DNA of 64,000 nt from Cryobacterium soli (GTDB lineage Bacteria > Actinomycetota > Actinomycetes > Actinomycetales > Microbacteriaceae): contig NZ_CP030033.1 of NCBI RefSeq assembly GCF_003611035.1, forward strand, positions 1,426,001 through 1,490,000, written 5' to 3'. A program made the translations under genes and the position numbers. The stretch's first letter is position 1, and every line of letters begins with the position of its first letter. Positions 1-64,000 of this stretch are shown one piece after another. The notes beneath the pieces are model-generated. The model was not told where the DNA came from and did no database searches. It saw only the letters and a program-made list of their open reading frames with translations.

Positions 1-653
1 AGGGCGGCCGGACGTCGGCGGGCGCCGAGCAGCCGGGCTCGGCCGCCGACCGCGAGGCGACGCCGCCGGCGTTCGTGGCCCAGCCAGAGCAGCCAGAGCA
101 GCAGTACCGCGAACAGGGCCAGCCCCCGGAGTCCCGACGACTCGGCCGTGACCGGGCCCAGGATGATGCCGGCCACCACGAGCAGCGCGGGCGCCAGCAG
201 GGCGGTCTCGGCGGCCCGGCTGCGAAGCGCCACCGTGAGGCCGATGACGGTGCTGACCAGCACGAGGATCAGGGCGGGCACGAGCAGGGCCTGATAGGAG
301 CCGACCGGGAGCACGATGGTCACGAGCTGCTTCCAGCTGAGCGCGGTGGCCGGTACCAGCTCGGCGAGGCCGGCGGGGGTCGGCAGTACGCCGTACAGCG
401 CGCGGCCGGGAATGGCCAGGGGAACCCCGACAAGGAGATAGCCGGCCACGGTCGCCGCGGCGACGAGCCAGGCCGGCCAGCGACCGATCGCGCCCGCGAC
501 GGCGATGCCGCAGCCGAGCAGTGCGGCTACGGCCACCAGCTGCACGAAGGCCCCGGTCTGGTAGACCGGCCAGAGCGCGGTGGCAGCCACGGCGGTGGCG
601 GCAAGCATGGCCGCCGTGTTGCCCAGGATCCAGCGGGTGTCCGGCGCGGTCAT
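1..653 (-). CDS. TgpA-like (DUF3488) membrane protein, N-terminal part, cut by window edge
   Basis: About 217 codons are visible and the frame stays open to the left edge, so the C-terminal part is missing. The visible part begins MTAPDTRWILGN and is almost entirely hydrophobic, with five or six predicted membrane helices and short Pro/Gly loops. This matches the N-terminal membrane domain of TgpA-type proteins, whose periplasmic transglutaminase-like domain would lie beyond the edge. The start ATG overlaps the stop of the DUF58 gene as ATGA. Order kinase - giant Ig protein - MoxR - DUF58 - this gene supports the assignment: MoxR, DUF58 and transglutaminase-like proteins commonly occur together. 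The transglutaminase domain itself is not seen. Confidence 0.72.
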   Translation of the reverse strand, partial: MTAPDTRWILGNTAAMLAATAVAATALWPVYQTGAFVQLVAVAALLGCGIAVAGAIGRWPAWLVAAATVAGYLLVGVPLAIPGRALYGVLPTPAGLAELVPATALSWKQLVTIVLPVGSYQALLVPALILVLVSTVIGLTVALRSRAAETALLAPALLVVAGIILGPVTAESSGLRGLALFAVLLLWLLWLGHERRRRRLAVGGRARLLGARRRPAA

Positions 654-1822
654 GCCGCGGCTCCCCTGGCCAGGCTCTGTTTGAGGTCGTCGAGGAAGCC
701 GATGGTGACCAGGCTCAGGTTGCCGGAGCGCCGGAGCCCCGGCTGGGCTCCAGGGTCGCAGACCACGGCGACGACCTCGACGCCCAGGGGAAAACCGGCT
801 GCCGCGGCGCGCAGCACGGCCAGCGGCGTCGACGAACCGGAGATGAGGAAGACCACGGACAGCCCGGCCACCGACCGTGCGGCCTGCCGGGCCAGGGTGC
901 GCAGGCCCGCCGCGGCGGGGGCACGGTCCACGCCGCTCAGGCCGTCGAGCAGCCGGGCGGGCGTCACCGTGGCCAACGGTCCGCTGCTCACCAGCACCGA
1001 CACGGTGCGCGCGTCGCGGATCGCCCGCACGCCCAGCGACCCGGCCGCGCTCACGGCCAGTTCGAACTCGTCGTCGCCGGCGTAGTCGTCCGGGGCCAGG
1101 CTGAACGCCACGAGCAGGTGGCTGCGCCGGGTCTGTTCGTACTGGCGCACCATGAACCGTCCGGTCCGTGCGGTGCTCTTCCAGTGGATGCTGCGCCTGT
1201 CGTCGCCTGGCTGGTATTCGCGCAGCGCGTGGAAGGCGATGTCGCTCGCGGTGAGGTCGCGGGTCGGGGTGCCCTCCAGGTCGCGCACGAAGCCCTGGCT
1301 CATGCTGGGGATGGCGATGGTGCGCGGGTGCACGTACAGGTCGATGCGTTGGGCGAGCACGGTCTCACGCCGCACCAGCCCGACGGGGTCGCCACGCACG
1401 GTGTGCACGGGGCCGATCGGGATGATGCCGCGGTGTTCGGCCGGCACAACGAAGACCTCGTCGAGGGCGGTGTGGGCCGCCATCGACGGCACCGGGAACT
1501 CGGCCACTCCCCCGGCGCCCACTGGCACCTGCACGGTCACCGCGCCCAGCCGCCGGCCGGTCGGGTTCTGCACGTCCACCTGGCCGGGCACCCGGTCCCC
1601 GGCGACGACCCTGTCGACGGGCAGGCTGAGCGAGATGCTGTGGCTGGTGCCGCCGAACAGGTAGGCCAGCGCGACGGCCACCAGTACGGCGGCCGCCCAG
1701 CCGAGGCTTACGAGTTCGGCCCAGCCCAGGGCGTATCCGGCCCAGAGCGCTGCGAGCGCGCACCCGGAAACGGCCCAGCCGAGCGGTGTGACCGCGCGGA
1801 GCATCCGGGTCTTAGAGCGCAT
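650..1822 (-). CDS. DUF58 domain protein
   Basis: A 390-residue protein with two N-terminal membrane helices (about residues 12-57) followed by a soluble region. The DUF58 signature lies at about 201-225 (REYQPGDDRRSIHWKSTAR). DUF58 proteins are regularly encoded next to MoxR AAA ATPases and have a VWA-like fold; their biochemical role is poorly defined. The ATG at 1822 overlaps the end of the MoxR gene by 11 bases and has a GGAGGAG ribosome site about 9 bases upstream. A second ATG at 1804 is possible but has less support. It is translationally coupled to its neighbours on both sides. Confidence 0.88.
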   Translation of the reverse strand: MRSKTRMLRAVTPLGWAVSGCALAALWAGYALGWAELVSLGWAAAVLVAVALAYLFGGTSHSISLSLPVDRVVAGDRVPGQVDVQNPTGRRLGAVTVQVPVGAGGVAEFPVPSMAAHTALDEVFVVPAEHRGIIPIGPVHTVRGDPVGLVRRETVLAQRIDLYVHPRTIAIPSMSQGFVRDLEGTPTRDLTASDIAFHALREYQPGDDRRSIHWKSTARTGRFMVRQYEQTRRSHLLVAFSLAPDDYAGDDEFELAVSAAGSLGVRAIRDARTVSVLVSSGPLATVTPARLLDGLSGVDRAPAAAGLRTLARQAARSVAGLSVVFLISGSSTPLAVLRAAAAGFPLGVEVVAVVCDPGAQPGLRRSGNLSLVTIGFLDDLKQSLARGAAA

Positions 1823-2858
1823 CCGCCCGCCGCTCCTCCGCGCTCCGCGGCGGAGGGGTCTCCACCAGGATCCGGCCGATCACGCTCGAAGCGGTGACCC
1901 CGTCGAATTCGGCCTCGGCGTCCAGCAGCATCCGGTGGGCCAGCACGGGTTCGGCGAGCGCCTTCACATCGTCGGGCAGCACGTAGTGCCGGCCCTGCGA
2001 GGCTGCGTAGGTCTTGGCCGTTCGCACCAGGGCGAGGGCGCCGCGCACACTGGCGCCCAGGCGCACCTCCGGGCTGGAGCGGGTGGCGTCGACGAGCCGG
2101 GAGACGTAGTCGTTGATGGTCGCGTCGACGAATACGGTGCGGGCAAGGGCGGCGACCTCCACGACGGACTCGGCCGAGAGCACCGGGGCCACCTGGGCGT
2201 CGCCGGCAGCCCGGCCGGCGCCCTCGAGGATCCGCACCGTGGCGGCGTGGTCGGGGTAGCCGATCGAGGTCTTCATCAGGAACCGGTCCAGCTGGGCCTC
2301 CGGCAGCCGGTAGGTGCCGGCCTGCTCGATCGGGTTCTGGGTGGCGATCACCATGAACGGGCCGCTCAACCGGTGGGTGATCCCGTCGGCCGTGACCTGT
2401 CCCTCCTCCATCACCTCGAGCAGGGCGGACTGCGTCTTCGGGCTCGCCCGGTTGATCTCATCGGCGAGCACGATGTTGGCGAACACCGGCCCCCGGTGGA
2501 ATTCGAAGGTGGCCGTGCGCTGGTCGAAGATACTCACCCCGGTGATGTCGCCGGGCAGGAGGTCGGGGGTGAACTGCACCCGGCTGCTGGTGCCGCGCAC
2601 GCTCTGCGCCACGGCGCGCGCCAGCGAGGTCTTCCCGGTGCCCGGCACGTCCTCCAGCAGCAGGTGACCACCGCTGAACAAGGTGGTGAACGCGAGCCGG
2701 ATCACGTGCTGCTTGCCCAGCACGACGTCCTCGACGCCGCGCACGAGCCTGTCGAAGAGGGTGGCGAACTGGGTGGCCTCCTCGTCGGTCATCAGGTCGG
2801 CGCCGCCGGGCAGCGCGGACGGGCGTCCCTGGTTCACACGATCGGGGGTCAGAGTCAT
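1812..2858 (-). CDS. MoxR-family AAA+ ATPase
   Basis: A 348-residue AAA+ ATPase. Walker A is VPGTGKTS at about residues 71-78, Walker B is IVLADE at about 129-134, and the sensor-1 region reads VIATQNPIEQAGTYRLPEAQ. The C-terminal lid domain follows. MoxR ATPases act as chaperone-like remodelling factors, often for partners with VWA or DUF58 domains. The ATG at 2858 overlaps the stop of the giant Ig-like gene as ATGA; an internal Met at residue 23 is a weaker alternative. Its job here is inferred from context: it may assemble or activate the neighbouring DUF58, TgpA-like and Ig-like membrane proteins. Confidence 0.93.
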   Translation of the reverse strand: MTLTPDRVNQGRPSALPGGADLMTDEEATQFATLFDRLVRGVEDVVLGKQHVIRLAFTTLFSGGHLLLEDVPGTGKTSLARAVAQSVRGTSSRVQFTPDLLPGDITGVSIFDQRTATFEFHRGPVFANIVLADEINRASPKTQSALLEVMEEGQVTADGITHRLSGPFMVIATQNPIEQAGTYRLPEAQLDRFLMKTSIGYPDHAATVRILEGAGRAAGDAQVAPVLSAESVVEVAALARTVFVDATINDYVSRLVDATRSSPEVRLGASVRGALALVRTAKTYAASQGRHYVLPDDVKALAEPVLAHRMLLDAEAEFDGVTASSVIGRILVETPPPRSAEERRADAL

Positions 2859-5800
2859 GGTGTGATCGCTTTCGTCGGGATCGGTCGGGTGTGGTCGAAG
2901 GAGTGGCCGTCCACGGTGACGGTGAGCACCACTGCCCCGGTGGCCGGAAGCGGGGCGGGCAGCGTGCAGGTCGTGCTGCTCTCGGCGGCCGTCGCCGTCG
3001 AACCGGCGACGGCGCAGGCGAAACCGGCCGGCAGGGCGCCGTTGTCGGGCGCTCCGGTCCAGGAGAACCGGCCCGCCGCCGCGTCGTAGTCCAGCCCGGT
3101 GACGGTGAAGCTCACGGATGCCTCCGGCGCGGTCGTCGCGGCGGACCACGGCCCACAGCTGCCCCACACCGTGCACGCACGCAACTGGAACGACACGGCG
3201 GAGCCGAACGGGAGGCCGAGCAGTTCCCGGGGCCAGGCGTTGGGCGTCGTGATGGTCTGCACCGAGCCACCGCCGTCGCCGGCGCGGAGGTCGTAATGGT
3301 CGACCCCCGCCGACGGGCCCACCGAGGTGAGGTGGTAGTCCCACACGTCGTCCTTCTGCTCCATACCGCCGCGCACATCGTCGATCGCGGCGGGGGCCGG
3401 CCGCACGAGCACGGTTGCCACCGCGGTCGCGGCGCAGCCGGCCCGGTTGTAGCCCCACACCACGAACGAATAGGTGCCGTTGTCGGCCAGCAGCCCGTCG
3501 AACACGGCGCTGCGCGCCCCGGCCGGCAGGCTCTTCTGCTCCAGCACGGTGCCGCCGGCGCGTGGGGCGGTCACGGTGCCGGGGGCCGGGGCTCCGACCG
3601 AGCAGGCCTGCGCGCCCGTGGGTACGGCGTCGCCGCTGATGCGCTGCACGAAGTACCCGGCGATGGCGTCGCCGCGGTCGGCGAAACCGTCCCAGACCAC
3701 GGTCACGGCGCCCGTGCTGTCGGCGGCGGTGGCGGTGATGCCGCCCGCCTGCGCTGGACCGTACGGCTGCCCGGCGGCGGCGCTGCTGTTCCAGCTGGAC
3801 AGCGCCGGGTAAGCGTCGTTCCGGGCGCTGACGGTGTACTCGACGCTGGCTCCGTTCTGCAGGCCACCCACTGTGAGGGAGCACCGGGTGTTGTCGCAGA
3901 GCGCGCCGGCCGCGCTCACCTCGGGCTGGATCGCGCCGGCGACGCTCACCTGGTAGCCGCGGATGCCGGTGCCCCCGCCTGTCGGCGCGACCACGTTCCA
4001 GCCGAGCAGCAGGCCGCCGTCCAGGGGCGCCGCAGTGAGCCCGGTCGGCGCGGCCGGGATCACGTCGGACCACACCGTCTGGGCCAGCGTTGTGGCGGAC
4101 GAGTCGCCGATGCTGTTGCGGGCGGTGACGCCGACCCGCACGGCGTTGGCCTGGCCGTTGCCCGGGGTGCTCAGCGTGCAGGAGGTCGAGGCGCAGGAGG
4201 TGGCACCGAGGTTTCGGCCGGTGGCGGCGTCGACGGTGCTCAGCTGGTAGCCCGTGATGGGGGCGTTGTTCGCGGCGCCGGGGTTGAAGGCCACCGTGAT
4301 CCTGCCGTCGCCGAAGCCCGTGGCGCGGAGCCCCGTGACGGGCTCTGGCACGTCCTGCACGGAGATCCGCACCAGACCCCAGGTGTAGCGGTCGGGGTCG
4401 CCGGTGGCGTCGGCCACCTGGTATCGCAGGGTGGTGTCGGTGGGCAGGGCCTCGCCGGACACCCGCACGGTGAGCCGGCTGTTGTCGGCGCTCGGGCTGA
4501 TCGACACCCCGGCCGGCAGAGCGGCGGAATTCAGGCCCTGCACCGCGACGACCCGCAGCGGCACGGCGGGGAAGGGGTTCGCAGCGCCGTCGTTGGCGAG
4601 CACGTCGATGACGGTGCCGCGCCCGCGCGGCGCGATCGCCGCATCGGTCACGGGCACGGCCAGGGGCCGGGTCGACGCCACGACGCCGAGCACGATCCGG
4701 CCGGCCTTGCCCGTCGCCAGGGCGTCGCGCACCCCGATGGTGACCGAGCTGCTGCTGCCCTTGCCGGTGCCCTCGAGGGCTCGCACGGTGAGCAGGCTGC
4801 CGGCCAGCGAGTAGTCGAAACCGGTGGGCTGCGGGTCGAGCACGGTGAAGGCGAGCTCGTCCCGGTCGTCCGGGTAGGGGTAGGAGGTGAGCCGGGCCAG
4901 GTCGATGACCTTCTCCTGGCCGGGTTCGAAGTCGATCAGGGCGCCGTCGAAGGAGGGCGGTTGGTTCTCCCGCGGGGTCACCGTGATGGGCAGCACGATC
5001 GTGGCGGTGCGGCCGGCCGGGTCGGTGGGGGTGGCGCCGTCGGTCACCTCGAAGGAGATCGAGGCCGGGCCGAAGTACTGGTCGGCGCTGGTGAAGCTGA
5101 GGGTGCGGGGGCCGGTGGTGAGGTCGGCGCCGTTCGCGTGGGTGGCGCGCACGGTGTTGCGGTCGGTGAGCTGCACGGGCGCATCCCCCACGGCGACGAC
5201 GTAGTCGTTGATGTCGATGCTCAGCGTCGCCTCGCTGGCCACGACGAGCTTGGCCGCGCCGGCGCGCAGCTGCGGGAGGGCGTCATCGGTGCCGGGCACC
5301 CAGACGAACGCGTAGGACACGATCCCGGGGTCCTGCGGGTGGGTGGCGCTGAACGGGATGATCTGGCTGGTCTGTGCCACCGTGACCCGGATGCGCTGGG
5401 TGTCGGTGACGCTCGCCGCTCCGGCCCCCGCATTGCCGGGCAGCACCGCCAGGGTCAGCGAGCGCGCAGGACCCTCCGCGAAGAACACCCGGGCCAGCAC
5501 GTCGACGTCCACGGTGGCACGGCCGAGCACCTCCGACAGGCTGAGCCTCGTGTCGGCGGCCTCCGGGTAGGCGCGTGGGGCATTCGCGGCCACGACGACG
5601 GTGAGGAACGCCGAGCTTGAGCCGCCGCGGTCGTTCTGGATCTCGTAGACGAAACCGAACCGGCCCTCGATCGTCGGGGCCTTCACCACGATGAGGTCGC
5701 CGTCGACGGTCGCGGTGCCGGCCGCGGTGTCTCCGGTGCCGGTCCCGTCGACGCCCGCGATCGTCAGCGCGCCGCCGTAGGGGTCGGAGTCGTTGCCGAG

Positions 5801-8782
5801 CACCCGCACGGAGACCCGGGAGCCGGGCCGCACCGTGACCTCGTCGGGTACGGCCACCGGGTTGCGGGCGCCGTCCGGGCGTGGGCTGATGCCCACCCGC
5901 ACGGTTCCGACGGCGCGGGCGCCGAGGGCGTCGATGACGGCGTAGGTGAAGGTGTCGGTTCCGGCCGAGTACTCCCCGGCGCGGTAGCTGAGCGAGTCAG
6001 CGTCGGAGGAGATGACGGCACCCTTCTCCGGGTTGGTCTCCTGGCCGAGCAGCTGCACGGAGTCGCCGTCCGGGTCGATGCCGGTGCGCGGGATGGGGAT
6101 GCGCACCGTGTCGCCGGCGAGAACCCTGGCGGTCACCGTGGTGGGCCGCGGCGGGTTGTTGCTGGCGAGGTCGGTTTCACGGACGGAGATGCGCACCTCG
6201 GCGTTGGCGAACTGGCCGTCCGGCGCGTTCACCCGGTAGACCGCGGTGAAGTTGCCCGCGGTCAGCGGCGCCAGGTAGCGCAGCACCCGGCCGGACGCGA
6301 AGAGCAGCCCGGCGCCATCGGGCAGCGGGGTGGTCAGTGCGGGGTCGAGGGTGAGGTCATCGCCATCCGGATGCGTGTCGTTGGCGAGCACCGGGATGTC
6401 GACGGTGTCGCCCACCCGCACCGAGACGGTGTCCGGGGTCGCCACGGGCGGCTGCCGGGTGGCGGCCGCCGGAATCTCGATCACCGTGACCGTGCCGGTG
6501 GCTTCCGCCAGGCCGTTGCTCACCGTGTAGTCGAAGCCCGTCGTGCCGGAGGGCAACGGCCGGGTCAGGGTGACGCGCAGCAGGTGTTGGTCGAGGATCT
6601 CGACGGTCAGACCGCTGACTGCCGGCTGGTTGCTGCTCCCGGTGACCAGGAGCACTCCCCCGGCCGGGTCGATGTCGGTCGCCAGCACGTCGATCACGGT
6701 GGGCTGCTGGGCGCGGAGGAAGGCCGTGTGCGGCACCGTGATGGGCCGCCCAGGACTGTCCGGCGCGGGGGCCACATCCACCCGGATGATGCCGGTGGCC
6801 GTGGCCACCCCGTCGGTCACGGCGTAGTCGAGGTAGTGCACCCCCACCGTGTCGCTGTGGAAACGGAAGGTGCCGCCGGCGAAGTCGGCGGTGATGGTGA
6901 CGTCGGGCCGGGCCGGCACGGCACCGAGCCGCAAGGGTCCCGCCCCGCCGCGGGCATGCTCGAGCGGGGACACCGTCACCTCGGTTCCCGCGGTGGCGCG
7001 CACGGCGAAGCCGTCGGCGACGAGCGGAACCGTGCCGGCGGGGCGAACGGTCACGTCGAGGGTGCCCGTGCCGGTGAGACTGCCGTCGGACACGGTCAGG
7101 CCGACCTGCGCCCCGCTGCCCCCGTCGCCCCCGTCGGTGAACACCACGAGTCCCTGCGGGGTGGCGGTGGCGGTGTCCGGGGCGATGGCGGTGGCGGCGG
7201 TGAGATAGAAAGGATCGCCGTCCGGGTCGACCCAGTCGCCGAGCACCTGGCTTTCGACCCGGCCGCCGGCCTCGACCGTTGCGCGGGTCGGGCGTTGCTG
7301 CTGCGGCGGCGAGTTCTCGTCGGGGCCGTGCACCGTCACGGTCACCCGGGCGGAGTCGCTGCCACCGCGTCCGTCGCTGATCGTGTAGTCGACGGTGAGG
7401 ACGCCGGTTGCTTCGGCCGTGAGGGTGAGCTGGAGTTGCTGGTTGGCGGCGACGAGGTCCACCCGGCCCTGGCTCGCCGGTGGTTGGCTGACGGTGTCGA
7501 TCACGAGCACGTCGTTGTTGGGGTCGTAGTCGTTCAGCAGCACCGGAAGGGTGACGGTGCGGCCCGGGCGGGCGCCGAACTCGTCGTCGACGGCCACGGG
7601 AGGCGCCTGGGTGTCCTCGTACTCCGGCGGGCTGTCGTCGGCGGCTGACGTCACGACCTGCCGGTCGGAGACCGGGTCGATCAGGTCGTCCCAGTTGTCG
7701 ATGACGGTGTTGCCGTCCTGGACGTTCCAGGTGGTGCCGTTGCGGGAGTCGTTCAGCAGCAGCCGGCTGCCGTTCTGCCGGTAGTCCAGGCGCGCGTCGC
7801 CGCTGAGTCCGGCGAGGGTGGCCGTGCTGCCGGCCGGGGACCCGATGCCGCAGGCCTGCCAGGCTGTGCCGTCGGCCCAGGCCGCATAGGCGCACCGCCC
7901 GGAGACGGCGGGTCGGGCCGGGGTGCCCGCCGCGGCGCCGCCGGCGAGGAGTTCCGTGGCCGCCCCGCCGCCCACCGGCACGGCGAGGAGGCCCGCGCTG
8001 TGGGCGATGAGCACCCGGTCGCCGCCGGCGGCCGCGTCCTGCAGCCGGGACTCGGCATCCGCGCCGAGGTGTTCGGAGAGGTCGATGGCGCCGCTGGGCA
8101 GCAGCAGGGTACCCGTCGTCGTGTTGAGCAGGGCCCAGCTGCCGTTCACCTGGCTGAGCTGGTAGGCGTCGTCGGGGTCGCCCGCGGTGAGCGTGGTCGT
8201 CTCGGCCACGGCGTCGGCGTGGCCGGGGTCGATGCGCACGAGGGTCTGCGTGGAGGGAGTGAACGCGAACAGCTCACCGGAGGGCGCGAGGCTGAACAGG
8301 GTGCCGCCGCCGAGCGTGAGAGCGGGTGCCGCCGTGCCGTCGAAGTCCGCCAGCGTGTCGGGTGTGGTGGTCCACAGGTCGCCGTCGGACCAGATCGCGG
8401 CGAGGTCGCCGGCCAGCTGCACCTCGGGGGTACCCGGCGGCAGGGCCACGCTGTCGGCCAGGGTCGCCGTGGCGGGGTCGAGGATGCCGAGGGTGCCGGT
8501 GCCGCCGTCCACGACGAGGACGGTGCCGCCGCTCTGCACCACAGTGCTGGTGCCGGACTCGACAGGCACCACGGTGTTCAGCTCGGCGATCTCGGTGTTG
8601 ACCCGTCCCACGAGCTGCCGGGTCTCGCTGGCCACCCAGACCGCGGCGTCGCCGAGGTCGACCTTCTGGGCGGAATAGCCGCCGGAGACCACGGCCAGGG
8701 TCGCGACGAGGGCGGTCACGACGGCGCCGCCCGTGACGGTCGCCGCGAGCGACCGGTGGCCGGCGAGCCAGGCGCGCATCAT
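2855..8782 (-). CDS. Giant single-pass membrane protein with Ig/cadherin-like and FnIII repeats
   Basis: A 1975-residue protein. One membrane helix lies at about residues 12-34; nearly everything after it should be extracellular. Residues 50-430 form a region rich in short beta segments. A series of cadherin/Ig-like repeats follows, each containing a variant of VLxNDxDPxGD (for example VLLNDYDP, VLATDIDP, VLANDTHPDGDD, VLGNDSDP), a pattern typical of calcium-binding tandem repeats. The last quarter holds fibronectin type III repeats (starting near PEPVTGLRATGFGDGRITV). The start is taken at 8782, where ATG overlaps the kinase stop as ATGA; an in-frame upstream ATG would overlap the kinase further. 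Cotranscription with kinase, phosphatase, FHA and MoxR genes suggests a surface structure under phospho-control. No enzyme domain is visible. Confidence 0.85.
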   Translation of the reverse strand: MMRAWLAGHRSLAATVTGGAVVTALVATLAVVSGGYSAQKVDLGDAAVWVASETRQLVGRVNTEIAELNTVVPVESGTSTVVQSGGTVLVVDGGTGTLGILDPATATLADSVALPPGTPEVQLAGDLAAIWSDGDLWTTTPDTLADFDGTAAPALTLGGGTLFSLAPSGELFAFTPSTQTLVRIDPGHADAVAETTTLTAGDPDDAYQLSQVNGSWALLNTTTGTLLLPSGAIDLSEHLGADAESRLQDAAAGGDRVLIAHSAGLLAVPVGGGAATELLAGGAAAGTPARPAVSGRCAYAAWADGTAWQACGIGSPAGSTATLAGLSGDARLDYRQNGSRLLLNDSRNGTTWNVQDGNTVIDNWDDLIDPVSDRQVVTSAADDSPPEYEDTQAPPVAVDDEFGARPGRTVTLPVLLNDYDPNNDVLVIDTVSQPPASQGRVDLVAANQQLQLTLTAEATGVLTVDYTISDGRGGSDSARVTVTVHGPDENSPPQQQRPTRATVEAGGRVESQVLGDWVDPDGDPFYLTAATAIAPDTATATPQGLVVFTDGGDGGSGAQVGLTVSDGSLTGTGTLDVTVRPAGTVPLVADGFAVRATAGTEVTVSPLEHARGGAGPLRLGAVPARPDVTITADFAGGTFRFHSDTVGVHYLDYAVTDGVATATGIIRVDVAPAPDSPGRPITVPHTAFLRAQQPTVIDVLATDIDPAGGVLLVTGSSNQPAVSGLTVEILDQHLLRVTLTRPLPSGTTGFDYTVSNGLAEATGTVTVIEIPAAATRQPPVATPDTVSVRVGDTVDIPVLANDTHPDGDDLTLDPALTTPLPDGAGLLFASGRVLRYLAPLTAGNFTAVYRVNAPDGQFANAEVRISVRETDLASNNPPRPTTVTARVLAGDTVRIPIPRTGIDPDGDSVQLLGQETNPEKGAVISSDADSLSYRAGEYSAGTDTFTYAVIDALGARAVGTVRVGISPRPDGARNPVAVPDEVTVRPGSRVSVRVLGNDSDPYGGALTIAGVDGTGTGDTAAGTATVDGDLIVVKAPTIEGRFGFVYEIQNDRGGSSSAFLTVVVAANAPRAYPEAADTRLSLSEVLGRATVDVDVLARVFFAEGPARSLTLAVLPGNAGAGAASVTDTQRIRVTVAQTSQIIPFSATHPQDPGIVSYAFVWVPGTDDALPQLRAGAAKLVVASEATLSIDINDYVVAVGDAPVQLTDRNTVRATHANGADLTTGPRTLSFTSADQYFGPASISFEVTDGATPTDPAGRTATIVLPITVTPRENQPPSFDGALIDFEPGQEKVIDLARLTSYPYPDDRDELAFTVLDPQPTGFDYSLAGSLLTVRALEGTGKGSSSSVTIGVRDALATGKAGRIVLGVVASTRPLAVPVTDAAIAPRGRGTVIDVLANDGAANPFPAVPLRVVAVQGLNSAALPAGVSISPSADNSRLTVRVSGEALPTDTTLRYQVADATGDPDRYTWGLVRISVQDVPEPVTGLRATGFGDGRITVAFNPGAANNAPITGYQLSTVDAATGRNLGATSCASTSCTLSTPGNGQANAVRVGVTARNSIGDSSATTLAQTVWSDVIPAAPTGLTAAPLDGGLLLGWNVVAPTGGGTGIRGYQVSVAGAIQPEVSAAGALCDNTRCSLTVGGLQNGASVEYTVSARNDAYPALSSWNSSAAAGQPYGPAQAGGITATAADSTGAVTVVWDGFADRGDAIAGYFVQRISGDAVPTGAQACSVGAPAPGTVTAPRAGGTVLEQKSLPAGARSAVFDGLLADNGTYSFVVWGYNRAGCAATAVATVLVRPAPAAIDDVRGGMEQKDDVWDYHLTSVGPSAGVDHYDLRAGDGGGSVQTITTPNAWPRELLGLPFGSAVSFQLRACTVWGSCGPWSAATTAPEASVSFTVTGLDYDAAAGRFSWTGAPDNGALPAGFACAVAGSTATAAESSTTCTLPAPLPATGAVVLTVTVDGHSFDHTRPIPTKAITP

Positions 8783-10212
8783 CGATCGAACGCGCCGGGG
8801 TCGACGCATTTCTCGGTGCTGGCGGCCCCGGTGCGGCCGTCCCGATTGACGCTCACGGTGACGCAGACCGGTTCGGTCTGGCCGGCGGCGGTTTGGGTCT
8901 GGTCGGTCTGCACGGTGTCGGTCTGCACGGTGAACTCGGTGCCGCGCTGCAGGCTGGTCTCGCCGGTGCCCAGGCGCACCAGGTAGCTGTCGTCCGGCAG
9001 GGTGCCTGGGTCGGCCCAGCTGAACACCACGGTGCCGGCCGAGCTGCTGCCGGCCACGTCGCTCACCCGGGGGATCCCGGTCGTGCCGGTGCTCGCCGCC
9101 GGCGGGGTGAGCAACGGGGCGATGAGCAGGACCCCGGCGATCACTCCGGTCGCGAGCAGTCCGCTCGTGATGCCCGCGACGATCAGTCGCCGTGGCCGCC
9201 TGGGCACGACTGCCACTGCAGCAGGGGCCGGGCGGGGGCCGGGCTCGCGGCGCCGGCGCCGCTCGGGACGGGCGGCCACGCCCACGAGGGCGGTGATGCG
9301 GGTCTGGTCGACCGCATCGCCGGCCACGTGCGCCTCCCACTCGGCGCTGGCGAGCTCGAGCGGGGTCTGCGGGAGCCCGAGCTCGGCCTCCACGGCTTGC
9401 AGTTCCCGGGCGAATTCGAGCGCGCTCGCCGGCCGCCGTTCGCTTCGTTTGGACAGTGCCCTGGCCAGCAGCAGCTCGAGGCGCGGGGGAACATCCGCCC
9501 GCCCGATGGCCGGCAGCGCCGCCTTGCCGATGCGTGAGATCAGCTGGGCGGGGCTGTTCTGGTCGCCGGGTAGCTCGAACGGTGACCGGCCGGCCAGCAG
9601 GGTGTACAGGGTCGCGCCCAACGACCAGACCTCCGCGGCGACCGAACCGGCACAGTCCTCGAGCAGCACCTCGGGAGCCGACCAGGGGATCGAGAGGCCC
9701 ACCTGGTCGGCGGCCTCCACCTCGCCCAGCGTCGCCGCGATGCCGAAGTCGGCCAGCACCGGATGCCCGTACGCGGTGATCAGGATGTTCGACGGTTTGA
9801 TGTCGCGGTGCAGCACGCCGGCCCGGTGGGCGGTTTCCACGGCGCTGGATATCGTCACGCCGATGCGGAGCAGTTCGGACACGGGCAGCCGGCCGGAGCG
9901 GTACCGTTCGTCGAGGGCGCTGGAGCAGTACTCCATCACCAGGTAGGGGCGGCCGTCTGCCGACACCCCGGCCTGGAAGACCGTGAGCACGGACGGATGC
10001 GCGGACAGCTGCGCCATCAGGTTCGCCTCGGCCTGGAACAGGCGCTGCACCGGGTCGCTCACGACCTCGGCGAGGAGCACCTTCACGGCAACCTGGCGGC
10101 GCGGCAGGTTCTGTTCGTACAGGAACACATCGGCGAATCCGCCGGAACCCAGCAGACGCAGATAGGAGAATCCCGGCAGGGCCGGGGGCGTCGACGGCAG
10201 TCGTCCTGCCAT
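8779..10212 (-). CDS. Transmembrane Ser/Thr protein kinase
   Basis: A 477-residue receptor-type eukaryotic-like kinase. The Gly loop is LGSGGFADV at 21-29, the ATP lysine is Lys44 in VAVK, the catalytic loop is HRDIKPSN (Asp137), followed by DFG at 155-157 and APE at 179-181. All core residues are present, so it should be active. After about 70 basic and Pro-rich residues there is a membrane helix at about 343-370. A short extracellular FnIII-like domain follows, with no PASTA repeats. The extracellular domain resembles the C-terminal repeats of the giant protein encoded next to it, so the two may share a ligand or contact each other (inference). The stop overlaps the next start. Confidence 0.94.
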   Translation of the reverse strand: MAGRLPSTPPALPGFSYLRLLGSGGFADVFLYEQNLPRRQVAVKVLLAEVVSDPVQRLFQAEANLMAQLSAHPSVLTVFQAGVSADGRPYLVMEYCSSALDERYRSGRLPVSELLRIGVTISSAVETAHRAGVLHRDIKPSNILITAYGHPVLADFGIAATLGEVEAADQVGLSIPWSAPEVLLEDCAGSVAAEVWSLGATLYTLLAGRSPFELPGDQNSPAQLISRIGKAALPAIGRADVPPRLELLLARALSKRSERRPASALEFARELQAVEAELGLPQTPLELASAEWEAHVAGDAVDQTRITALVGVAARPERRRRREPGPRPAPAAVAVVPRRPRRLIVAGITSGLLATGVIAGVLLIAPLLTPPAASTGTTGIPRVSDVAGSSSAGTVVFSWADPGTLPDDSYLVRLGTGETSLQRGTEFTVQTDTVQTDQTQTAAGQTEPVCVTVSVNRDGRTGAASTEKCVDPGAFDR

Positions 10213-10283
10213 GGCGCCTCCCGTGATTCGTGTCGGCCGGTCGCTCGCGCGCCGGATTGCCTGCCGGTTACGGTGTGTCGGGC

Positions 10284-10314
10284 GTCGTCACGGGTAAACG
10301 ACGACCCGGGTCAA
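10284..10314 (-). promoter_or_regulatory. Possible promoter and operator upstream of the kinase gene
   Basis: The 120 bp between the phosphatase and kinase genes contain a TTGACC hexamer reading on the minus strand (10314-10309). Next to it is a 6-bp inverted repeat, GTCGTC with 10 intervening bases and GACGAC (10284-10305). The -10 element is not convincing. The region could hold an internal promoter for the kinase to TgpA part of the operon. Confidence 0.25.
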
Positions 10315-10332
10315 TTCTAGGGCCGTGGGCAT

Positions 10333-11142
10333 TCAGGCTCCCGGAGCGTCGTCGGTGATGTCGTCCACGGCCAGCACGTCGAGCACGATCGCGGTCACGT
10401 TGTCGCGGCCGCCGTTCTCGAGCGCGGCGGTCACGAGAGCCGCCACGGCGTCGTCGGCGTTCGGGTTCGACATCAGGAAGTGCCGGATGCCGTATGCCGT
10501 GAGTTCCTTGGTGAGGCCGTCGGAGCAGACCAGGATGCGCAGGCCCTCGTGCAGCGGGAGGATCCGGTAGTCCGGCACGGGGGGTTCGTGGAAGCCGACG
10601 GCGCGGGTGATCACGTTGCCGTGCGGATGCACATCCGCTTCTTCGCGGGTGATCCGGCCGGCGTCTACGAGTTCCTGCACCACGGAGTGGTCGATGGTCA
10701 CCTGTTCAAGCACCCCTGAGGTGAGCTGGTAGACCCGGGAGTCGCCGATATTGAAGGCGATGAGTTGCGCGGCATCCGAGACGATGGCCAGGGCCACGCC
10801 GGTGACGGTGGTTCCGGTGCCGAGGTCGGTGACGCCCTCACCGGCCTTCATGTCGTCCACGGCCAGGGCGAGGGCCTGGTTGAGCGACTCCGCCGTGGTG
10901 GTGGGGGTACCGCCGAGTTCGGCGAGCCGGGTGACCACGGCTTTGCTGGCGACATCGCCGGCCGAGTGGCCGCCCATGCCGTCGGCGACCGCGAACACGG
11001 GCCACGCCGTCACCAGGCTGTCTTCATTGACCTCGCGGCGGTGACCGACGTCGGTGAGCGCGGACCACGCCAGGGTGACTGATTTCTTCACCGCGGGGAG
11101 CGCGATCGTGTGGCTGGGAGAGCCTTGACCTATCTGGGTCAC
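10333..11142 (-). CDS. PP2C-family Ser/Thr protein phosphatase
   Basis: A 269-residue PPM/PP2C phosphatase. The metal-binding motifs are all present: RREVNEDS near residue 35, VFAVADGMGGHSAG near 50-64, CSDGLT near 205, and GGRDNVTAIVLDV near the C-terminus. Such enzymes remove phosphate from Ser/Thr, and bacterial members usually reverse the action of a kinase encoded nearby. It is cytosolic, with no membrane segment. It lies between the FHA gene (48 bp upstream) and the kinase gene, completing a kinase/phosphatase/phosphopeptide-reader set. Confidence 0.95.
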   Translation of the reverse strand: MTQIGQGSPSHTIALPAVKKSVTLAWSALTDVGHRREVNEDSLVTAWPVFAVADGMGGHSAGDVASKAVVTRLAELGGTPTTTAESLNQALALAVDDMKAGEGVTDLGTGTTVTGVALAIVSDAAQLIAFNIGDSRVYQLTSGVLEQVTIDHSVVQELVDAGRITREEADVHPHGNVITRAVGFHEPPVPDYRILPLHEGLRILVCSDGLTKELTAYGIRHFLMSNPNADDAVAALVTAALENGGRDNVTAIVLDVLAVDDITDDAPGA

Positions 11143-11190
11143 GGGTGGTGCCTTCCGAATGCGAACGTGCGGCTAGTCAACGAGAGACGC

Positions 11191-12261
11191 TCAACCCGCT
11201 GGCAGTATCTCGATCAGGTTACCTTCCCCGATGTCCACCGTCGTACCGGGCAGCACCGTGAGGGAGGCTCCGGAGCGGAGTCTCTGGGTGCGGCCGCGGG
11301 CGAATCGTACGAGAGTGCCGTTGGTGGAGCCGAGATCGGTGAGCACCACGGCGGTGCCTGCCTGACGGATTTCCAAGTGGCTGGCCGACACGAGAGCGTT
11401 CGGCGAGTCCACCGTCACCAGCTCGAGCACCTCTCCGGCCAGGATGCGGCGGGTGCGTGGGCTCCGCCCGATCCGGTACACCCGGTCGAGCCTGGCCTCG
11501 CGGCCGGTGGCCAGGCGGATGCCGCAGGGTCCCGTCGGCGCGGCAGCCGGATCGGCGCTGCTGTCGACGGTTCGGTCGGCGGTTGGGCCGACGGTTGGGT
11601 CGTGCGTCTCCGCCTCGTCGCCGGTGCCGGTGAGGGGGGCGGCGGCCCGTCGTTCGTCGGGGTCGCCGGTGCGCGTGAGGAGCACGGTGTCGTCCACGAT
11701 CCTCCGGGGGCGCAAGACGGTGTCCGCCGCCCCGGCGCCGCGGCCGGCGACCGACCAGAACAGCGTGTCGCCGGCGTCGATGCCCTCGCCGAGCACCCGT
11801 CCGGCGCCGAGCTGGTGTGACCGGGCGACCGCGGCCAGTGGCGAGCCGATCACGAGCCCGGTCACGGCCTGGAACTCCGCCAACAGCCACGGCCGGATGT
11901 TGCGATCGGTGAACCGGCGCGACCCGCCGATGGAGAAGACGTCGACGGCGATGGCGCCGCGCACCAGGGCGTGCACGGGGATGCCGTCGTGCGGCGGCCC
12001 GTCGGGTGCCGGCGTGCTCTCCGGCCGCACACCGGGCACGATCACCGCGAACGAGTCCACGTCGTCCGGGCTGCCGAGCGGGATCAGGGCCACCAGGTCC
12101 TCGATCGGCACAATTGTCTGGGCGGCCAGACCGTGCAGGGCGGCGACGACAGGGGTGGGCGTGCCGACGGGCAGCACCACCAGGAATCCGCGGCCGACCA
12201 CGAAGGTCCACTCGGCACTCTCCCCCGGCGCCGTCTGTCCCCCGACCCGTCCCAGTTGCAT
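11191..12261 (-). CDS. FHA-domain protein
   Basis: A 356-residue protein. Residues about 1-170 form a domain I do not recognise. Residues 170-245 are low-complexity, with runs of Asp, Thr and Ala. An FHA domain occupies about 250-352, with the key residues IGRSPRTRR, VSASHLEI and DLGSTNGT. FHA domains bind phosphothreonine peptides, so this is the likely reader of the kinase two genes downstream. It is first in the operon, with its ATG 142 bp from the divergently transcribed Lrp gene. Confidence 0.9.
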   Translation of the reverse strand: MQLGRVGGQTAPGESAEWTFVVGRGFLVVLPVGTPTPVVAALHGLAAQTIVPIEDLVALIPLGSPDDVDSFAVIVPGVRPESTPAPDGPPHDGIPVHALVRGAIAVDVFSIGGSRRFTDRNIRPWLLAEFQAVTGLVIGSPLAAVARSHQLGAGRVLGEGIDAGDTLFWSVAGRGAGAADTVLRPRRIVDDTVLLTRTGDPDERRAAAPLTGTGDEAETHDPTVGPTADRTVDSSADPAAAPTGPCGIRLATGREARLDRVYRIGRSPRTRRILAGEVLELVTVDSPNALVSASHLEIRQAGTAVVLTDLGSTNGTLVRFARGRTQRLRSGASLTVLPGTTVDIGEGNLIEILPAG

Positions 12262-12368
12262 GATGCTCCCTCGTCCCTTCGATGCTAGACCTGCCGGCCC
12301 CGGGCACGCACACCCGCGAGCGGGGTACGGTAATCAGTTGTGAAACAGCCTGAAAACAACTGATTCGC

Positions 12369-12403
12369 TTGCCGCAGTGCAATTCGGCTGTCACAATCGG
12401 ACG
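12369..12403 (+). promoter_or_regulatory. Leaderless promoter of the Lrp/AsnC gene
   Basis: TTGCCG (12369-12374) and CACAAT (12392-12397) are separated by exactly 17 bp. The predicted transcription start, 6 bases after the -10, coincides with the ATG at 12404, and there is no ribosome site. This favours the ATG at 12404 over the upstream in-frame start at 12377. Confidence 0.55.
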
Positions 12404-12886
12404 ATGAGCAGCAATACACGCGGAAGTGCGGGCAAACCGGCACAGCTGGACGACGTGTCCAAGAAGATCATCGAACAGCTGCAGGTCGACGGCCGCCGCT
12501 CCTATGCCGAGATCGGCAAGGCTGTGGGGCTCAGCGAGGCCGCCGTGCGCCAGCGGGTGCAGAAGCTCACCGAGGCCGGCGTCATGCAGGTGGTCGCGGT
12601 GACCGATCCCATGCAATTGGGCTTCTACCGCCAGGCGATGATCGGCATCCGCGCCACCGGCGACACCCGGGTGCTCGCCGACCAGCTCGCGGCCATACCG
12701 GCGGTGGACTACGTCGTGCTCACCGCGGGCTCCTTCGACATCCTCGCCGAGGTGGTCTGTGAGAACGACGACGAGCTCATCGCCCTGCTCAACTCGCAGA
12801 TACGCGCCCTCGAGGGGGTCTCGTCCACCGAGACCTTCGTCTACCTGAAGCTTCACAAGCAGCTGTACAACTGGGGAACACGGTGA
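12404..12886 (+). CDS. Lrp/AsnC-family transcriptional regulator
   Basis: A 160-residue protein with an N-terminal helix-turn-helix (about residues 16-60: DVSKKIIEQL to AAVRQRVQKL) and a C-terminal RAM ligand-binding domain. Lrp/AsnC proteins are dimers or octamers that sense amino acids and control nearby transport or catabolic genes. The stop overlaps the start of the aminotransferase gene (GTGA), so the two are coupled and the regulator probably responds to a substrate or product of that enzyme. The start at 12404 is chosen from the promoter geometry. Confidence 0.93.
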   Translation: MSSNTRGSAGKPAQLDDVSKKIIEQLQVDGRRSYAEIGKAVGLSEAAVRQRVQKLTEAGVMQVVAVTDPMQLGFYRQAMIGIRATGDTRVLADQLAAIPAVDYVVLTAGSFDILAEVVCENDDELIALLNSQIRALEGVSSTETFVYLKLHKQLYNWGTR

Positions 12887-14352
12887 CCGACATGACCACG
12901 ACAGAACAGACCACGACCGACCAGCCGACGGCACCGACCGCGCCGGCCAGCGCACCACGCGTCTACTCCGACGCCGAGAACGCGGATCTGCAGCAGAAGG
13001 CCAAGGACCATCTGTGGATGCACTTCGCCCGGCAGTCGGTGATGGAATCCGGCGCGGGCGTGCCCATCATCACCAAGGGGCAGGGCCACCACATCTGGGA
13101 CTCTCACGGCAAGCGCTACATCGACGGCCTGAGCGGTCTGTTCGTTGTCAACGCCGGGCACGGTCGCACCCGCCTCGCCCAGGCCGCTGCCGCGCAGGCC
13201 GAGGAGCTGGCATTCTTCCCGCTCTGGTCATACGCGCACCCCAGCGCGATCGAGCTCGCGGACCGGCTCGCCGACCAGGCGCCGGGCGACCTCAACCGGG
13301 TGTTCTTCTCCACCGGAGGCGGCGAAGCCGTGGAGACGGCGTTCAAGCTCGCCAAGTACTACTGGAAGCTGCAGGGCCGACCCACCAAGCACAAGGTGAT
13401 CTCCCGTTCCGTCGCCTACCACGGCACCACGCAGGGCGCCCTGGCGATCACGGGCATCCCCGCCCTCAAGGAGATGTTCGAACCGGTCACCCCTGGCGGC
13501 TTCCGGGTGCCGAACACCAACTTCTACCGGGCCGACGAGATGGGCTCCGGGCACGGTGACGACGTCGAGGCCTTCGGCCTGTGGGCCGCGAACCGCATCG
13601 AGGAGATGATCCAGTTCGAGGGTCCGGAGACCGTCGCCGCGGTGTTCCTCGAGCCCGTGCAGAACTCCGGCGGCTGCTTCCCGCCGCCGCCCGGCTACTT
13701 CAAGCGGGTGCGAGAGATCTGCGACCAGTACGACGTGCTCCTGGTGGCCGACGAGGTCATCACGGCGTTCGGGCGGATCGGCAATATGTTCGCCTCCACG
13801 ACCTTCGGTATCGAACCCGACATGATCACCTGCGCCAAGGGCATGACGAGCGGCTACTCCCCGATCGGCGCCACCATTGTGAGCGACCGCATCTACGAGC
13901 CGTTCAAGCACGGCGATACGGCGTTTTATCACGGCTACACCTTCGGCGGGCACCCGGTCTCGGCCGCGGTGGCACTGGCCAACCTCGACATCTTCGAGGA
14001 GGAGAAGCTCAACGAGAACGTGCGGGAGAACTCTCCGGTGTTCCGCGCCGAGCTGGAGAAACTGCTCGAACTGCCGATCGTGGGCGATGTGCGCGGCGAG
14101 GGCTACTTCTTCGGCATCGAACTGGTCAAGGACAAGGCCACCAAGGAGACGTTCTCCGACGATGAGTCCGAACGCCTCCTCCGCGGCTACCTCTCCGGGG
14201 CCCTCTTCGAAGCCGGCCTGTACTGCCGGGCCGACGACCGGGGCGACCCCGTGGTGCAGCTTGCCCCGCCGCTGACGATCGGACCCGCCGAGATCCGCGA
14301 GATCGGCGACATCCTGCACGGCGTGCTGTCGGAGGCGCCGAAGCACCTCTAG
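12883..14352 (+). CDS. PLP-dependent class III aminotransferase
   Basis: A 489-residue fold-type I aminotransferase. The PLP lysine is Lys319 in CAKGMTSGY. The upstream Asp motif VADEVITAFGR and the phosphate-binding STGGGEAVETAFK segment are present. The family transfers an omega-amino group (putrescine, GABA, beta-alanine or taurine) to pyruvate or 2-oxoglutarate. The exact substrate cannot be read from sequence, though the pairing with an Lrp regulator fits amine or amino acid catabolism. The GTG at 12883 overlaps the regulator stop; an ATG at 12892 is an alternative. The first 25 residues are a Thr/Pro-rich tail that is probably disordered. It converges on the DUF4192 gene 5 bp away. Confidence 0.93.
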   Translation: MTDMTTTEQTTTDQPTAPTAPASAPRVYSDAENADLQQKAKDHLWMHFARQSVMESGAGVPIITKGQGHHIWDSHGKRYIDGLSGLFVVNAGHGRTRLAQAAAAQAEELAFFPLWSYAHPSAIELADRLADQAPGDLNRVFFSTGGGEAVETAFKLAKYYWKLQGRPTKHKVISRSVAYHGTTQGALAITGIPALKEMFEPVTPGGFRVPNTNFYRADEMGSGHGDDVEAFGLWAANRIEEMIQFEGPETVAAVFLEPVQNSGGCFPPPPGYFKRVREICDQYDVLLVADEVITAFGRIGNMFASTTFGIEPDMITCAKGMTSGYSPIGATIVSDRIYEPFKHGDTAFYHGYTFGGHPVSAAVALANLDIFEEEKLNENVRENSPVFRAELEKLLELPIVGDVRGEGYFFGIELVKDKATKETFSDDESERLLRGYLSGALFEAGLYCRADDRGDPVVQLAPPLTIGPAEIREIGDILHGVLSEAPKHL

Positions 14353-14357
14353 CCGCA

Positions 14358-15605
14358 TCAGGCGTCCACCTCCCTGGGCACGTCGAACGCCCACTCCGGC
14401 AGGTGGCCGCTGCCGAGCACCTGATGCAACAGCAGCGCCATGCCGTAGTCGCCCTCGATGTCCAGGGCCGTGTCGATGTAGATCCCCGCGACCGAGCCCT
14501 GGCCGAGGGCCCAGCAGAGCCAGGCCAGCATGCACAGCGGAGCCGGCCGGGCCGACCGCGGGGCCATCGCCACAAGGAGTTTGAGCAACTGGATGCCCCG
14601 GGCCACCCGCTCCGGATCCGGCCGTTCGCGGCTGAGGCCCAGCATCAGGTCGCCGGTGGTCGGTGGCGTCTCCTGGAAGGACCGTCCGGTGGCCATCTCC
14701 GCCTCGACCAGGTCGTCCATGCTCAGACCGGTTTCGCGTTGCCGTTGGGCGTAGTGCCGGTTGAGCGCGTGGCTGCGCGCGCCGATCTCCGCACCGAAGG
14801 CGAACTGCAGCATCATCTGGTCGCGGGTGGCCGGGCTCTGCACGAGGAAGAGCAGCACGGCGGCCTCGTCGATACTGAGCTCTGCCGGGGTGAGCCCGAG
14901 CGCGGTCTCGGCGGTGCCGACCGGGTCGAGCATGTCGCCCACCATCTCGACGAGTTCAGGGATGGGCCCCATGTCCGGGCCGAGCCGCTGGTAGCGGGCC
15001 AGCCTGCGCGCACAGCGTTCCCGCGTGGGCAGGTCCACCTTGGGCAGTTCGGCGCCGGTCTGCAGCCGGGCGAGTTCCCGGCGGTCACCCGGCGGGACGA
15101 CCTCGGTCACGGTCGACTCCGCGATGTCGCTGAGCGGATGCCGCAGCATGCGACCCCGATCCCCGGGAACCGGTCCCGTCTGCCCCGGAACCTGCTCGAG
15201 GTCGAGGTAGGACGCCCACCCATCCGCTGCGACGCAGAGCGCATCCCGCACCAGGAAGCCGGACTGCGCGGCCCTGGCCAGGACGGCACGCAGGAACGCG
15301 CCCTCCGGCAGACCGGTACCGGAACCCACCGCCTCGTCGCCGATCTCCTCGTCGGTGTAGAGCACCGGCACCAGGGCGTCCACACCGGGAATCTTGCACA
15401 GCGTGCCCAGCAGCGTGCCGGCGATGCGGCGCAGCTCGGTCACACCGGCGTGCTCGTGGGGCAGGTTGAACCGCAGCGCACCGCAGGTGCGGTTGCCGCG
15501 GAAGGCGACCAGAACGAGGCTGCGTTCCGGCAGGAACCCCACAAGCTGGGGCACGAGGGCGAGAAAGTCCTGGGGAGTCGGGGTCTTCACGATTGTCTTC
15601 TGCAT
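14358..15605 (-). CDS. DUF4192 family protein
   Basis: A protein of about 415 residues that matches the actinobacterial DUF4192 family, whose function is not known. It starts MQKTIVKTPTPQDF, then LVPQLVGFLPERSLVLVAF, a typical N-terminus for the family. No catalytic motif or membrane segment is evident. The ATG at 15605 is taken; a GTG at 15614 is also possible because a TAAT-containing hexamer lies just upstream. It is transcribed away from the SatP gene, and the 218 bp between them carry the GTGCA repeat array. Confidence 0.8.
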   Translation of the reverse strand: MQKTIVKTPTPQDFLALVPQLVGFLPERSLVLVAFRGNRTCGALRFNLPHEHAGVTELRRIAGTLLGTLCKIPGVDALVPVLYTDEEIGDEAVGSGTGLPEGAFLRAVLARAAQSGFLVRDALCVAADGWASYLDLEQVPGQTGPVPGDRGRMLRHPLSDIAESTVTEVVPPGDRRELARLQTGAELPKVDLPTRERCARRLARYQRLGPDMGPIPELVEMVGDMLDPVGTAETALGLTPAELSIDEAAVLLFLVQSPATRDQMMLQFAFGAEIGARSHALNRHYAQRQRETGLSMDDLVEAEMATGRSFQETPPTTGDLMLGLSRERPDPERVARGIQLLKLLVAMAPRSARPAPLCMLAWLCWALGQGSVAGIYIDTALDIEGDYGMALLLHQVLGSGHLPEWAFDVPREVDA

Positions 15606-15657
15606 GCGCACCACCGTGCGCCCGCATTAGGCACCCCCACCGGGCGCCGCCGAAGCT

Positions 15658-15769
15658 GTGCAGAGTTTCGCCGTGCTCCCCCGCCTGTGGATAACGACTG
15701 TGCAACGGCCGTGCACACGACCGTGCATCCGCCGCCACAGCCCCGTGCACGACTGTGCAGGCCTGTGCA
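15658..15769. repeat. Helically phased GTGCA array with a DnaA box
   Basis: GTGCA occurs at 15658, 15700, 15711, 15723, 15745, 15755 and 15765. From 15700 onward the steps are 11, 12, 22, 10 and 10 bp, close to one or two DNA turns. Each copy is preceded by T or C and mostly by CT, CC or AC. A perfect DnaA box (TTATCCACA on the minus strand) lies at 15686-15694, within the array. It occupies the divergent promoter region between the DUF4192 and SatP genes. Confidence 0.6.
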
Positions 15770-15807
15770 TGACAGGGCCAACGACCCGGGCGCCGGTCCC
15801 GGCGGCT

Positions 15808-15813
15808 GATAAT
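15808..15813 (+). promoter_or_regulatory. -10 element of the SatP gene
   Basis: GATAAT lies 10 bp before the ATG at 15824, which would give a leader of about 4 bases. No clear -35 is seen; activation by a factor bound at the upstream GTGCA array is possible. Confidence 0.4.
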
Positions 15814-15823
15814 CTCAGAACAA

Positions 15824-16459
15824 ATGACTCAGAATAATATGACTATTCCGGATGCTTCCCCGGCGTCCGCGACAGCACCCTCCGCACCAGCACTCGCAGC
15901 ACCGTCCCACTCCGCCCTGGCCGACCCCGGCGCGCTGGGCCTGGCCGCATTCGCACTCACCACCTTCGTGCTCAGCATGTCCAACACGGGCATCGTCCCC
16001 TCCAGCGCCGCGGTGCTCGGCCTTGCCCTGTTCTACGGCGGAATCGCCCAGGTCATCGCGGGTATCTGGGAGTTCCGCAACCACAACACGTTCGGCGCGA
16101 CTGCGTTCACCTCGTTCGGCACGTTCTGGCTGGCGTTCTGGTACCTCGAGAGCACCGGGGGCAACATCGCCGCCGGAGCGTCAGGCATGGGCACCTTCCT
16201 GCTCGCCTGGGCCATCTTCACGGTGTACATGACCGTGGCGGCCAAGAAGACCAACGGCTCGATCTTCGCGGTCTTCGTGGCCCTGTCGATCACGTTCGTT
16301 CTGCTGGCCATCGGCGCCTTCACCGGCATCACCGCCATTCACCAGCTCGGCGGTTGGTTCGGCATCCTCACCGCGCTGCTGGCCTGGTACGGCTCCTTCG
16401 CCGTCGTCTACAACTCCACCGCCGGCCGCGCCGTCCTCCCCGTCTGGCCCTCCAAGTAA
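15824..16459 (+). CDS. SatP/GPR1-FUN34-YaaH family acetate/succinate transporter
   Basis: A 211-residue membrane protein with six predicted helices. The N-terminal signature, NPAPLGL in the family, appears as DPGALGLAAFALTTF near residue 34, followed by NTGIVP. The FYGGIAQVIAGIWEF segment also fits. The family moves acetate, and in some members succinate, across the cell membrane as a proton symporter or channel. The first 30 residues are an Ala/Pro/Ser tail. Only 10 bp separate its stop from the IS30-family element, so the native 3' end or terminator may have been displaced. Confidence 0.9.
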   Translation: MTQNNMTIPDASPASATAPSAPALAAPSHSALADPGALGLAAFALTTFVLSMSNTGIVPSSAAVLGLALFYGGIAQVIAGIWEFRNHNTFGATAFTSFGTFWLAFWYLESTGGNIAAGASGMGTFLLAWAIFTVYMTVAAKKTNGSIFAVFVALSITFVLLAIGAFTGITAIHQLGGWFGILTALLAWYGSFAVVYNSTAGRAVLPVWPSK

Positions 16460-16469
16460 CTCGCGAACC

Positions 16470-16522
16470 GTGAGAAAGCCCCAGAAACTCGACGCTTGGG
16501 TTCTAGCGGTCGTTGCAACACC
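16470..16522 (+). repeat. IS30 left inverted repeat with internal palindromic motif
   Basis: Left terminal repeat of the element. Its inner motif GGTCGTTGCAAC (16508-16519) recurs inverted 17 bp further in (GTTGCAACGACC, 16537-16548) and again at the right end (from 17948). The left pair could fold or form a transposase operator directly over the start region of the transposase gene. Confidence 0.8.
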
Positions 16523-16548
16523 CCGCATATCTGGGAGTTGCAACGACC

Positions 16549-17937
16549 GTGTCTTGGGGCAAGAGAGTTTCGAAGAATCGTAGGTACTCGCAGGCGGATA
16601 GAGATGCGTTCTTTTCCGCTGTCGCCAGGCTCGGAACCCGGGCTGCAGCGGCAGCTGAGCTCGGCTTCAACGAGCGCACCTGTTATGGCTGGAATCCGAC
16701 CAAAGGCGTCCCTGGTCGTGGGCCACACCCGTGCAAGGACGAGTACCTCCAGTTGCGTGCTGCGGGTATCCGTCGTTCAGAAGCGGCACGGCAGGTCGGC
16801 GTGCATGTTCGCACCGCCCATGACTGGGACCGTGGGATCCGACAGTCGGGGCACAAGAGAATTCACCCTGACGGACGGGTGATCGACTACACAAGTGGTG
16901 TGACCACGATTGTTCCTTCGGTGCCGGCGGCGCTGGCTGACCCGATCCATGCTCGTTACTTGTCATTGCTCGAACGGGAGAAGATCCGCGACATGACCGT
17001 GGCAGGTGCGTCGCTGCGGTCGATCGCGGCGGTGTTGCGCCGGTCGCCATCCACGATCAGTCGGGAAATCGCGCGCAATACCGTGCCTGAGCGCGGCTAC
17101 CTGCCTTATGCGGCGCACCGCGCCGCTGCCACCCGACGGCCCCGACCCAAGCCCCGGAAGCTGGAAACGTCACCCCGACTGCGCGCGTTCGTCACGACGG
17201 GACTGCAATTCCACTGGTCACCAGAACAAATCAGCCACACTCTGATCAAGACTTATCCCGATGATCAGGAGATGCGCGTGACCCACGAGACGATCTACCA
17301 AGCCTTGTATCTCCAAGGCCGCGGTGGATTACGCCGGGAACTTACTGCGGCGTTACGCACCGGCCGGGCCCGCCGCAAAACGCAGAACACCGGCGACGCC
17401 CGCCGGCCTCGTTTCGTGGACCCCATGGTCATGATCTCCGAGCGTCCTCCCGAAGTCGAGGACCGGGCCGTTCCCGGGCACTGGGAAGGGGACCTCATCA
17501 CCGGCACCCTCAACCAGAGCGCGATCGGCACTCTGGTCGAACGCACCACCCGCTACGTCATGCTGCTCCACCTGCCCCACGACCACACCGCCGAGTCCGT
17601 CCGCGACGCCCTGATCAGCACGATCGGCACCCTGCCCGAGCACCTGCGCGGATCACTGACCTGGGACCAAGGATCAGAAATGGCCGCCCACAGGACGGTC
17701 AAGACGGACACCGGTATGAACGTCTACTTCTGCGACCCCGCCAGCCCCTGGCAGCGCGGAACGAACGAGAACACCAACGGGCTCCTGCGCCAATACTTCC
17801 CCAAAGGCACAGACCTGAACATCTACGGCCCCGAAGACCTCGAACACGTCGCCCAAGAACTCAACGCCCGCCCACGCAAAACGCTCGACTGGGATACCCC
17901 AGCCGAGCGCTTACGTGATCTACTTTTCAGTACCTAA
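16549..17937 (+). CDS. IS30-family transposase
   Basis: A protein of about 462 residues. The N-terminal half carries helix-turn-helix segments (GTRAAAAAELGF; RSEAARQVGVHVRTAHDW; SLRSIAAVLRRSPSTISREI, the last typical of IS30). The C-terminal half is the DDE integrase core: Asp in GHWEGDLITG, Asp in LTWDQGSEMA, Glu in WQRGTNENTNGLLRQYFPKG. All three catalytic residues are present and the frame is intact, so it may be active. The GTG at 16549 is chosen because the earlier TTG (16513) lies within the inverted repeat; the true start is uncertain. Confidence 0.93.
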   Translation: MSWGKRVSKNRRYSQADRDAFFSAVARLGTRAAAAAELGFNERTCYGWNPTKGVPGRGPHPCKDEYLQLRAAGIRRSEAARQVGVHVRTAHDWDRGIRQSGHKRIHPDGRVIDYTSGVTTIVPSVPAALADPIHARYLSLLEREKIRDMTVAGASLRSIAAVLRRSPSTISREIARNTVPERGYLPYAAHRAAATRRPRPKPRKLETSPRLRAFVTTGLQFHWSPEQISHTLIKTYPDDQEMRVTHETIYQALYLQGRGGLRRELTAALRTGRARRKTQNTGDARRPRFVDPMVMISERPPEVEDRAVPGHWEGDLITGTLNQSAIGTLVERTTRYVMLLHLPHDHTAESVRDALISTIGTLPEHLRGSLTWDQGSEMAAHRTVKTDTGMNVYFCDPASPWQRGTNENTNGLLRQYFPKGTDLNIYGPEDLEHVAQELNARPRKTLDWDTPAERLRDLLFST

Positions 17938-17944
17938 ACCATCC

Positions 17945-17994
17945 GGTGTTGCAACGACCACTGGAAACCGCCACGTTTCTGGGGCTTTTCTCAC
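17945..17994 (-). repeat. IS30 right inverted repeat
   Basis: Matches the left end over about 48 bp in inverted orientation with scattered mismatches and one extra base. It follows the transposase stop by 7 bp and abuts the second ACC of the target duplication. Confidence 0.88.
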
Positions 17995-18011
17995 ACCTCA
18001 AGGCGGTGGGG

Positions 18012-19970
18012 TTACTCGATCGCCGCCGCGAATTGGGAATCGTAGAGGGCCCGGTAGGCGCCGTCAGCGAGCAGGAGCTGGTCGTGGTTGCCCTGCTCCA
18101 CTATGCGGCCGGCCTCCATCACCAGGATCAGGTCGGCATCCCGGATGGTCGACAGGCGGTGCGCGATCACGAAGCTCGTGCGGTCGGCCCGCAGCGCGCT
18201 CATAGCGTGCTGCACGAGCACCTCGGTGCGGGTGTCGACCGAGCTGGTGGCCTCGTCGAGGATCAGCACGCTCGGCCGGGCCAGGAACGCCCGGGCGATG
18301 GTGAGCAGCTGCTTCTCCCCCGCGCTGACGTTGCCGCCCTCGTCGTCGAGCACGGTGTCGTAGCCCTCCGGCAGCGAGTGCACGAACCGGTCCACGTAGG
18401 TGGCCTTCGCCGCCTCGAGGATCTGCTCCTCGGTGGCGTCCGGTCGCCCGTAGGCGATGTTGTCGCGGATACTGCCGCCGAACAGCCAGGTGTCCTGCAG
18501 CACCATACCCATCCGGCTGCGCAGGTCGTTGCGGGTCATCTTCGAGATGTCCACGCCGTCCAGGGTGATCCGGCCGGCGCCGATCTCGTAGAAGCGCATC
18601 ATGAGGTTCACCAGGGTGGTCTTACCTGCCCCGGTGGGGCCCACGATCGCAACGGTCTGGCCGGGTTCGGCCACCAGGTTGAGGTTCTCGATGAGCGGCT
18701 TGTCCGGGCTGTAGCTGAACGACACGTTCTCGAACACCAGGCGCCCGTGCGTCTCGACGGGGGTCTCTGCGGGCTCCTCGTCGGGCGTCTGCTCGTCGGC
18801 ATCCAGCAGCTCGAACACCCGCTCGGCGCTGGCCACACCGGACTGCAGCAGGTTGGCCATGGAGCCCAGCTGCGCGAGCGGCTGGGTGAACTGGCGGGAG
18901 TACTGGATGAACGCCTGCACGTCACCGAGCTGCATGGCGCCGGAGGCCACCTGCAGACCGCCGACGACGGCGATGCCGACGTAGACCAGGTTGCCGATGA
19001 AGGTCATCGCGGGCATGATCATGCCGCTGACGAACTGGGCACCGAAGCTGGCCTCGTAGAGTTCGGCGTTCTTGGCGGTGAAGCGCTGCTCCACCTCCTT
19101 CTGGCGGCCGAAGACCTTCACCAGGGCGTGACCGGAGAAGGTCTCCTCGATCTGGCCGTTCAACTCGCCCGTGTGGGTCCACTGCGCCACGAAGAGCTTC
19201 TGCGAGCGCTTGGCGATGAGCACGGTGGTCACCAGGGTCAGCGGCACCGTCACGAGTGCGATCACAGCGAGCAGCGGCGAGAGCAGGAGCATCATCACGA
19301 TCACGCCCACCACGGTGAGCAGCGACGTGACGACCTGGCTGAGCGACTGCTGCAGGCTCTGCGAGATGTTGTCGACGTCGTTGGTCACCCTGCTGAGCAG
19401 CTCGCCGCGCTTGACGGTGTCGAAGTAGCCCAGCGGCAGGCGGTTGATCTTCGCCTCGATCTCTTCGCGCAGCCGGTAGACGGTGCGCTGCACGACGGCG
19501 TTGAGCACCAGGGCCTGCAGCCAGCTGAACACGGAGGCGAGGATGTACAGCGCCAGCACCCAGAACAGAACGCTGGACAGCGCCGCGAAGTCGATGCCGA
19601 GGCCCGGCGTGAGCGTCATGGCGCTGAGCATGTCGGCCTTGGCCGTGTCGCCGGATGCGTTCAGCCCGGCGATGATCTCGGCCTGCGTCATGCCGGCGGG
19701 GAGCGTCTTGGACACGATGCCGGAGAAGATCAGGTTGGTGCCCTCGCCGAGCAGGCGCGGGCCGATCACCGAGAAGGTGACGCTGACCACGGCGAGCACC
19801 AGCACGAGGACCAGCCAGAGCCGTTCGGGGTGGAGCTTGCCGATCAGGCGTTTGGCGCTCGGGCCGAAGTTCATGGCCTTCTCGGCGGGCATGTTCATGC
19901 CGCCGAAGGGCCCGCCGCCGCGCGGCGGCCGGGCGGGAACCTTCACGTCGTCGTCGGTGCTGTCGCTCAT
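18012..19970 (-). CDS. ABC exporter subunit with consensus catalytic Walker B, fused TMD-NBD
   Basis: A 652-residue half-transporter. An N-terminal Pro/Gly-rich tail is followed by a six-helix exporter membrane domain and a nucleotide-binding domain. Walker A is GPTGAGKTT, the signature is NVSAGEKQL, and Walker B is VLILDEATSSVD with the catalytic Glu. The signature departs from LSGGQ. The partner encoded next door lacks the catalytic Glu, so together they fit a heterodimeric exporter with one active and one degenerate ATP site. Substrate cannot be read from sequence; lipids, peptides and drugs are all moved by relatives. The start overlaps the partner stop by 4 bases. Confidence 0.93.
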   Translation of the reverse strand: MSDSTDDDVKVPARPPRGGGPFGGMNMPAEKAMNFGPSAKRLIGKLHPERLWLVLVLVLAVVSVTFSVIGPRLLGEGTNLIFSGIVSKTLPAGMTQAEIIAGLNASGDTAKADMLSAMTLTPGLGIDFAALSSVLFWVLALYILASVFSWLQALVLNAVVQRTVYRLREEIEAKINRLPLGYFDTVKRGELLSRVTNDVDNISQSLQQSLSQVVTSLLTVVGVIVMMLLLSPLLAVIALVTVPLTLVTTVLIAKRSQKLFVAQWTHTGELNGQIEETFSGHALVKVFGRQKEVEQRFTAKNAELYEASFGAQFVSGMIMPAMTFIGNLVYVGIAVVGGLQVASGAMQLGDVQAFIQYSRQFTQPLAQLGSMANLLQSGVASAERVFELLDADEQTPDEEPAETPVETHGRLVFENVSFSYSPDKPLIENLNLVAEPGQTVAIVGPTGAGKTTLVNLMMRFYEIGAGRITLDGVDISKMTRNDLRSRMGMVLQDTWLFGGSIRDNIAYGRPDATEEQILEAAKATYVDRFVHSLPEGYDTVLDDEGGNVSAGEKQLLTIARAFLARPSVLILDEATSSVDTRTEVLVQHAMSALRADRTSFVIAHRLSTIRDADLILVMEAGRIVEQGNHDQLLLADGAYRALYDSQFAAAIE

Positions 19971-21700
19971 TTGGTGGCCTCCGCTGCCAGCTGGGATGCC
20001 GCAATTTCCTGATACGTGGTCGAGGTCTCCAGGAGCTCCTCGTGGGTGCCGCTGGCGACGATCCGGCCGTCTTCGACGACGAGGATCTGGTCGGCGTCGA
20101 TGATCGTCGACACCCGCTGGGCGACGATGATCATGGTGGCGTCGGAGACGTCCTCGGCAAGCGCCGCGCGCAGCCGGGAGTCGGTGGCGAGGTCGAGGGC
20201 CGAGAAGGAGTCGTCGAAGATGTACAGCTCCGGTCGTTTCACGAGCGCCCGGGCGATGGCGAGACGTTGCCGCTGCCCGCCGGACACGTTGGTGCCGCCC
20301 TGCGAGATCGGGGCGTCGAGGCCGCCCTCCAGCTTCTCGACGAAGTCTCGCGCCTGCGCGGTCTCCAGCGCCTGCCAGATCTCCGCCTCCGACGCATCAG
20401 GCTTGCCGTAGAGCAGGTTGCTGCGCACGGTGCCGGAGAACAGGTAGGGCTTCTGCGGCACCAGGCCGATGTGCCCCCAGAGCAGGTCGGGGTTGAGCTC
20501 GCGCACGTCGACGCCGTCGAAGAGCACGGTGCCGCTGGTGGCGTCGAACAGGCGCGGCATCAGGTTCACCAGGGTGGTCTTGCCCGAGCCGGTGCTGCCG
20601 ATGATCGCGGTGGTGTAGCCGGGGCGGGCCACGAAGCTGATGTCGCTGAGCACGGGCTGCTCGGCGCCCGGGTAGGCGAAGCCCACCCCGCGCAGCTCGA
20701 GTTCGCCGCGCCCGATCGTCTCGTTCACCGGGTTCGCCGGCGGCCGCACGCTGGACGGTGTCTCGAGGACCTCGCCGATGCGGTCGGCCGAGACCGTGGC
20801 CCGCGGGATCATCACGGCCATGAAGGTGGCCATCATCACGGCCATCAGGATCTGCATGAGGTAGCTGAGGAACGCGATCAGGGTCCCCACCTGCATCGAC
20901 CCGTCTTCGATGCGGAACGCGCCGAACCAGATCACGGCCACGCTGGAGACGTTGAGCACCAGCATGACGACCGGGAACATCAGCGCCATCAGCCGGCCGG
21001 CCTGCAGGGCGGTTGCGGTGACATCCGTGTTGGCCTGGCCGAACCGGCGGGTCTCCACGTCTTCGCGTACGAACGCGCGCACCACACGGATGCCGGTGAG
21101 CTGTTCGCGCAGCACCCGGTTGACGGTGTCGATGCGCACCTGCATGACGCGGAACAACGGCACCATGCGCACGATGATGAGTCCGACGGCCACCAGCAGA
21201 ACGGGCACGCTGACCGCGATCAGCCAGGACAGCTCGAGGTCCTGGCGCATGGCCATGATGATGCCGCCGACGCAGAGGATCGGTGCGGAGACCAGCAGGG
21301 TGCACGTGGTGAGCACCAGCATCTGCACCTGCTGCACGTCGTTGGTGGAGCGGGTGATCAGCGACGGGGCGCCGAACCGGCTGACCTCCTGCTCGGAGAA
21401 CTCACCCACCCGGGTGAACACCGCGCCACGCAGGTCACGGCCGAGGGCCATGGCCGCCTTGGCGCCGAAGTACACCGCGATGATGGCGCAGATGATCTGA
21501 CCGAGGGTGATCAGCAGCATCACCCCGCCGACGCGCATGATGTACCCGGTGTCGCCCGTCGCAACACCCTCATCGATGATGTCGGCGTTCAGCGAGGGCA
21601 GGTAGAGCGACGCTATCGACTGGGCGAGTTGGAACACGACGACCGCGACCAGCAGCCGCCAATGCGGCCGCAGGTAGCGTACGAGCAATTTCCAGAGCAT
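19967..21700 (-). CDS. ABC exporter subunit with degenerate Walker B, fused TMD-NBD
   Basis: A 577-residue half-transporter with a six-helix membrane domain (YLRPHWRLLVAVVVFQLAQSI at the start) and a nucleotide-binding domain. Walker A is GSTGSGKTT and the signature is NVSGGQRQRL. Walker B is LYIFDDSFSALD, with Asp where the catalytic Glu normally stands. This is the pattern of the non-hydrolysing site in TM287/288-type heterodimers. It precedes and overlaps its partner gene by 4 bases, so equal synthesis is likely. Confidence 0.93.
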   Translation of the reverse strand: MLWKLLVRYLRPHWRLLVAVVVFQLAQSIASLYLPSLNADIIDEGVATGDTGYIMRVGGVMLLITLGQIICAIIAVYFGAKAAMALGRDLRGAVFTRVGEFSEQEVSRFGAPSLITRSTNDVQQVQMLVLTTCTLLVSAPILCVGGIIMAMRQDLELSWLIAVSVPVLLVAVGLIIVRMVPLFRVMQVRIDTVNRVLREQLTGIRVVRAFVREDVETRRFGQANTDVTATALQAGRLMALMFPVVMLVLNVSSVAVIWFGAFRIEDGSMQVGTLIAFLSYLMQILMAVMMATFMAVMIPRATVSADRIGEVLETPSSVRPPANPVNETIGRGELELRGVGFAYPGAEQPVLSDISFVARPGYTTAIIGSTGSGKTTLVNLMPRLFDATSGTVLFDGVDVRELNPDLLWGHIGLVPQKPYLFSGTVRSNLLYGKPDASEAEIWQALETAQARDFVEKLEGGLDAPISQGGTNVSGGQRQRLAIARALVKRPELYIFDDSFSALDLATDSRLRAALAEDVSDATMIIVAQRVSTIIDADQILVVEDGRIVASGTHEELLETSTTYQEIAASQLAAEATK

Positions 21701-21711
21701 CCGGTGTCCTT

Positions 21712-21758
21712 GGTGTGGGGTGGAGCGAGGTGTGAATGGAGCGGGTGTGGGTGGAGCG
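21712..21758. repeat. Three tandem 15-16 bp repeats
   Basis: Three adjacent copies of GGTGTGnnTGGAGCG (21712-21727, 21729-21743, 21744-21758) fill most of the 84 bp between the aldo/keto reductase and the ABC genes. They could be a regulator binding array for the ABC operon or slipped-strand duplications. Confidence 0.6.
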
Positions 21759-21784
21759 TCGGGGTGAAGCCGGGTGCGGGCAGG

Positions 21785-22747
21785 TCAGGCGAAGAGGGCC
21801 GAGATGTAGGCGACATCCTCGTCGGTGGGCCGCCAGCTGGTGGCGGCCTCGGCGTTCTGCACGATCTGGTCGGGTTTGGTGGCCCCGGCGATCACACTCG
21901 TGAGGCCGGGCTGGGCCAGCAGCCAGGCCAGCGTCGCGGCGAGCATGGTGACGCCGCGGTCGTCGCAGAACTGCTGGTACCGCTCGATGGTGTCCCAGGG
22001 GGCGTCGTCGAGCAGGTGCCGGCGCACCATCATAATCCTGCTGTCGGCCGGCCCGCCGTCGCGGTTGAACTTGCCGGTGAACAGGCCGTTGTAGAGCGGG
22101 AAGAACGGCAGGAAGCCCAGGCCGTAGGCGTTCACGGCGGGCAGCACCTCTTCCTCGGCTTCACGCACGAGCAGGCTGTACTCGTTCTGCGCCGAGATGA
22201 ACGCCGGATGCCCGCCGGCGCGCGCGGTGAACTCGGCCTCGGCGATCTGCCAACCGGCCAGGTTGGAGTGGCCGATGTAGCGGATCTTGCCCTCGCGGAT
22301 GAGGTCGTCAAGCACCGACAGGGTCTCCTCGATGGGCGTGTTGGGGTCGGGTCGGTGCAGCTGATACAGGTCGATCCAGTCGGTCTGCAGCCGGGTCAGC
22401 GACGCCTCGACGGCCAGGCGCACGTAGCGCCGGGAACCGCGGGCGTCCCAGTCCGGCCCGTTCGCACCGCTCATGTCCATGCCGAACTTGGTGGCCAGCA
22501 CGATCTGATCGCGTTTGCCGCGCAGCGAGTGCCCCATCAGGGTCTCGCTGAGGCCCCGCTCAGCGCCGTAGATGTCGGCGGTGTCGAAGAAGGTGACGCC
22601 GGTGTCGATGGCAGCGTCGATGACCAGGGAGGTTCCCGCCTGGGTCTCGGTGGTCGTGCCCGACCGCCCGAAGTTGTTGCAGCCGAGCCCGATAGTCGAA
22701 ACGACGAGTCCGGAGTTGCCGAGAGTGCGATAGTCGATCTGAGCCAT
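21785..22747 (-). CDS. Aldo/keto reductase
   Basis: A 320-residue NAD(P)H-dependent oxidoreductase with the AKR barrel. The catalytic tetrad is visible: Asp in FFDTADIYG, Tyr in the same segment, Lys in VLATKFG, and His in DLYQLHRPD. The C-terminal cofactor-binding segment SVIAGATKPDQIVQNAEA is also present. Substrates are aldehydes or ketones; the specific one is not evident. It is transcribed towards the ABC genes and diverges from the ogt-tag pair. Confidence 0.93.
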   Translation of the reverse strand: MAQIDYRTLGNSGLVVSTIGLGCNNFGRSGTTTETQAGTSLVIDAAIDTGVTFFDTADIYGAERGLSETLMGHSLRGKRDQIVLATKFGMDMSGANGPDWDARGSRRYVRLAVEASLTRLQTDWIDLYQLHRPDPNTPIEETLSVLDDLIREGKIRYIGHSNLAGWQIAEAEFTARAGGHPAFISAQNEYSLLVREAEEEVLPAVNAYGLGFLPFFPLYNGLFTGKFNRDGGPADSRIMMVRRHLLDDAPWDTIERYQQFCDDRGVTMLAATLAWLLAQPGLTSVIAGATKPDQIVQNAEAATSWRPTDEDVAYISALFA

Positions 22748-22867
22748 TGCTCCAGACTATTCCTCTCCGGCGCCAGAATGAGGGCCTTCCGCCCCTCCTC
22801 CACAGCCCGCCGTCCGGCCGGAAATTCCAGTGTCCGAAATCCGCCGGTTCCGCCCGGGCCCGCCGAC

Positions 22868-22873
22868 TACAGT
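22868..22873 (+). promoter_or_regulatory. -10 element of ogt
   Basis: TACAGT ends six bases before the ATG at 22880, so the predicted transcript starts at the start codon. No ribosome site is seen. Confidence 0.4.
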
Positions 22874-22879
22874 CGCAGT

Positions 22880-23385
22880 ATGAGCAGCCCAACCCTCCTT
22901 CCCCCGAACCTGATTCGCCTCTCGAGTCCGCTCGGCGACCTCGAACTCACCGGCGACGACCGCGAGGTCTGGTCGTTGGCCATCGTGCGGAACGGCCACC
23001 TGCCTTTCGAGGGTCTCCCCGAGGCCCCCAACCCGTTGTTGCGCCGCGCGGCCGCACAGCTCACCGAGTACTTCGCGGGCGCGCGGACCGACTTCGACGT
23101 GCCCGTGCGGCTGTCCCGCGGCACCGAGTTCCAGCGGAGCGTCTGGCAGGGGTTGGCCTCGATTCCGTTCGGCGCGCACCTCTCCTACGGCGAGCTGGGC
23201 CGGTCGATCGGCAAGAGCGGAGCCGGCCGCGCGATCGGCGGCGCCGTGGGTGCCAATCCGGCGCCGATCCTGGTCGGCTGCCACCGCGTGCTCGCGTCCA
23301 ACGGACGTATCACGGGCTTCAGCGCCGGCGAGGGCATCCCCACCAAACAGTGGTTGCTGCGGCACGAGAGCATCGAGTACGTCGG

Positions 23386-23389
<4 letters not shown>
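22880..23389 (+). CDS. ogt: Methylated-DNA-protein cysteine methyltransferase
   Basis: A 169-residue suicide alkyltransferase that takes the methyl group from O6-methylguanine (or O4-methylthymine) in DNA onto its own cysteine. The DNA-binding helix GTEFQRSVWQGLASIPFGAH, the Arg/Asn region AGRAIGGAVGANP, and the active-site Cys134 are clear. The active-site motif reads VGCHRVLASNG where the family almost always has PCHRV. The rest of the site is conserved, so activity is likely though perhaps altered. The start at 22880 follows a -10 element in leaderless geometry. The stop overlaps the tag start. Confidence 0.92.
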
Positions 23390-24992
<1,603 letters not shown>

Positions 24993-25748
24993 CTAGGCGT
25001 GCGAGTTCACGACCAGTTCGAGTTCTCCGGGGGCACCGGGCCGGAGAGTGAGGTCGGCGGTCGGGGCCCACTCGAGGAGCTCGTCGACGGCATGGAAATC
25101 CCGTGCGTTCTCGAGCAGGGCACGGGTGAACTCGCCCTTCGCCTTCTTGTTGAAGTGGTTCAGCGCCCGCATCCGGCCGTCGGCGCCCTCTGTGACCACC
25201 CGCAGGAAGTACCGCTGCGGGTGCCCGGCCGCGGAGCCGAGCCCGACGTACCCTTCGGAGCGCAGGTCGAGCAGCAGCCCCTCCGCCGCCTCGAGCACGG
25301 CGGACACGTCGGTGGCCCAATGCTTCTTCAGCGGCAGCGCGGGCAGCCTGGAGTCGTGCGAGAGCCGGTAGGCGGGGACCAGGTCAAGGCCGGCCACGGG
25401 CCCGAGCAACGCGGAGTGCACGAGAAGGTGCCGTCCGGCGAAGGCGCGAGCCTCAGCGGACAGGGTGTCGGCGGCCAGGGCGTCGTAGAGCACGCCGGTG
25501 TAGCGGTCGATGACCGGGGTCGTCGGGGACGAGTCGATGGTGGCGTTCCGCTCGACCTCGGCCAGTTGGGTGCGGCCGAGCTTGAGGGCGCGCACCGTGG
25601 CATCCGGGTCGCCGGCCAGGGCAGTCAGCGCGGTGACCAGAGTGCGGCGGCGGCCGGTCAGCTCGGGGAAGGCCAGCGAGTCGATGTCCAGGGACGCAAA
25701 ACCGCCGCCGGAGCGTTTCGTCTCCGACGGCGGTAGCAATACAAACAC
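24993..25748 (-). CDS. yaaA: YaaA (DUF328/UPF0246) peroxide-stress protein
   Basis: A 251-residue protein starting MFVLLPPSETKRSGGG, the family signature. In E. coli, YaaA limits free iron and oxidative DNA damage during peroxide stress. Further family motifs are LVHSALLGPVAGLDLVPAYRLSHDSRL and the C-terminal HFNKKAKGEFTRAL. It sits between atpC and mdh on the same strand, with 20 bp and 9 bp gaps. Confidence 0.92.
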   Translation of the reverse strand: MFVLLPPSETKRSGGGFASLDIDSLAFPELTGRRRTLVTALTALAGDPDATVRALKLGRTQLAEVERNATIDSSPTTPVIDRYTGVLYDALAADTLSAEARAFAGRHLLVHSALLGPVAGLDLVPAYRLSHDSRLPALPLKKHWATDVSAVLEAAEGLLLDLRSEGYVGLGSAAGHPQRYFLRVVTEGADGRMRALNHFNKKAKGEFTRALLENARDFHAVDELLEWAPTADLTLRPGAPGELELVVNSHA

Positions 25749-25768
25749 AGTGTCCTAGCGGGCAGTTC

Positions 25769-26035
25769 CTAAACGAGTGCGGCCTTGCGGGCCACGATGG
25801 TGATGGTGTCGTTCTCGACCGAGAGGAACCCGTCGGCCGCCTCGGCGACGACCTTGGTGCCGTCCAGCAGGGTCAGACGAACCTCACCGCTGGACAGGAT
25901 GGCCAGCAACGGCTCGTGGCCGGCGAGAATACCGATCTCGCCTTCCACGGTGCGCGCCACGACCATGGTGGCCTCGCCGGACCAGACCTGCTGGTCCGCC
26001 GAGACGACACTCACGGAAAGCGGAGCCGAAGCCAT
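25769..26035 (-). CDS. atpC: ATP synthase F1 epsilon subunit
   Basis: An 88-residue epsilon subunit, the rotor protein that contacts gamma and the c-ring. It has the N-terminal beta-sandwich (VVSADQQVWSGEATMVVARTVEGEIGILAGHEPLLAIL) but almost none of the C-terminal helical hairpin found in E. coli (about 138 residues). Short epsilon subunits are common in Actinobacteria. The ATG at 26035 is 2 bp after the atpD stop and gives the standard MASAPLSVSVVSAD start. Confidence 0.95.
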   Translation of the reverse strand: MASAPLSVSVVSADQQVWSGEATMVVARTVEGEIGILAGHEPLLAILSSGEVRLTLLDGTKVVAEAADGFLSVENDTITIVARKAALV

Positions 26036-26037
26036 GC

Positions 26038-27519
<1,482 letters not shown>

Positions 27520-28419
27520 TTAGTTCTTGGCGGATGAGAGCGCATCGGCCCCACCCACGATCTCGGAAATCTGCTGCGTGATCTCGGTCTGACGCGCGTT
27601 GTTGGACAGCCGCGTGAAGTCCTTGATGAGCTTGTCGGCGTTGTCGCTGGCCGACTTCATCGCCTTCTGTCGGCTGGCGTGCTCGGAAGCGGCGGACTGC
27701 AACATGGCGTTGAAGATGCGGCTTTCGATGTACACCGGCAGCAGGGCGTCGAGAACGGTCTCGGCCTCGGGCTCGAATTCGTAGAGCGGCAGGACGCTGG
27801 CCACGTCGGAGGCTTCGCCTTCGACGACCTCGAGCGGCAGCAGACGAACGACCTCTGGCACCTGGGTGACCATGCTGACGAAGCGGTTGTAGACGATGTG
27901 GATCTCGTCCACGCCACCGTCGTCGGCTCCGCGCAGGAACGCCTCGAGGAGGGCCTCGCCGATCTCCTGCGCCGTGTCGAACACGGGCTGGTCGGTGGCG
28001 CCGGTCCAGGATCGCTCCGAGACACGACGGCGGAAGCTGAAGTACGCGAGCGCCTTGCGGCCGACGAGGTAGTAGACAACGTCCTTGCCCTGGCTGCGCA
28101 GCAGCTCGGTGAGCTGCTCGGCCTCACGGAGGACCTGGGAGCTGAACGCTCCGGCCAGACCGCGGTCCGAGGCGAAGATGACGACCGCGGCGCGGTTGAT
28201 GGTCTCCGGTTCGGTCGTCAGCACGTGCTCGATGTTCGAGTAGGTGGCGACGGCTGAAACGGCGCGCGTGATCGCACGCGAATACGGGGTGGACGCAGCA
28301 ACCCTCGCCTGCGCCTTCTGGATGCGCGAGGCGGAGATCAGCTCCATGGCCCGAGTGATCTTCTTGGTCGTCTGGGCAGATTTGATCTTCTGCCGGTAGA
28401 CCCGAAGTTGCGCTCCCAT
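27520..28419 (-). CDS. atpG: ATP synthase F1 gamma subunit
   Basis: A 299-residue central-stalk subunit. The N-terminal helix [29 protein letters not shown] and the C-terminal helix [32 protein letters not shown] are the coiled-coil shaft. Start is the ATG at 28419, the usual family start; the frame is open further upstream without a family-like sequence. Confidence 0.97.
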
Positions 28420-28468
28420 GTGTCTCCTGTGCTTACTTGTCTGTCGTGTCGGTGGGTGTCGAGCAATC

Positions 28469-28499
28469 CGGTCCGCGCCTCCTGGGGAGGCGCGGACCG
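28469..28499 (-). other. 14-bp perfect hairpin between atpA and atpG
   Basis: CGGTCCGCGCCTCC and its exact inverse flank a 3-base loop (TGG). The stem lies 9 bases after the atpA stop. No T-run follows on the transcribed strand, so it is not a standard intrinsic terminator. It may be an RNA processing or stability element that sets subunit ratios, or a partial attenuator. Confidence 0.7.
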
Positions 28500-28507
28500 T
28501 ACAGCGG

Positions 28508-30145
28508 CTAGCGCTTGTGCTTGACGATCTTTTCCTGGTTGACGTCTTCTGCCTTGGTGGCGACGAACTCTTCGCGGCCGACGGAGGCGAGTGCCTTGCC
28601 CTCACCGGTCTGGAATTCGCGCTTGAAGGTGTCGACGGCCGCGGTGAGCTCGGCGACGGTGTCGTCCGAGAGCACGTTGGTCTCGCGCAGGGTGGTGAGG
28701 ATGCCCGTGTTACGGCCCAGGTAGTCGAGCAGTTCCCGCTCGAAACGCAGGATGTCTTCGAGGGGAACCTCGTCGAGCTTGCCGTTGGTGCCGGCCCAGA
28801 TCGAGACGACCTGGTCCTCGACGGGGTACGGCGAGTACTGGGGCTGCTTGAGCAGCTCGGTCAGGCGGGCGCCACGAGCAAGCTGGCGACGGCTGGCCGG
28901 GTCGAGGTCGGAGGCGAACATGGAGAACGCCTCGAGCGAGCGGTACTGCGCCAGTTCGAGCTTGAGGGTACCGGAGACCTTCTTGATCGACTTGACCTGT
29001 GCGTCACCACCGACTCGGGAGACCGAGATTCCCACGTCGACAGCGGGGCGCTGGTTGGCGTTGAAGAGGTCGGACTGCAGGAAGATCTGGCCGTCGGTGA
29101 TCGAGATCACGTTGGTCGGGATGTACGCGGCGACGTCGTTGGCCTTGGTCTCGATGATCGGGAGTCCGGTCATGGAGCCGGCGCCCAGCTCGTCGGAGAG
29201 CTTGGCGCAACGCTCGAGGAGACGGGAGTGCAGGTAGAACACGTCGCCCGGGTAGGCTTCGCGTCCCGGCGGGCGGCGCAGCAGCAGCGACACGGCACGG
29301 TAGGCCTCGGCCTGCTTGGACAGGTCGTCGAAGATGATGAGGACGTGCTTGCCGGCGTACATCCAGTGCTGGCCGATGGCCGAACCGGTGTACGGGGCGA
29401 GGTACTTGAAGCCGGCCGGGTCGGACGCGGGAGCGGCGACGATGGTCGTGTACTCCATCGCGCCGGCGTCCTCGAGAGCACCCTTCACCGAAGCGATGGT
29501 GGAGCCCTTCTGGCCGATGGCGACGTAGATGCAGCGAACCTGCTTGTTCGTGTCGCCGGACTCCCAGTTGGCCTTCTGGTTGATGATGGTGTCCACCGCG
29601 ATAGCGGTCTTACCGGTCTGGCGGTCACCGATGATCAGCTGGCGCTGGCCACGGCCGATCGGGATCATGGCGTCGATGGCCTTGATGCCGGTCTGCATCG
29701 GCTCGTGCACGCTCTTGCGGTGCATGACGCCGGGCGCCTGAAGCTCGAGGGCGCGGCGGCCTTCGGTCTTGATCTCGCCGAGACCGTCGATGGGGGCGCC
29801 GAGCGGGTCGACGACGCGGCCGAGGTAGCCATCGCCGACGGGCACGGAAAGGACCTCGCCGGTGCGGTACACCTCCATGCCTTCGACGATGCCGGCGAAC
29901 TCGCCGAGGACGACGACACCGATCTCGTCTTCGTCGAGGTTCAGCGCGAGGCCCAGGGTGCCGTCGGCGAACTTGATGAGTTCGTTGGCCATGACGCCGG
30001 GGAGACCCTCAACGTGGGCGATGCCATCGCCCGCGGTGGTGACGTAGCCGACCTCGGTCGTTGCGGTCTTGTTCGGCTCGTAGGACTTGACGAAGTCCTG
30101 GAGAGCGTCACGGATCTCATCGGGGCTGATCGTTAGTTCTGCCAT
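28508..30145 (-). CDS. atpA: ATP synthase F1 alpha subunit
   Basis: A 545-residue regulatory subunit. The Walker A loop is GDRQTGKTA near residue 171, and the C-terminal helical domain starts near residue 385. The catalytic Arg finger lies in the [12 protein letters not shown] segment. Two ATGs are adjacent; the second (30145) has the better spacing to AAGGGA. A small hairpin (CTGTAC, 4 bases, GTACAG; 30159-30174) lies just upstream of the ribosome site. The C-terminal tail is longer than in E. coli, as in other Actinobacteria. Confidence 0.97.
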
Positions 30146-30233
30146 CATCTTCCCTTTTCTGTACAGCAGTACAGGCTTTGTCTTTTCGACACGTTACCGT
30201 CTCGAGGTTTGTGTGTTCTGGGAAACCCGAAGG

Positions 30234-31031
30234 TTACCCAGCAAGCTGCAGTCTCAAGTCCTTGAGACGAGTGGCGATGCTGCCGTCGATGACGTCATCG
30301 CCGATCTGTACTTTCAGCCCGCCGACGACGGATGCGTCGATGACCTGATTGATAGTGAGGTTGCGGCCGTATCGAACCGAGAGGCTCTTCGCGAGTCGGT
30401 CCAGCTGAGTGCTGTGCAACGGCGTCGCGGAGATGACGGTGGCGATGATGGTGTCGGCCTGGTCGGCCACGATCGCGGCGGCGTCGCCGAGCAGCTCACC
30501 GATGCGACGGCCGCGGGGCTGCTGCACGAGGTGACGCACGATGACGAGGGTCTGCGCGCTCGCCTTGCCGGAGAGCAACGCGTCGACGAGGCTGACCTTG
30601 GCCGCGGCCGGGGTGAGCTTGCTGGTCAGCGCCAGTTCGAGTTCGGCATCGGAAGAAACCGCCGCGCCGAACGTGAACAGCTCTGAGTCGATCGACACGT
30701 CCGCCGGAGCGGACGCGGCGGTCACACGCAGGCCGAGTTCTTCGATCCCTGCGAGCAGGTCCTGGTGGCTCGACCAGCGCGCTGCCGCAGCCGACTGCAG
30801 CAGCTCGAGGGCTGCCGGTGTCAGCGTCGGAGCGAAGACAGCCTTGACCAGGGCGGCCTTGGCGGTCGCATCGGCTGAGGCGTCGCCGATGGCGGCCAGC
30901 AGCTGAGAGGAGTCGCCGATGACCCGGCCGGCGTCGAACAGGCTTTCGCCCGTCGCCAGATCGGCCGAGTCGGCGTGGGCGGCCAGGGCCGTCCGCGACG
31001 AGGCCAAGGCTTCTCTGGTGGCGCTTCCCAT
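30234..31031 (-). CDS. atpH: ATP synthase F1 delta subunit
   Basis: A 265-residue delta (OSCP) subunit that ties the peripheral stalk to the top of F1. It starts MGSATREALASSRTALAAHA. The C-terminal family motif IGDDVIDGSIATRLKDLRLQL is intact. Compared with the E. coli protein (about 177 residues) it has an extra segment in the middle, common in Actinobacteria. Confidence 0.95.
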   Translation of the reverse strand: MGSATREALASSRTALAAHADSADLATGESLFDAGRVIGDSSQLLAAIGDASADATAKAALVKAVFAPTLTPAALELLQSAAAARWSSHQDLLAGIEELGLRVTAASAPADVSIDSELFTFGAAVSSDAELELALTSKLTPAAAKVSLVDALLSGKASAQTLVIVRHLVQQPRGRRIGELLGDAAAIVADQADTIIATVISATPLHSTQLDRLAKSLSVRYGRNLTINQVIDASVVGGLKVQIGDDVIDGSIATRLKDLRLQLAG

Positions 31032-31035
31032 GTGT

Positions 31036-31605
31036 CTAGTGCTTTCCGGCCGAGGGGGCCGTGTTCTCGGAGGACTCGATGTCGGCGAGGAACCTGTCGA
31101 CGATGGCGCTGGCGCGCGCGTCGTCGGTCAGGCTTTCACCGATGACACCGGAGGCCAGGTCGAGAGCCAGGGTGCCGACCTCGCTGCGAAGCGAGGTGAT
31201 GGCGGCCTGGTGCTCTGCTTCGATCTGGGTCTTGGCCGTGGCCATGATCCGGGCGGCGTCGTTGGACGCCTGCTCACGAAGCTCGGCGACGATCTGCTGA
31301 CCGTCGGTGCGAGCCTGCTCGCGGATCTGGCCGGCTTCGACGCGCGCCGCAGCGAGCTGAGCGGTGTACTGCTCGAGGGCAGCTTCCGCCTTGCGCTGAG
31401 CTTCGTCGGCCTTCGCGATGTTTCCTTCAATGGCCTCTGCGCGGTCATCGAGGAGCTTCTGCATCCGCGGAAGAACGAGCTTCCAGAAGAACAACAGAAT
31501 GATGACGAAGACGAAGGACGACCAAATGATGTCGTAGATCGCGGGAATGAGCGGGTTGACCGCCTCTTCCGCTTCTGCGGCGGCTGCAATCACTGAGTGA
31601 AGCAT
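31036..31605 (-). CDS. atpF: ATP synthase Fo b subunit
   Basis: A 189-residue peripheral-stalk subunit with one N-terminal membrane helix (about residues 20-43: PAIYDIIWSSFVFVIILLFF). A long charged, Ala-rich coiled coil follows (about 50-150). It lies 4 bp upstream of atpH. Confidence 0.96.
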   Translation of the reverse strand: MLHSVIAAAAEAEEAVNPLIPAIYDIIWSSFVFVIILLFFWKLVLPRMQKLLDDRAEAIEGNIAKADEAQRKAEAALEQYTAQLAAARVEAGQIREQARTDGQQIVAELREQASNDAARIMATAKTQIEAEHQAAITSLRSEVGTLALDLASGVIGESLTDDARASAIVDRFLADIESSENTAPSAGKH

Positions 31606-31636
31606 CGTGCCTCCTAACTAGTTGTAGAAAAGAGGA

Positions 31637-31918
<282 letters not shown>

Positions 31919-32806
31919 TTAGTGCTCGTCAGCCAGCGCGAGCTGGATGTAGACAGCGGTGAGCAATGCGAAGACGTACGCCTGGAGCGTCGCCACCAAG
32001 AGTTCGAACAGCGTGAACACGAATCCGAACGCCAGGGTACCGACACCGAACAGCTTGAAGCCGCCGTCAGCGGTGAAGAAGAAGAACTGCGTGGCCGCGA
32101 AGAACAGCACCAGCAGGAGGTGGCCGACGACCATGTTCATCAGGAGCCGCAGGGTCAGCGTGACGGGGCGGATCAGGAACGTGGAAACGAACTCGATCGG
32201 CGTCACGATGATGTACAGCACCGGGGGCACGCCGGGCGGGAAGAGCGAGTTGCGGAAGAACTTGCCGGGGTGCTTCTTGATGCCGGCGTAGAGGAACGCG
32301 GCGTAGGCGACCAGGGCGAGCACCAGTGGGACACCGATGACCGAGGTTCCCGCGATGTTCAGGAACGGGATCACACCGGTGAGGTTCATGAACAGAACCA
32401 TGAAGAAGATCGTGGTGATCAGCGGAAGGAAGCGCTTGCCGTCCTTCTTGCCGAGCAGGTCCTCCGCGATGTTGACGCGCACGAGGTCCAGGCCCATTTC
32501 GACCAGGCTCTGAAGGCGGGTCGGGACGATCTTCATACGACGGGTACCGGCCCAGAAGAGCAGCATCATCACGGCAACCGCGATGAAGCGGATGAGGATG
32601 ATGCGGTTCATCTCGAACGGGGTGTCCGGGAAGAAGATCGCGGGCGGGAAGAACTCGTTGATCGTCGGACCGTGGAATTCACCGTCGTCGGACGCGAACG
32701 GAACGAGCAGGTTTACGGCGGTTTCTAGCAGCGCTTTCTCCTGGTTCGGGGCGTGGAGCTCTGCTCTCGCAACGACGAATATAGATGCCGGCCCTCGCGC
32801 CAGCAT
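31919..32806 (-). CDS. atpB: ATP synthase Fo a subunit
   Basis: A protein of about 295 residues with five or six membrane helices. The essential Arg lies in LRLLMNMVVGHLLL, the half-channel helix facing the c-ring. An N-terminal extension of about 60 residues precedes the first helix (MNRIILIRFIAVAVMMLLF). The ATG at 32806 is used; a TTG two codons earlier is possible. First gene of the operon core, 124 bp after the atpI-like gene. Confidence 0.95.
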   Translation of the reverse strand: MLARGPASIFVVARAELHAPNQEKALLETAVNLLVPFASDDGEFHGPTINEFFPPAIFFPDTPFEMNRIILIRFIAVAVMMLLFWAGTRRMKIVPTRLQSLVEMGLDLVRVNIAEDLLGKKDGKRFLPLITTIFFMVLFMNLTGVIPFLNIAGTSVIGVPLVLALVAYAAFLYAGIKKHPGKFFRNSLFPPGVPPVLYIIVTPIEFVSTFLIRPVTLTLRLLMNMVVGHLLLVLFFAATQFFFFTADGGFKLFGVGTLAFGFVFTLFELLVATLQAYVFALLTAVYIQLALADEH

Positions 32807-32930
32807 GGGCAACGTCGGACCGGGGTGAATCGCTCATAACCCTAGCAATAAACGAGCCCAGCTTACGAATCGGGTGGGCCCGGCTCAGTGCCTGATTGGC
32901 CCCTGCGGCGAGTCGCGAGTTAGGTCAGCC

Positions 32931-33398
32931 TCAGTCATCGTGCGGCGCGGGCGGGAGCACGACGTCGCTGGCGTACGGCATCCGGCTCTTGAAGAGTACG
33001 ATCGCGTCGACCACGAGGGACCCCACGACACCGGCGATGATGCTCAGGAAGAGCACCAGCGGGTTGATCCACGGCTGGTCCTTGAGCAGGATCAACAGCA
33101 CCAGGAAGACCACGAACTTGAGCAGCCAGCCGCCCATGACGATGCCGAAGAAGGCGCCGATGGCGGACTCCCGGCCCGCATAACGATTGGCCAACAGAAT
33201 GCTGGCCGCGGTGATGCCCATGAACACGACCGCCATCAGCGTGCCGATCAGGGCGCTCAGCACGCCCACACCACCCACGGTCAGGCCGCCGACGACCATG
33301 CCGATCACGGCGATCGTGAGGGCCAGCACACCGCCGTAGACGAGCACCTGGCGGAAGACAGGGATCGAGGTGGGCTGGGTGCTGGGTGCGGGGGTCAT
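32931..33398 (-). CDS. AtpI-like small membrane protein
   Basis: A 155-residue protein with four predicted membrane helices (starting near VLVYGGVLALTIAVIGMVVGG). Its position just before atpB is that of atpI, whose product helps c-ring assembly or ion supply. Sequence similarity to E. coli AtpI cannot be judged here, so the role rests on position and topology. The start overlaps the wecA stop by 4 bases. Confidence 0.7.
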   Translation of the reverse strand: MTPAPSTQPTSIPVFRQVLVYGGVLALTIAVIGMVVGGLTVGGVGVLSALIGTLMAVVFMGITAASILLANRYAGRESAIGAFFGIVMGGWLLKFVVFLVLLILLKDQPWINPLVLFLSIIAGVVGSLVVDAIVLFKSRMPYASDVVLPPAPHDD

Positions 33399-34621
33399 AC
33401 GGTCTCCTTGGCGTCAGACGCCTCGTCGAGGGGATCAAGCCGGGCAATGGTCGGGATGCCGATGGCATCGGTCACCGGCGCGAGCTGGCTGGCCGCTTCG
33501 ATGGCCTTGCGTCGGCTCAGCGGGGCAAGCGTCACCACGGTGCAGATCACCAGGGCGGCCACCAGGAAGACGGTGGCCCACCAGGTGGGCAGACCGAAGA
33601 ACACCGGCAGCACGTAGTAGAGCAGGCAGCCCACGGATGCCGCGGCGGTCCAGCCGTAGAAGATCAGTACGGCGTGCAGGTGCGAGTGGCCCATGTCGAG
33701 CAACCGGTGGTGCAGATGTTTGCGGTCGGCGCTGAACGGCGATTTACCGGCACGCACTCTCCGGAACACGGCCAGGCCGAAGTCGAGCAGCGGGATGATG
33801 AGGATAGCCACGGGCAGGATCAGCGGGATGAACGCGGGGAAGAGCTGCGCGCGGTTCATCGAGGTGGGGTCGACCTGGCCGGTGATCGCGATAGCGGAGG
33901 TGGCCATCAGCAGGCCCACCAGCAGGGCGCCGGCGTCGCCCATGAACATCTTGGCGGGGTGCCAGTTCAGCGGCAGGAACCCCACGCAGGCGCCGATCAG
34001 CAGGGCCGCGATGAGGGAGGCGAGGTTGAAGTAGTTGGTGGGCGAGGTGTCGCGCACCAGCAGGTAGCTGTAGATGAAGAAGACGCCATTGGCGATGAGG
34101 GCGACGCCGGCGACCAGGCCGTCGAGCCCGTCGATGAAGTTGATCATGTTCATCACGATCACGATCGCCATCACGGTGATCACGATCGACATCCAGGACG
34201 ACCCGACGGTGAGCCCGCCGATGGGCAGCGAGAACACCTGCACACCCTGCCAGGCCACCAGGCCGGCGGCGATGAACTGACCGAGCAGCTTGGTCATCCA
34301 GTCGAGGTCCCAGATGTCGTCGGCCACGCCGAGCAGCACGATCAGCAGTGCGGCGCCGAGGATGGCCATGATCTGGTGCGGGTCGGCGAAGATCAGCCGC
34401 AGCGGCGCGAACTGCGACGCGACCAGGTAGGACACCCCGAAAGCCACCAGGATGCCCAGGAACATCGCGATGCCGCCGAGCCGGGGTGTGGGCCGGGTGT
34501 GCACATCGCGTTCGCGGATCTTGGGATACAGCCGGTATTTGTGGGTGAGCTTGAGCACCACGATCGACATGAGGAACGTGACGACGGCCGAGACGAGGGC
34601 CAGGAGGATGAAAAGGGTCAT
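33395..34621 (-). CDS. wecA: WecA/TagO-type undecaprenyl-phosphate sugar-1-phosphate transferase
   Basis: A 408-residue polyprenyl-phosphate glycosyl-1-phosphate transferase with about 11 membrane helices. It moves GlcNAc-1-P (or a relative) from UDP-sugar to undecaprenyl phosphate, the first step of many cell-wall polymers. Motifs: DDIWDLDW, NMINFIDGLDGLVAG, MFMGDAGALLVG, and the HLHHRLLDMGHS loop, which distinguishes WecA/TagO from MraY. The neighbourhood sua5-wecA-atpI is the same as around the mycobacterial rfe gene. Confidence 0.92.
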   Translation of the reverse strand: MTLFILLALVSAVVTFLMSIVVLKLTHKYRLYPKIRERDVHTRPTPRLGGIAMFLGILVAFGVSYLVASQFAPLRLIFADPHQIMAILGAALLIVLLGVADDIWDLDWMTKLLGQFIAAGLVAWQGVQVFSLPIGGLTVGSSWMSIVITVMAIVIVMNMINFIDGLDGLVAGVALIANGVFFIYSYLLVRDTSPTNYFNLASLIAALLIGACVGFLPLNWHPAKMFMGDAGALLVGLLMATSAIAITGQVDPTSMNRAQLFPAFIPLILPVAILIIPLLDFGLAVFRRVRAGKSPFSADRKHLHHRLLDMGHSHLHAVLIFYGWTAAASVGCLLYYVLPVFFGLPTWWATVFLVAALVICTVVTLAPLSRRKAIEAASQLAPVTDAIGIPTIARLDPLDEASDAKETV

Positions 34622-35319
34622 TACTCGGCCACCGGGGCGAGCGCGTCGCCGATCACGGCTTCGATGGCGGCCCGGGAGATCACGCCGTTCCGCACGATCA
34701 CAAGCTTGCCGCCGTTGTCGGCGAAGCCGGTGGCGTCGACGATGGTGGACGAGGTGTCGCCGGGGCGGTCGCCGATGGCGTCGTAGTCCAGACCGGCCAC
34801 TCCCCCGTCGAGGTAGACGGCGACGCTCTCGCCGAGCATGTCTTCGGCGCCGATCACGTCGATGGCCGATGGCAGGCCGCTGGTGTTGGCGCTCGAGACG
34901 GCCAGCGGGCCGGTCTCGGACAGGAGGTCGAGGGCCACCTGGTTGCGCGGCATTCGTAGAGCCACGGTGCCCTGGGTCTCTCCGAGGTCCCAGACCAGCG
35001 AGGGCTGGGCGTTGAGCACCACCGTGAGGCCGCCGGGCCAGAACTCCGCCACGAGCGCGCGCACGGGCTCGGGCACATCCGTGGCGAGGGCGTCAAGGGT
35101 GGGGATGCCGGGGATGAGCACCGGCGGCGGCGACTGGCGGTCGCGGCCCTTGGCATCCAGCAGCCGTTGCACGGCCTCGGGGTTGAAGGCGTCAGCGGCG
35201 ATGCCGTAGACGGTGTCTGTGGGGATGACAACGAGCGCGCCGCGGCCGATCGCCGAGCGTGCCAGTCGCATGCCGGTCGCGAGTTCTGCGTCGACCGAGC
35301 AATCATAGATACGTGTCAT
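34621..35319 (-). CDS. tsaC: L-threonylcarbamoyladenylate synthase (Sua5/YwlC/YrdC)
   Basis: A 232-residue enzyme that makes threonylcarbamoyl-AMP from threonine, bicarbonate and ATP for the t6A37 modification of ANN-decoding tRNAs. Motifs: VVIPTDTVYGIAADA, KGRDRQSPPPVLI, and SSANTSGLPSA. The long Sua5-specific C-terminal domain is mostly absent, so it is closer to the TsaC form. Its stop shares one base with the wecA start (TAATG). Confidence 0.94.
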   Translation of the reverse strand: MTRIYDCSVDAELATGMRLARSAIGRGALVVIPTDTVYGIAADAFNPEAVQRLLDAKGRDRQSPPPVLIPGIPTLDALATDVPEPVRALVAEFWPGGLTVVLNAQPSLVWDLGETQGTVALRMPRNQVALDLLSETGPLAVSSANTSGLPSAIDVIGAEDMLGESVAVYLDGGVAGLDYDAIGDRPGDTSSTIVDATGFADNGGKLVIVRNGVISRAAIEAVIGDALAPVAE

Positions 35320-35379
35320 CGGGCACGATTCTAGTGCAGCCTGCCTGGGAGGCCCGGGCGGCTGGCGGTGCGGCCCGTT

Positions 35380-35895
35380 TCACCGTTCGCGGGAAGAGAG
35401 CGTCTTTTCCAGGTAGATCTTGGTGGGTTCGTAGGCCAGAGACGCGTAGAGGGACCGGGCTGCCGCGTTGCGGGCGAACACGTTGAGGCTGAGTTTGGCG
35501 GCACCCAGCCGGGCGGCTTCGGTCTCGGCGAGCAGCATCGCCCGGCGGCCGTGGCCGTGGCCCCTGAATGGCTCGAACACGACGATGTCGAGGATCCACC
35601 AGTTGGTGGGGTCGTCGGCCGGTCCGGCGGCCAGCCACAGCACACCGACATGCTCACCGGAGACCGTCACCGCGTAGACGTGCTGCCCCGGTGCGGGGAT
35701 ACCGCCCGGGAACTCGCGCGCGGTGGACTCGTCCGCTTTTCTTTCGGCCGCGGCGCGGCTCAGTCCCGCGGCCTCGAGGTCGTCGGCGTAGTCGGTCGTG
35801 CTGGTGGCGAGCCAGGCCGCGAGTTCATCCGACGTCAGCGGGCGCAGGGCCGCCGCCGCCGCCGCGTCAGCGTCCGGCCGCCTGGATGCGGTCAC
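35380..35895 (-). CDS. GNAT-family N-acetyltransferase
   Basis: A 171-residue acetyl-CoA-dependent transferase. The acetyl-CoA loop lies in VVFEPFRGHGHGRRAMLLAE, and the C-terminal motif NVFARNAAARSLYASLAYEPTKIYLEK is typical. The acceptor is unknown. Its start overlaps the prmC stop by 4 bases. Confidence 0.88.
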   Translation of the reverse strand: MTASRRPDADAAAAAALRPLTSDELAAWLATSTTDYADDLEAAGLSRAAAERKADESTAREFPGGIPAPGQHVYAVTVSGEHVGVLWLAAGPADDPTNWWILDIVVFEPFRGHGHGRRAMLLAETEAARLGAAKLSLNVFARNAAARSLYASLAYEPTKIYLEKTLSSRER

Positions 35896-36794
35896 GGCCG
35901 CAGCGCCGTCGTCGTGCGGTCGCGGGTGGTGAGGTCACGGTGGGTGGCGGTGGCCCGCCAGCCGTCGGCATCCAGCAGCGCCCGGATCTCGGCGCCCTGC
36001 AGTTCGCCGTGCTCGATGATGAGCACGCCGCCGGCGCGCAGCAGCCGGAGGGCCGTCTGCGACACCAGCCGCACCACGTCCAGCCCGTCCGGTCCTCCGT
36101 AGAGGGCGTGGGCCGGGTCGAACAGGCGCACCTCGGGGTCACGCGGAATCGCGTCGGCAGGGATGTACGGCGGGTTCGACACGACGACCGACACCGTGCC
36201 GTCGAGCTCTGGAAAGGCTTCGGCGAGATCGGCGAACACCAACCGGGCGTTGGGGGCGGCAACCTCGGCGAAGTTGCGGCTGGTCCACGGGAACGCGTCG
36301 GTCGAGTTCTCGCAGGCGAACACCCGGGCGTGCGGCACCTCGGTGGCCAGCGCCAGGGCGATGGCACCGCTGCCGGTGCCCAGGTCCACGCCGATCGGCT
36401 CGGGGTCGGCCATCGAGCGCAGGGCGTCGATGGCGAGTTGCGCCACCCCTTCGGTCTCGGGGCGGGGCACGAAGACGCCCGGGCCCACATTGAGTTCCAG
36501 CGCCCGGAATGGCGCCCGTCCGGTGATGTGTTGCAGGGGTTCGCGGCGGGCGCGGCGCTCGACGAGGGCCAGGACGCTCGTCGCATCCGCGTCGCTGAGG
36601 GCATTGCCCATGATGGCGGCAGCCTGCACCTGGCCCCGGCTCTGGCCGAGCACGAAGCCGATCAGCAGATCGGCGTCGACCTCCGGGTCAGCGATTCCGG
36701 ACTGGCTGAGCGTGGCGGTCGCCTGCTCGCGCAGACGGGTGACCGTCGTCGGATTCGGGGAGGGCTGGGCTGGCGTGTTGCTGGGAGCTGTCAC
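35892..36794 (-). CDS. prmC: Release-factor glutamine methyltransferase
   Basis: A 300-residue SAM-dependent enzyme that methylates the Gln of the GGQ motif in release factors. The N-terminal helical RF-binding domain is followed by the Rossmann domain with GVDLGTGSGAIALALA and the catalytic NPPY motif (VVSNPPYIP). The GTG at 36794 gives a normal length; the frame stays open to 36902 without family-like sequence. Its substrate gene prfA lies 4 kb away, separated by the cys and oxygenase genes. Confidence 0.93.
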   Translation of the reverse strand: MTAPSNTPAQPSPNPTTVTRLREQATATLSQSGIADPEVDADLLIGFVLGQSRGQVQAAAIMGNALSDADATSVLALVERRARREPLQHITGRAPFRALELNVGPGVFVPRPETEGVAQLAIDALRSMADPEPIGVDLGTGSGAIALALATEVPHARVFACENSTDAFPWTSRNFAEVAAPNARLVFADLAEAFPELDGTVSVVVSNPPYIPADAIPRDPEVRLFDPAHALYGGPDGLDVVRLVSQTALRLLRAGGVLIIEHGELQGAEIRALLDADGWRATATHRDLTTRDRTTTALRP

Positions 36795-36941
36795 AAAGTG
36801 GAATCTTACGCAACTCTCTGGGTATCGTCTGGCTCTAGGCTGAACGAGGGACACAACAGAAGTCCCCGATGGCGGCGCTAACTCCCCGCGGCACGTCCGC
36901 ACAAGTCGGGCTCCAGGTGAGCCCCCAGGAAAGGTCTACCG

Positions 36942-37880
36942 ATGTCCGCACGGATCTACTCAGACATTACCAAGACGGTGGGTGGCACCCCTCTGGTCAA
37001 GCTCAACCGACTGACCGGCGACTCCACCGCCACGGTGCTGGCCAAGCTCGAGTTCTACAACCCGTCCAGCAGCGTGAAGGACCGTATCGGCATTGCCATC
37101 GTCGACGCCGCAGAGGCCTCGGGGGAACTGCTGCCCGGTGGCACCATCGTCGAGGGCACCAGCGGCAACACCGGTATCGCACTGGCCCTCGTGGGCGCGG
37201 CCCGCGGCTACAAGGTGATCCTGGCCATGCCGGAGACCATGAGCAAGGAGCGCAAGATCCTGCTGCGCGCGTACGGTGCCGAACTCGTTCTGACCCCGGG
37301 GGCCGCCGGCATGCGCGGCGCCGTCGAGAAGGCGCAGGAGATCGTGGCCGAGACGCCCGGTGCGATCTGGGCCCGTCAGTTCGACAACCCGGCCAACCCG
37401 GCCATCCACAAGGCCACCACGGGTGTGGAGATCTGGGACGACACCGACGGAGCCGTCGACCTGCTCGTCGCCGGCATCGGAACCGGCGGAACCATTACCG
37501 GAGCCGGCCAGCTGCTCAAGGAGCGCAAGCCCTCGGTGCGCGTGATCGGCGTCGAACCCAAGGACTCCCCCATCCTCAACGGCGGCGCACCCGGCCCGCA
37601 CAAGATCCAGGGCATCGGCGCCAACTTCGTGCCGAGCGTTCTCGACACCCACGTGTACGACGAGGTCACCGATGTGACCCTCGCCGACTCGGTGGCCACC
37701 GCTCGCGCCCTCGGCACCCAGGAAGGCATCCTCGCCGGTATCTCCGGCGGAGCTGCGGTCTGGGCCGCCCTCGAGCAGGCCAAGCTGCCCGAGAACGCCG
37801 GCAAGACCATCGTCGTCATCGTCCCCGGCTTCGGCGAGCGGTACATCAGCACCGTGCTGTACGAAGACCTGGTCGACTAG
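36942..37880 (+). CDS. cysK: Cysteine synthase A
   Basis: A 312-residue PLP enzyme that makes cysteine from O-acetylserine and sulfide. The PLP lysine is Lys46 (SSVKDRIG), the substrate loop is GTSGNTGIALA, and the PLP phosphate loop is GIGTGGTITG. The ribosome site AGGAAAGG is close upstream. It is followed 41 bp later by cysE, which supplies its substrate; the two proteins form the cysteine synthase complex. Confidence 0.96.
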   Translation: MSARIYSDITKTVGGTPLVKLNRLTGDSTATVLAKLEFYNPSSSVKDRIGIAIVDAAEASGELLPGGTIVEGTSGNTGIALALVGAARGYKVILAMPETMSKERKILLRAYGAELVLTPGAAGMRGAVEKAQEIVAETPGAIWARQFDNPANPAIHKATTGVEIWDDTDGAVDLLVAGIGTGGTITGAGQLLKERKPSVRVIGVEPKDSPILNGGAPGPHKIQGIGANFVPSVLDTHVYDEVTDVTLADSVATARALGTQEGILAGISGGAAVWAALEQAKLPENAGKTIVVIVPGFGERYISTVLYEDLVD

Positions 37881-37921
37881 GCCTCCGTTCCATCCGACCG
37901 ACGAGAAGACTGGTGCCCGGT

Positions 37922-38509
37922 ATGGGAGTGTTCGCCCGCGTTCGCGAAGACATTGCGATGGCGCAGCGACACGACCCCGCCGCGCACAGCAAGGCCGAGG
38001 TGGTCCTCGGCTACAGCGGCGTGCACGCCGTCTGGGCCTATCGGATCACGCACCGGCTATGGCTCGGCGGCTACCGGCTGCCGGCCCGGTTGCTCTCGCA
38101 GTTCGCCCGCTTCCTCACCGGGGTGGAGATCCACCCCGGTGCGAGCATCGGCCGTCGCCTGTTCATCGACCACGGCATGGGCGTGGTCATCGGCGAGACC
38201 GCCGTGGTCGGTGACGACGTGATGCTCTACCACGGGGTCACCCTGGGCGGGAAGAGCCGGCACGGGGTCGTGGCAGGCGCCCGGCGCCATCCGCTGCTGC
38301 ACGACGGGGTGACGGTGGGAGCAGGCGCCAAGATTCTGGGCCCCATCACCCTGGGTGAGTGGTGCACCGTGGGGGCCAATGCCGTGGTCACCAAGGATGC
38401 TCCGGCGCGTTCGATCCTGCTGGGAATCCCCGCCCGCGTGCAGCCGGGCACGGCCGAGGACATCAAGGCCGCGCGCTGCCTGCTCAGTTCGACGCCTGAA
38501 CCCGCCTGA
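37922..38509 (+). CDS. cysE: Serine O-acetyltransferase
   Basis: A 195-residue left-handed beta-helix acetyltransferase that makes O-acetylserine. Hexapeptide repeats run from about residue 65 (GVEIHPGASIGRRLFIDHGM). The catalytic His/Asp region is FIDHGMGVVIGETA. It is a short form lacking the large N-terminal helical domain of E. coli CysE. The ATG at 37922 is used; a GTG at 37913 has better spacing to GAGAAG and could be the true start. Confidence 0.94.
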   Translation: MGVFARVREDIAMAQRHDPAAHSKAEVVLGYSGVHAVWAYRITHRLWLGGYRLPARLLSQFARFLTGVEIHPGASIGRRLFIDHGMGVVIGETAVVGDDVMLYHGVTLGGKSRHGVVAGARRHPLLHDGVTVGAGAKILGPITLGEWCTVGANAVVTKDAPARSILLGIPARVQPGTAEDIKAARCLLSSTPEPA

Positions 38510-38626
38510 TCCGCGTTTTCTGCGAAACGGCCGCGCACAACGGATGCCGTCCCGCAGGATCTTCGAGCCCGGCAATCCGCTGTAACACCCGGCCGGATTG
38601 TGTCTGTTCTTGGCAGAATAGTTGTC

Positions 38627-39652
38627 ATGACAACTTCAGCCGACGCCCCCACCGCCGCTCTCTCCCTGCCGATCCTGGACCTCTCCAGGCTCGACGCAGG
38701 CCCAGAGGAAGCCGCGGCGTTCCGTGCGGAGCTGCGCGAGGTGACCCACGAGTACGGGTTCTTCTACCTCACCGGCCACGGCGTTCCGGCCGAGCTGATC
38801 GAACGAGTCATGACCACGTCCCGCGCGTTCTTCAACCTCCCCGAAGGCGACAAGATGGCCATCGAGAACCTCCAGAGCCCGCACTTCCGCGGCTACACCC
38901 GGGTGGGCGGCGAACTCACCCAGGGCAAGGTGGACTGGCGCGAGCAGATCGACATCGGCCCCGAGCGCCCGGCGCTGGAGCTCACGGCGGACGACGCCGA
39001 CTACCTGCGCCTCGAGGGACCCAACCAGTGGCCGGAGAACCTGCCCGCCCTCGAAGAGGTCATGACCCAGTGGCGCGCCGAGCTCAATGACGTCGCCCTC
39101 CGGTTGATGCAGGCGTGGGCGCTCTCCCTCGGCGCGCCGCAGGACATCTTCGACGCGGCATTCGCCGAGAAGCCCTCGACCCTGATCAAGATCGTGCGCT
39201 ACCCGGGCAAGTCCGACCCCACTCCCAAGCAGGGCGTCGGGGCGCACAAGGACTCCGGGGTGCTCACGCTGCTCTTCGTGGAGCCCGGCAAGGGCGGCCT
39301 GCAGGTGGAGAAGGACGGCGAGTGGATCGACGCTCCCCCGCTCGACGGCGCGTTCGTGGTGAACATCGGCGAGCTGCTCGAGGTGGCCACGGATGGCTAC
39401 CTCAAGGCCACCGTGCACCGGGTGATCTCCCCGCTGATCGGCACCGACCGCATCTCCATCCCGTTCTTCTACAGCCCGGCGCTGGACGCCACCATCCCGG
39501 TGCTCACGCTGCCGGACGAACTGCACGCCCCCGGCATCACCGTGGACCCGGAGAACCCGATCTTCGCCACCTACGGCGAGAACTCACTGAAGAGCCGAAT
39601 GCGCGCGCACCCCGACGTCGCGGCCATCCACCACGCCGACCTGCTCACCTAG
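38627..39652 (+). CDS. 2-oxoglutarate/Fe(II)-dependent oxygenase, isopenicillin N synthase-like
   Basis: A 341-residue member of the 2OG-Fe(II) oxygenase superfamily. The iron ligands are His207, Asp209 (GAHKDSG) and His264 (TVHRV); Arg275 (RISIPFF) should bind 2-oxoglutarate. The N-terminal DIOX_N region (LPILDLSRL, GFFYLTGHGVP) is present. The substrate is unknown. The ATG at 38627 follows a CAGAAT hexamer by seven bases and matches the usual family start. It is convergent with the LysE gene (3 bp gap). Confidence 0.92.
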   Translation: MTTSADAPTAALSLPILDLSRLDAGPEEAAAFRAELREVTHEYGFFYLTGHGVPAELIERVMTTSRAFFNLPEGDKMAIENLQSPHFRGYTRVGGELTQGKVDWREQIDIGPERPALELTADDADYLRLEGPNQWPENLPALEEVMTQWRAELNDVALRLMQAWALSLGAPQDIFDAAFAEKPSTLIKIVRYPGKSDPTPKQGVGAHKDSGVLTLLFVEPGKGGLQVEKDGEWIDAPPLDGAFVVNIGELLEVATDGYLKATVHRVISPLIGTDRISIPFFYSPALDATIPVLTLPDELHAPGITVDPENPIFATYGENSLKSRMRAHPDVAAIHHADLLT

Positions 39653-39655
39653 CGG

Positions 39656-40297
39656 TCAGGCCGCGGGAGCGGGGGCGTCGAGCGCGAGCTTGACGCCCAC
39701 CGCGCCCAGCAGGGTTCCGGTGATCCAGCGCTGCACGACCAGCCAGGTGGGCCGGCTGCGCAGGAACACCGCGATGGCGCCGGCCGCCAGCACAATCGCA
39801 GCGTTCACCAGCATGCTCACGGTGATCTGCACCCCGCCGAGGATGAAGCCCTGGAGCATCACGTTTCCCGCGGAGGGCGTCACGAACTGCGGGATCAGGG
39901 CGAGGTACATGATGGCCGCCTTGGGGTTGAGCAGGTTGGTGACCAGGCCCATCCGGAACAGCTTCGCCCGGGAATCCACCGGCAGGTCCCTGGCCTCGAA
40001 CAGCGACAGCCCGCCCGGCTTGAGGGTTTTCCAGGCCAGGTAGAGCAGATACGCCGCACCGGCGATCTTCACGGCCGTGTAAAGCCACGGCACCAGTAGG
40101 AACACCGCGGCGAGCCCCACATTGGCCATGGTCATATAGACGAGGAATCCCACCAGGGTGCCGGCCAGCGATACCATGCCGGCGCGCCAGCCTTGCCCGA
40201 TGCTGCGGGAGACCAGGTAGATCATATTGGGGCCCGGGGTGAGGACCATGCCCAGGGCCACGAGGGCCATGCCGATGACGGCGGGTAACGTGACCAT
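39656..40297 (-). CDS. LysE/RhtB-family exporter
   Basis: A 213-residue amino acid exporter with six predicted helices. The family signature is GMVLTPGPNMIYLVSRSIGQG near residues 16-36, and LVTNLLNPKAAIMYLALIPQF lies in the third repeat region. Substrates in the family are basic amino acids, threonine/homoserine or cysteine derivatives. Closeness to cysK-cysE would fit a cysteine or O-acetylserine efflux role, but this is only suggestive. Confidence 0.9.
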   Translation of the reverse strand: MVTLPAVIGMALVALGMVLTPGPNMIYLVSRSIGQGWRAGMVSLAGTLVGFLVYMTMANVGLAAVFLLVPWLYTAVKIAGAAYLLYLAWKTLKPGGLSLFEARDLPVDSRAKLFRMGLVTNLLNPKAAIMYLALIPQFVTPSAGNVMLQGFILGGVQITVSMLVNAAIVLAAGAIAVFLRSRPTWLVVQRWITGTLLGAVGVKLALDAPAPAA

Positions 40298-40299
40298 GA

Positions 40300-40782
40300 T
40301 CAGGACAGCTCCTTCGCGAGCCAGTGCTCGGCATACGGTTCGGTGTTGAACGGGTCGACCTCGGCGTAGCCGGATCGGGCATAGAGACGGCGGGCCTCGA
40401 CGAGATCGCTGCGCACCGTCAGCCGGAGAGTGCTCAGGCCCGCCGCCACGGCGAGGCCGTCGAGGTGGGCGAGCAGCCCGGCGCCGGCGCCGCTCCCCCG
40501 GGCCGCGGTCGCCACGTACACGCGGGTCAGCTCGCCGACGCCGTGGCCGACGAAGCGCACCCCGCCGCAGGCCACCGGGTCGCCGTCCAGCATCCCGATC
40601 ACGAGCACGCCGGTGTCGCCTGTCAGGTCGTCGCTCGGCTCATCCGCCATCGCGGAGTCGACCTCGGCGGGCAGCGCGGCCCGGCCCCAGTACCGGCCGA
40701 CGATGTCGTCGTAGTACTCCCTCAGCAGGGCCGCGGCAGCGGGCGAGCCCGGGTCGGTGGTGACAAAGGTGAGCCCGGGCAT
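40300..40782 (-). CDS. GNAT-family N-acetyltransferase
   Basis: A 160-residue acetyltransferase. The acetyl-CoA binding segment is LTRVYVATAARGSGAGAGLLAHL, and the C-terminal LYARSGYAEVDPFN motif is typical. It is transcribed into the LysE gene with a 2 bp gap, so the two form a pair. Confidence 0.88.
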   Translation of the reverse strand: MPGLTFVTTDPGSPAAAALLREYYDDIVGRYWGRAALPAEVDSAMADEPSDDLTGDTGVLVIGMLDGDPVACGGVRFVGHGVGELTRVYVATAARGSGAGAGLLAHLDGLAVAAGLSTLRLTVRSDLVEARRLYARSGYAEVDPFNTEPYAEHWLAKELS

Positions 40783-40803
40783 GGTTGAAATCCTAGCGGC
40801 ACA

Positions 40804-40839
40804 GAAAAAGACGCCCGGGCCGAAGCCGGGGCGCCTTTT
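40804..40839 (-). terminator. Rho-independent terminator after prfA
   Basis: A GC-rich stem, GGCGCCCCGGC and GCCCGGGCGTC with a TTCG loop, is followed by TTTTT on the minus strand. A-rich sequence on the other side makes it potentially bidirectional. It ends the thr-rho-prfA transcripts before the GNAT gene. Confidence 0.85.
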
Positions 40840-40854
40840 CAGGTGGAGCAGGAG

Positions 40855-41933
40855 CTAGTCGTGGTCGCCGATCTCGGCGAGGCGGGTGGCCTCGTCGGCG
40901 GTGATGCACGAGTCGATGACGGCATCCAGGGCGCCGTTCATCACGGTGTCCAGGTTGTACGCCTTGTAACCGGTGCGGTGGTCCGCGATCCGGTTCTCCG
41001 GGAAGTTGTACGTGCGGATGCGCTCTGACCGGTCCATGGTGCGGATCTGGCCCTTGCGCACCAACGAGGCGGCCTCGTCGATCTCTTCCTGCTGCCGGGC
41101 GAGGACGCGGGCGCGGAGCACCCGCATACCCGCTTCCTTGTTCTGCAGCTGGCTCTTCTCGTTCTGCATCGCCACCACGATCCCGGTGGGAAGGTGGGTG
41201 ATGCGCACGGCGGAGTCGGTCGTGTTGACCGACTGGCCGCCGGGGCCGCTGGAGCGGTACACGTCGATCTTGAGGTCGTTCGGGTGCAGCTCTACCTCTT
41301 CGGGCTCATCGACCTCGGGGAAGACGAGAACGCCCGCCGCCGAGGTGTGGATGCGTCCCTGCGACTCGGTGGCCGGCACCCGCTGGACGCGGTGCACACC
41401 ACCCTCGTACTTGAGGTGCGCCCAGACGCCTTCAGCGGGGTCGGCCGAGTTGCCCTTGATGGCCAACTGGATGTCCTTGATGCCGCCGAGGTCGCTCGTT
41501 GTCTGCTCGATGATCTCGGTCTTCCAGCGCTTGGACTCCGCATAGTGCAGGTACATGCGCAGGAGGTCGGCGGCGAACAGTGCGGACTCCGCACCACCCT
41601 CCCCCATCTTGATCTCCATGATCACGTCGCGGGCATCCAGCGGGTCACGCGGGATCAGCAGGCGGCGCAGCTTTTCGGCTGCGTCCTCCAGCTGGTCCAC
41701 GAGCCCGGGAATCTCGTCGGCGAAGGACTCATCCTCGTCGGCGAGTTCACGAGCGGCTTCGAGATTGTCGCCAATCTCTTTCCACTCGTTCCACGCGGCG
41801 ATGATGCGGCTGAGCTCGGCGTAACGACGGTTGACCTTCTTGGAACGGGCGGGGTTCGCGTGCAACTCCGGGTCCGCCAACTGGGACTGCAGCTCGTCGT
41901 GCTCAGCCTGCAGAGTCAGGACAGACTCGAACA

Positions 41934-41934
<1 letters not shown>
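40855..41934 (-). CDS. prfA: Peptide chain release factor 1
   Basis: A 359-residue RF1 that ends translation at UAA and UAG. GGQ lies at 232-234 ([10 protein letters not shown]) and the stop-codon reading motif PAT at 187-189, the RF1-type PxT. The start shares one base with the rho stop (TGATG), so it is coupled to rho. Confidence 0.97.
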
Positions 41935-44600
<2,666 letters not shown>

Positions 44601-44856
44601 GAAGTATTGTCCTTTCCCCTGGCGCCTCTTGGCCGGCCAGAGAAGATGTTGCAGCGCAGGTGGGCTGCGGGTGATCCAGTCCCACGCAGTGGCGGATTGG
44701 AGTGAACACACACAGCCACGCACAAATACGCAATAGCAGTGAGTTACAGGGAATACACCAGAGAACAGATCCGCGCAGGCGGTTTCTATCGGGTGCGCAA
44801 CCACTCTAGCAGGTTCGGGCGCCCGGATCAGGTGAGCTCTGCACCGAAACATGAGA
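44601..44856 (-). promoter_or_regulatory. Long rho leader region
   Basis: About 250 bp without a gene between the thrB terminator and the rho start. It should hold the rho promoter and 5' leader. rho is autoregulated in many bacteria through its leader, but no specific structure is clear here. Confidence 0.35.
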
Positions 44857-44888
44857 AGAGCCCCGTCCCGGTGCCGGGAAGGGGCTCT
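44857..44888 (-). terminator. Hairpin terminator after thrB
   Basis: AGAGCCCC, CCCGG and their inverses form a two-part stem (44857-44888) about 15 bases after the thrB stop. The T-run is weak (TTCTC). It separates the threonine genes from rho. Confidence 0.65.
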
Positions 44889-44903
44889 CTACTCAGGCAT
44901 CGG

Positions 44904-45857
44904 TCAGACGTCGGTACGGATGACCGTGGCGCCCTTGAAATCGACGGCCAGCATGAGCGTCTGCCAGGGCGTCTCGCTCTTCTCGGCCACGAGTTCCGCG
45001 GCCACCAGACGCTGGCCGGGGTCGCTGGCCAGCACCAGGATCGACGGTCCCGCGCCCGACACCACAGCGGCGAAGCCGTGTTCGCGCAGCAGCGTGATCA
45101 GCCGGTTGGTCTCGGGCATCGCGGCGGCGCGGTAGCTCTGGTGCAGCTTGTCCTCCGTTGCCGCGAGCAGCAGCTCCGGGCTCTGGATGAGCGCCGCGAT
45201 GAGCAGTGCGGAGCGGGACAGGTTGAAGACGGCGTCTTCGTGCGGCACCGATTCGGGCTGCAAGCTGCGGGCGAGCGCCGTGGACATGGCGTGCACGGGC
45301 ACGAAGACCAGCGGGGAGACGCCACGGTGCACCATGAGCTTCTTGTGCTTCGGGCCCTCCGGGGTCATCCAGGCGATGGTGAGTCCGCCGAACAGGGCGG
45401 GCGCCACGTTGTCGGGGTGCCCCTCCATCTCGGTGGCGAGCACGAGCAGCGCGTCCGAGTCGATGTCGACGATGCCCTCGAGCAGACCCTTGGCGGCCAT
45501 GATGCCCGAGACGATCGCGGCACCGGATGAGCCCATGCCGCGGCCGTGCGGAATCACGTTCTCGGCGATCAGCTTGAGCCCCGGCATCGGGATGTCGTAG
45601 GCGGCGAAGGTGTGCGCGATGGCGCGCACCACGAGGTTGCTCTCGTCGGTGGGCACCTCGCCCGCGCCGATGCCGTGCACCTCGACGAAGACGCCGGGCT
45701 CGTCCAACACTTCCACCTGCAGGTGGTCGTAGTGGGCAAGGGCCAGGCCCAGGGTGTCGAAACCGGGGCCGAGGTTCGCGGTGGTGGCCGGAACCTTGAC
45801 GACGACCGAACGGCCGGCCAGCGCGTTGCGTCCCGCTACGGGGAGCGCGGTGGTCAT
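44904..45857 (-). CDS. thrB: Homoserine kinase
   Basis: A 317-residue GHMP kinase that phosphorylates homoserine. The ATP loop is PHGRGMGSSGAA, the N-terminal motif is VPATTANLGPGFDTLG, and the C-terminal motif is SGAGPSILVLA. The ATG at 45857 overlaps the thrC stop as ATGA. Last gene of the hom-thrC-thrB group. Confidence 0.97.
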   Translation of the reverse strand: MTTALPVAGRNALAGRSVVVKVPATTANLGPGFDTLGLALAHYDHLQVEVLDEPGVFVEVHGIGAGEVPTDESNLVVRAIAHTFAAYDIPMPGLKLIAENVIPHGRGMGSSGAAIVSGIMAAKGLLEGIVDIDSDALLVLATEMEGHPDNVAPALFGGLTIAWMTPEGPKHKKLMVHRGVSPLVFVPVHAMSTALARSLQPESVPHEDAVFNLSRSALLIAALIQSPELLLAATEDKLHQSYRAAAMPETNRLITLLREHGFAAVVSGAGPSILVLASDPGQRLVAAELVAEKSETPWQTLMLAVDFKGATVIRTDV

Positions 45858-46975
45858 TTCTGGCCCAGGCCCAGGAGTTCGGCGATCGCGGAGGTGTCGA
45901 CGGGCACGATCGTGGGCTTCACGTCGCTGCCGTCGGCCGTGCGGAGGGCCCACTGCGGGTCCTTCAGGCCGTGGCCGGTGACGGTGAGCACCACGGTGGA
46001 GCCGGCCGGGATCTGGCCGGCGTCGGCACGCTCGAGCAGGCCCGCGACGCTGATCGCGGAGGCCGGCTCGACGAAGATGCCCACCTCGGCGGAGAGGATG
46101 CGGTAGGCCTCGAGGATCTTTTCGTCGCTGATGGCGCCGAAGTAGCCGTCGCTCACCTCGCGGGCGTTCAGGGCGAGGTCCCAGGAGGCCGGGTTGCCGA
46201 TGCGGATCGCGCTGGCGATGGTCTCGGGGTGTTCAACGCGGTGACCGAGCACGATCGGGGCGCTGCCTGCGGCTTGGAACCCGAACATCCGGGGCAGTTT
46301 GGTGGTGGCGCCGCGGGCGAGCTCTTCGCTGTAGCCGCGGAAGTAGGCGGTGTAGTTGCCGGCGTTGCCGACGGGCACGATGTGGATGTCGGGGGCGTCT
46401 TCGAGCACCTCGACGACCTCGAAGGCCGCGGTCTTCTGGCCCTCGATGCGGTCGGGGTTGACCGAGTTGACCAGGTGCACCGGGTAGTTCTTGGCCAGGT
46501 CGCGGGCGATGTCGAGGCAGTCGTCGAAGTTGCCCTGCACCTGCAGCAGCTGCGCGTTGTGCGCGATGGCCTGGCTGAGCTTGCCCATGGCGATCTTGCC
46601 CTCGGGCACCAGCACGACGGCCTTGATGCCCGCGTGGGTGGCGTAGGCCGCGGCGGAGGCCGAGGTGTTGCCGGTGGAGGCGCAGATGACGGCCTTCGCA
46701 CCGTCTTCGACGGCCTTGGACATGGCCATCGTCATGCCGCGGTCCTTGAACGACCCGGTGGGGTTCATGCCTTCGTACTTCACCCACACCTTGGCGCCGG
46801 TGCGCGCGGAGAGCGCGGCGGCGGGGATCAGCGGGGTGCCGCCCTCACCGAGCGTGACGATGGGGGTGGCATCGCTGATGTTCAGCCGGTCGGCGTACTC
46901 GCGGAGCACACCCCGCCACTGACGGGACTGGGTTTTCACCATCTGGTGCTGACCGGTCTCTCGTTCGCTGGACAT
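45854..46975 (-). CDS. thrC: Threonine synthase
   Basis: A 373-residue PLP enzyme that converts phosphohomoserine to threonine. The PLP lysine is Lys77 (NPTGSFKDRGM), the phosphate-binding loop is VPVGNAGNYTAYF, and CASTGNTSASAAAYA contacts substrate. The start shares one base with the hom stop. Confidence 0.97.
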   Translation of the reverse strand: MSSERETGQHQMVKTQSRQWRGVLREYADRLNISDATPIVTLGEGGTPLIPAAALSARTGAKVWVKYEGMNPTGSFKDRGMTMAMSKAVEDGAKAVICASTGNTSASAAAYATHAGIKAVVLVPEGKIAMGKLSQAIAHNAQLLQVQGNFDDCLDIARDLAKNYPVHLVNSVNPDRIEGQKTAAFEVVEVLEDAPDIHIVPVGNAGNYTAYFRGYSEELARGATTKLPRMFGFQAAGSAPIVLGHRVEHPETIASAIRIGNPASWDLALNAREVSDGYFGAISDEKILEAYRILSAEVGIFVEPASAISVAGLLERADAGQIPAGSTVVLTVTGHGLKDPQWALRTADGSDVKPTIVPVDTSAIAELLGLGQK

Positions 46976-48312
46976 CAGACTCCTTCAACTCTTAATACGG
47001 ATGCGACATTGGTGACGACACTGTTGGCGGCAAGGTCGATCACGGTCGCGGCAAGCGCAGCCTCCGTGGCCTCGTGCGTTCCAATGACTAGGGTAGCTGT
47101 GCCCGACACGGCGGCGTGACTGCCGCTGACGGGCTCTGCGGGCGTCATCGACTGTTCGACGAGCGCGAGCGAAACCTCGTTCTTGCTGAACACGCCCGCG
47201 ATCGTGGCGAGCACGCCAGGTTCGTCGGTCACCTCGAGGGTGACCGCGTACCGCGTGGTGACCTTGCCGATATCGAGCACCGGCAGGTCCGCGTGGATGG
47301 AAGCGGCGAATCCCGGGCCGCCCACGACGTGGCGGCGGGCCACCGAGACGAGGTCGCCGAGCACGGCGGATGCGGTCTGCACTCCCCCGGCACCGGCGCC
47401 GTAGAACATCAGCGGGCCGGCGGCCTCAGCCTCGACGAAGACGGCGTTGTTGGCGCCGTGCACCGAGGCGAGCGGGTGGCTGTGGTGCACCATCGCCGGG
47501 TAGACGCGGGCGGAGACGCCCTCTTCGCCGGTCTCCGGGTCGATCAGGCGTTCGCAGATGGCAAGCAGCTTGACCACATAACCGGCCTTGGTCGCCGATT
47601 CGATCTGCTGCGGCGTGACGCCGGTGATGCCCTCGCGGTAGACCTTCTCCAGCGGCACGTGGGTGTGGAACGCGAGGCTGGCCAGCAGCGCGGCCTTCTG
47701 TGCGGCGTCGTACCCGCCGATGTCGGCCGTGGGGTCGGCTTCGGCGTAGCCGAGCTCGGTGGCGGTGGCGAGGGCCGCTTCGAGGGTGTCGCCGGCCACA
47801 TGCATCCGGTCGAGGATGAAGTTGGTGGTGCCGTTGACGATGCCGAGGATGCGGTTGACCGTGTCGCCCGCGAGGCTGTCGCGCAGGGGACGCACGATGG
47901 GGATTGCACCGGCGACGGCGGCCTCGTAGTTGAGCTGGGCGCCCACCTGGTCGGCGGCTTCGAAGAGTTCGGCGCCGTGTTCGGCCAGCAAGGCCTTGTT
48001 GGCGGTGACGACATCGGCGCCGGAGTTGATCGCCGTGAGGATGTAGCCGCGGGCCGGCTCGATGCCGCCCATGAGCTCGATCACGATGTCGGCGCCGAGG
48101 ATCAGCGAGTCGGCGTCGGTGGTGAGAAGCTCCCGGGGCAGGTCAGCCGACCGCGGGGCGTCGAGGTCGCGCACCAGGATGCCGACGAGCTCGAGGCCCG
48201 CACCCACCCGGTTGGCGAGCTCGTCGCTGTGCTCGAGCAGGAGCCGGGCCACCTGGGCGCCGACGGATCCACCTCCGAGCAGGGCGACTCGCAGATTGCG
48301 GTATTCGATCAT
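46975..48312 (-). CDS. hom: Homoserine dehydrogenase
   Basis: A 445-residue enzyme reducing aspartate semialdehyde to homoserine. It has the NAD(P) loop LLGGGSVGAQV at 11-21, the catalytic region GIVNGTTNFIL, and a C-terminal ACT domain (AVTLEVTDEPGVLATIAGVF), which usually gives feedback inhibition by threonine. It is monofunctional, with no aspartokinase part. The start overlaps lysA by 4 bases. Confidence 0.97.
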   Translation of the reverse strand: MIEYRNLRVALLGGGSVGAQVARLLLEHSDELANRVGAGLELVGILVRDLDAPRSADLPRELLTTDADSLILGADIVIELMGGIEPARGYILTAINSGADVVTANKALLAEHGAELFEAADQVGAQLNYEAAVAGAIPIVRPLRDSLAGDTVNRILGIVNGTTNFILDRMHVAGDTLEAALATATELGYAEADPTADIGGYDAAQKAALLASLAFHTHVPLEKVYREGITGVTPQQIESATKAGYVVKLLAICERLIDPETGEEGVSARVYPAMVHHSHPLASVHGANNAVFVEAEAAGPLMFYGAGAGGVQTASAVLGDLVSVARRHVVGGPGFAASIHADLPVLDIGKVTTRYAVTLEVTDEPGVLATIAGVFSKNEVSLALVEQSMTPAEPVSGSHAAVSGTATLVIGTHEATEAALAATVIDLAANSVVTNVASVLRVEGV

Positions 48313-49745
48313 CGGGTGCTTTCCTTCATGTCGTTGGTCGAGCCAGCCTCGCTGGTCGAGCGTGTCGAGACCCCCGCGTCCCGCGCCAGCAGATCGTCAA
48401 TCGTTTCCCCGCGAACGATGACCCTGGCTTCTCCGTGAACGACCGCCACGACGGCGGGCCGCCCCACATAGTTGTAGTTGCTCGCGAGCGACCAGCAGTA
48501 CGCGCCGGTCGCAGGCACCATGAGCAGATCACCCGGAGCCACATCCCCCGGCAGGTAATCGGCGTCCACGACGATGTCGCCGCTCTCGCAGTGCTTGCCG
48601 GCCACGCGCACCAGCGCGGGTGCGGCATCCGAGACCCGGTCGGCGATGCGCACGGAGTACTCTGCGCCGTAGAGGGCAGGTCGGGCGTTGTCGCTCATGC
48701 CGCCGTCGACGCTCACGTAGAGCCTGGTGTTCTCGCCGATGCGCACGGGCTTGGTGGTGCCGACCTCGTAGAGGGTGACGCCGGCCGGTCCGATGATGAC
48801 GCGGCCGGGTTCGATGGCGATTACGGGCACCGGGATGCCGCGGCGGGCGCACTCGTCGGCCACGATGTCGGCCAGGGCTGCGGCCAGGTCGGCCACCGGG
48901 CTGGGGTCGTCGACGCTGGTGTAAGCGATGCCGAAGCCGCCGCCGAGGTTGAGTTCGGGCACCGGGCCGCCGGCCAGCAGGTCGGCCTGCAGGCTGAGCA
49001 GCCGGGAGGCCGACTCGGCGAAACCGTCGACGCCGAAGATCTGCGAGCCGATATGGCAGTGCAGCCCGAGGAAGTTGAGGCTCGGCTGGGCGCGGATCGC
49101 GGCGACGAGCGCCGGGGCGTCCTCGAAGACCACGCCGAACTTCTGGTCTTCGTGCGAGGTGGCGAGGAACTCGTGGGTGTGCGCGTGCACCCCGCTGTTG
49201 ACCCGCAGGCGCACGTTCTGCACCAGGCCGTGGCGGCCGGCGGCCTCGGCGACCCGCTCGATCTCGATGGGACTGTCGATGATGATGGTGCCCACGCCCA
49301 CGCGGGTGGCGTCGTCGATCTCGGCGCGGGACTTGTTGTTGCCGTGGAAGCCGATGCGGCCGGGAGCGACGCCCGCGGCGAGGGCCACGGCGAGTTCACC
49401 GCCGCTGCACACGTCGATGTTGAGGCCCGCGTCGACCATCCATCGGGCCACCTCGGTGGAGAGGAACGCCTTGGCGGCGTAGTAGACGCGCACGGTGGTG
49501 CCGATGCGGGCGAACTCGGCGTCGAACGCCGCGCGCAGCTCGGTGGCGCGGGTGCGAGCATCCGTTTCGTCGATCACATAGAGAGGAGTGCCGAATCGGG
49601 CGGCCAGGTCGACGGCGGTGACGCCGCCGATCGTGATGGCGCCGCCGTCGGTGCGCCGGGCCGAGGACGGCCAGAGGGCGTCGGTGAGCGTGTTGGCATC
49701 AGCTGGGGAGCTGAGCCACTCGGGGGCGAGTGGGTTATGGGCCAC
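48309..49745 (-). CDS. lysA: Diaminopimelate decarboxylase
   Basis: A 478-residue fold-type III PLP enzyme making lysine from meso-diaminopimelate. The PLP lysine lies in YYAAKAFLS (about residue 92). The phosphate loop is LNLGGGFGIAY, and the catalytic Cys is in KHCESGDIV. The GTG at 49745 (VAHNPLAPEW) has GAGG 7 bases upstream; GTG 49760 and TTG 49769 are also open. The last 20 residues (Ser/Thr-rich) extend past the usual end. Confidence 0.95.
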   Translation of the reverse strand: MAHNPLAPEWLSSPADANTLTDALWPSSARRTDGGAITIGGVTAVDLAARFGTPLYVIDETDARTRATELRAAFDAEFARIGTTVRVYYAAKAFLSTEVARWMVDAGLNIDVCSGGELAVALAAGVAPGRIGFHGNNKSRAEIDDATRVGVGTIIIDSPIEIERVAEAAGRHGLVQNVRLRVNSGVHAHTHEFLATSHEDQKFGVVFEDAPALVAAIRAQPSLNFLGLHCHIGSQIFGVDGFAESASRLLSLQADLLAGGPVPELNLGGGFGIAYTSVDDPSPVADLAAALADIVADECARRGIPVPVIAIEPGRVIIGPAGVTLYEVGTTKPVRIGENTRLYVSVDGGMSDNARPALYGAEYSVRIADRVSDAAPALVRVAGKHCESGDIVVDADYLPGDVAPGDLLMVPATGAYCWSLASNYNYVGRPAVVAVVHGEARVIVRGETIDDLLARDAGVSTRSTSEAGSTNDMKESTR

Positions 49746-49890
49746 GGGTGAAAACCTCACAGGAGTCAAGTGGGTGTCTCACGAAGTGGCGAGCGAACCC
49801 GGATTGGTCCCTGAAGCCAGCGAAGAGACGCGCCGAAAGGGGCGCGGGAATCTACCGGAATTCTAGCGACTGCGAGTTGCGCACGCCGAA

Positions 49891-50682
49891 TCAAGCGGGG
49901 GAACAGCTGCCCAGGGTGGTGAGCGACTGTTCGGTGAGCGTCAATGTGCTCGACTCCAGCGTAATGGTTACACGCTCGGGCGTTGTCTCCACGTCGCTGA
50001 GCGTGACCCCCTGGGGCAGGTAGTCGGCCACGCACACGCTGATCGGTTCACCGCCGAGCACCAGGTCCATCAGCCGGCTCACGTCCAGGCCGCCGGAGCC
50101 CGCGGTGACCTCGGCGCCGGTGGGAGTGAGCACCAGGGCGTCGGGGGTGACGCTCGGCGCGGCCGTGGCCTGGTAGCCGATGGTCACGCCGAAGATGCTG
50201 AGCTCGCCCGTGTAGGTGACCTCGTCAGTGCCGAGCTCGAGTTGGGCGTCGCGCGCCTCGGGAGCGGCATCCGCATCGGCCAGCGCGGTCTGCAGCAGCG
50301 CGTTGAGGGCGACCTGGTCGAGTTCGATGGCACCATCGACGTGGCCGATGGGCTGGCTGGTGTCGGTGGGCACATCCATGGCGTCAATCGACACGGATGC
50401 CGGCACGCCGTTCACGGCCAGCGCCGGCGCGGTCAGCTGCACGCGTTCGAAACTGCCGGTGAGGTACTGGACAATGACCGAGGTTCCGCCGATGGCCACG
50501 TTCACGTCACCCGTGACGCCCTCCGGCAGGTTGGCGTCGATCTCGCTCGCGATGCGGTTCTGCGCGTAGCCGCGGAGCCCGGCGTCGACGGCGAAGAAGA
50601 TACCCACAAGCGCGAGCACCGCCACGACCGCCACCAGCAGGCGGCGGGCGGGTCGGCGTCGTTTCGGCGGCGTGGCAGTCAA
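49891..50682 (-). CDS. DUF2993 (LmeA-like) lipid-binding membrane-anchored protein
   Basis: A 263-residue protein with a basic N-terminus and one membrane helix (about residues 14-35: LLVAVVAVLALVGIFFAVDAGL). The extracytoplasmic DUF2993 domain follows. The mycobacterial relative LmeA binds phospholipids and supports lipomannan maturation; the role here is inferred from the family. It lies 12 bp after argS and 145 bp before lysA. Confidence 0.82.
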   Translation of the reverse strand: MTATPPKRRRPARRLLVAVVAVLALVGIFFAVDAGLRGYAQNRIASEIDANLPEGVTGDVNVAIGGTSVIVQYLTGSFERVQLTAPALAVNGVPASVSIDAMDVPTDTSQPIGHVDGAIELDQVALNALLQTALADADAAPEARDAQLELGTDEVTYTGELSIFGVTIGYQATAAPSVTPDALVLTPTGAEVTAGSGGLDVSRLMDLVLGGEPISVCVADYLPQGVTLSDVETTPERVTITLESSTLTLTEQSLTTLGSCSPA

Positions 50683-50694
50683 GCGGGCGACTGC

Positions 50695-52371
50695 CTACAT
50701 CCGCTCGGGCGCCGAGACGCCGAGCAGGCCGAGGCCGTTGCGGATGACCTGGCCGGTGGCGTCGTTCAGCCACAGGCGGGTGCGGTGCAGATCGGTGACC
50801 GGCTCCTCGCCCAGCGGGATGACGCGGCAGTTGTCGTACCAGCGGTGGTAGTAGCCGGCGACCTCTTCGATGTAGCGGGCGATGCGGTGGGGTTCACGCA
50901 GTTCGGCGGCCTGGGCCACCACGCGCGGGTACTCCTGCAGCACACCCAGCAGCGCCGATTCGCTGTCGTGGGTGAGCAGTTCGGGGGCGAACGCGCTCTG
51001 GTCCACACCGGAATCCACGGCGTTGCGGCCCACGGAACAGGTGCGGGCGTGCGCGTACTGCACGTAGAAGACCGGGTTCTCGTTGGTGCGCTTGCCGAGC
51101 AGGTCGAGGTCGATGTCCAGCTGCGAGTCGCTCGAGGAGCGCACGAGCGCGTACCGGCCGGCGTCCACGCCCACCGCGTCGACGAGGTCGTCGAGGGTGA
51201 CGATGGTGCCGGCGCGCTTCGACATGCGCACGGGCTCGCCGTCCTTGAGCAGGTTGACCATCTGGCCGATGAGGATCTGCAGGTTGACGCCGGGCACGTC
51301 ACCGAACGCCTCGACCATGGCCATCATGCGGCCGATGTAGCCGTGGTGGTCGGCGCCGAGCATGATCAGGTTCTGGTCGAAGCCGCGCTCGCGCTTGTCG
51401 AGGTAGTAGCCCAGGTCGCCCGAGATGTAGGCCGGTTCACCGTTCGAACGGATGATGACGCGGTCGCGGTCGTCGCCGAAGGTAGTGGTGCGCAGCCAGA
51501 TGGCGCCATCCGCTTCAAAGATGTGGCCGAGCTCACGCAAACGCGCGATGGCCTTGTCGACAGCGCCGGACTCGTGCAGGGAGTCTTCGTGGAAGAAGAC
51601 GTCGAAGTCGACGCCGAAGCCGTGCAGCTTCTCCTTGATCTCGGTGAACATGAGGTCGACGCCGATGGCGCGGAAGATCTCCTGCTGTTCCTCGCGGGGC
51701 AGGGCGGCGATGTCGCCCTCGTAGATCTCCACGACCTTGGCGGCGATGTCGCCGATGTACGCTCCGCCGTAGCCGTCCTCGGGGGTGGGCTCGCCCAGGT
51801 AGGCCGCGAGCACGCTGCGGGCGAACCGGTCGATCTGCGAACCGTGGTCGTTGAAGTAGTACTCGCGCGTCACATCCGCGCCCTCGGCCTTGAGCACGCG
51901 AGCGAGGCTGTCGCCCACCGCGGCCCAGCGCACGCCGCCCATGTGGATGGGGCCGGTGGGGTTGGCCGAAACGAACTCGAGGTTGATCTTGATGCCGTCG
52001 TACATGTGGCCGGTGCCGTAGACCTCGCCGGCGTTGACGATGGTCTGGGCGAGGGCTCCGGCGGCGGATGCCTCGAGGCGGATGTTGATGAAACCGGGGC
52101 CGGCAACCTCCACAGAGGCGATCTCGGGCATGGCTTCTAGGCCGGCGGCGAGCTCGGCGGCCACGGCGCGCGGGTTGGTGCCCAGCGGCTTGGCGATCTT
52201 CATGGACACGCTCGACGCCCAGTCGCCGTGGTCACGGTTGCGCGGGCGCTCCAGGGACACGTCGGCGAGGCTCAGAGACAGGTCAGCGACCTCGATGCCT
52301 TCCCCGCGTCGTCGCCCAACCAGGTCGTTGACGAGGTTGAGCAGGGACTGAGAAAGTTCGGCAGGGGTCAC
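50695..52371 (-). CDS. argS: Arginyl-tRNA synthetase
   Basis: A 558-residue class I synthetase. The HIGH motif is PIHMGG and the KMSKS counterpart is RMSKRAG. The N-terminal Arg-S add-1 domain and C-terminal DALR anticodon domain (from about [13 protein letters not shown]) are present. The GTG at 52371 is chosen: a TAAGCT hexamer at 52385-52380 predicts a transcript that begins within 2-3 bases of it. The only tRNA gene in the window is a tRNA-Arg 2.5 kb away. Confidence 0.96.
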
Positions 52372-52379
52372 GGCGAACA

Positions 52380-52414
52380 AGCTTACCCGGCGTCCCTCTT
52401 GGTAAGGTCAACGC
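52380..52414. promoter_or_regulatory. Compact divergent promoters of argS and the 52415 lipoprotein
   Basis: Only 43 bp separate the two start codons. TAAGGT (52403-52408) ends six bases before the GTG at 52415, and TAAGCT on the minus strand (52385-52380) ends eight bases before the argS GTG. Both transcripts would be leaderless or nearly so. No -35 is evident for either. Confidence 0.45.
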
Positions 52415-53062
52415 GTGACCCACTCCAGCACGTCTTCCCTCGCCACCGGCCGCCGACTGCGCGCTGGACTCGCCCTTTCCGGCGCCGCTCTCGCATTGAT
52501 CGCCCTGGCCGGATGCGCGCCGGCCGGTGATTCCGCGTCGTCGGCCACGCCCACCCCCAGCGTCTCGGCCACTCCGACGCCCACTGCGTCGGCCACGTCC
52601 ACCGCTGAGCCCACCGAGTCGGCCCCTCCGGCGCCTGTCGCCGAAGGCACCGCCGTCGACAAGACCTGCGACAGCATCCTGACCGCCGATGACGTCTACG
52701 CACTCAACCCCAACTACAGCGTCGACCCGGGCTATGCCCCGTCGAGCGACACCGCCGTTACCGCAACCACCTACAACGGTGTCTCCTGCGGGTGGATCAA
52801 CCAGTCGAGCGGAGAGGTCATCGAGGTTTCGCTGGCGCTGCCCAACGAGACTCTCACCAATGCGCTCAAGGATGCGGCACTCGCGAACGGCGACATCGTT
52901 CCCACCTACGGCACCGCGCCCGAGGTCGAGGGCTACTTCAGCCAGTCCGCCAGCACCGCCCAGGTCTTCACCAACGGCTACTGGGTAGCCGTCGCCTCCC
53001 CCGGCATGGTGGAGCCCGGCGACGCCGAGCGCATCGTGGGCACGGTTCTCGGCAACCTGTAG
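52415..53062 (+). CDS. Predicted lipoprotein of unknown function
   Basis: A 215-residue secreted protein. A signal peptide with a lipobox (LIALAGC, Cys near residue 34) is followed by a Ser/Thr/Pro linker (about 35-75), and then a globular domain with two cysteines (near CDSIL and SCGWI) that probably pair. The domain resembles actinobacterial lipoproteins found in this position, with no known activity. The GTG start fits the leaderless promoter. Confidence 0.8.
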   Translation: MTHSSTSSLATGRRLRAGLALSGAALALIALAGCAPAGDSASSATPTPSVSATPTPTASATSTAEPTESAPPAPVAEGTAVDKTCDSILTADDVYALNPNYSVDPGYAPSSDTAVTATTYNGVSCGWINQSSGEVIEVSLALPNETLTNALKDAALANGDIVPTYGTAPEVEGYFSQSASTAQVFTNGYWVAVASPGMVEPGDAERIVGTVLGNL

Positions 53063-53170
53063 GGCATCTCGCGGGGGTCGCCGCTCCTCCACAGGCGGTC
53101 GTGTTTTCGGGTTCTCCACCGCTGATTCATTGGGATGCAGGGTGTCGGTGGCTGGTGCTTCACTGTCCCT

Positions 53171-54796
53171 ATGGCCACCTCGAATGCCACACCAGACAGC
53201 ACCCCGGATCACACCCCGGATGATGCCGAACGCCTCACCGGACACTCCGCCACGGCCGGCGTTACCGACGAGCCGGACGACTATGCGGATCCGGTCGCGG
53301 AAGCGATCAGCGCGGTCATCGACCCGCTGATCGAGAACGAGAAGGCCATCGCAGCGGGGTACGCCGAGCGCACTCGGCTCCTGGCCGAGCTGGACCGGCT
53401 CGGCCACGACCGGAGGATCATCGCCGGCCTCTGCGGTGACCCCATCGAGTCCGGCCGGGGCGACCCCGACACCCAGAAACACGGCCCGGCGTGGGACGAC
53501 GTTGAGTTGGCCCGTCGGGCGATGGCTGCCGAGGTCGGTTGTGCGTTGCGGATGCATTTCCAGACCGCCGGCATGATGATCTTCGACGCCGCCCGGCTCA
53601 CGGAGCAACTACCGCGGTTCCACCGGGCGTTGGCGGAGGGCCGGATCGGCTGGGGCCACGTGATGAAGATGCTCGACGTCACCGCCGCCCTCCCCGTCGA
53701 CCTGCCCGACCATGTGCTGCCGAAGCTCGAACAGATGACGCTCACGGCGGCGGAGAAACTCACTCCCGGCAAGTTCGGCAAGGTCGCCCGGGAACTCCTG
53801 GAATCCCTCCACCCGATCCCGCTGCAGGAGCGGGTCAACGCCGGCATCCGCGAACGCCGGGTGGTGCTCCGCCCCGACATCAACGGGATGTCGTGGCTGA
53901 ACGCGTACCTCAAGGCCGACGAAGCCCAGGCGATCTACGAACGCCTCACCCAGATCGCGAAAACCCTCAACGACGACGCAGAAGCCGACGTCACGACCAG
54001 CGAGACCACCGGCGCCGCGCCCGGCGCTGCGCCCGGCGCTGCGTTCACCGCGCCGCGGCCCGACGCTACCGTCCGCCGCTCCCGCGACCAGCGCCGCGCC
54101 GACGCCTACCGCGACCTGCTGCTGGACGGTATCGGCCCCGACGGAAAACTCGGCCGCGGTATCCGCGGCACCGTGCACATCACCGTCCCGGTGCTCACTT
54201 TGCTCGGCCAGAGCGACCAACCGGCGATCCTCGACGGTTACGGGCCCATCGACCTGGAGACCGCCCGGCGCCTCACCGGTACGGCGACGAGTTTCACCCG
54301 CATCCTCACCCACCCGACCACCGGCTGCGTCCTCTCCGTCGACCGGGAGTCGCATAACCCGCCGGCGGATCTGCGCCGGTACGTGCAGATCCGCGACAAC
54401 ACCTGCCAAACCCCCGGCTGCAACCGCCAAGCCGTCTACAGCGAGATCGACCACACCCAGGCGTGGAACACCGGCGGCCCCACCAGCGCCACCAACCTCG
54501 TCAGCCTCTGCCGACCCGACCACCGGCTCAAACACCAAAGCAGCTTCACCACCCGACAAGCCCCCGACGGCACCCTCACCTGGACCAGCCCCGGCGGCAA
54601 GACCTACACAAACCCCCGCGCCCACGACCTCGTCCGCGCCGCCCTCCAGCCGCCCGCGACAACGCAGCCGCCCGGGCAACCAGCACAGACAAAGCCGCCG
54701 AAGATAGCCGGGCCGACACCCACCACCATGTCACCACCCCTCTCCCTACCGGTTTCTGGGCCTCCTCCCGAGCCCGACGAGACCCCGCCCTTCTAG
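53171..54796 (+). CDS. DUF222/13E12-family HNH endonuclease-like protein
   Basis: A 541-residue protein with an N-terminal DUF222 domain and a C-terminal HNH nuclease motif: CQTPGCNRQAVYSEIDHTQAW followed by NLVSLCRPDHRLKH. The Cys pair, His and Asn expected for metal binding are present. A Pro/Thr-rich tail follows. These proteins are multicopy in many actinobacteria (13E12 repeat family), and their function is unresolved. A triplet-repeat-like stretch, AAPGAAPGAA, lies in the middle. The ATG at 53171 gives the usual start. Confidence 0.88.
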   Translation: MATSNATPDSTPDHTPDDAERLTGHSATAGVTDEPDDYADPVAEAISAVIDPLIENEKAIAAGYAERTRLLAELDRLGHDRRIIAGLCGDPIESGRGDPDTQKHGPAWDDVELARRAMAAEVGCALRMHFQTAGMMIFDAARLTEQLPRFHRALAEGRIGWGHVMKMLDVTAALPVDLPDHVLPKLEQMTLTAAEKLTPGKFGKVARELLESLHPIPLQERVNAGIRERRVVLRPDINGMSWLNAYLKADEAQAIYERLTQIAKTLNDDAEADVTTSETTGAAPGAAPGAAFTAPRPDATVRRSRDQRRADAYRDLLLDGIGPDGKLGRGIRGTVHITVPVLTLLGQSDQPAILDGYGPIDLETARRLTGTATSFTRILTHPTTGCVLSVDRESHNPPADLRRYVQIRDNTCQTPGCNRQAVYSEIDHTQAWNTGGPTSATNLVSLCRPDHRLKHQSSFTTRQAPDGTLTWTSPGGKTYTNPRAHDLVRAALQPPATTQPPGQPAQTKPPKIAGPTPTTMSPPLSLPVSGPPPEPDETPPF

Positions 54797-54887
54797 CCCG
54801 CATCCGCGCACCCGGTGCGTCTCCGCTCCCCCGCCCCTCTGAGGGGCCAACACCGCAGCCCAGGGATGCTAACCTAGAGTTTCCTGG

Positions 54888-54959
54888 GCCCCCATAGCTC
54901 AGGGGATAGAGCACTGCCCTCCGGAGGCAGGGGCGGCAGTTCGAATCTGCCTGGGGGCA
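54888..54959 (+). tRNA. tRNA-Arg (anticodon CCG)
   Basis: A 72-base cloverleaf. The acceptor stem is GCCCCCA with TGGGGGC. The anticodon stem is CTGCC with GGCAG around the loop CTCCGGA, giving anticodon CCG. The T arm contains GTTCGAATC. The discriminator is A, and CCA is not encoded. A TAACCT hexamer lies about 12 bases upstream. It is the last core gene before the accessory region and 31 bp from the recombinase stop. Confidence 0.96.
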
Positions 54960-54990
54960 CACTTCTTGGGGCCACGCCGCTCGGTGCCTA

Positions 54991-55620
54991 TCAGTCGGCG
55001 TCCTCGCTTTCCGCTGTCTCTCCCCCGGCTTGATCTGACATCAGTCCCAGGGTGCGGGCGCGACGATAGAAGGTGGCGCGGGACATCCCGAAATCGCGCA
55101 CTACCTGTGCCGTCGGCTCTCCGGCTTCGATGAGTCGGTTGGCGTTACGGATTTGTCGGTTCGTGATTCTTCGTGGCCGGCCACCAAGATTCTTGCCGGC
55201 CCTGCGGCGCCTGTCGATCGAGTCGAGCACGCGCTCGCGCTTGATTTCGTGCTCCATCTGCCCCAGAGCAGCCATGGTCGTGTACAGCATGGATCCCGGC
55301 TGTGTCGCCGTGTCGACGTCGCCGCCGCCAAAATCGAGGACTCGAAGCTCAACCCCGCGGCTGCTCAGGCTTTCGGCGAAGGCAAGCACATTCTGCGTCG
55401 ATTTGCCCAGCCGGTCTAAAGACACGATCACGAATGTGTCGCCAGGCTCAAGCGCCATGACAGCGAGATCAAGCTGAGGACGAGGTGCCCGTGCTCCAGA
55501 ACTCCCCTGATCGATATATAGGTCGTCACGCCGCACGCCCGCCGCCAAGAGTTCGGCCCGCTGTCCGTCCGTGGCTTGCTGCCGAGTCGAGATTCGGGCG
55601 TATCCAATCAGCTTGATCAC
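54991..55620 (-). CDS. Resolvase/invertase-family serine recombinase
   Basis: A 209-residue small serine recombinase, the size of Pin/Hin/gamma-delta enzymes. The catalytic domain spans about 1-135, with nucleophile Ser11 in YARISTRQQ. The DRLGRS motif appears as DRLGKS (69-74), so the second Arg is Lys73. MEHEIKRERV starts the long E helix. A helix-turn-helix follows at about 155-190 (AQVVRDFGMSRATFYRRA). The GTG at 55620 has AAGGAG six bases upstream; the longer open frame runs through the site-like sequences and is rejected. It faces the tRNA and backs onto the repeat array, as IntI does in integrons. Confidence 0.94.
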   Translation of the reverse strand: MIKLIGYARISTRQQATDGQRAELLAAGVRRDDLYIDQGSSGARAPRPQLDLAVMALEPGDTFVIVSLDRLGKSTQNVLAFAESLSSRGVELRVLDFGGGDVDTATQPGSMLYTTMAALGQMEHEIKRERVLDSIDRRRRAGKNLGGRPRRITNRQIRNANRLIEAGEPTAQVVRDFGMSRATFYRRARTLGLMSDQAGGETAESEDAD

Positions 55621-55634
55621 AGCACTCCTTCGTT

Positions 55635-55696
55635 GTCTCATAACTGATACTGCGCACCGCAATTTAAGCCAACGGTTATGCGACGTAGTTACGAGA
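55635..55696 (-). repeat. Site-like inverted repeats in the recombinase promoter region
   Basis: GTCTCATAAC (55635-55644), GTTATGCGAC (55675-55684) and GTTACGAGA (55688-55696) match the half-site of the array modules (GTCTCGnAACC and inverse). They lie 15-76 bp upstream of the recombinase start, where resolvases often bind to repress their own gene. Confidence 0.6.
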
Positions 55697-55754
55697 TTCG
55701 ACTCGCCCAACATGGAGATAATTTCAGAGGAAGCCCAGATCAAGGCTTGGAGAT

Positions 55755-55780
55755 GTCTCGAAACCCTAGGGTTTCGAGAC
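55755..55780. repeat. Perfect 26-bp palindrome near the recombinase
   Basis: GTCTCGAAACCC, central TA, and the exact inverse. The half-sites match those of the downstream array, but the centre is TA, whereas array cores have AT. Size, symmetry and a 2-bp centre fit the crossover site of a serine recombinase. This is a candidate primary recombination site. Confidence 0.75.
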
Positions 55781-55973
55781 ACAATTCGCACTTGAATGGG
55801 CCTGGAATGAAAGGCTGGTGCGCCGGCACCGTAGCAGCGATCCTCGGCTATGGTCGCGCGACGAACTCGGGTGAATCCGTGAGCGTAGTCGGAAACAACG
55901 GAAGCACCTGCAGCTCAGAGGATTGGGCGTACAGTCACGGAACACGAGCCGACTCGGCTTCGAAGCGGAGGTT

Positions 55974-56279
55974 ATGTTGACCATTCTGATGGGAGTGCTG
56001 TTGGTGGTCGCGGGACTGGTTGTATCTACATTTTCAGGGGTTGTCGAGGCACGCGCTGCAAGCGGGCTGCAGGTCACTTTGTGGAAGAATCCGACGGGGT
56101 ATCGACGCCCATTGGCCAGCTCACTCCTGCTCGTGGCTGCCACGCTACTTGTTGGTATCGGGGCATTCTTTCTCCTTCTCGACTGGGGGCCGGCGGCTAT
56201 GTTGTTACTCAGCCTGGTCTTCGTACCTCCTTTCTTGGTCGTCGCAATTCACAACAGATCAAATAAGGCGAGCACATAG
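55974..56279 (+). CDS. Small membrane protein, cassette 1
   Basis: A 101-residue protein with an N-terminal helix (MLTILMGVLLVVAGLVVSTF) and two more helices at about 41-62 and 68-90 (LASSLLLVAATLLVGIGAFF; AAMLLLSLVFVPPFLVVAI). Unknown family. The ATG at 55974 has GGAGG two bases upstream, too close for good use; TTG 55923 is open in the same frame. A strong hairpin follows the stop. Confidence 0.6.
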   Translation: MLTILMGVLLVVAGLVVSTFSGVVEARAASGLQVTLWKNPTGYRRPLASSLLLVAATLLVGIGAFFLLLDWGPAAMLLLSLVFVPPFLVVAIHNRSNKAST

Positions 56280-56285
56280 CGCTGT

Positions 56286-56308
56286 CGCTGGGTGAGTTTC
56301 ACCCAGCG
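56286..56308 (+). terminator. Hairpin after cassette 1 gene
   Basis: CGCTGGGTG, 5-base loop AGTTT, CACCCAGCG: a 9-bp perfect stem starting 7 bases after the stop. No T-run follows. Confidence 0.45.
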
Positions 56309-56340
56309 CGACGATGGTCTGGTCGCGTGATACCACGACC

Positions 56341-56382
56341 GGGCATAGCGGTGAAATCCTCGTATCCCATGGGATGGGAGAC
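56341..56382 (+). repeat. Array module 1 (42 bp, left arm degenerate)
   Basis: Core CTCGTATCCC, then ATGGGATGGGAGAC. The outer left half-site (GTCTCGTTACC in the consensus) is not recognisable, and no right module follows. Confidence 0.75.
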
Positions 56383-56441
56383 GTAAAAGATGCTTCTCGC
56401 CTCCGATGCCCCGGAAACTGAAGGTGGACCAGCTTGGCCGC

Positions 56442-56636
56442 ATGACAACCCGAACCGCAACAGCAGTGCTCGTGCGGGCCATCCTCTGGTTCGTCGCTGG
56501 GGTAGCTCTCTCGATCTACGGGGAGTCTCTGTGGTGGCGGTTGTCAGGTGTCCTCTTGTATGCGCCAGCCATCGGCCTGATCATCTGGGCAGGACGCTCA
56601 CTCCGCGCTGCACGTAACAGAATCGACCATGCATAG
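56442..56636 (+). CDS. Small membrane protein, cassette 2
   Basis: A 64-residue protein with two membrane helices (TAVLVRAILWFVAGVALSIY and LSGVLLYAPAIGLIIWAG) and a basic tail. No known family. The ATG at 56442 is chosen because CAGCTTGGC precedes it with the same spacing as TAGCTTGGC before the 56849 gene; ATG 56406 is the alternative. Confidence 0.5.
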   Translation: MTTRTATAVLVRAILWFVAGVALSIYGESLWWRLSGVLLYAPAIGLIIWAGRSLRAARNRIDHA

Positions 56637-56657
56637 CTGGCTCCCACAAGGGATGGT

Positions 56658-56699
56658 GTCTCCTAACCGCAGCGCCTAATAACCCATGGGATACGAGAC
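56658..56699 (+). repeat. Array module 2 (42 bp)
   Basis: Begins GTCTCCTAACC, core AATAACCC then ATGGGATACGAGAC. A decayed right module seems to follow at about 56762-56810 (GGCGACTAATCT near its start, TCGGTAGG near its end). Confidence 0.85.
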
Positions 56700-56848
56700 G
56701 GTGGTGTCGATGCCGATGACAGCCGGACAAGCGTTTCATCCCTAGGCGCGTGACGGCCGGTGGCGACTAATCTGACGAGTATCTCCGTCCCAGTCGGTAG
56801 GTGAAAGATCAGATCAGATCGAATATTCCCTTGTGCTAGCTTGGCGAA

Positions 56849-57061
56849 ATGACTTGGGATGCATCCGCCGTTGGAGCAATGTGGTTAACCGTCGCTATTC
56901 TCGCTGGAGGCTATGCGCGCACACGTAACAGATCCGCTTGGACCTGGTTTCTCTTGACGCTGTTTCTGGGGCCGTTGGCGGCATATCTGCTCGTGGTATG
57001 GCCCACCCGTGAACGCATCACGGCCGGCACTGAACTGACGAACGGGCCCTCCGCCAGGTAG
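56849..57061 (+). CDS. Small membrane protein, cassette 3
   Basis: A 70-residue protein with two helices (VGAMWLTVAILAGGYA and AWTWFLLTLFLGPLAAYLLVVW) separated by RTRNRS, a layout seen in phospholipase_D-nuclease-N-like or PLDc_N small proteins, though too short to assign. TAGCTT ends six bases before the ATG, so the transcript is probably leaderless. Confidence 0.6.
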   Translation: MTWDASAVGAMWLTVAILAGGYARTRNRSAWTWFLLTLFLGPLAAYLLVVWPTRERITAGTELTNGPSAR

Positions 57062-57128
57062 CTAACGGATGCCCCCAACTGGCAACGCCGAAGCTTGACC
57101 ATTGCCTTCCTCGACAAGTGAGGAACGT

Positions 57129-57201
57129 GTCGCGAAACCTAACCGCCGCATATCCCATGGGATACGAGACACCGGGGTCTCGGTGCGTAGGGTTTCGAGA
57201 A
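57129..57201 (+). repeat. Array module 3 with a shortened right module
   Basis: The 42-bp left module (57129-57170) starts GTCGCGAAACC and ends ATGGGATACGAGAC. Only 6 bp later the core of the right module appears: GTCTCGGTGC, GTA, GGGTTTCGAGA. The 40-bp spacer and one half-site are missing. Confidence 0.85.
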
Positions 57202-57267
57202 AGCAGCTGTATCGTGCCGGTGACGTATCGCTCGGCTGAGAGCGTAGGGCAGCAAAGCAGCCAGGCT

Positions 57268-57467
57268 CTAGCGCTCTTCGTTTGACTTCGCTCGGAACCA
57301 GACCAAGAGCCCTGCCACCACGAGGCCGAGTCCTGCAAATCGGCCCAAGTAAAGCGCGAGAGAGTCTCTTGGCAAGAAGCCCGCAAGCAAAATCGTCGAA
57401 AGAAGAACGATTCCCCCAGAATGAGGAGGCTGAGCACAACCTTGCGCGCTCGAGTCTTACCTCGCAT
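57268..57467 (-). pseudogene. Small membrane protein with a -1 frameshift, cassette 4
   Basis: A strong ribosome site (GGAGGAG) precedes ATG 57467, and the frame reads MRGKTRARKVVLSLLILG. At a run of five G (57417-57413) the hydrophobic coding character moves to the -1 frame, GIVLLSTILLAGFLPRDSLALY then LGRFAGLGLVVAGLLVWF, ending at TAG 57268. Joined, it is a 66-residue protein with two membrane helices. A lost G, a sequencing error or programmed slippage could explain it. The zero frame continues without TM character. Confidence 0.55.
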
Positions 57468-57798
57468 CACTCCTCCTTCATTGGCCTTCTAGCCGAGCGC
57501 GACTGTAACTAGCGGGTCGTCGCATACACGGACGCGCTTTGATTAGTGCTTCAGGCCATGTCCAAAAACTATGCTCATCAGCTCACATCCGGTAGGTCTT
57601 GCCGACGTGACTATCAGAAGCTGCCTCCTCACGGCCCGGAACGTCTGGTGCTTCAAAACCGATGCGTCTTGGACGGTATGGGATGTGAGGCCAGCACGTA
57701 GCCATGCCAGCCACCAGATTTTCGCCTCGCCGCCGCACAGGGGCAGCCTGCGGTCGATTCCCGTATTCAGAATGGCAGGTCATAGGTATGGTCCAGAT

Positions 57799-58020
57799 AT
57801 GGCAGACCCAACCCCCACTCCTGAAACGAAGGGTGCTCAATCAAAGAGCATCTACGGATGGCAAATCGCTAGCAGCAGCCTCCTGATCGTCTCGATGACT
57901 TGCACCGCGCTTGCTTCAGTTGGCTCGGGGATCTTCGTTGCAGCAATCGTCATCGGCCTCTCGGCAGTCGTCCTGCTGATCATTTCAGTCGTTCAGTTTC
58001 GTCGCCACAGACGGCTGTAG
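57799..58020 (+). CDS. Small membrane protein, second gene of the module 3-4 segment
   Basis: A 73-residue protein: a polar start (MADPTPTPETKGAQSKS), then two helices (WQIASSSLLIVSMTCTALA and IFVAAIVIGLSAVVLLIISVV), and a basic end QFRRHRRL. Unknown family. TATGGT ends six bases before the ATG, in leaderless geometry. The 331 bp before it hold only weak similarity to the repeats (near 57590-57690). Confidence 0.6.
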   Translation: MADPTPTPETKGAQSKSIYGWQIASSSLLIVSMTCTALASVGSGIFVAAIVIGLSAVVLLIISVVQFRRHRRL

Positions 58021-58079
58021 CTGCGCCTCTCGACGAACAGCTTCTTGCCGAGAGCCCGGACTGGATCCGTTCGCAATGT

Positions 58080-58204
58080 GTCTCATTACCCGAGTGCTCC
58101 ATAACCCATGGGATTCGAGACGCTCGAGGTCGACTGTTCCCGCGGCGGGCGACGGTGACTTGTCTCGCATCCGGACCTGTCTCGGATCGGTACGGTTATG
58201 AGAC
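58080..58204 (+). repeat. Array element 4, full length (125 bp)
   Basis: Left module 58080-58121 (42 bp) starts GTCTCATTACC and ends ATGGGATTCGAGAC. The spacer is 40 bp. The right module 58162-58204 (43 bp) starts GTCTCGCATC, contains GGACCTGTCTCGGATC, and ends GGTTATGAGAC. Each module holds two direct half-sites and one inverted half-site. Confidence 0.9.
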
Positions 58205-58247
58205 AAGCACGTATGCCAGCCACAGTGGGATTGAGAGCGCTAGCGAA

Positions 58248-58705
58248 TTACTGCTGGAAGATGATGTCCGCTACCGATGTCATCACCAAGACGTCTGATT
58301 CCGAGTTCTCGACGCAGCTGCGGATATCGTCGACTTTGAATCGGTCGTCAAGCGTGCCGGCCTTCATATAGAAACCGTGCGACTCGCTGAGGAGTTGTCC
58401 CACTGTGGCTTGGCCGTTTGGCCAGACGAGTGCGACCGGGTCTGCACCCTCAAGAACCCCGAATTCCGGCCAAACCACTGGAGCGGTCTTTCGTCATCTA
58501 AGGAGATCGAGACACAGGAGTCGTCGAAAACGATTGTGCCGGTCACTGGTATTGGTTCGTAGGGCGCGTCAGGAATTACCTTGGCTGACAGCATGATGGG
58601 GCTGGTTGGCGGGGAATTGGCTGGCGGTGTCGGGGACGCTGCGCAACCGGACAGCCCAAGCGCGACCACTCCAGCGCCTGCAAGCCACCTTGCGGACTTC
58701 ATCAT
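58248..58705 (-). pseudogene. Small lipoprotein with a -1 frameshift, cassette 5
   Basis: The zero frame from 58705 gives a lipoprotein signal (VVALGLSGCAAS, Cys21), a Pro linker and a domain ending SISLDDERP. Near 58477 the sensible sequence moves to the -1 frame: VVWPEFGVLEG, ALVWPNGQATVGQLL, SCVENSESDVLVMTSVADII, ending at 58248. Joined length is about 152 residues. Similar small secreted domains occur in actinobacterial lipoproteins. No slippery heptamer is evident, so a real frameshift or a sequence error is more likely than recoding. Confidence 0.55.
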
Positions 58706-58933
58706 CTTGTACCCCTTAGGAGGGCTAGATCCATATCGCCACCGGTCCTATTGTGGAGCCGCCGTGGGGCTAATCGCTGGATGAGTCATCTCATCCCTTA
58801 ATGTCCTGAACCAGTGGATTAGTTTCAAACGGCCCCGAACTCGGAATATAGCGAGAATGGACCCCGGTCACCACATCGCTGTAGACATGAGGGCTCTCGG
58901 TTCATCCGACTACACGACATATTCGCAGGCAGC

Positions 58934-58975
58934 GTCTCCAAACCAAAGCGCCTCATAAGCCATGGGATGCAAGAC
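58934..58975 (+). repeat. Array module 5 (42 bp)
   Basis: Begins GTCTCCAAACC, core CTCATAAGCC then ATGGGATGCAAGAC. A decayed right module end may follow at 58981-59005 (ATCGGTGGGATAAAAGC). Confidence 0.85.
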
Positions 58976-59074
58976 ACCGCGCGAGCCAATCGGTGGGATA
59001 AAAGCGGATCCACCCATAAAGTCCGAGCGTCCAGAAGCTGAGGGGCTAGGCTCCCAGCAACGAAGGGTGTAGTC

Positions 59075-59221
59075 ATGAGAGTCCTCCGCAGAGTCGGACG
59101 TGCGCTTAGCCTGGTGGTTCTCACGATCGCAAAGACCATCGGCGGCATGTCAGAGAAGAAGACCTTCGACCACGACAACGCCACGTCGGCCTACGCGCGC
59201 CGCGAGAGTTATCGGCCGTAG
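59075..59221 (+). CDS. Very small protein, cassette 6
   Basis: A 48-residue reading frame filling the 282-bp segment between two array elements. It starts MRVLRRVGRALSLVVLTIAK (one short hydrophobic stretch with a basic N-terminus) and ends in a polar tail SAYARRESYRP. Support: TAGGCT hexamer at 59047-59052 and GAAGGG seven bases before the ATG. Unknown family. Confidence 0.4.
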   Translation: MRVLRRVGRALSLVVLTIAKTIGGMSEKKTFDHDNATSAYARRESYRP

Positions 59222-59257
59222 CAGAATCCGCTCTGGACGCTTGCGCTCGAGATGGTG

Positions 59258-59383
59258 CCTCGTTACCTGCGCGCCTCGAAACCTATGGGATACGAGACAT
59301 AGGACATTGCCCTGCGACGCCTCGAGCGGCAGGCGACTTGTCTCAAATCTTGACCTGTCTCGCATCGGTAGGGTTATGAGACG
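59258..59383 (+). repeat. Array element 6, full length (126 bp)
   Basis: Left module 59258-59299 starts GCCTCGTTACC and ends CTATGGGATACGAGAC. The spacer is 41 bp. Right module 59341-59383 starts GTCTCAAATC and ends GGTAGGGTTATGAGAC. Confidence 0.9.
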
Positions 59384-59434
59384 CTGGTGAACTTTTTTCG
59401 ACTCCAGCAGCAACTGGACCTTTCAGAGTGGACG

Positions 59435-60160
59435 CTAGCCGGTCCGACGGACATACATCAGGGGTGTGCCAACGACGAAGCACAGGATGCAGCTCCCGAC
59501 CAGTGCCATTACCAGGCCGCCTTGCGGGTGCCCCTGGAAAGTGCCAATGAGAACAACAACCGCTCCAGCCAAGGCAAGAACGACGCCGCACAACACGAGC
59601 GCACCACCAAGACGAGCTGATCGAGAGAACCCCGATCGAGAGGTCCCTGCTGCAGTGATATCGCGGCCGGATCCGTCCGGCTCTCGCGGGAGCGTCGTCG
59701 GCGGTGTCAGTATCCGGTCACTGTGTCGTCTCGCAGTTTCGAAGGCCACAGGTGACGGGTGGGCGACGTAGCTGCCGGGCTGTGGGACGCCTGCGATAAC
59801 CATGAAGTCATCGAATCGGTCCGGGCGAACCAGGTACATCGTGGGAACGGTCTTGTAAGTGGAGTACATGCTCAAGCCAATGTGCTGTGCCGCGAGTGCT
59901 CCCGCACGCCGTTTCAAAACTGTTCCGACGACCATTGCACCCATCACGACCGGGAGCACTCCCACGAAACCGACGACGAGTAGCGCAGCACCGTACTGCT
60001 CCGGCGCAGACACCATACGGCCTCCGAAAGTAGCCAACATGATGGTTCCGATGCCCGCTGCCACCGCCCCAAACATGATCGGGTCGGCCCTACGGCGCAC
60101 TCTCGCTGCTTCCGAGCCGATTCGCTGAACCCACGCGTCGGTTTCTTCGCCCTTAGGCAT
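59435..60160 (-). CDS. Four-helix membrane protein of unknown function
   Basis: A 241-residue protein. Two helices near the N-terminus (FGAVAAGIGTIMLATFGG; ALLVVGFVGVLPVVMGAMVV) and two near the C-terminus (LGGALVLCGVVLALAGAVVV; GGLVMALVGSCILCFVVG) flank a soluble part of about 100 residues. ATG 60160 has GAGGAAA at good spacing; the upstream open frame is not supported. Unknown family. Confidence 0.7.
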   Translation of the reverse strand: MPKGEETDAWVQRIGSEAARVRRRADPIMFGAVAAGIGTIMLATFGGRMVSAPEQYGAALLVVGFVGVLPVVMGAMVVGTVLKRRAGALAAQHIGLSMYSTYKTVPTMYLVRPDRFDDFMVIAGVPQPGSYVAHPSPVAFETARRHSDRILTPPTTLPREPDGSGRDITAAGTSRSGFSRSARLGGALVLCGVVLALAGAVVVLIGTFQGHPQGGLVMALVGSCILCFVVGTPLMYVRRTG

Positions 60161-60302
60161 TGATTTCCTCGTTTCGGCGACTGTCGAGTGCGGAGTGGCA
60201 GGTGCTCGTATGCGCGACGATTGACACCTTAGGACATGGGACGGCAATCGCATGATCGATGTGCGTGACCACCGGCTCCGGGAGGTCGCATATGCTCGGG
60301 CC

Positions 60303-60791
60303 ATGTCGCGAAGATTTTCGCTAGCCACCCGAACAACTGTTGGCTTGATGGGCGGGCTCGTTTCAGCGTGGCTGCTGGCGGGGTGCAGCCTCCTCGAGCT
60401 GAGGACGTCGTCTCCCGACGAGGTCGAGACAGCGAACCTGCGGATCTCAGCTGATCAGATCAGCTACTCCTTCGACGGCTACTGCGGAGTCGGAGTGAAA
60501 ATCGAGAACGTCAGCCCCACGCCGATCGAGTTCAACGAAAGCGACCTTGCAGTCTTCGACGGCTCAAGCTCGACCGAGTGGGATCTTCCCTTTGGCGGTC
60601 GCGCCGGATCAGTGACGCCGGAGCACCGAGGTTATGCAATCGGCGAGTTCCCCTCGATCATCGAGCCGGGCGGCACCGCTACGGATGCCTTCGTCGTGTA
60701 CTGCAAGGAAGGCAACACGTACACAGTCACCGTCGCCTCATTCGACGGCGACAGCGCCTCATTCGATTTCACCAGCACGCCAGGCGGTTGA
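60303..60791 (+). CDS. Predicted lipoprotein with an Ig-like domain layout
   Basis: A 162-residue protein. The signal peptide ends in a lipobox (AWLLAGC, Cys near residue 29). The mature domain has two Cys (YCGVGV and VYCKEG) and alternating beta segments (VGVKIENVSPTPIEFNESDL; TATDAFVVYCKEGNTYTVTV), resembling secreted DUF4352/DUF4232-type domains. TATGCT ends six bases before the ATG at 60303, in leaderless geometry. Confidence 0.7.
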   Translation: MSRRFSLATRTTVGLMGGLVSAWLLAGCSLLELRTSSPDEVETANLRISADQISYSFDGYCGVGVKIENVSPTPIEFNESDLAVFDGSSSTEWDLPFGGRAGSVTPEHRGYAIGEFPSIIEPGGTATDAFVVYCKEGNTYTVTVASFDGDSASFDFTSTPGG

Positions 60792-60877
60792 CATGGGCGC
60801 AACTACGATCGGGCTCCAGCGGGCTCCTGCTGGTCGTCGTCCTGTGCATCTGCGCCGGGCTGTTGTTCGGCGTATAG
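60788..60877 (+). CDS. Possible 29-residue membrane peptide overlapping the lipoprotein stop
   Basis: A TTG overlaps the preceding stop (TTGA) and opens a short frame with one clear hydrophobic helix, GLLLVVVLCICAGLLFGV. It could be a coupled small membrane protein or the remnant of a longer C-terminus. No separate ribosome site is visible. Confidence 0.25.
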   Translation: MTWAQLRSGSSGLLLVVVLCICAGLLFGV

Positions 60878-61212
60878 GTGCCGGGTTGTTGCGTATGGGT
60901 ATCCGCGTGCGGGCGCCGACTCCTTCTCTGAGCCCTTGAAGTGAACCTATTCCGTGCGCTCGCGGATGCGCATACGGGCGAGTATCCCGAAATGGGGGCA
61001 GAACGCGAGGATCGGGGACCAGAAGTGGATGGAGCTTGCCATTACAGTCGCAAAAGGAGCCGTGTTGTTCTTTCGCCCGGACAGAGGAGGACGATCAGAC
61101 GACCCGCTCCGTTGTTCCAACGCCAATGCAACTGCGGATAGGACCTGATGCGGATCGACTGCGCACCTTCGCCAGGCGACTAGGCATGTTCAGCGTCGTT
61201 GGCTAGAGACCC
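60878..61212 (+). other. Gene-poor stretch
   Basis: About 335 bp with no convincing gene. A 64-codon frame (60954-61148, GTG start, contains WMELAITVAKGAVLFF) may be a gene remnant. No copy of the array module is recognisable. Confidence 0.35.
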
Positions 61213-61253
61213 TAGATACCCCGTCTGTCCGTTTCGTTCAAAGGATTCGCCGT
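61213..61253 (+). promoter_or_regulatory. Shared leader of the first paralogous lipoprotein
   Basis: TAGATA hexamer, then TTCAAAGGATTCGCCG with a ribosome site (AAAGGA) 8 bases before the ATG. The same arrangement, with few changes, precedes the gene at 62548. Confidence 0.5.
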
Positions 61254-62408
61254 ATGCGCACGACCCGGACTGGCCGCATCGCCCTCACGCCGGGTGTTTT
61301 GCTCGTCATCGTGGTCCTCAGCGGATGCACCGCGGGGCGCCCGATAGAACCGTCAGCGTCAGTCGCACCAACACCAGCGGCAGCGAGCGTGTACACCTGC
61401 GACGACATTGCCGCCCTCGATGACGTGGCACCCGTTTTCGTCACCGCCGACGGAACCGCGCCGACCCCGGTTGCCGCGATCCAGCCAGCGCTTAACCTCA
61501 TTGACTACGCCGTGCCAGCCCTGGGCGGTCTGTCCTGCTCCTGGCGGGTCGGCCCGGCGGCAACCACTCCGTTGTACGACCCCGTCGATTTCGACTGGGC
61601 TTACGTCAGCGTCAAGGTAGTTCCCGGCGGCGCCGACTCCTGGGCGCCCAACACGGTGGGCGACGACGCCTTATCGGTCGGCGACGGCCCTTTCGACACC
61701 GCGATGACCATCGGAGGCATTGAAGCGGCGACCGGGTGCGGCTACGACACCGGCTGCTTCATCAGCGCGCCGGTCGGCGATGCCTGGGTCGAAATCGTGT
61801 TGAGCACGAACTGGATCCAACGCGACGGTTGGTATTTCTCCGGGCTGACGCCCGACGCGATCCTGGCGCAGATGCAGCCGCTCGCGGCATCCGTTTTCAC
61901 CGCTCTGACGGATGCTCAGCCCGGCCAGTTGGTCTGGCCGACGGTCGATCTGGTCGAACACGAACCGGACTGCACCCGCGCGCTCGGGTCGGAGGGCATC
62001 GCCACGGCCCTCGGCGTCGACTCGCTCGACTACGAAGTCCGGTCCGTATCAAGCGGCTCGACCTCCTTCGAAAACTACGTGTCGCAGCGGTCCGAGGTAT
62101 TCAACTGCGCTGTGCAGGCCGACGGCGTCCCGGTCGACTTGATCGCCGCCGGGGTTCTGGGTACGTCGGTCACGGTCGGTTACGACCTGGCCGGACTCGT
62201 CGACACGATGGTCTCCACACCAGACAGCCAGGCCCTGCCGACGATTGCGCTGAAGGGCGCGGTCGAGGGTGAGCACGCCGTGCAGATGTGCTCCGACATA
62301 ACACCGTTCTGCATCGTGATCTTCTCACTCGGCCAGTCGGCCTACCAGGTCGCGTCGAACAGCGACACGGTGGCTATCGCCGAAGCGATCATCGCCCACA
62401 CCCGCTAG
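61254..62408 (+). CDS. Predicted lipoprotein, 384 residues
   Basis: Signal peptide with lipobox (VIVVLSGC, Cys near residue 25), an Ala/Pro linker, then two apparently related halves. Each half begins with a Cys-Asp or Asp-Cys segment (YTCDDIAAL; EPDCTRALG) and includes further Cys (LSCSWRVG, CGYDTGC, FNCAV, MCSDITPFC), so several disulfides are likely. The halves resemble the DUF3558-like layout of actinobacterial lipoproteins, at low certainty. The first 15 residues and leader are shared with the next gene. Confidence 0.72.
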   Translation: MRTTRTGRIALTPGVLLVIVVLSGCTAGRPIEPSASVAPTPAAASVYTCDDIAALDDVAPVFVTADGTAPTPVAAIQPALNLIDYAVPALGGLSCSWRVGPAATTPLYDPVDFDWAYVSVKVVPGGADSWAPNTVGDDALSVGDGPFDTAMTIGGIEAATGCGYDTGCFISAPVGDAWVEIVLSTNWIQRDGWYFSGLTPDAILAQMQPLAASVFTALTDAQPGQLVWPTVDLVEHEPDCTRALGSEGIATALGVDSLDYEVRSVSSGSTSFENYVSQRSEVFNCAVQADGVPVDLIAAGVLGTSVTVGYDLAGLVDTMVSTPDSQALPTIALKGAVEGEHAVQMCSDITPFCIVIFSLGQSAYQVASNSDTVAIAEAIIAHTR

Positions 62409-62507
62409 TGGTCATGTTTGCAAGTTCGTCGAGGGTTATTGACTGTCCGGCACCGCGCCACTGTCAATGGACGACAGCCCCCATCGCCTGACTGGCAAAA
62501 GAGACCT

Positions 62508-62547
62508 TAGATGCACCTTCTGTCCGTTCATTCAAAGGATTCGCCGC
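62508..62547 (+). promoter_or_regulatory. Shared leader of the second paralogous lipoprotein
   Basis: TAGATG hexamer and TTCAAAGGATTCGCCG before ATG 62548, nearly the same as before the gene at 61254. Confidence 0.5.
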
Positions 62548-63156
62548 ATGCTCAAGACCCGGACTGACCGCATAGCCCTCACCGCGCTGCTGATGCTGCC
62601 CACTCTCGCGCTCGTAGGATGCGCCGAAGGGGCCGCCGAGGCTCCGGAGCCCACTGTGGCCAGCGCACCCGCGTCGAGCTCGACCCCGACTGCAACCCCC
62701 CAAGCCGAAGCGGCGGAACCTGTGTGGCCAAACGACCGGTGTCAGGACGAACAGCTCGCCGCTGAGCTTGTGGAGCGTCCCGCGCTTTCTACAGCGACCC
62801 GGGAGGGGCTCGCGATCGTGCTCACGAACGTGTCGGAGCAATCCTGCTCCTACTACGGGGGACCAGGAGTGCTGTTGCTCGGCGCCGACGGCACCAATCT
62901 GGCCAGCCGTGACGACAAGATATTGGGCCCCATCGAGCCGGAGGCCGGGACGCTCGCCCCGGGCGAGTCGGCCCAGGTGGAAGCGCTCCTCACGTACGTC
63001 GCCACGTACGACTGCACGCCGGCGACCGTGACGACCATCCGGGTGCTCGTCACATCGGACGGTGCTGGCCCGGGCATCGACGCGCCAGCCGATCTGCAGG
63101 TCTGCGGCGATGCTTGGACCGACTTCACGGTCGGGTCACTCGTTCCTGCATCCTGA
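62548..63156 (+). CDS. Predicted lipoprotein with a DUF4232-like domain
   Basis: A 202-residue protein. The signal peptide (MLKTRTDRIALTALLMLPTL) ends in LALVGC (Cys near 26), then an Ala/Pro/Thr linker and a C-terminal domain with the DUF4232 pattern: RCQDEQLAAEL, FLTNV-like VLTNVSEQSCSYYGGPGVLL, and a late Cys (LQVCGDAW). Function unknown; DUF4232 domains are secreted beta-sandwich folds. The upstream in-frame start at 62467 is not used because the ribosome site is at 62548. Confidence 0.75.
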   Translation: MLKTRTDRIALTALLMLPTLALVGCAEGAAEAPEPTVASAPASSSTPTATPQAEAAEPVWPNDRCQDEQLAAELVERPALSTATREGLAIVLTNVSEQSCSYYGGPGVLLLGADGTNLASRDDKILGPIEPEAGTLAPGESAQVEALLTYVATYDCTPATVTTIRVLVTSDGAGPGIDAPADLQVCGDAWTDFTVGSLVPAS

Positions 63157-63222
63157 CTCCGCCGGATGCCGCGCTGCGCTCGGCAGGCAGTCGTCCTGTC
63201 GAGACTGCACATCTGAAGCACT

Positions 63223-63264
63223 GTCTCGTTACTCATGTGTGTCATATCCCATGGGTTACGTGAC
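63223..63264 (+). repeat. Array module 7 (42 bp)
   Basis: Begins GTCTCGTTAC, core GTCATATCCC then ATGGGTTACGTGAC. No right module follows; the next gene's stop lies 5 bp away. Confidence 0.85.
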
Positions 63265-63268
63265 GCAG

Positions 63269-63646
63269 CTAGTCAGCGTCCCATGCCCGTTTTGGTGGGG
63301 AGTTGGAGTATGCCCACAGCACCATACTCATCATGAACGCAAGAACGCCACTCCCCATCAAGCCCATCGCGGGCACTACCAGGTACGGACTGAAAGTGCT
63401 CCTCTCCGGCATTAAATATATCCAGAGTCCGCATGAGAACCCAGTGGCGGAGACGAGCAGTGCGGTCGGGCCGAACCGCAAGAAATGCCAGAGGACTCCG
63501 CGTGGTGGGGTTTCGGTGTTTGCTAAGCGGTTGTTCATGTGCTGGGCGAGAAGCCACCAAGTGAATATTGCCGGGGTGAGGGTCAATGAGATAGCGAGGA
63601 CGAGCCAGAACACAACTGAACCAACGGGAGACTCCACTGGATCCAC
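63269..63646 (-). CDS. Membrane protein with three or four helices, cassette 7
   Basis: A 125-residue protein with helices VVFWLVLAISLTLTPAIFTW, GPTALLVSATGFSCGLWIYL and VVPAMGLMGSGVLAFMMSMV. Unknown family. GTG 63646 is chosen for the GAGGAGG about 11 bases upstream; the frame is open to 63685 with a TTG start. It fills the segment between modules 7 and 8 almost completely. Confidence 0.6.
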   Translation of the reverse strand: MDPVESPVGSVVFWLVLAISLTLTPAIFTWWLLAQHMNNRLANTETPPRGVLWHFLRFGPTALLVSATGFSCGLWIYLMPERSTFSPYLVVPAMGLMGSGVLAFMMSMVLWAYSNSPPKRAWDAD

Positions 63647-63741
63647 CGAATCACTACCCTCCTCGTGCCATCGCACTATGTGCAAACCCTCGCTGAGCGT
63701 ACAAAAAAGTCATCTGGCCCGAGCACGAACTAAGACGAGAT

Positions 63742-63867
63742 GTCTCGTATCTTATGTGCCTCGTATCCCATGGGTTTCGAGACAAAGGAGACCGCCTGTG
63801 CGGCGATCGAGCTGCAGGTCATTTGTCTCGCATCTGGACCTGTCTCGAATCCGTAGGGTTGCGAGAC
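63742..63867 (+). repeat. Array element 8, full length (126 bp)
   Basis: Left module 63742-63783 starts GTCTCGTATC and ends CCATGGGTTTCGAGAC. The spacer is 41 bp. Right module 63825-63867 starts GTCTCGCATC and ends GTAGGGTTGCGAGAC. The remaining 133 bp to the window edge show no gene. Confidence 0.9.
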
Positions 63868-64000
63868 ACAGATCGTTGCCGTGAGAGCAGCGCTGCGAAT
63901 CGCCGCGAAACGAAACTGGTCAACCGTCAGGTTTGCGAGTAGTTGCGTTCCTTTCGGAGCGAAGTGTGCGCAATTATCAGAGGGCTAATGGGCACGCAAT

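Follow-up and report, generated by a model that had tools for sequence, protein, structure and literature searches.

Can a small serine recombinase run a chromosomal array of gene cassettes in the way that an integron does? To our knowledge, no chromosomal platforms for storing and reordering gene cassettes are better known than integrons, whose basis is a tyrosine recombinase and attC sites that are folded and single-stranded. The question is raised by a locus of Cryobacterium soli (GCF_003611035.1, NZ_CP030033.1:1,426,001-1,490,000), which was studied as one 64-kb window, meaning the whole stretch of DNA analysed, whose numbering is used for all coordinates. A first-pass annotation of this DNA had described a small resolvase-family recombinase adjoining a tRNA-Arg and followed by eight repeats in one orientation, and had proposed that the enzyme inserts, excises or shuffles cassettes at the repeats. 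Based on the comparisons below, the locus is probably a chromosomal gene-cassette platform that works in an integron-like manner and is run by the small serine recombinase. If this is true, the cassette-platform design arose twice, with different chemistry and double-stranded sites, and bacteria have a new way to swap genes. No description of the system was found among the titles and abstract openings of the open-access PMC papers searched.

The recombinase gene was confirmed 30 bp from the tRNA and is divergent from the array (Table 1). The resolvase N-terminal domain, HTH_7 and the catalytic serine are all present, and membership of the small serine recombinase family by fold is not in doubt. 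Among PDB sequences, the best matches are DNA invertase entries (the invertase being, we assume, Gin), and gamma-delta resolvase is matched as well. An Rfam search of 54500-64000 returned the tRNA as its sole match. Between the recombinase and the array, 133 bp ahead of the start codon of the recombinase gene, lies a palindromic core that the first-pass annotation had not counted; by position it is a primary attachment site next to the recombinase gene, as an integron analogue only. Relatives of at least 57% identity also have a core (score of at least 15) no more than 330 bp upstream in 38 of 47 cases, compared with 1 of 10 distant recombinases.

Table 1. Features of the recombinase locus and cassette array (window numbering; protein descriptions marked "impression" are impressions from the sequence)
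Feature	Position	Strand	Remarks
tRNA-Arg (CCG)	54888..54960	+	Left anchor of locus
Small serine recombinase, resolvase/invertase family, 209 aa, GTG start	54991..55620	-	Pfam PF00239 (E 2e-29), PF02796 (HTH_7)
Primary (attI-like) site, perfect 28-bp palindrome, centre TA	55754..55781	.	Core scan; without direct half-site
Cassette ORF between primary site and A1, small membrane-like protein (impression)	55974..56279	+	No Pfam match, scanned from 55977
A-type core 1, centre AT	56356..56383	+	Core scan; half-site absent
Cassette ORF, 76 aa	56406..56636	+	Nothing above Pfam cut-off
A-type site 2	56657..56700 (core 56673-56700)	+	Half-site and core
Cassette ORF, 70 aa	56849..57061	+	Nothing above Pfam cut-off
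A-type site 3	57128..57171 (core 57144)	+	Half-site and core
A-type site 4	58079..58122 (core 58095)	+	Half-site and core
B-type site 1, centre TA, half-site 17 bp upstream	58161..58205 (core 58178)	+	83 bp after A4
Cassette ORF, lipoprotein-like (impression)	58364..58705	-	Gene caller favoured overlapping ORF 58248-58478
A-type site 5, weak half-site	58933..58976 (core 58949)	+	Half-site and core
A-type site 6	59256..59299 (core 59272)	+	Half-site and core
B-type site 2	59339..59383 (core 59356)	+	84 bp after A6
Cassette ORF, membrane-like (impression)	59435..60163	-	Not called by gene caller
Cassette ORF, lipoprotein-like (impression)	60303..60791	+	ORF list, Pfam scan, gene caller
Cassette ORF, lipoprotein-like (impression)	61254..62408	+	ORF list, Pfam scan, gene caller
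Cassette ORF with DUF4232	62467..63156	+	Pfam, above cut-off
A-type site 7	63222..63265 (core 63238)	+	Half-site and core
Cassette ORF, membrane-like (impression)	63269..63685	-	Not called by gene caller
A-type site 8	63741..63784 (core 63757)	+	Half-site and core
B-type site 3	63824..63868 (core 63841)	+	84 bp after A8; array continues

The site consensus combines a palindromic core with a half-site, and two types are evident: type A has AT at the core centre and a half-site 16 bp upstream, and type B has TA at the centre and a half-site 17 bp upstream. A core scan of the window, with scoring derived from the very sites scored, found 12 cores, all within 55754-63868, compared with a mean of 0.03 and a maximum of 1 in 100 first-order Markov simulations. 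In the whole genome, the A-type pattern (one mismatch allowed) had 13 matches, 10 of them (nine sites) in the array and 3 elsewhere; the reversed pattern, used as a control, had 1. The eight repeats noted earlier are the A-type cores of Table 1, and their spacings of 0.3-4 kb were given correctly; beyond that count are three B-type sites, each following an A site by 83-84 bp. B cores in A-B pairs lie 83-85 bp after the A core. The array runs on beyond the window to about 71360 (G000:C1:1497360), with weaker sites there. The sites share a polarity: in regions with three or more sites, orientation agrees in 166 of 173, and in the window A-type site 5 is left without orientation by a stricter half-site threshold. 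The centre is neither AT nor TA in 19 of 257 sites.

A DNA inversion system was rejected on the basis of this polarity, the sites being direct repeats in the window and 166 of 173 one-oriented elsewhere. The DNA invertases Hin and Gin resemble the present system in that invertase entries are the best PDB matches of the recombinase, but the sites here are direct repeats and not an inverted pair flanking a segment. Hin uses hix sites together with an enhancer to which Fis binds (PMC3798978).

Strong variation in gene content between strains had been predicted for the locus, and variation was seen at the level of species. Ten genomes of the genus, each of a different species, carry a recombinase at least 78% identical near the same tRNA-Arg, together with the repeats and with different inserts. 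The tRNA-Arg is found in 10/10 of these stretches and in 0/21 other recombinase or array stretches, at up to 0.1 kb from the recombinase in six genomes and at 1.6-4.4 kb in four. The left flank was found in eight of the nine other array genomes; in the ninth, the contig starts only 386 bp ahead of the tRNA. Nine genus genomes, all within these ten, have at least three forward A-pattern matches, compared with 0/47 others (p ~1e-9, with both cut-offs set after the counts were known and the ten genomes treated as independent). Individual loci depart from the common layout: G203 has an array and no recombinase match at E<=1e-40, the recombinase of G252 is broken into pieces, and G041 has a recombinase and three sites with no recognisable primary site. 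Of the 47 genomes that lack the chromosomal recombinase, 16 supplied one stretch each (2.8-20 kb) downstream of tRNA-Arg; these varied in content, 0/16 contained a core, and none was a clean empty site. In one of the 16 stretches, a piece of a recombinase (65%) lies 13 kb further along. Viral carriage of the system was considered and rejected: among viral contigs, none of 8 pattern stretches was a relative, and the 82 matching phage records were all below 60% identity, those among the names listed being mostly enterobacterial phages.

Cassettes are shared across species and recur in other arrays beside different neighbours. The right flank of A-type site 7 is shared with G017 (97%, 300 bp) and G041 (92%, 171 bp), where the left flanks differ, and its left flank recurs in G056 ahead of different DNA; G017 also contains the cassette that lies between A7 and A8. 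Within the C. soli array, A-type site 2 and a site at 71221, beyond the window, share their right flank (87% over 85 bp) and differ in the left. The first-pass annotation had predicted such junctions inside the palindromic cores, and shared cassettes indeed have one core half in common and not the other, with the homology switch in the central 8 bp. In 12 right-shared A pairs, agreement was 0.89 in the right half-core (random 0.69) and 0.54 in the left (random 0.66); in 17 left-shared pairs, it was 0.89 in the left and 0.68 in the right (random 0.69). A further 41 site pairs share both flanks. Blocks homologous between arrays end within 40 bp of a site in 49% of cases, compared with 8% at random, an approximately sixfold excess (160 ends, 40 blocks), and about half of the block ends thus lie away from sites.

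A switch in the core centre is, at the level of sequence comparison, as expected of site-specific exchange, and together with the variable content it supports the proposal that the recombinase inserts, excises or shuffles cassettes at the repeats. Since the repeats are similar and dispersed, ordinary homologous recombination could instead use them as short homologies and so shuffle the adjacent DNA. A switch within 8 bp is too short and sharp for that process, and random A pairs agree at just 0.66-0.74 of positions in half-sites and half-cores, which makes this reading highly improbable. Nor do we give much credence to the cores being an operator, a regulatory repeat of a DNA-binding protein that the recombinase adjoins by chance; the palindromes are intergenic, as this would have it, but it leaves both the exchange of flanks at the core centre and the core before the recombinase gene of most relatives unexplained, and it is hardly credible.

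The genes between the sites bear on a further explanation. Called cassette genes across the arrays (125 proteins) include transposase families, and acetyltransferase and defence-like genes are found among the cassettes. The gene caller was a simple codon-usage one with a strict threshold, segments above 6 kb were dropped and 35 of 108 cassettes had no called gene; 0/108 cassette starts were crossed by a called gene. Could the sites then be res sites left by inserted elements, through plasmid-dimer resolution or as transposon remnants, rather than cassette boundaries? Enzyme and core are of the resolvase kind, relatives of the recombinase occur in 28 plasmid records, and there are the transposase families among the cassette proteins. 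However, the sites are one-oriented, bound shared units and flank mostly non-transposase genes, and a transposon's res site would be internal to the element and not at each end; we regard this explanation as very unlikely.

Tn3 and gamma-delta resolvases are known for resolving cointegrates, and we know of no cassette arrays among them. They share with the present system the enzyme family, a 28-bp site I, a central AT and TGTC ends. A Tn3-type system has an associated transposase and a single res, the latter with sites II and III, whereas here there are many sites, a single half-site takes the place of sites II and III, and no transposase was found among the ten window ORFs scanned with Pfam. 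Against Tn3 site I as printed in PMC4499144, the A consensus has 17/28 identities, including length and the central AT, and the best single 28-mer of the window has no more than 16.

Integrons have more of the layout in common with the locus: a recombinase divergent from the array, an adjoining primary site, cassettes of about 0.5-4 kb that end in sites of one orientation, a chromosomal platform with variable content, and an array without its own recombinase (as in G203). They differ in their tyrosine recombinase and folded attC, compared with a serine recombinase and palindromic cores with 2-bp centres here, where there are also two site classes and cassette genes running both ways. Integron-like polarity of these genes was sought and not found (65 in the same orientation, 60 opposite). 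A canonical integron was likewise rejected, IntI (TIGR02249) being above cut-off in 0/10 array genomes, with weaker matches in all ten and in all of the 14 control genomes. SCC elements with Ccr also combine a serine recombinase with cassette-like gene movement, but the Ccr proteins are large serine recombinases and SCC has a single chromosomal insertion point; matches to a CcrB model were far below its cut-off. The dif modules (pdif, XerC/XerD) of Acinetobacter plasmids are similarly bounded by recombination sites, at which exchange takes place and requires matching spacers (PMC13141974). In that study the modules are plasmid-borne and served by host tyrosine Xer enzymes, with alternating site orientation, unlike the present array.

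Because a site lies before its own gene, because enzyme and array co-occur and because the core is like Tn3 site I, we infer that the neighbouring recombinase is the acting enzyme. Its nine chromosomal orthologues have a median dN/dS of 0.19 and retain the residues aligned to what we take to be Arg8, Ser10 and Arg68. In G001, one more conserved arginine, presumably R45, is replaced by Cys. At the position of R71, the third active-site arginine of Tn3 resolvase, for which a role is proposed in PMC4499144, the window enzyme has K; K, Q, M or A is found in 10/10 chromosomal enzymes, and Arg is retained in 33/34 other scorable relatives. Given these replacements, and the Cys in G001, the chromosomal enzymes may work slowly or require assistance, and related recombinases may act in trans. 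The cores could accordingly recombine site-specifically while the chromosomal copy is a descendant with weakened or regulatory function and Arg71 relatives, some of them plasmid-borne, mobilise the cassettes. Among Arg71 copies, identical 500-bp array-side DNA lies beside three recombinase sides (L086 = L114; L087 and L088; L120), and a core is present upstream of the recombinase copy in 7/8 plasmid stretches examined. The low dN/dS and the retained residues speak against this, as does the finding of large arrays where the chromosomal copy is found, and we consider it rather unlikely.

With the neighbouring enzyme as the actor, the recombinase would bind half-sites of consensus TGTCTCGNAACCC, and two half-sites back to back would form a 28-bp resolvase-type core that is cut at the central dinucleotide. 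An A-type site, a direct half-site and then an AT core, would end each cassette, so that recombination of two directly oriented A cores would excise the cassette as a circle or insert it. An AT centre reads the same on both strands, so it is the one-sided half-site that can hold the array in one orientation. Some cassettes also carry, behind the A core, a B-type site with the same TA centre as the primary site, so a B-by-primary exchange would capture the circle beside the enzyme. Tentatively, and as a conjecture that may well not hold, this could be an independently evolved two-register integron, in which B sites capture at the primary site and A sites excise or shuffle, Arg71-less chromosomal platforms store cassettes with a damped enzyme, and Arg71 relatives, carried by plasmids in several genera of Micrococcales, move them. 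The system suggests that gene traffic in Actinobacteria has a route so far overlooked, and its compact recombinase, short sites and two centre types make it a possible tool.

The same DNA may, as a few cases suggest, follow both a primary site and a B-class site. A second such pair has only 77% identity. Capture at the primary site is suggested by one strong case: the same DNA (94% over 500 bp) lies behind the primary site in G035:C33 and behind a B-class site in G005, the centre of the latter being TG, not TA.

The window was searched for pairs of half-sites of the consensus TGTCTCGNAACCC that face each other, with scoring derived from the sites themselves. This gave 12 palindromic 28-bp cores, every one within 55754-63868; 100 first-order Markov simulations averaged 0.03 cores and never exceeded 1. 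Eight are A-type cores with the centre AT; seven of them have a direct half-site whose start lies 16 bp before the core, one of these half-sites being weak. They are the eight one-orientation repeats that the first-pass annotation had recognized past the resolvase gene; the primary site, an attI-like core before that gene, and three B-type sites are additional. Each B-type site has the centre TA, a half-site 17 bp upstream and an A core 83-84 bp before it. The window is part of a complete chromosome of 4.39 Mb (G000, C1:1426001-1490000), which, judging by named relatives, comes from an actinobacterium of the Cryobacterium group. The array extends beyond the window, with weaker sites there, as far as about 71.36 kb (window numbering).

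Features at the head of the array, in window numbering
Feature	Position	Strand	Remarks
tRNA-Arg(CCG)	54888-54960		before recombinase gene
Resolvase-family gene	54991-55620, next after tRNA-Arg(CCG)	minus	Pfam: Resolvase + HTH_7
Primary site	55754-55781		perfect palindrome, centre TA

Across 46 regions, picked for having recombinase or pattern matches, 257 cores were recovered, 238 with the centre AT or TA and 19 with other centres. A half-site at 16 bp accompanies 142 cores (135 with AT) and one at 17 bp accompanies 50 (38 with TA, 8 with AT); an A site lies 73-93 bp upstream of 30 of these 50, at 83-85 bp in 24 cases. In regions with at least three oriented sites, 166 of 173 follow the region's main direction. 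Cassettes, the A-to-A segments, have a median length of 1.23 kb (5-95% range 0.47-3.96 kb; 108 segments, those longer than 6 kb having been dropped). Calling at a strict threshold left 35 of the 108 without a gene and yielded 125 cassette genes, 65 along the site direction and 60 opposite, none spanning a cassette start. The 25 of 109 Pfam families listed include GNAT acetyltransferases (six members), sigma-70 regions, small multidrug-resistance proteins, antitoxins and transposases; the 25 of 54 PADLOC families listed include an oligonucleotide cyclase, a 2TM effector and a PDC-S02 candidate. In the window, two adjacent cassette genes have common 5-prime repeats (61205-61337 and 62500-62631, 72-86% alike), which likely reflect a duplication within one cassette.

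As the first-pass annotation had predicted for strains, content at the tRNA-Arg locus varies, here between species: ten genomes of the genus, one per species, keep the recombinase and the tRNA, and their gene sets differ. A resolvase match at E<=1e-20 occurs in 49 of 57 genus genomes, with a copy at least 78% identical in 10. All ten stretches with such a copy contain tRNA-Arg(CCG), and a scan of 21 further recombinase or array stretches found it in none; in the ten, the distance between recombinase and tRNA is below 0.1 kb in six and 1.6-4.4 kb in four (G017, G035, G056 and G038). The left flank was recovered in eight of the nine other genomes, including argS where the fetched stretch extends that far; in the ninth (G056) the contig begins 386 bp ahead of the tRNA. 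A right-hand block from near G000:C1:1511356 is common to five genomes (G005, G018, G035, G038 and G044), lying about 12 to 61 kb from the recombinase there and about 30 kb in G000, and 17 of the 63 cassettes in the ten regions recur in another region (half length, 75% identity). The longest array found here, about 57 kb, is in G038 (C1, about 760-817 kb; stretches L092, L093, L042 and L043). At least three forward A-pattern matches occur in nine genomes, all within the ten, and in 0 of the 47 others (association p about 1e-9, with both cut-offs chosen post hoc and kinship ignored). The reversed pattern gave zero matches in the 57 genomes. Of the 47 genomes that lack a copy at least 78% identical, 16 were scanned downstream of this tRNA and had no cores there.

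The predicted placement of junctions within the palindromic cores was borne out by comparing 300 bp on each side of every core. With a low threshold, sharing is confined to the left side in 399 site pairs and to the right side in 461, and covers both sides in 41; many of these pairs stem from the common A-B stretch. Strict one-sided sharing (at least 140 bp, 78% identity, in register) left 30 right-shared pairs (20 families) and 32 left-shared pairs (21 families). Half-core likeness was computed for A sites with a half-site at 16 bp. In 12 right-shared pairs it is 0.89 for the right half-core (random pairs 0.69) and 0.54 for the left (random 0.66); in 17 left-shared pairs it is 0.94 for the half-site, 0.82 for the spacer, 0.89 for the left half-core and 0.68 for the right (random 0.69). 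The switch between shared and unshared DNA falls inside the central 8 bp of the A core. Among 160 ends of 40 blocks homologous between arrays, 49% fall no more than 40 bp from the centre of a core (expected 8%), and this holds for all four ends of nine blocks; half of all ends lie elsewhere. The right flank of A core 63238, for instance, recurs in G017 (97%, 300 bp) and G041 (92%, 171 bp) beside different left neighbours, and its own left neighbour is present in G056 with other DNA after it. These sequence comparisons provide good support for site-specific exchange at the cores.

The proposal of an integron-like cassette array at a resolvase gene stands, and the locus is probably a platform for cassette arrays with integron-like function but made from different parts. 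Integron features as described in PMC8618304, namely a primary site, site-bounded cassettes and a platform, have functional counterparts here; the tyrosine integrase gave no match above the cut-off in the ten array genomes. The dif modules, another cassette-like system, differ, according to PMC13141974, in using host Xer enzymes and sites of alternating orientation. Tn3 site I, as given in PMC4499144, is likewise 28 bp with central AT. It matches the A consensus at 17 of the 28 positions and no single 28-mer of the window at more than 16. At title and abstract level, we found no description in the open-access literature of a serine recombinase that operates a cassette array.

The adjacent serine recombinase is the likely enzyme acting at the cores. 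Its closest solved structures by sequence are a DNA invertase, which we take to be Gin, and gamma-delta resolvase. Its start in the ORF list is GTG 55791; GTG 55620 is likelier, since the 209-residue length of close relatives fits there. In each of the ten chromosomal copies, the position of Tn3 resolvase Arg71, a proposed contact of the scissile phosphate (PMC4499144), is occupied by K, Q, M or A; among other relatives the residue is Q in L081 and R in 33, with three unscorable (33 of 34 scorable keep R). The G001 copy also has another conserved arginine replaced by Cys. Nine chromosomal copies have a median dN/dS of 0.19 (36 pairs), for comparison with 0.13 in 25 other relatives, and are therefore maintained as proteins; they are possibly damped, or else possibly helped in trans.

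In 38 of 47 relatives (at least 57% identity), versus 1 of 10 distant recombinases, the 330 bp upstream of the recombinase contain a core scoring at least 15; two of the nine without it have less than 260 bp of upstream sequence. DNA past the G035:C33 primary site matches that past a B-class site in G005 (94%, 500 bp), whose centre is TG, not TA, so that a simple centre-matching rule would forbid exchange unless the centre changed later. In G001, the DNA past the primary site resembles that past a half-site-less TA core within the G056 array (77%). We hypothesize from these matches that capture may proceed via B sites. Identical 500-bp array-side DNA beside three different recombinase sides with TA centres (L086, L087, L088, L114 and L120) points to exchange at primary sites among Arg71-bearing relatives.

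Relatives 56-73% identical occur in 28 plasmid records from ten genera. The upstream core is present in seven of eight fetched plasmid stretches, and array sites in few; the eighth has an IS30 gene in its place and a full A site past that gene. By eye, the primary-site centres of plasmid relatives L094, L095, L098 and L099 are AA, TG or AT, not TA, and perhaps mark separate compatibility groups. The A pattern was found in 32 of 398 Microbacteriaceae genomes (15 of 85 genera), often as a single match, and its reversed control in three of the 398; a recombinase match at E<=1e-40 accompanies it in 14 of 25 A-pattern genomes outside the genus. G252 has an array and a fragmented recombinase relative. 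In G203 (C1, about 1127-1136 kb; L055), eight oriented A-class sites lie in a genome without a recombinase match at E<=1e-40, resembling an orphan integron array. In G051, a recombinase fragment of 65% identity lies 13 kb past tRNA-Arg (C1, about 2389 kb; L163), with no array downstream of that tRNA. Three A-type sites in G041 (C1, about 875-882 kb; L059) are distant from the tRNA-Arg locus, in a 20-kb stretch without a recombinase. A second array in G001 (C41; L054) adjoins a recombinase of 70% identity close to the end of the contig.
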